From an uncultured Bacteroidales bacterium (GTDB lineage: Bacteria; Bacteroidota; Bacteroidia; Bacteroidales; UBA932): DNA of 7,528 nt. Position 1 is the first letter of the stretch. Each line of letters begins with the position of its first letter. The notes under the pieces were generated by a model. That model did not search any database. It was not told the DNA's origin and saw nothing but the letters and a program-made list of their open reading frames with translations. The stretch covers positions 1-7,528 of the forward strand of contig CAMZCW010000110.1 in the NCBI GenBank assembly GCA_947305045.1, written 5' to 3'. Of this stretch, positions 1-7,528 are shown one piece after another. The position numbers and the translations under genes are program-made.

Positions 1-55
1 AAAACAGGAATACAAGGCTCAGAATTAATGTGGAGAGAACTAGAATCTTTTTCAT
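1..55 (-). CDS. Partial exported or membrane protein (N-terminal signal only)
   Basis: Reading leftward from an ATG at 55-53, 18 codons are open to the window edge and give MKKILVLSTLILSLVFLF. This is a typical signal peptide or first membrane helix: Met, two lysines, then an uninterrupted hydrophobic core. No cleavage site or lipobox is reached, so secreted protein, lipoprotein and membrane protein cannot be told apart. A TAnnTTTG promoter box lies 28 bases upstream at 91-84, which supports a real gene start here. The upstream minus-strand frame ends at 118, 62 bases away. Codons are AT-rich (ATT, CTA, TTA, GTA), unlike the GC-rich genes to the right. Function unknown. Confidence 0.6.
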   Translation of the reverse strand, partial: MKKILVLSTLILSLVFLF

Positions 56-80
56 GGCACACTTAGTTTTAGAGTATATA

Positions 81-120
81 ACGCAAAGATATGCAAAAAT
101 ATACAAAAGTGTACAACTCA
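81..120. repeat. Degenerate 10-bp tandem repeat
   Basis: Four consecutive 10-base units keep a common core: acgcaaagat, atgcaaaaat, atacaaaagt and gtacaactca. The shared part is a central CAAA (CAA in the last unit) in an AT-rich context. The array spans the promoter region of the left-edge gene and the stop codon of the upstream frame. One helical turn per unit could mean phased A-tracts or repeated protein contacts, but it may only reflect AT-rich composition. Confidence 0.3.
84..91 (-). promoter_or_regulatory. Putative Bacteroidota promoter (-7 box TATCTTTG) for the left-edge gene
   Basis: The minus strand reads TATCTTTG, an exact match to the Bacteroidota sigma-ABfr -7 consensus TAnnTTTG. 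The predicted transcription start is near 77-79, giving a 5' leader of roughly 22 bases before the ATG at 55. The -33 element is weak: only a TTG about 22 bases upstream on the same strand. Confidence 0.45.
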
Positions 121-324
121 GCTCAAATCTTCAATTTTGAATCCTTCCAAATGCGAGATTAGGTTCTTGAGTGAATCAAGATAGTTTCTCTGCTGCATCC
201 GGAGTTGAAGATGGATCTTCTCTCCTGAAACAGAATAGGACTCTACATGGATACCGCTGTTCTTGAGGGTATCCAGCATCGCCACCAGCACCTCTTCCGT
301 GCGCGACGACAATGTGATATCCAC
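118..324 (-). CDS. Short ACT-like domain protein, probably the truncated 3' end of a larger gene
   Basis: The frame starts at a GTG (324-322) and encodes 68 residues ending in TGA at 120-118. It stays open upstream to a TGA at 375-373, adding about ELHLRYGDKI in front. The predicted order is strand (IVDITLSS), helix (TEEVLVAMLDTLKNSG), two strands (IHVESYSVSG and EKIHLQLRMQ), helix (YLDSLKNLISHLEG) and strand (FKIEDLS), which is the beta-alpha-beta-beta-alpha-beta order of ACT-like domains. Such domains close MgtC/SapB-type membrane proteins and some regulators. That comparison is inference from pattern, not a recognised match. The absence of a membrane or catalytic part, and transposase-like codons abutting its upstream end, suggest the tail of a disrupted gene. 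A standalone small protein is possible. Confidence 0.4.
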   Translation of the reverse strand: MDITLSSRTEEVLVAMLDTLKNSGIHVESYSVSGEKIHLQLRMQQRNYLDSLKNLISHLEGFKIEDLS

Positions 325-341
325 GATTTTGTCACCATAGC

Positions 342-419
342 GCAGGTGAAGTTCTTGACATACTTGTCGCCATCATACTTCCTCACTAGGTAGTTGAAAT
401 GGTTGCGATCATGAATTTT
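342..419 (-). pseudogene. IS4-type transposase N-terminal remnant
   Basis: In the minus-strand frame through 419-342 the translation includes RNHFNYLVRKYDGDKYVKNF followed by TC. It resembles the N-terminal region of Bacteroidota IS4-type (DUF4372-containing) transposases, which from memory read like 'F..LV.KY.GDK.VK.FTCW.QLL'. The resemblance stops just after the FTC, where a Trp is expected but Ala-Met-Val follows, and no DDE catalytic part exists here. The remnant is about 26-30 codons, overlaps the upstream end of the ACT-like frame, and so marks a rearrangement junction near 342-360. The bases accggacact at 421-430 just outside could be part of an insertion-sequence terminal repeat, but no partner end is visible. 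Confidence 0.45.
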
Positions 420-430
420 TACCGGACACT

Positions 431-664
431 AATGAGAATGTTTAATAATACCTCCAGACCGCAGGACGACACATGCCCCGTAAAATGGAAACAATTGACA
501 CACAGCTTGTTACAGAAAATCACCCATGTCAATATGCATAGATGATTTTGCGTAAACAACTAATAATCAGCTACTTCCATTTTACAGCCAATGTGATTCA
601 TCGGGAAAATCAGCGCTGTTGCATTATCGGCCCATTCGGTATCGGGAATTTTCCATAAAATTGC
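431..664. other. AT-rich intergenic region without a recognisable gene
   Basis: No convincing coding frame appears on either strand here. Base composition is clearly more AT-rich than in the genes that follow. It contains an 11-bp inverted repeat (480-490 and 575-585) and two short look-alike segments, atcgggaaaat near 600 and atcgggaatttt near 641. It is probably a mixture of insertion-sequence debris and the upstream region of the rpiB operon. Confidence 0.5.
480..585. repeat. 11-bp perfect inverted repeat framing a 106-bp segment (possible MITE remnant)
   Basis: GTAAAATGGAA at 480-490 is the exact reverse complement of TTCCATTTTAC at 575-585, with 84 bases between the arms. Neither arm extends inward or outward. 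No target-site duplication is evident at the flanks. The interior is non-coding. Size and layout would fit a small non-autonomous element or two ends of a decayed insertion sequence, and the nearby transposase remnant makes this slightly more plausible. Chance pairing of AT-rich sequence cannot be excluded. Confidence 0.3.
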
Positions 665-672
665 TACATTTG
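665..672 (+). promoter_or_regulatory. Putative promoter of the rpiB-truB-ykfC-epimerase operon (-7 box TACATTTG)
   Basis: TACATTTG matches the Bacteroidota -7 consensus TAnnTTTG exactly and lies 21 bases before the rpiB ATG at 694. The expected transcription start is near 679, giving a short leader of about 15 bases. No clear TTTG -33 element stands 19-21 bases upstream. It is the only good promoter box seen ahead of the four overlapping genes. Confidence 0.5.
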
Positions 673-693
673 TACGATAAACTTAGGACGATT

Positions 694-1125
694 ATGAAAA
701 TTGGCATTTGCAACGACCACGCAGGCGTGGAGTACAAGTTTAAACTCATCAAGATGCTCCAGAAACGCGGCATTGAGGTTGTGAATTTTGGCACGGACAC
801 CACCGACAGCGTGGATTATCCGGACTTTGCCCATAAGCTGGCCTATGCCGTGGAAAACGGCGAGGTGGACCTGGGCATCGCCCTTTGCGGAACCGGCAAC
901 GGCATGGCCATCACCCTGAACAAGCACCAGGGCATCCGCGCCGGCCTGGCCTGGGGCACCGCCATCGGCCATCTGGTGGCGCAGCACAACAACGCCAACG
1001 TGCTGGTGCTGCCGGCCCGCTTCATCAGCTACCGCCTGGCATCGGCCATCGTGCGCGAGTGGCTGGACACCCCGTTTGAGGGTGGCCGTCACCAGAAGCG
1101 CATCGACAAGATGCCCGTTAAATGA
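694..1125 (+). CDS. rpiB: Ribose-5-phosphate isomerase B (RpiB/LacAB family)
   Basis: RpiB interconverts D-ribose 5-phosphate and D-ribulose 5-phosphate in the non-oxidative pentose phosphate pathway, in the cytoplasm. The 143-residue protein has nearly the usual length of about 150. It starts MKIGICNDHAG, with the substrate-binding Asp8-His9 pair. Catalytic Cys65 sits in ALCGTGNG, His98 in AQHNNANVL, and the phosphate-binding arginines are Arg132 and Arg136 in EGGRHQKR. The start at 694 is preferred over an in-frame TTG at 619, because family similarity begins with MKIG and 619 lies upstream of the promoter box. The stop overlaps the truB start by four bases (ATGA). Related LacA/LacB sugar-phosphate isomerases share the fold, but the Cys65/His98 pair and the lack of lactose genes favour RpiB. 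A few residues depart from the E. coli protein, so another phosphosugar substrate remains possible. Confidence 0.9.
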   Translation: MKIGICNDHAGVEYKFKLIKMLQKRGIEVVNFGTDTTDSVDYPDFAHKLAYAVENGEVDLGIALCGTGNGMAITLNKHQGIRAGLAWGTAIGHLVAQHNNANVLVLPARFISYRLASAIVREWLDTPFEGGRHQKRIDKMPVK

Positions 1126-2039
1126 GTTTCTCCCGTGACATTGCCGACTATCCGGAAGGCATTGTGCTGGCGGTAGACAAGCCCTACCGCTGGACCTCGG
1201 CGGATGTCATCCGCAAGCTCAAGTACGCCGCCATCAGGCACTTCGGGAAGAAGAACCTGAAGGTGGGGCATGCGGGCACGCTGGATCCGCTGGCAACGGG
1301 GGTGCTGCTGGTTTGCATCGGCAATGCCTGCAAACGGGCGCAGGAGCTGCAGGACCACGACAAAGAATACATTGCGCGCATCCGCTTTGGCGCCACCACC
1401 CCGTCGTATGACCTGGAAAAGGAGGTGGACCGCCGGTTTCCGTATGAGCACATTACGGCCGATGCCGTTCGCGCAGCCCTTCCCGCCTTCCTGGGCGAGC
1501 AGGAGCAGGTGGCCCCGCTGTTCAGCGCCAAGAGCGTGGACGGGGTCCGGGCCTATGAACTGGCCCGCAAGCTGTACCGCGCCGGCAACACAGCGGCCAT
1601 CGACGCCGCCGCCCTGGAAACCCTCCAGCGTAACCGCATCACTATTAGCGAGTTGGAACTACTGGCCTATTCCGAGGAGGGTATAGAGGTCTCCGAACCG
1701 TCGCTCCGCGACCCCTCCCAAGCGCAACGCTCTTTGAGCGGCTGTGGGCCCCTCCCTCTTACACGGCCGAGGGTGGCCATGGGTTCGGAGACCTCTATAC
1801 CCTCCTCCGCATCGTCCCGCATCCATGTGGCCGATACTTCGGGGCTGGGGCTGCCGGAGGCCACCATCCGCATCGCGTGCTCCAAGGGCACGTACATCCG
1901 CGCCTTCGCCCGCGACCTGGGAGAGACGCTGGGCTCCGGGGCGCACCTGAGCGGGCTCATCCGCTCCCGGAGCGGAGATTATACCATCGACCAGGCACTT
2001 TCCGTAGAGGAGGCCCTGACATTGTTACAAGCAGAATGA
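1122..2039 (+). CDS. truB: tRNA pseudouridine(55) synthase TruB with an in-frame palindromic insertion
   Basis: TruB isomerises U55 in the T-loop of nearly all tRNAs to pseudouridine. The 305-residue frame shows the family blocks in order: KPYRWTSADVIRKLK (20-34), VGHAGTLDPLATGVLL with catalytic Asp55 (48-63), KEYIARIRFG with Tyr83 (81-90), the PLFSAKSVDGVRAYELAR block (132-149), and CSKGTYIRAFARDLG (253-267). The oddity is residues 185-229, rich in Ser, Pro, Arg and Gly, encoded by a 134-bp palindromic element. In E. coli TruB only about ten residues separate the strand ending 'ELLFIRHEG' from CSKGTYIR. Here more than 60 do. Removing 135 bases restores Tyr-Ser-Ala-Ser-Ser-Arg with no frame change. 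The insert falls in a loop between strands, away from Asp55, so the enzyme is probably still active, but this is inference. The gene overlaps rpiB and the next gene by four bases each. Confidence 0.93.
   Translation: MSFSRDIADYPEGIVLAVDKPYRWTSADVIRKLKYAAIRHFGKKNLKVGHAGTLDPLATGVLLVCIGNACKRAQELQDHDKEYIARIRFGATTPSYDLEKEVDRRFPYEHITADAVRAALPAFLGEQEQVAPLFSAKSVDGVRAYELARKLYRAGNTAAIDAAALETLQRNRITISELELLAYSEEGIEVSEPSLRDPSQAQRSLSGCGPLPLTRPRVAMGSETSIPSSASSRIHVADTSGLGLPEATIRIACSKGTYIRAFARDLGETLGSGAHLSGLIRSRSGDYTIDQALSVEEALTLLQAE
1674..1807. repeat. 134-bp palindromic element inserted in frame in truB (26-bp perfect inverted arms)
   Basis: The left arm 1674-1699 (gaggagggtatagagg...) is an exact reverse complement of the right arm 1782-1807, 26 of 26 bases. 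Pairing breaks just outside (C1673/C1808) and just inside (G1700/G1781). The 82-base interior holds three smaller hairpins: GTCGC-TCC-GCGAC at 1700-1712, CGCTC-TTT-GAGCG at 1728-1740, and GGCC-GAGGGT-GGCC at 1765-1778. The whole can therefore fold as one long stem closing a three-branched loop. CCCCTCCC occurs twice inside (1712-1719 and 1749-1756). TCCG is repeated at 1671-1674 and 1806-1809, a possible target-site duplication, and 1675-1809 is exactly 135 bases or 45 codons. It is read through in frame in truB, and the opposite strand is also open. There is no room for a transposase, so if mobile it is non-autonomous. Rickettsia palindromic elements and REP sequences are analogies in behaviour only; I see no sequence match. 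Confidence 0.85.
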
Positions 2040-2983
2040 AAAAACTGAGTCTTTTTATGGCGACACTCCTTGCCAGCCTTTCCGCCCTTGCGCAAGAGTG
2101 GGGCGTAGTAAATATTTCCGTGTGCAACCTGCGCAATACGCCCACGTACAGCGCAGAGATGGTGTCGCAGGCCCTTCTGGGCACGCCCGTGCACATCCTG
2201 CAGACGGGCGGCAGCTACAACTGGCCGCAGGTGCAAACGCCGGACACCTACACCGGCTGGGTACACAAGGACGCCATCACGGTAATGGATTACGCGGCCT
2301 ATCACGCCTGGAACGTGGCCCCGAAAGTGGTGGTGACGGCGCTTACCGGTATCGTCCATAAGGAGGCGTCCATGCAGTCCGCAACGGTGTCGGACGTGGT
2401 AGCCGGCGACATGCTCCGCTACCTGGGCAAGCGCGGCAACTACTTCAAGGTGGCCTTCCCGGACGAGCGCACGGGTTACCTCTCCCGCAAGCTCGCCAAG
2501 GAGGAGGACGAGTGGCGCAAGGACATCAGCCTCTCGCCGCAAGCCATCCTGGAAACCGCCAAGAGCATGCTGGGCTTCCCGTACCTCTGGGCCGGGATGT
2601 CGCCCAAAGGCATGGACTGCAGCGGCTTTGTGCGCACGGTCCTGTTCATGCACGACCTTATTCTCCCGCGCGACTCCGGTCCGCAAAGCAAGGTGGGTGA
2701 GCGCATTACGGACATGAACCAGCTCCAGCCGGCGGACCTGGTGTTCTTTGGCAGGTGGAAAGAGGACGGCACCGCCGGCATCAGCCACGTGGGCTTCTAC
2801 CTGGGCGGCGGGCGCTTCATCCACTCGCTGGGGCTGGTGAAAATCGGCAGTTTTGTACCACAGGACGCCTGTTATGATGCCTATAATACGGGCCGATACC
2901 TCTTCGGCACGCGTTTCCTGCCGTATATCGGCACGGATCCGCTCATCCAGACCACGTTAAGCAATCCTTATTATGCAGAATAG
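2036..2983 (+). CDS. ykfC: Exported NlpC/P60 gamma-D-glutamyl-L-diamino acid endopeptidase (YkfC type)
   Basis: YkfC-type enzymes cleave the bond between D-Glu and the diamino acid in peptides with a free N-terminal L-Ala, releasing L-Ala-D-Glu during murein recycling. The 315-residue protein starts at the ATG overlapping the truB stop. Residues 1-19 are a Sec signal peptide (MKKLSLFMATLLASLSALA, likely cleaved before Gln20). Two SH3b-like segments follow, about 20-85 (VCNLRNTP, GWVHKDAI) and 95-155 (GIVHKEAS, GYLSRKLA). The NlpC/P60 domain covers about 165-295: Cys195 in MDCSGF, His251 in ISHVGFYLG and His263 in FIHSLG. The Cys-His-His spacing (56 and 12) is close to that of Bacillus cereus YkfC, and Asp194, which in that enzyme contacts the substrate amine, is kept. 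The next gene encodes the enzyme that uses its product, which strengthens the assignment. Specificity for diaminopimelate over lysine cannot be read here. Confidence 0.87.
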   Translation: MKKLSLFMATLLASLSALAQEWGVVNISVCNLRNTPTYSAEMVSQALLGTPVHILQTGGSYNWPQVQTPDTYTGWVHKDAITVMDYAAYHAWNVAPKVVVTALTGIVHKEASMQSATVSDVVAGDMLRYLGKRGNYFKVAFPDERTGYLSRKLAKEEDEWRKDISLSPQAILETAKSMLGFPYLWAGMSPKGMDCSGFVRTVLFMHDLILPRDSGPQSKVGERITDMNQLQPADLVFFGRWKEDGTAGISHVGFYLGGGRFIHSLGLVKIGSFVPQDACYDAYNTGRYLFGTRFLPYIGTDPLIQTTLSNPYYAE

Positions 2984-4106
2984 ACGCGATTTCCTGAAAA
3001 CCTCGGCCCTGGCAGCGGCCGGTGTGGCGCTGGTGGGTTGCACCGGCGGTCCCGAGCGCTTCAACATTGTCAAGGGCGACGGCCGTATGCACCTGAAGTT
3101 TTTCCCATACGAACTGGAACTCACGCACACCTTCACGGTGGCATCGTACAGCCGCAAAACCACGCCGGACGTCCAGGTAGAGATTGAATATGAAGGCGTT
3201 ACGGGCTACGGCGAGGCTTCCATGCCGCCCTACCTGGGGCAGTCGGTGGCCTCCGTGACGGCCTTCCTGGAGAAGGTGGATCTCTCGCAGTTTACGGACC
3301 CGTTCCAGCTGGAGGACATCCTTGCCTATGTGGACAGCCTCTCGGAGGGCGATTCCGCCGCCAAGGCCGCTATCGACATTGCCCTGCACGACCTGGTGGG
3401 CAAGCTCATGGGCCAGCCCTGGTACCGCATCTGGGGCCTGGACCCGGCCAAGGCGCCATCGACCACCTATACCATCGGCATCGACACGGCCGATGTCGTG
3501 CGCGAAAAAACGCTGGAAGCCGCCGGGCGCTTCAATATCCTGAAGGTGAAGGTGGGCCTGGAAACGGACGAGGAAATGATTCGCACCATCCGTTCCGTCA
3601 CCGACGTTCCGCTGGCGGTAGATGCCAACCAGGGCTGGAAAGACCGCTCCAAAGCCCTGGACGAGATTCACTGGCTGGCGTCTCAGGGCATCGTGATGGT
3701 GGAGCAGCCCATGCCCGTGACGCAGCTGGACGACATTGCCTGGCTCACCGAGCGCAGTCCCCTCCCCATCTTTGCCGATGAAAGCATCCAGCGCCTCAAG
3801 GACATTCCCGCTCTGGTGGGCGCCTTCTCCGGCATCAACATCAAACTGATGAAATGCACCGGCATGCGGGAAGCCTGGAAGATGGTCTCCACCGCCCGCG
3901 CCCTGGGCATGAAGGTGATGGTGGGCTGCATGACGGAAACCTCCTGCGCCGTCTCCGCCGCCGCCCAGCTCTCCCCCGCCGTGGACTTCGCAGACCTGGA
4001 CGGCAACCTCCTCATCTCCAACGACCGCTTCCGCGGCGTTCGCGTGGTGGACGGCAAACTCACCCTGCCCCCCGATCCCGGCATTGGCGTAACCCTTGTA
4101 AAGTAA
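2973..4106 (+). CDS. Exported dipeptide epimerase, enolase superfamily (L-Ala-D/L-Glu epimerase type)
   Basis: Members epimerise L-Ala-D-Glu to L-Ala-L-Glu, so that the dipeptide from peptidoglycan can be broken down. The 377-residue protein begins with a twin-arginine-like motif (NRRDFLK, 3-9), a hydrophobic stretch and a lipobox LVGC with Cys23, so it is probably an exported lipoprotein. The muconate/mandelate-racemase-type barrel shows the KxK acid-base lysine Lys193 (LKVKVG), metal ligands Asp217 (VDANQGW), Glu244 (VEQPM) and Asp269 (ADES), and the opposite lysine Lys291 (INIKLMK). The DLD at 341-343 matches the aspartates that bind the dipeptide ammonium group in the characterised epimerases. 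The start overlaps the ykfC end by 11 bases. Known cytoplasmic relatives are YkfB and YcjG. Dipeptide epimerases vary in specificity (a Bacteroides relative was studied with L-Pro-D-Glu), so the exact substrate is inferred from the ykfC neighbour. Confidence 0.87.
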   Translation: MQNRRDFLKTSALAAAGVALVGCTGGPERFNIVKGDGRMHLKFFPYELELTHTFTVASYSRKTTPDVQVEIEYEGVTGYGEASMPPYLGQSVASVTAFLEKVDLSQFTDPFQLEDILAYVDSLSEGDSAAKAAIDIALHDLVGKLMGQPWYRIWGLDPAKAPSTTYTIGIDTADVVREKTLEAAGRFNILKVKVGLETDEEMIRTIRSVTDVPLAVDANQGWKDRSKALDEIHWLASQGIVMVEQPMPVTQLDDIAWLTERSPLPIFADESIQRLKDIPALVGAFSGINIKLMKCTGMREAWKMVSTARALGMKVMVGCMTETSCAVSAAAQLSPAVDFADLDGNLLISNDRFRGVRVVDGKLTLPPDPGIGVTLVK

Positions 4107-4125
4107 ATATTTTTTACTAACTTTG
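4094..4125 (+). promoter_or_regulatory. Putative tRNA-Ser promoter (CTTG ... TAACTTTG)
   Basis: TAACTTTG at 4118-4125 matches the TAnnTTTG -7 consensus. CTTG at 4094-4097 lies 20 bases upstream, the spacing expected for the -33 element (consensus TTTG). Transcription would start near 4132, just before the mature tRNA at 4139. The -33 part falls inside the last codons of the epimerase gene. Confidence 0.6.
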
Positions 4126-4138
4126 CAGTCCACTTCCC

Positions 4139-4225
4139 GGTGAGTTGTCCGAGTGGTTGAAGGAGCCTGCCTCGAAAACAGGTTTGCGTGCGAGCGCAAC
4201 GGGGGTTCGAATCCCTCACTCACCG
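4139..4225 (+). tRNA. tRNA-Ser (anticodon CGA)
   Basis: A complete class II tRNA can be folded by eye. The acceptor stem is GGTGAGT with ACTCACC (7 pairs), the D stem TCC with GGA, and the anticodon stem CCTGC with ACAGG around loop CTCGAAA. Anticodon CGA at 4173-4175 reads UCG. The long variable arm has stem TTGCG with CGCAA (4184-4188, 4195-4199), and the T arm is GGGGG with CCCTC around TTCGAAT. The discriminator is G4225. The CCA end is not encoded (CAA follows), so it must be added afterwards. The innermost anticodon-stem pair is a C-A mismatch (4170/4178), which is slightly unusual. The long variable arm is a serine identity feature. Confidence 0.96.
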
Positions 4226-4237
4226 CAATAAGGTAGC

Positions 4238-4274
4238 AAAAAACTGCGTCAAGCTTGCTTGAACGCAGTTTTTT
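4238..4274. terminator. Bidirectional intrinsic terminator between tRNA-Ser and the convergent peptidase
   Basis: AAAAAACTGCGT at 4238-4249 pairs with ACGCAGTTTTTT at 4263-4274. An inner CAAGC/GCTTG hairpin (4250-4254, 4257-4261) caps the stem, with A4262 unpaired. The run of six T on the plus strand follows the tRNA by about 45 bases, and the A run gives the equivalent U tract on the minus strand, 27 bases beyond the peptidase stop. One hairpin therefore serves both converging transcripts. Confidence 0.85.
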
Positions 4275-4300
4275 GATGGCTTATTGGCAAAGCATTTCCA

Positions 4301-5779
4301 TCATTTCAGTATGCCCCGGTCCAGGGCCTCGCGGTTGAGGTAAATGTAGGTGGTGTTCAGGACCATATAGTCGCGGGACATGTACCAGATGCCCTCATAG
4401 GGACCGCTCTCCTGCCCCCAGGAGTTCTTGACCAGGTAATACGGCTCCCCTGCCTCGTCCACGGCCTTGCCATAGATGAGCATGACGTGGTCGTAGGTGA
4501 ACTCCCAGTTGTTCCACTGCTCCTGCCGGAGCTCCTGCGTGGGCACAACGCCCTCCGGCAGGAACGCAAGCCCTTCCCTCCGATAGAAATTGCCGGACAC
4601 ATCGCCGCCCCAGGCTACGGTATAGCCCTTGTCGATAGCCTTGTCAAGCGCAGCCATGAGCTGCTCAATGGGGATGTTGTAACTGGGCTTGAGGCGCCAT
4701 TTGTAAGGGGCCTCCAGCACAAACCATTCATTAAAGGGATGATGCGTGAAGCTGGTCAGGCTCACGTAATCGTCCATGTTAAGGCCAATGTGACGGGCAA
4801 AGGACTTGGGCGTATAGGTAACACCCTCATACACAAACGTTTCCGGGCATTTTCCCACATACTTGTCGATAACCGCCTGCACGCTGTCCCGCCAGTGCTC
4901 GACCGGGCGTTTGTTACGCAGCGGGGCCTGCTCCTCCGCGGTAAAGCGGTTCAGCTCCGGCTTGCCCTCGCTCCACACAATGGCGCTGACAGTGCGCTCC
5001 AGCTCCGGGAAGAACGTCCGGAAATTGGCATACGGCTCGCCCACAAGGGAACCCGGCAGGGGCATGGCGTCCTCAGGGCAGATGCCGTGCCGGCGGATGA
5101 CATCGGCCACGTCATCACAGGAACCGCCCTCGGAGATTTGGCTGAATCCGTGCATGCGGACATAGTGCGTGGCGCAGTCCATATAGTCCTTGTTCACCAC
5201 GAACATCTCGCAGAGGTCGTAGGTCCTGCCGGTCTTCCGGAGAAGCTCGCTCTCAAAGTAGCCCAGCGTGGCGTAGTCCCAGCAGGTGCCGCTGCGGTAC
5301 TGGTTCTTCACGCTGGTGATGGGCAGCTGCTTGACAACGGTGAAAGACTTCTGCGGCAGTGCAGGCGCTTCCGGAGCCGCGCTTACGGCAGGCCGGGTGG
5401 CGACGTCGCTCTTGCGGGTATAGGTGTAAGACGCCCCATTTTCCAGCAGGGGCCAGGTGGACTTGGTAAATGTGACCGTGGCGGTGTCCCCTTTCACGGT
5501 GATAAGCCCGCCGATGGGCGCTCCGCTGGCGTCGGTGGCCGTAAAGGCAAGGCCCTCGTCCGTAAGCGTGCCTATTCCATCGTCCAACGTTGTCAGGCGA
5601 TAAATGCCTATCTCCACGTCATACTTGCCGTCCTCGCGGGCACAGATGAACAGGTTGGGCTCCTTGTTGTCCTTGTCCTGATAGGCGCCCTCGTACAAAG
5701 GGGCCCCGGCCTCCTTGCAGGAAAGCAGCGCGCAGCCCGCAAGAAGGGCTGCCATGAATGTCTTGAAAACTTTATGCAT
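4301..5779 (-). CDS. Lipoprotein C1-family cysteine peptidase, bleomycin hydrolase/aminopeptidase C-like
   Basis: The 492-residue protein starts with a lipoprotein signal (MHKVFKTFMAALLAGCALLS, then Cys21; LLSC is the likelier lipobox, though LAGC at 13-16 also fits). Residues 27-123 are rich in beta strands and form an N-terminal domain I do not recognise. A Pro/Ala linker follows at about 126-143. The papain-fold part has the oxyanion Gln160 and catalytic Cys166 (KNQYRSGTCWDYA), His431 (TYDHVMLI) and Asn452 (LVKNSWG). The DDYVSLTSFTHHPFNEWF stretch (336-353) resembles the 'DYVSL' block of bleomycin hydrolase and PepC, so this is closer to C1B than to classic papain. Such enzymes trim N-terminal residues from peptides; a lipoprotein form would act at the cell envelope. 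It begins 15 bases after the uvrA-like stop and is probably co-transcribed with it. Substrate unknown. Confidence 0.85.
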   Translation of the reverse strand: MHKVFKTFMAALLAGCALLSCKEAGAPLYEGAYQDKDNKEPNLFICAREDGKYDVEIGIYRLTTLDDGIGTLTDEGLAFTATDASGAPIGGLITVKGDTATVTFTKSTWPLLENGASYTYTRKSDVATRPAVSAAPEAPALPQKSFTVVKQLPITSVKNQYRSGTCWDYATLGYFESELLRKTGRTYDLCEMFVVNKDYMDCATHYVRMHGFSQISEGGSCDDVADVIRRHGICPEDAMPLPGSLVGEPYANFRTFFPELERTVSAIVWSEGKPELNRFTAEEQAPLRNKRPVEHWRDSVQAVIDKYVGKCPETFVYEGVTYTPKSFARHIGLNMDDYVSLTSFTHHPFNEWFVLEAPYKWRLKPSYNIPIEQLMAALDKAIDKGYTVAWGGDVSGNFYRREGLAFLPEGVVPTQELRQEQWNNWEFTYDHVMLIYGKAVDEAGEPYYLVKNSWGQESGPYEGIWYMSRDYMVLNTTYIYLNREALDRGILK

Positions 5780-5794
5780 AACGAATCAACATTG

Positions 5795-7528
5795 TTACAA
5801 ATACCTTCCCGTGATACTTTCCTTGTTGGCGGCAATCTCCGCTGGGGCGCCGGCAGCGACAATCCGACCGCCCTGGACACCGCCTCCCGGGCCCATGTCC
5901 ACAAGATAATCGGCCTGACGGATGACATCCAGGTCATGCTCGATGACAATCACCGTGGCACCGTTGTCTATCAGGTGCCGGAATACGTTCATCAGCGTTT
6001 GGACATCCAGCGGATGCAGGCCGATGGTGGGCTCGTCAAACACGAAGACCGCATCCCCCTGGCCGCGTCCCATCTCGCTGGCCAGTTTAAGGCGCTGGGC
6101 CTCGCCGCCGGACAGGCTGGGCGTGGCCTCCCCGAGCGTCAGGTAGCCCAGTCCCAGGTCGTGCAGCACCTGCAGGCGGCTCTTCACCAGGGGCAAATCG
6201 GTACAGGCCTCAAGTGCCTCATCCACGCTCATTTCCATGAGCTGCGGCAGCGTATGGCCGCCCTTCCGGTGAATCTCGAAGGCCGCACGCGCATAGCGGG
6301 AACCGTGGCAGTCCGGGCACGGGATATCCACGTCCGGCAGGAACTGCACATCCAGGCTGATGGAACCCGTTCCGTCGCAGGTGGGACAGCGTAGCTTGCC
6401 GGTATTGTAGGAGAAGTCCCCCGCCTTCCAGCCGCCGGCCTTGGCCTCATCGGTCCGGGCAAAAACCTTGCGAAGCTCGTCGTGGATATTCGCGTAAGTG
6501 GCCACGGTGGAGCGCACGTTGATGCCGATGGGCGTGGCGTCGATAAGCTTGACCTGACGGATGCCATCGGCCTCAATAGCAAGCACATGGGACGGCAGTT
6601 TGCCACCGTCGATGTGCGCCTTGAGCCCGGGAATCAGGCTTTCCAGAATCAGGGTTGTCTTGCCCGAACCGGATACGCCGGTAATAACGGACAGGCGTCC
6701 CTTCGGGAAAGAGACTTCCAGCGGACACACGGTGTGGATGGCGCCGGTTCGCATGCGGAGGGTCCCCAGGTCGAAAAGGTCCGCCCTTCTCGGCGCCGGT
6801 TTAAGCCCGCTTTTCAGATACGGGCCGATGCGCGAAGCGGGGTTGGCCTCCAACTCCCCTACCGTGCCCTGCGCGATGACCGTTCCGCCTTTGGCACCGG
6901 CCTCGGGGCCCAGCTCAATAATGTGGTCGGCGTGCGCAAGTACCTGTGTATCATGGTCCACCAGCACCACGGTGTTGCCATCGGCCACCAAATCGTCCAT
7001 GACACCCGTCAGGCCTTCCAGGTTGGACGGATGCAGGCCGATGGAAGGCTCGTCCAGCACATAGAGCACGCCGGTGGTTCGGTTGCGCACGGCACGAGCC
7101 AGCTGGATTCGCTGCCGCTCACCCGTAGAGAGGGTTGCCGCCGCACGGTCCAGCGACAGATAGCTCAGCCCCAGGTCCACCAGCCGGCGGGCCGTGTCCT
7201 GGAACGATTCGCAGATGCGCTCCGCCATGGGACGCATGGGCTCCGGCAGCGACGCCGGGACGCCCTTCACCCACTCGATAAGCTCGGAGAGGGTCATCTT
7301 GCAGGCATCGGCCAGGTTGATACCCCGCAGCAGCGGTGCCCGGGCGGCCTCGGACAGGCGCGTTCCGCCGCATTCGGGGCACACGTCCTCCTTGAGGAAC
7401 TTCTCCACGCGCTTCATGCCGGCCTCATCCTTCACCTTGGAGAGGGCGTTTTCCACGCTGTAAACGGCGCTGTAGTAGGTGAAGTCCATCTCGGCAAAGC
7501 CGTTGGTCTTCTCGTTCTTGTAGATGAT
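5795..7528 (-). CDS. UvrA-family ABC ATPase, UvrA2-like (5' end outside the window)
   Basis: The last 577 codons are visible; the frame stays open to the right edge. UvrA proteins are DNA-damage-binding dimers with two ABC ATPase modules and zinc fingers. Seen in order from the right: half of a zinc finger (CPECGGTRL, about 7381-7355), signature LSTGERQR and Walker B VLYVLDEPSIGLH of module 1 (about 7132-7030), Walker A GVSGSGKT of module 2 (6679-6656), a zinc finger CPTC...CPDC with 19 residues between (6388-6308), then LSGGEAQR (about 6115-6090), Walker B VFVFDEPTIGLH and VIEHD. Variants include LSTGE for LSGGE in module 1, VDHD for VEHD, and Thr for Ser in Walker A. The linker (IHTVCPLEVSFPKGR) departs from canonical UvrA. 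These point to the UvrA2/drug-resistance-type paralogues rather than the housekeeping UvrA, but the diagnostic UvrB-binding region lies outside the window. Confidence 0.85.
   Translation of the reverse strand: MIYKNEKTNGFAEMDFTYYSAVYSVENALSKVKDEAGMKRVEKFLKEDVCPECGGTRLSEAARAPLLRGINLADACKMTLSELIEWVKGVPASLPEPMRPMAERICESFQDTARRLVDLGLSYLSLDRAAATLSTGERQRIQLARAVRNRTTGVLYVLDEPSIGLHPSNLEGLTGVMDDLVADGNTVVLVDHDTQVLAHADHIIELGPEAGAKGGTVIAQGTVGELEANPASRIGPYLKSGLKPAPRRADLFDLGTLRMRTGAIHTVCPLEVSFPKGRLSVITGVSGSGKTTLILESLIPGLKAHIDGGKLPSHVLAIEADGIRQVKLIDATPIGINVRSTVATYANIHDELRKVFARTDEAKAGGWKAGDFSYNTGKLRCPTCDGTGSISLDVQFLPDVDIPCPDCHGSRYARAAFEIHRKGGHTLPQLMEMSVDEALEACTDLPLVKSRLQVLHDLGLGYLTLGEATPSLSGGEAQRLKLASEMGRGQGDAVFVFDEPTIGLHPLDVQTLMNVFRHLIDNGATVIVIEHDLDVIRQADYLVDMGPGGGVQGGRIVAAGAPAEIAANKESITGRYL

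Follow-up and report, generated by a model that had tools for sequence, protein, structure and literature searches.

A 134-bp palindromic element lies in frame inside the truB gene of an uncultured Bacteroidales bacterium. It belongs to a family dispersed through related genomes, whose arms differ from locus to locus while staying complementary within each copy, and whose core is conserved and appears, from sequence comparison, to invert in place. We consider it fairly probable (about 0.6) that this is an old, short palindromic, non-autonomous selfish element with a life style akin to that of the Rickettsia palindromic elements (RPEs). Such an element would have multiplied across the genomes of a single Bacteroidales lineage; it would survive inside genes because the copies that remain leave the frame open and are placed in loops that tolerate them. 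Its arms would be kept complementary mainly by polymerase template switching, in which one arm is copied from the other, and template switching between strands would flip the core.

To our knowledge, in-frame coding palindromes are known mainly from Rickettsia. The Bacteroidales lineage described here is common in animal guts and bears them in 18 kinds of protein, RNA-modifying and cell-wall enzymes included, which makes the family a natural test case of selfish DNA living inside working proteins. Because related genomes are plentiful, it is also a natural experiment on the routes by which selfish DNA comes to be part of a protein, on what keeps palindromes perfect and on the rate at which template switching inverts DNA inside genes.

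The element inside truB

The window, that is, the whole stretch of DNA analysed (7,528 nt), encodes besides truB an RpiB-type isomerase, an NlpC/P60 protein, a mandelate-racemase-type enzyme, a tRNA-Ser(CGA), a C1-type peptidase and an ABC-ATPase protein, which was read as UvrA-like. The only Rfam match over the gathering score in the window is a tRNA, and none was obtained for the element. The truB frame (1122-2039) is open through the whole element, which corresponds to TruB residues 185-229. Pfam TruB_N and TruB_C_2 lie on opposite sides of it, the latter at 27.5 bits, just below the cut-off of 29.3, so the in-frame insertion between surviving TruB blocks described in the initial annotation holds. 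The gap between the matched blocks is 28 residues in the best-matching solved TruB (1sgv) versus 95 in the window TruB. An AlphaFold2 model of the window TruB, made with 28 related rows, is of moderate quality (mean pLDDT 63.6, pTM 0.52); in this model residues 188-238, between strands 170-184 and 246-253, have pLDDT <50, and the insert is predicted to be a low-confidence, probably disordered loop between these two strands.

The two perfect 26-bp arms reported earlier from inspection of the letters were confirmed; they enclose an 82-nt core. The arms (1674-1699 and 1782-1807) are reverse-complementary at 26/26 positions and can be extended to 36 nt at 89%. We calculate that a window this large would contain, by chance, a flawless 26-bp inverted repeat within 200 nt with a probability of roughly 1e-9 or lower. 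The fold of positions 1660-1820 has z = -6.87, and 0/200 shuffles were equally stable.

Copies of the element were compared in relatives. A pattern search found 75 copies, of which 68 have clear arms and 7 were dropped from arm counts; three of these 7 (L105, L108, L109) were dropped for unclear arms, yet their arms were seen in another examination. Alignment A1 holds 49 of the 75 copies (arm score >=13, recognisable inner arm end, distinct core), and its pairing figures therefore lean to well-formed copies; armless scars are left out of every pairing count. The covariance model R1 was built from the 49 copies of A1 and hence matches them by construction, including the window, which is one of these rows (positions 1678-1803, minus strand, 135.1 bits, E 3.4e-30). 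The features in the window are as follows, with the basis of each in brackets.

1122..2039, plus strand: truB, tRNA pseudouridine(55) synthase, 305 aa, host of the element (ORF, Pfam, solved-structure match, orthologues)
1674..1699, plus strand: left arm, 26 nt, perfectly reverse-complementary to the right arm; its translation is EEGIEVSEP (repeat search, arm census)
1700..1781, minus strand: core, 82 nt, conserved module; orientation B is the minus strand here and is taken as the functional strand (alignment A1, pair counts, R1 match)
1700..1712, minus strand: hairpin H1, GTCGC loop GCGAC, minus-strand loop GGA of GNA type (alignment A1, pair counts, loop census)
1713..1716, minus strand: linker AGGG (minus strand), single-stranded, joining H1 to H2 (alignment A1)
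1717..1748, minus strand: hairpin H2, variable in length and sequence among copies, closed by CCCA/TGGG (alignment A1, pair counts, loop census)
1749..1761, minus strand: G-rich linker, minus-strand sequence TAAGAGGGAGGGG, in which 1754-1758 probably pairs with the H3 loop as a pseudoknot (alignment A1, covariation)
1762..1781, minus strand: hairpin H3 with a conserved loop, ACCCTC on the minus strand; 1769-1773 is complementary to 1754-1758 (alignment A1, pair counts, loop/linker covariation in relatives)
1782..1807, plus strand: right arm, 26 nt, encodes GSETSIPSS (repeat search, arm census)

Read in orientation B, the core runs from H3 (loop ACCCTC) through the linker TAAGAGGGAGGGG, the variable H2 and the AGGG linker to H1, and the arms close all of these. 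In the family as a whole, arms are 14-35 nt (median 26), cores 60-114 nt and whole elements 100-174 nt. Pairing in A1 holds for 97.4% of 1856 cells versus 74.3% after shuffling, and slid versions all drop to 37-45%; both-sided changes are present at 26/38 pairs. According to these comparisons, the core is a conserved three-hairpin module with a probable pseudoknot. Support for the pseudoknot comes from the aminotransferase gene, where H3 loop and linker covary across four genomes, namely CCCTC/GAGGG (L226), CCCGT/ACGGG (L227), CCCCC/GGGGG (L234) and TCCTC/GAGGA (L231). This contact is itself a short inverted repeat, which template switching could equally keep matched.

The loops also differ between the strands. 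The H1 loop is of GNA type in 49/49 A1 copies, closed by C-G in 48/49, while a GNA loop in H2 is present on strand B in 34/49 copies versus 10/49 on strand A (mean 16.5 and maximum 25 in 500 shuffles). Excerpts of PMC4686876 describe GNA-rule loops as giving very stable DNA mini-hairpins. Nearest-neighbour energies make H1 equally stable on both strands, and whole cores fold better on strand B in 42/49 (DNA) and 39/49 (RNA) copies. The GNA loops suggest that strand B is of importance as folded single-stranded DNA, although they could also be a coincidence.

Distribution and host genes of the family

A search of 5.8 billion proteins with the insert region (E <= 10) returned 17 proteins, comprising 15 TruBs (the window's included) and two APH/RapZ_C proteins (E about 0.04), which bear the same peptide in a linker and were omitted from the TruB alignment. 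With the 134 bp of DNA, 6-26 matches per genome were found in 10/10 relatives, some copies being listed as two pieces, and R1 found 7-28 copies per genome in the 10/10 relative genomes (E <= 0.01). Within the genus, R1 matched 34/41 genomes with 1-45 matches each (E <= 1e-4). A plain DNA search at family level matched 25/149 genomes, and R1 at order level matched 5/295 genomes, G001 among them, under stricter filters than in the ten-genome search. As judged from these searches, the family looks confined to one lineage within the sampled order. Locus titles of the truB set name uncultured Bacteroidales, many of them ruminant-derived, and Candidatus Cryptobacteroides is the sole source name given for a close TruB. 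As a probe for phage carriage, a single exact 16-nt pattern from the core had 0 matches in viral_contigs. The initial annotation knew of no such named family in Bacteroidota, and no earlier description of the present family was found in the open-licence literature searched.

Among the 68 clear-armed copies, 40 lie in frames with no stop over at least 40 aa to either side, a count that takes in L003 and L114, for which the frames used are probably not the true gene frames (L114 is without a Pfam match). Other copies are intergenic, and copies occur in both orientations and in several reading frames. Judged by a Pfam match in the frame of the element, the hosts are 18 kinds of protein in 17 Pfam families, given here with our reading of their types in brackets: TruB, Methyltransf_4 (TrmB type), Ala_racemase_N (YggS type), DHH, Radical_SAM_N (PF08497 gene, YgiQ type), two different Glycos_transf_2, PG_1098, MurB, PP-loop protein (TilS type), UPF0004/radical SAM protein (MTTase type), RibF, UvrA, PseudoU_synth_1 (TruA), SpoU, Aminotran_1_2, DAP epimerase and APH/RapZ_C. 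This census supports the earlier suggestion of coding palindromes dispersed in Bacteroidota, in frame in many unrelated genes in the manner of RPEs.

RNA-modifying hosts seem frequent, with TruB, TruA, TrmB type, SpoU, TilS type and MTTase type making up 6/18 kinds, which may be due to sampling. The MurB of G001 has a second, different in-frame insert (GGTPFA...GPSP...SEGSG), and a similar one is found in a DapF frame (L112, L206).

For truB itself, loci were compared in 80 of 241 confirmed stretches from GTDB genomes, and a recognisable element was present at the truB site in 23/80, down to about 62% TruB identity; the pattern matched part of these loci only, and the remainder were judged with R1. 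Many relatives have the same gene without the element. The expectation that relatives have a short loop at this place was partly borne out, since those without the full element do have a shorter loop, but many close relatives carry the element. Orthologues lacking the segment exactly at residues 185-229 did not emerge: no clean empty site was established among the relatives' loci read, and several short truB orthologues look like internal deletions. Flanks read by eye revealed no consistent target-site duplication.

Two further truB copies (L005, L016), with perfect 27- and 24-nt arms and a core without an R1 match, seem to represent another subfamily at the same site. In G001, seven near-identical copies of a sister subfamily (L122-L128, H3 loop ACCCCC), most within longer shared flanks, possibly belong to a recently active branch.

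Arms, core and orientation

Perfect arms are present in 26/68 copies, and 66/68 have at most 3 mismatches. In A1, 97.9% of arm cells are paired (49 copies) and 19/22 arm pairs have changed on both sides. Arm identity is 0.96 within a copy (28 copies), 0.89 between orthologous copies (15 pairs) and 0.62 between paralogous copies in one genome (92 pairs), versus 0.52 after shuffling. Each locus thus has arms of its own, which are inherited and are matched anew to each other in every copy. Between truB and ygiQ orthologues (4-fold divergence 0.18-0.55), 0-17 of the 26 left-arm positions have changed, against 0-3 mismatches inside any one copy. The arms of 24 truB copies (the window and the 23 loci) are quite different in sequence but have 0-4 mismatches, with none in 14/24 (in 4 of these 14 the arms are just 10-14 nt), and at least one frame is open across the element and 150 nt on each side in 24/24. 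The exact arm identity had been taken earlier as a possible sign of recent insertion, which the occupied truB site in distant relatives and the arms that differ between species do not support; with the site shared and the arms different, arm identity points to continuing homogenisation or selection, not to youth.

Mismatches are biased, with left A/right G at 30 positions versus left G/right A at 8 (1776 positions), and at position 8 of the A1 arms, some 15 nt from the arm's inner end, a G-U on strand B recurs (10/49 copies) in otherwise near-perfect arms. The best candidate for an empty site, in a glycosyltransferase gene of G001 (L265), repeats the outer 13 nt of an arm, which a deletion scar also explains. 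This repeat and the locus-specific arms prompted the idea that arms are copies of the target site, which was set aside as unproven because microhomology deletion explains L265 and the arms share a loose consensus (arm logo of 20 anchored rows, some anchored wrongly).

The core is conserved to a greater degree between loci, with an identity of 0.88 for orthologous and 0.82 for paralogous copies. Over its 3' 38 nt, truB pairs with a 4-fold divergence of 0.18-0.55 have 0-9 differences, and the window has only 0-2 relative to L001-L003 (4-fold divergence 0.18-0.30). The core is not wholly fixed, as the first 20 nt show 11-12/20 differences between H1 types and 0-3 within a type. Conservation of the core in place exceeds the expectation for a dead copy, and template switching leaves it unexplained. 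Concerted replacement of cores between loci was considered, as paralogue core identity is nearly at orthologue level, but is not favoured because a locus, such as the aminotransferase, keeps its own H1 variants.

As for orientation, the TruBs P0013 and P0021 are alike in all 225 compared flanking residues and in the arm peptides, while their cores are read in opposite directions, and a codon-level check on the peptides showed that the two core peptides fit a single inversion between the arms. An intergenic copy with the same arms also reads as flipped between two genomes (L140, L152). The two orientations number 12 and 11 in the 23 truB loci (weakest matches 30-32 bits) and 21 and 19 among open-frame copies. 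Of 120 TruB proteins that passed the pattern, 38 and 35 without an assigned orientation were excluded from two orientation counts. On the weakly resolved TruB tree, at least 18 orientation changes are needed, or 14, 13 and 4 when branches under 50, 80 and 95 are collapsed, whereas shuffled labels gave means of 28.0, 24.4, 22.2 and 8.9, with a minimum of 19 on the full tree and of 4, equal to that observed, at the 95 collapse. When the core was inverted in silico, 38/40 open-frame copies stayed open, versus 66% of shuffled cores open forwards; as the counted copies are related, these are not 40 independent trials.

Each copy might instead act in situ as nucleic acid, for example as mRNA structure or as a nucleoid or replication signal, with the arm changes being compensatory mutations under selection on pairing. 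Much of the core and its pairing is conserved at the same gene position despite widely differing 4-fold sites, and both-sided changes occur in H1, H3 and the H3 loop/linker contact, all of which speaks for this explanation. It is nevertheless unlikely, because a role in mRNA is hard to square with both orientations at one gene position (12/11 in truB, 21/19 in open frames), and many relatives do without the element in the same gene. Compensatory evolution via RNA usually passes through G-U, whereas the arms are almost purely Watson-Crick, with G-U on strand B in 28 of about 1078 A1 arm cells, 10 of which fall at a single position. The presence of both orientations at one and the same place in a gene likewise counts against an RNA ribozyme or an mRNA bypass element.

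The inversions, as distinct from the family itself, might be assembly artefacts. All relative genomes are metagenome assemblies, and 26-bp arms can confuse a short k-mer assembler and let it join the core either way. We regard this as improbable, since orientation tracks the TruB tree better than shuffled labels do (18 changes versus a mean of 28.0 and minimum of 19; at the 95 collapse, 4 versus a mean of 8.9 and minimum of 4), and whole elements of about 134 bp fit within one sequencing read of 150 bases. It is more improbable still that the element is a site-specific inverton, in which a recombinase acts on the arms and brings about phase variation of the host proteins. Invertons abound in gut Bacteroidales, and in-place inversion with identical flanks (P0013/P0021) is what such a system would give. 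Recombinase sites are conserved in sequence, however, whereas the arms here differ by locus within one genome (0.62 versus 0.52 shuffled); the hosts are housekeeping genes, and inversion in TruB would alter just a probably disordered loop. Intragenic invertons, with DNA inversion within bacterial genes, were reportedly described by Chanin in 2024; DNA inversion inside genes is common to both systems, but the Bacteroidales arms form no conserved recombinase site. Lastly, an ancestral TruB loop or domain, as which an occupied site in 23/80 related truB loci might be read, can practically be dismissed, since the same core is present in many other genes and at intergenic sites of relatives, in either orientation and with unrelated peptides.

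Proposed mobility and comparison with known systems

Under the preferred reading of an RPE-like selfish element, template switching explains the behaviour of the arms and the flips without selection, but not the kept core sequence. The core may be conserved as the part recognised in mobility, with copies turning over, or for a DNA-level role in situ. The mobile form would be folded single-stranded DNA of orientation B, as its hairpin loops follow the GNA rule, and such a form would be a fitting substrate for an HUH (Y1) transposase supplied in trans. A tentative and rather doubtful extension is that the family represents a novel class of mobile DNA. Its unit would be a module of folded single-stranded DNA with three hairpins and a pseudoknot, closed by a stem of free sequence; HUH enzymes would move it in trans, and it would persist in housekeeping genes because host replication re-perfects the arms and flips the core, the core being shaped to be translatable both ways.

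According to parts of PMC10969869 and PMC6649704, RPEs (Ogata 2000, 2002) are about 150 bp long and lie in frame in many unrelated genes. The present family resembles them, as they are described there, in size, in being palindromic, in occupying many unrelated genes of a single lineage in frame and in being tolerated as protein. It differs in belonging to another phylum and in a core that inverts in place, the likeness being one of life style. RPE arms are reported in the excerpted PMC6649704 to lose identity with time, whereas the Bacteroidales arms stay complementary while drifting, with 0-4 mismatches in 24/24 copies at a truB site common to distant relatives.

Perfect coding palindromes are also described for Nematomorpha mitochondria in the same excerpts (PMC6649704), where template switching was proposed. 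Both systems have long, near-perfect inverted repeats inside protein genes that are kept perfect. The Nematomorpha arms encode conserved protein regions, and those excerpts describe no dispersed conserved core, unlike the Bacteroidales core, which is dispersed and lies in loops. Extracts of PMC8604942 attribute arm homogenisation and spacer inversion, coding DNA included, to template switching, in line with the behaviour proposed here; the cases in those extracts concern yeast and spacers of a few bases, whereas the inverted Bacteroidales core has 60-114 nt and is part of a repeat family.

The element shares terminal inverted repeats with MITEs, but its arm sequence is locus-specific. REP/BIME elements are hairpins that work with RAYT (Y1) transposases. 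The Bacteroidales family is similar to the REP/BIME-RAYT pairs (cf. PMC3733652) in its hairpins and in the candidate HUH enzymes of the same genomes, and differs in its larger three-hairpin unit, its long arms, its frequent position inside genes and its not flanking the 24 Y1 genes examined.

Y1 transposase genes are present in 10/10 genomes (34 matches). No mobilising enzyme was identified among them, with 24/34 matches looked at, and no parent transposon with the same ends was found by this search for Y1 genes. R1 gave 3 strong matches in the 24 Y1 loci, of which two are, by contig, the truB copy itself and the third lies about 3 kb away. One Y1 gene (L308) is flanked on both sides by weak R1 matches (19.0 and 17.1 bits, E 0.011 and 0.033), which look like another hairpin family.

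In G005 and G009 (L298, L299), the truB element has a Y1 (HUH) transposase gene in its neighbourhood, at distances of about 0.3 and 1.4 kb. Several Y1 genes (L304, L308, L311, L315, L317) are flanked by their own hairpin repeats, which differ between types as in REP/RAYT pairs. Finally, the aminotransferase loop between YRAEV and KFIYVIP (L226-L248) holds several different palindromic families in different genomes, such as repeats of the TGGACCWGGTCCA type (L232, L233, L236) and of the GTGCACCCCCGCAC type (L235), and thus stands out as a hot spot for coding palindromes.
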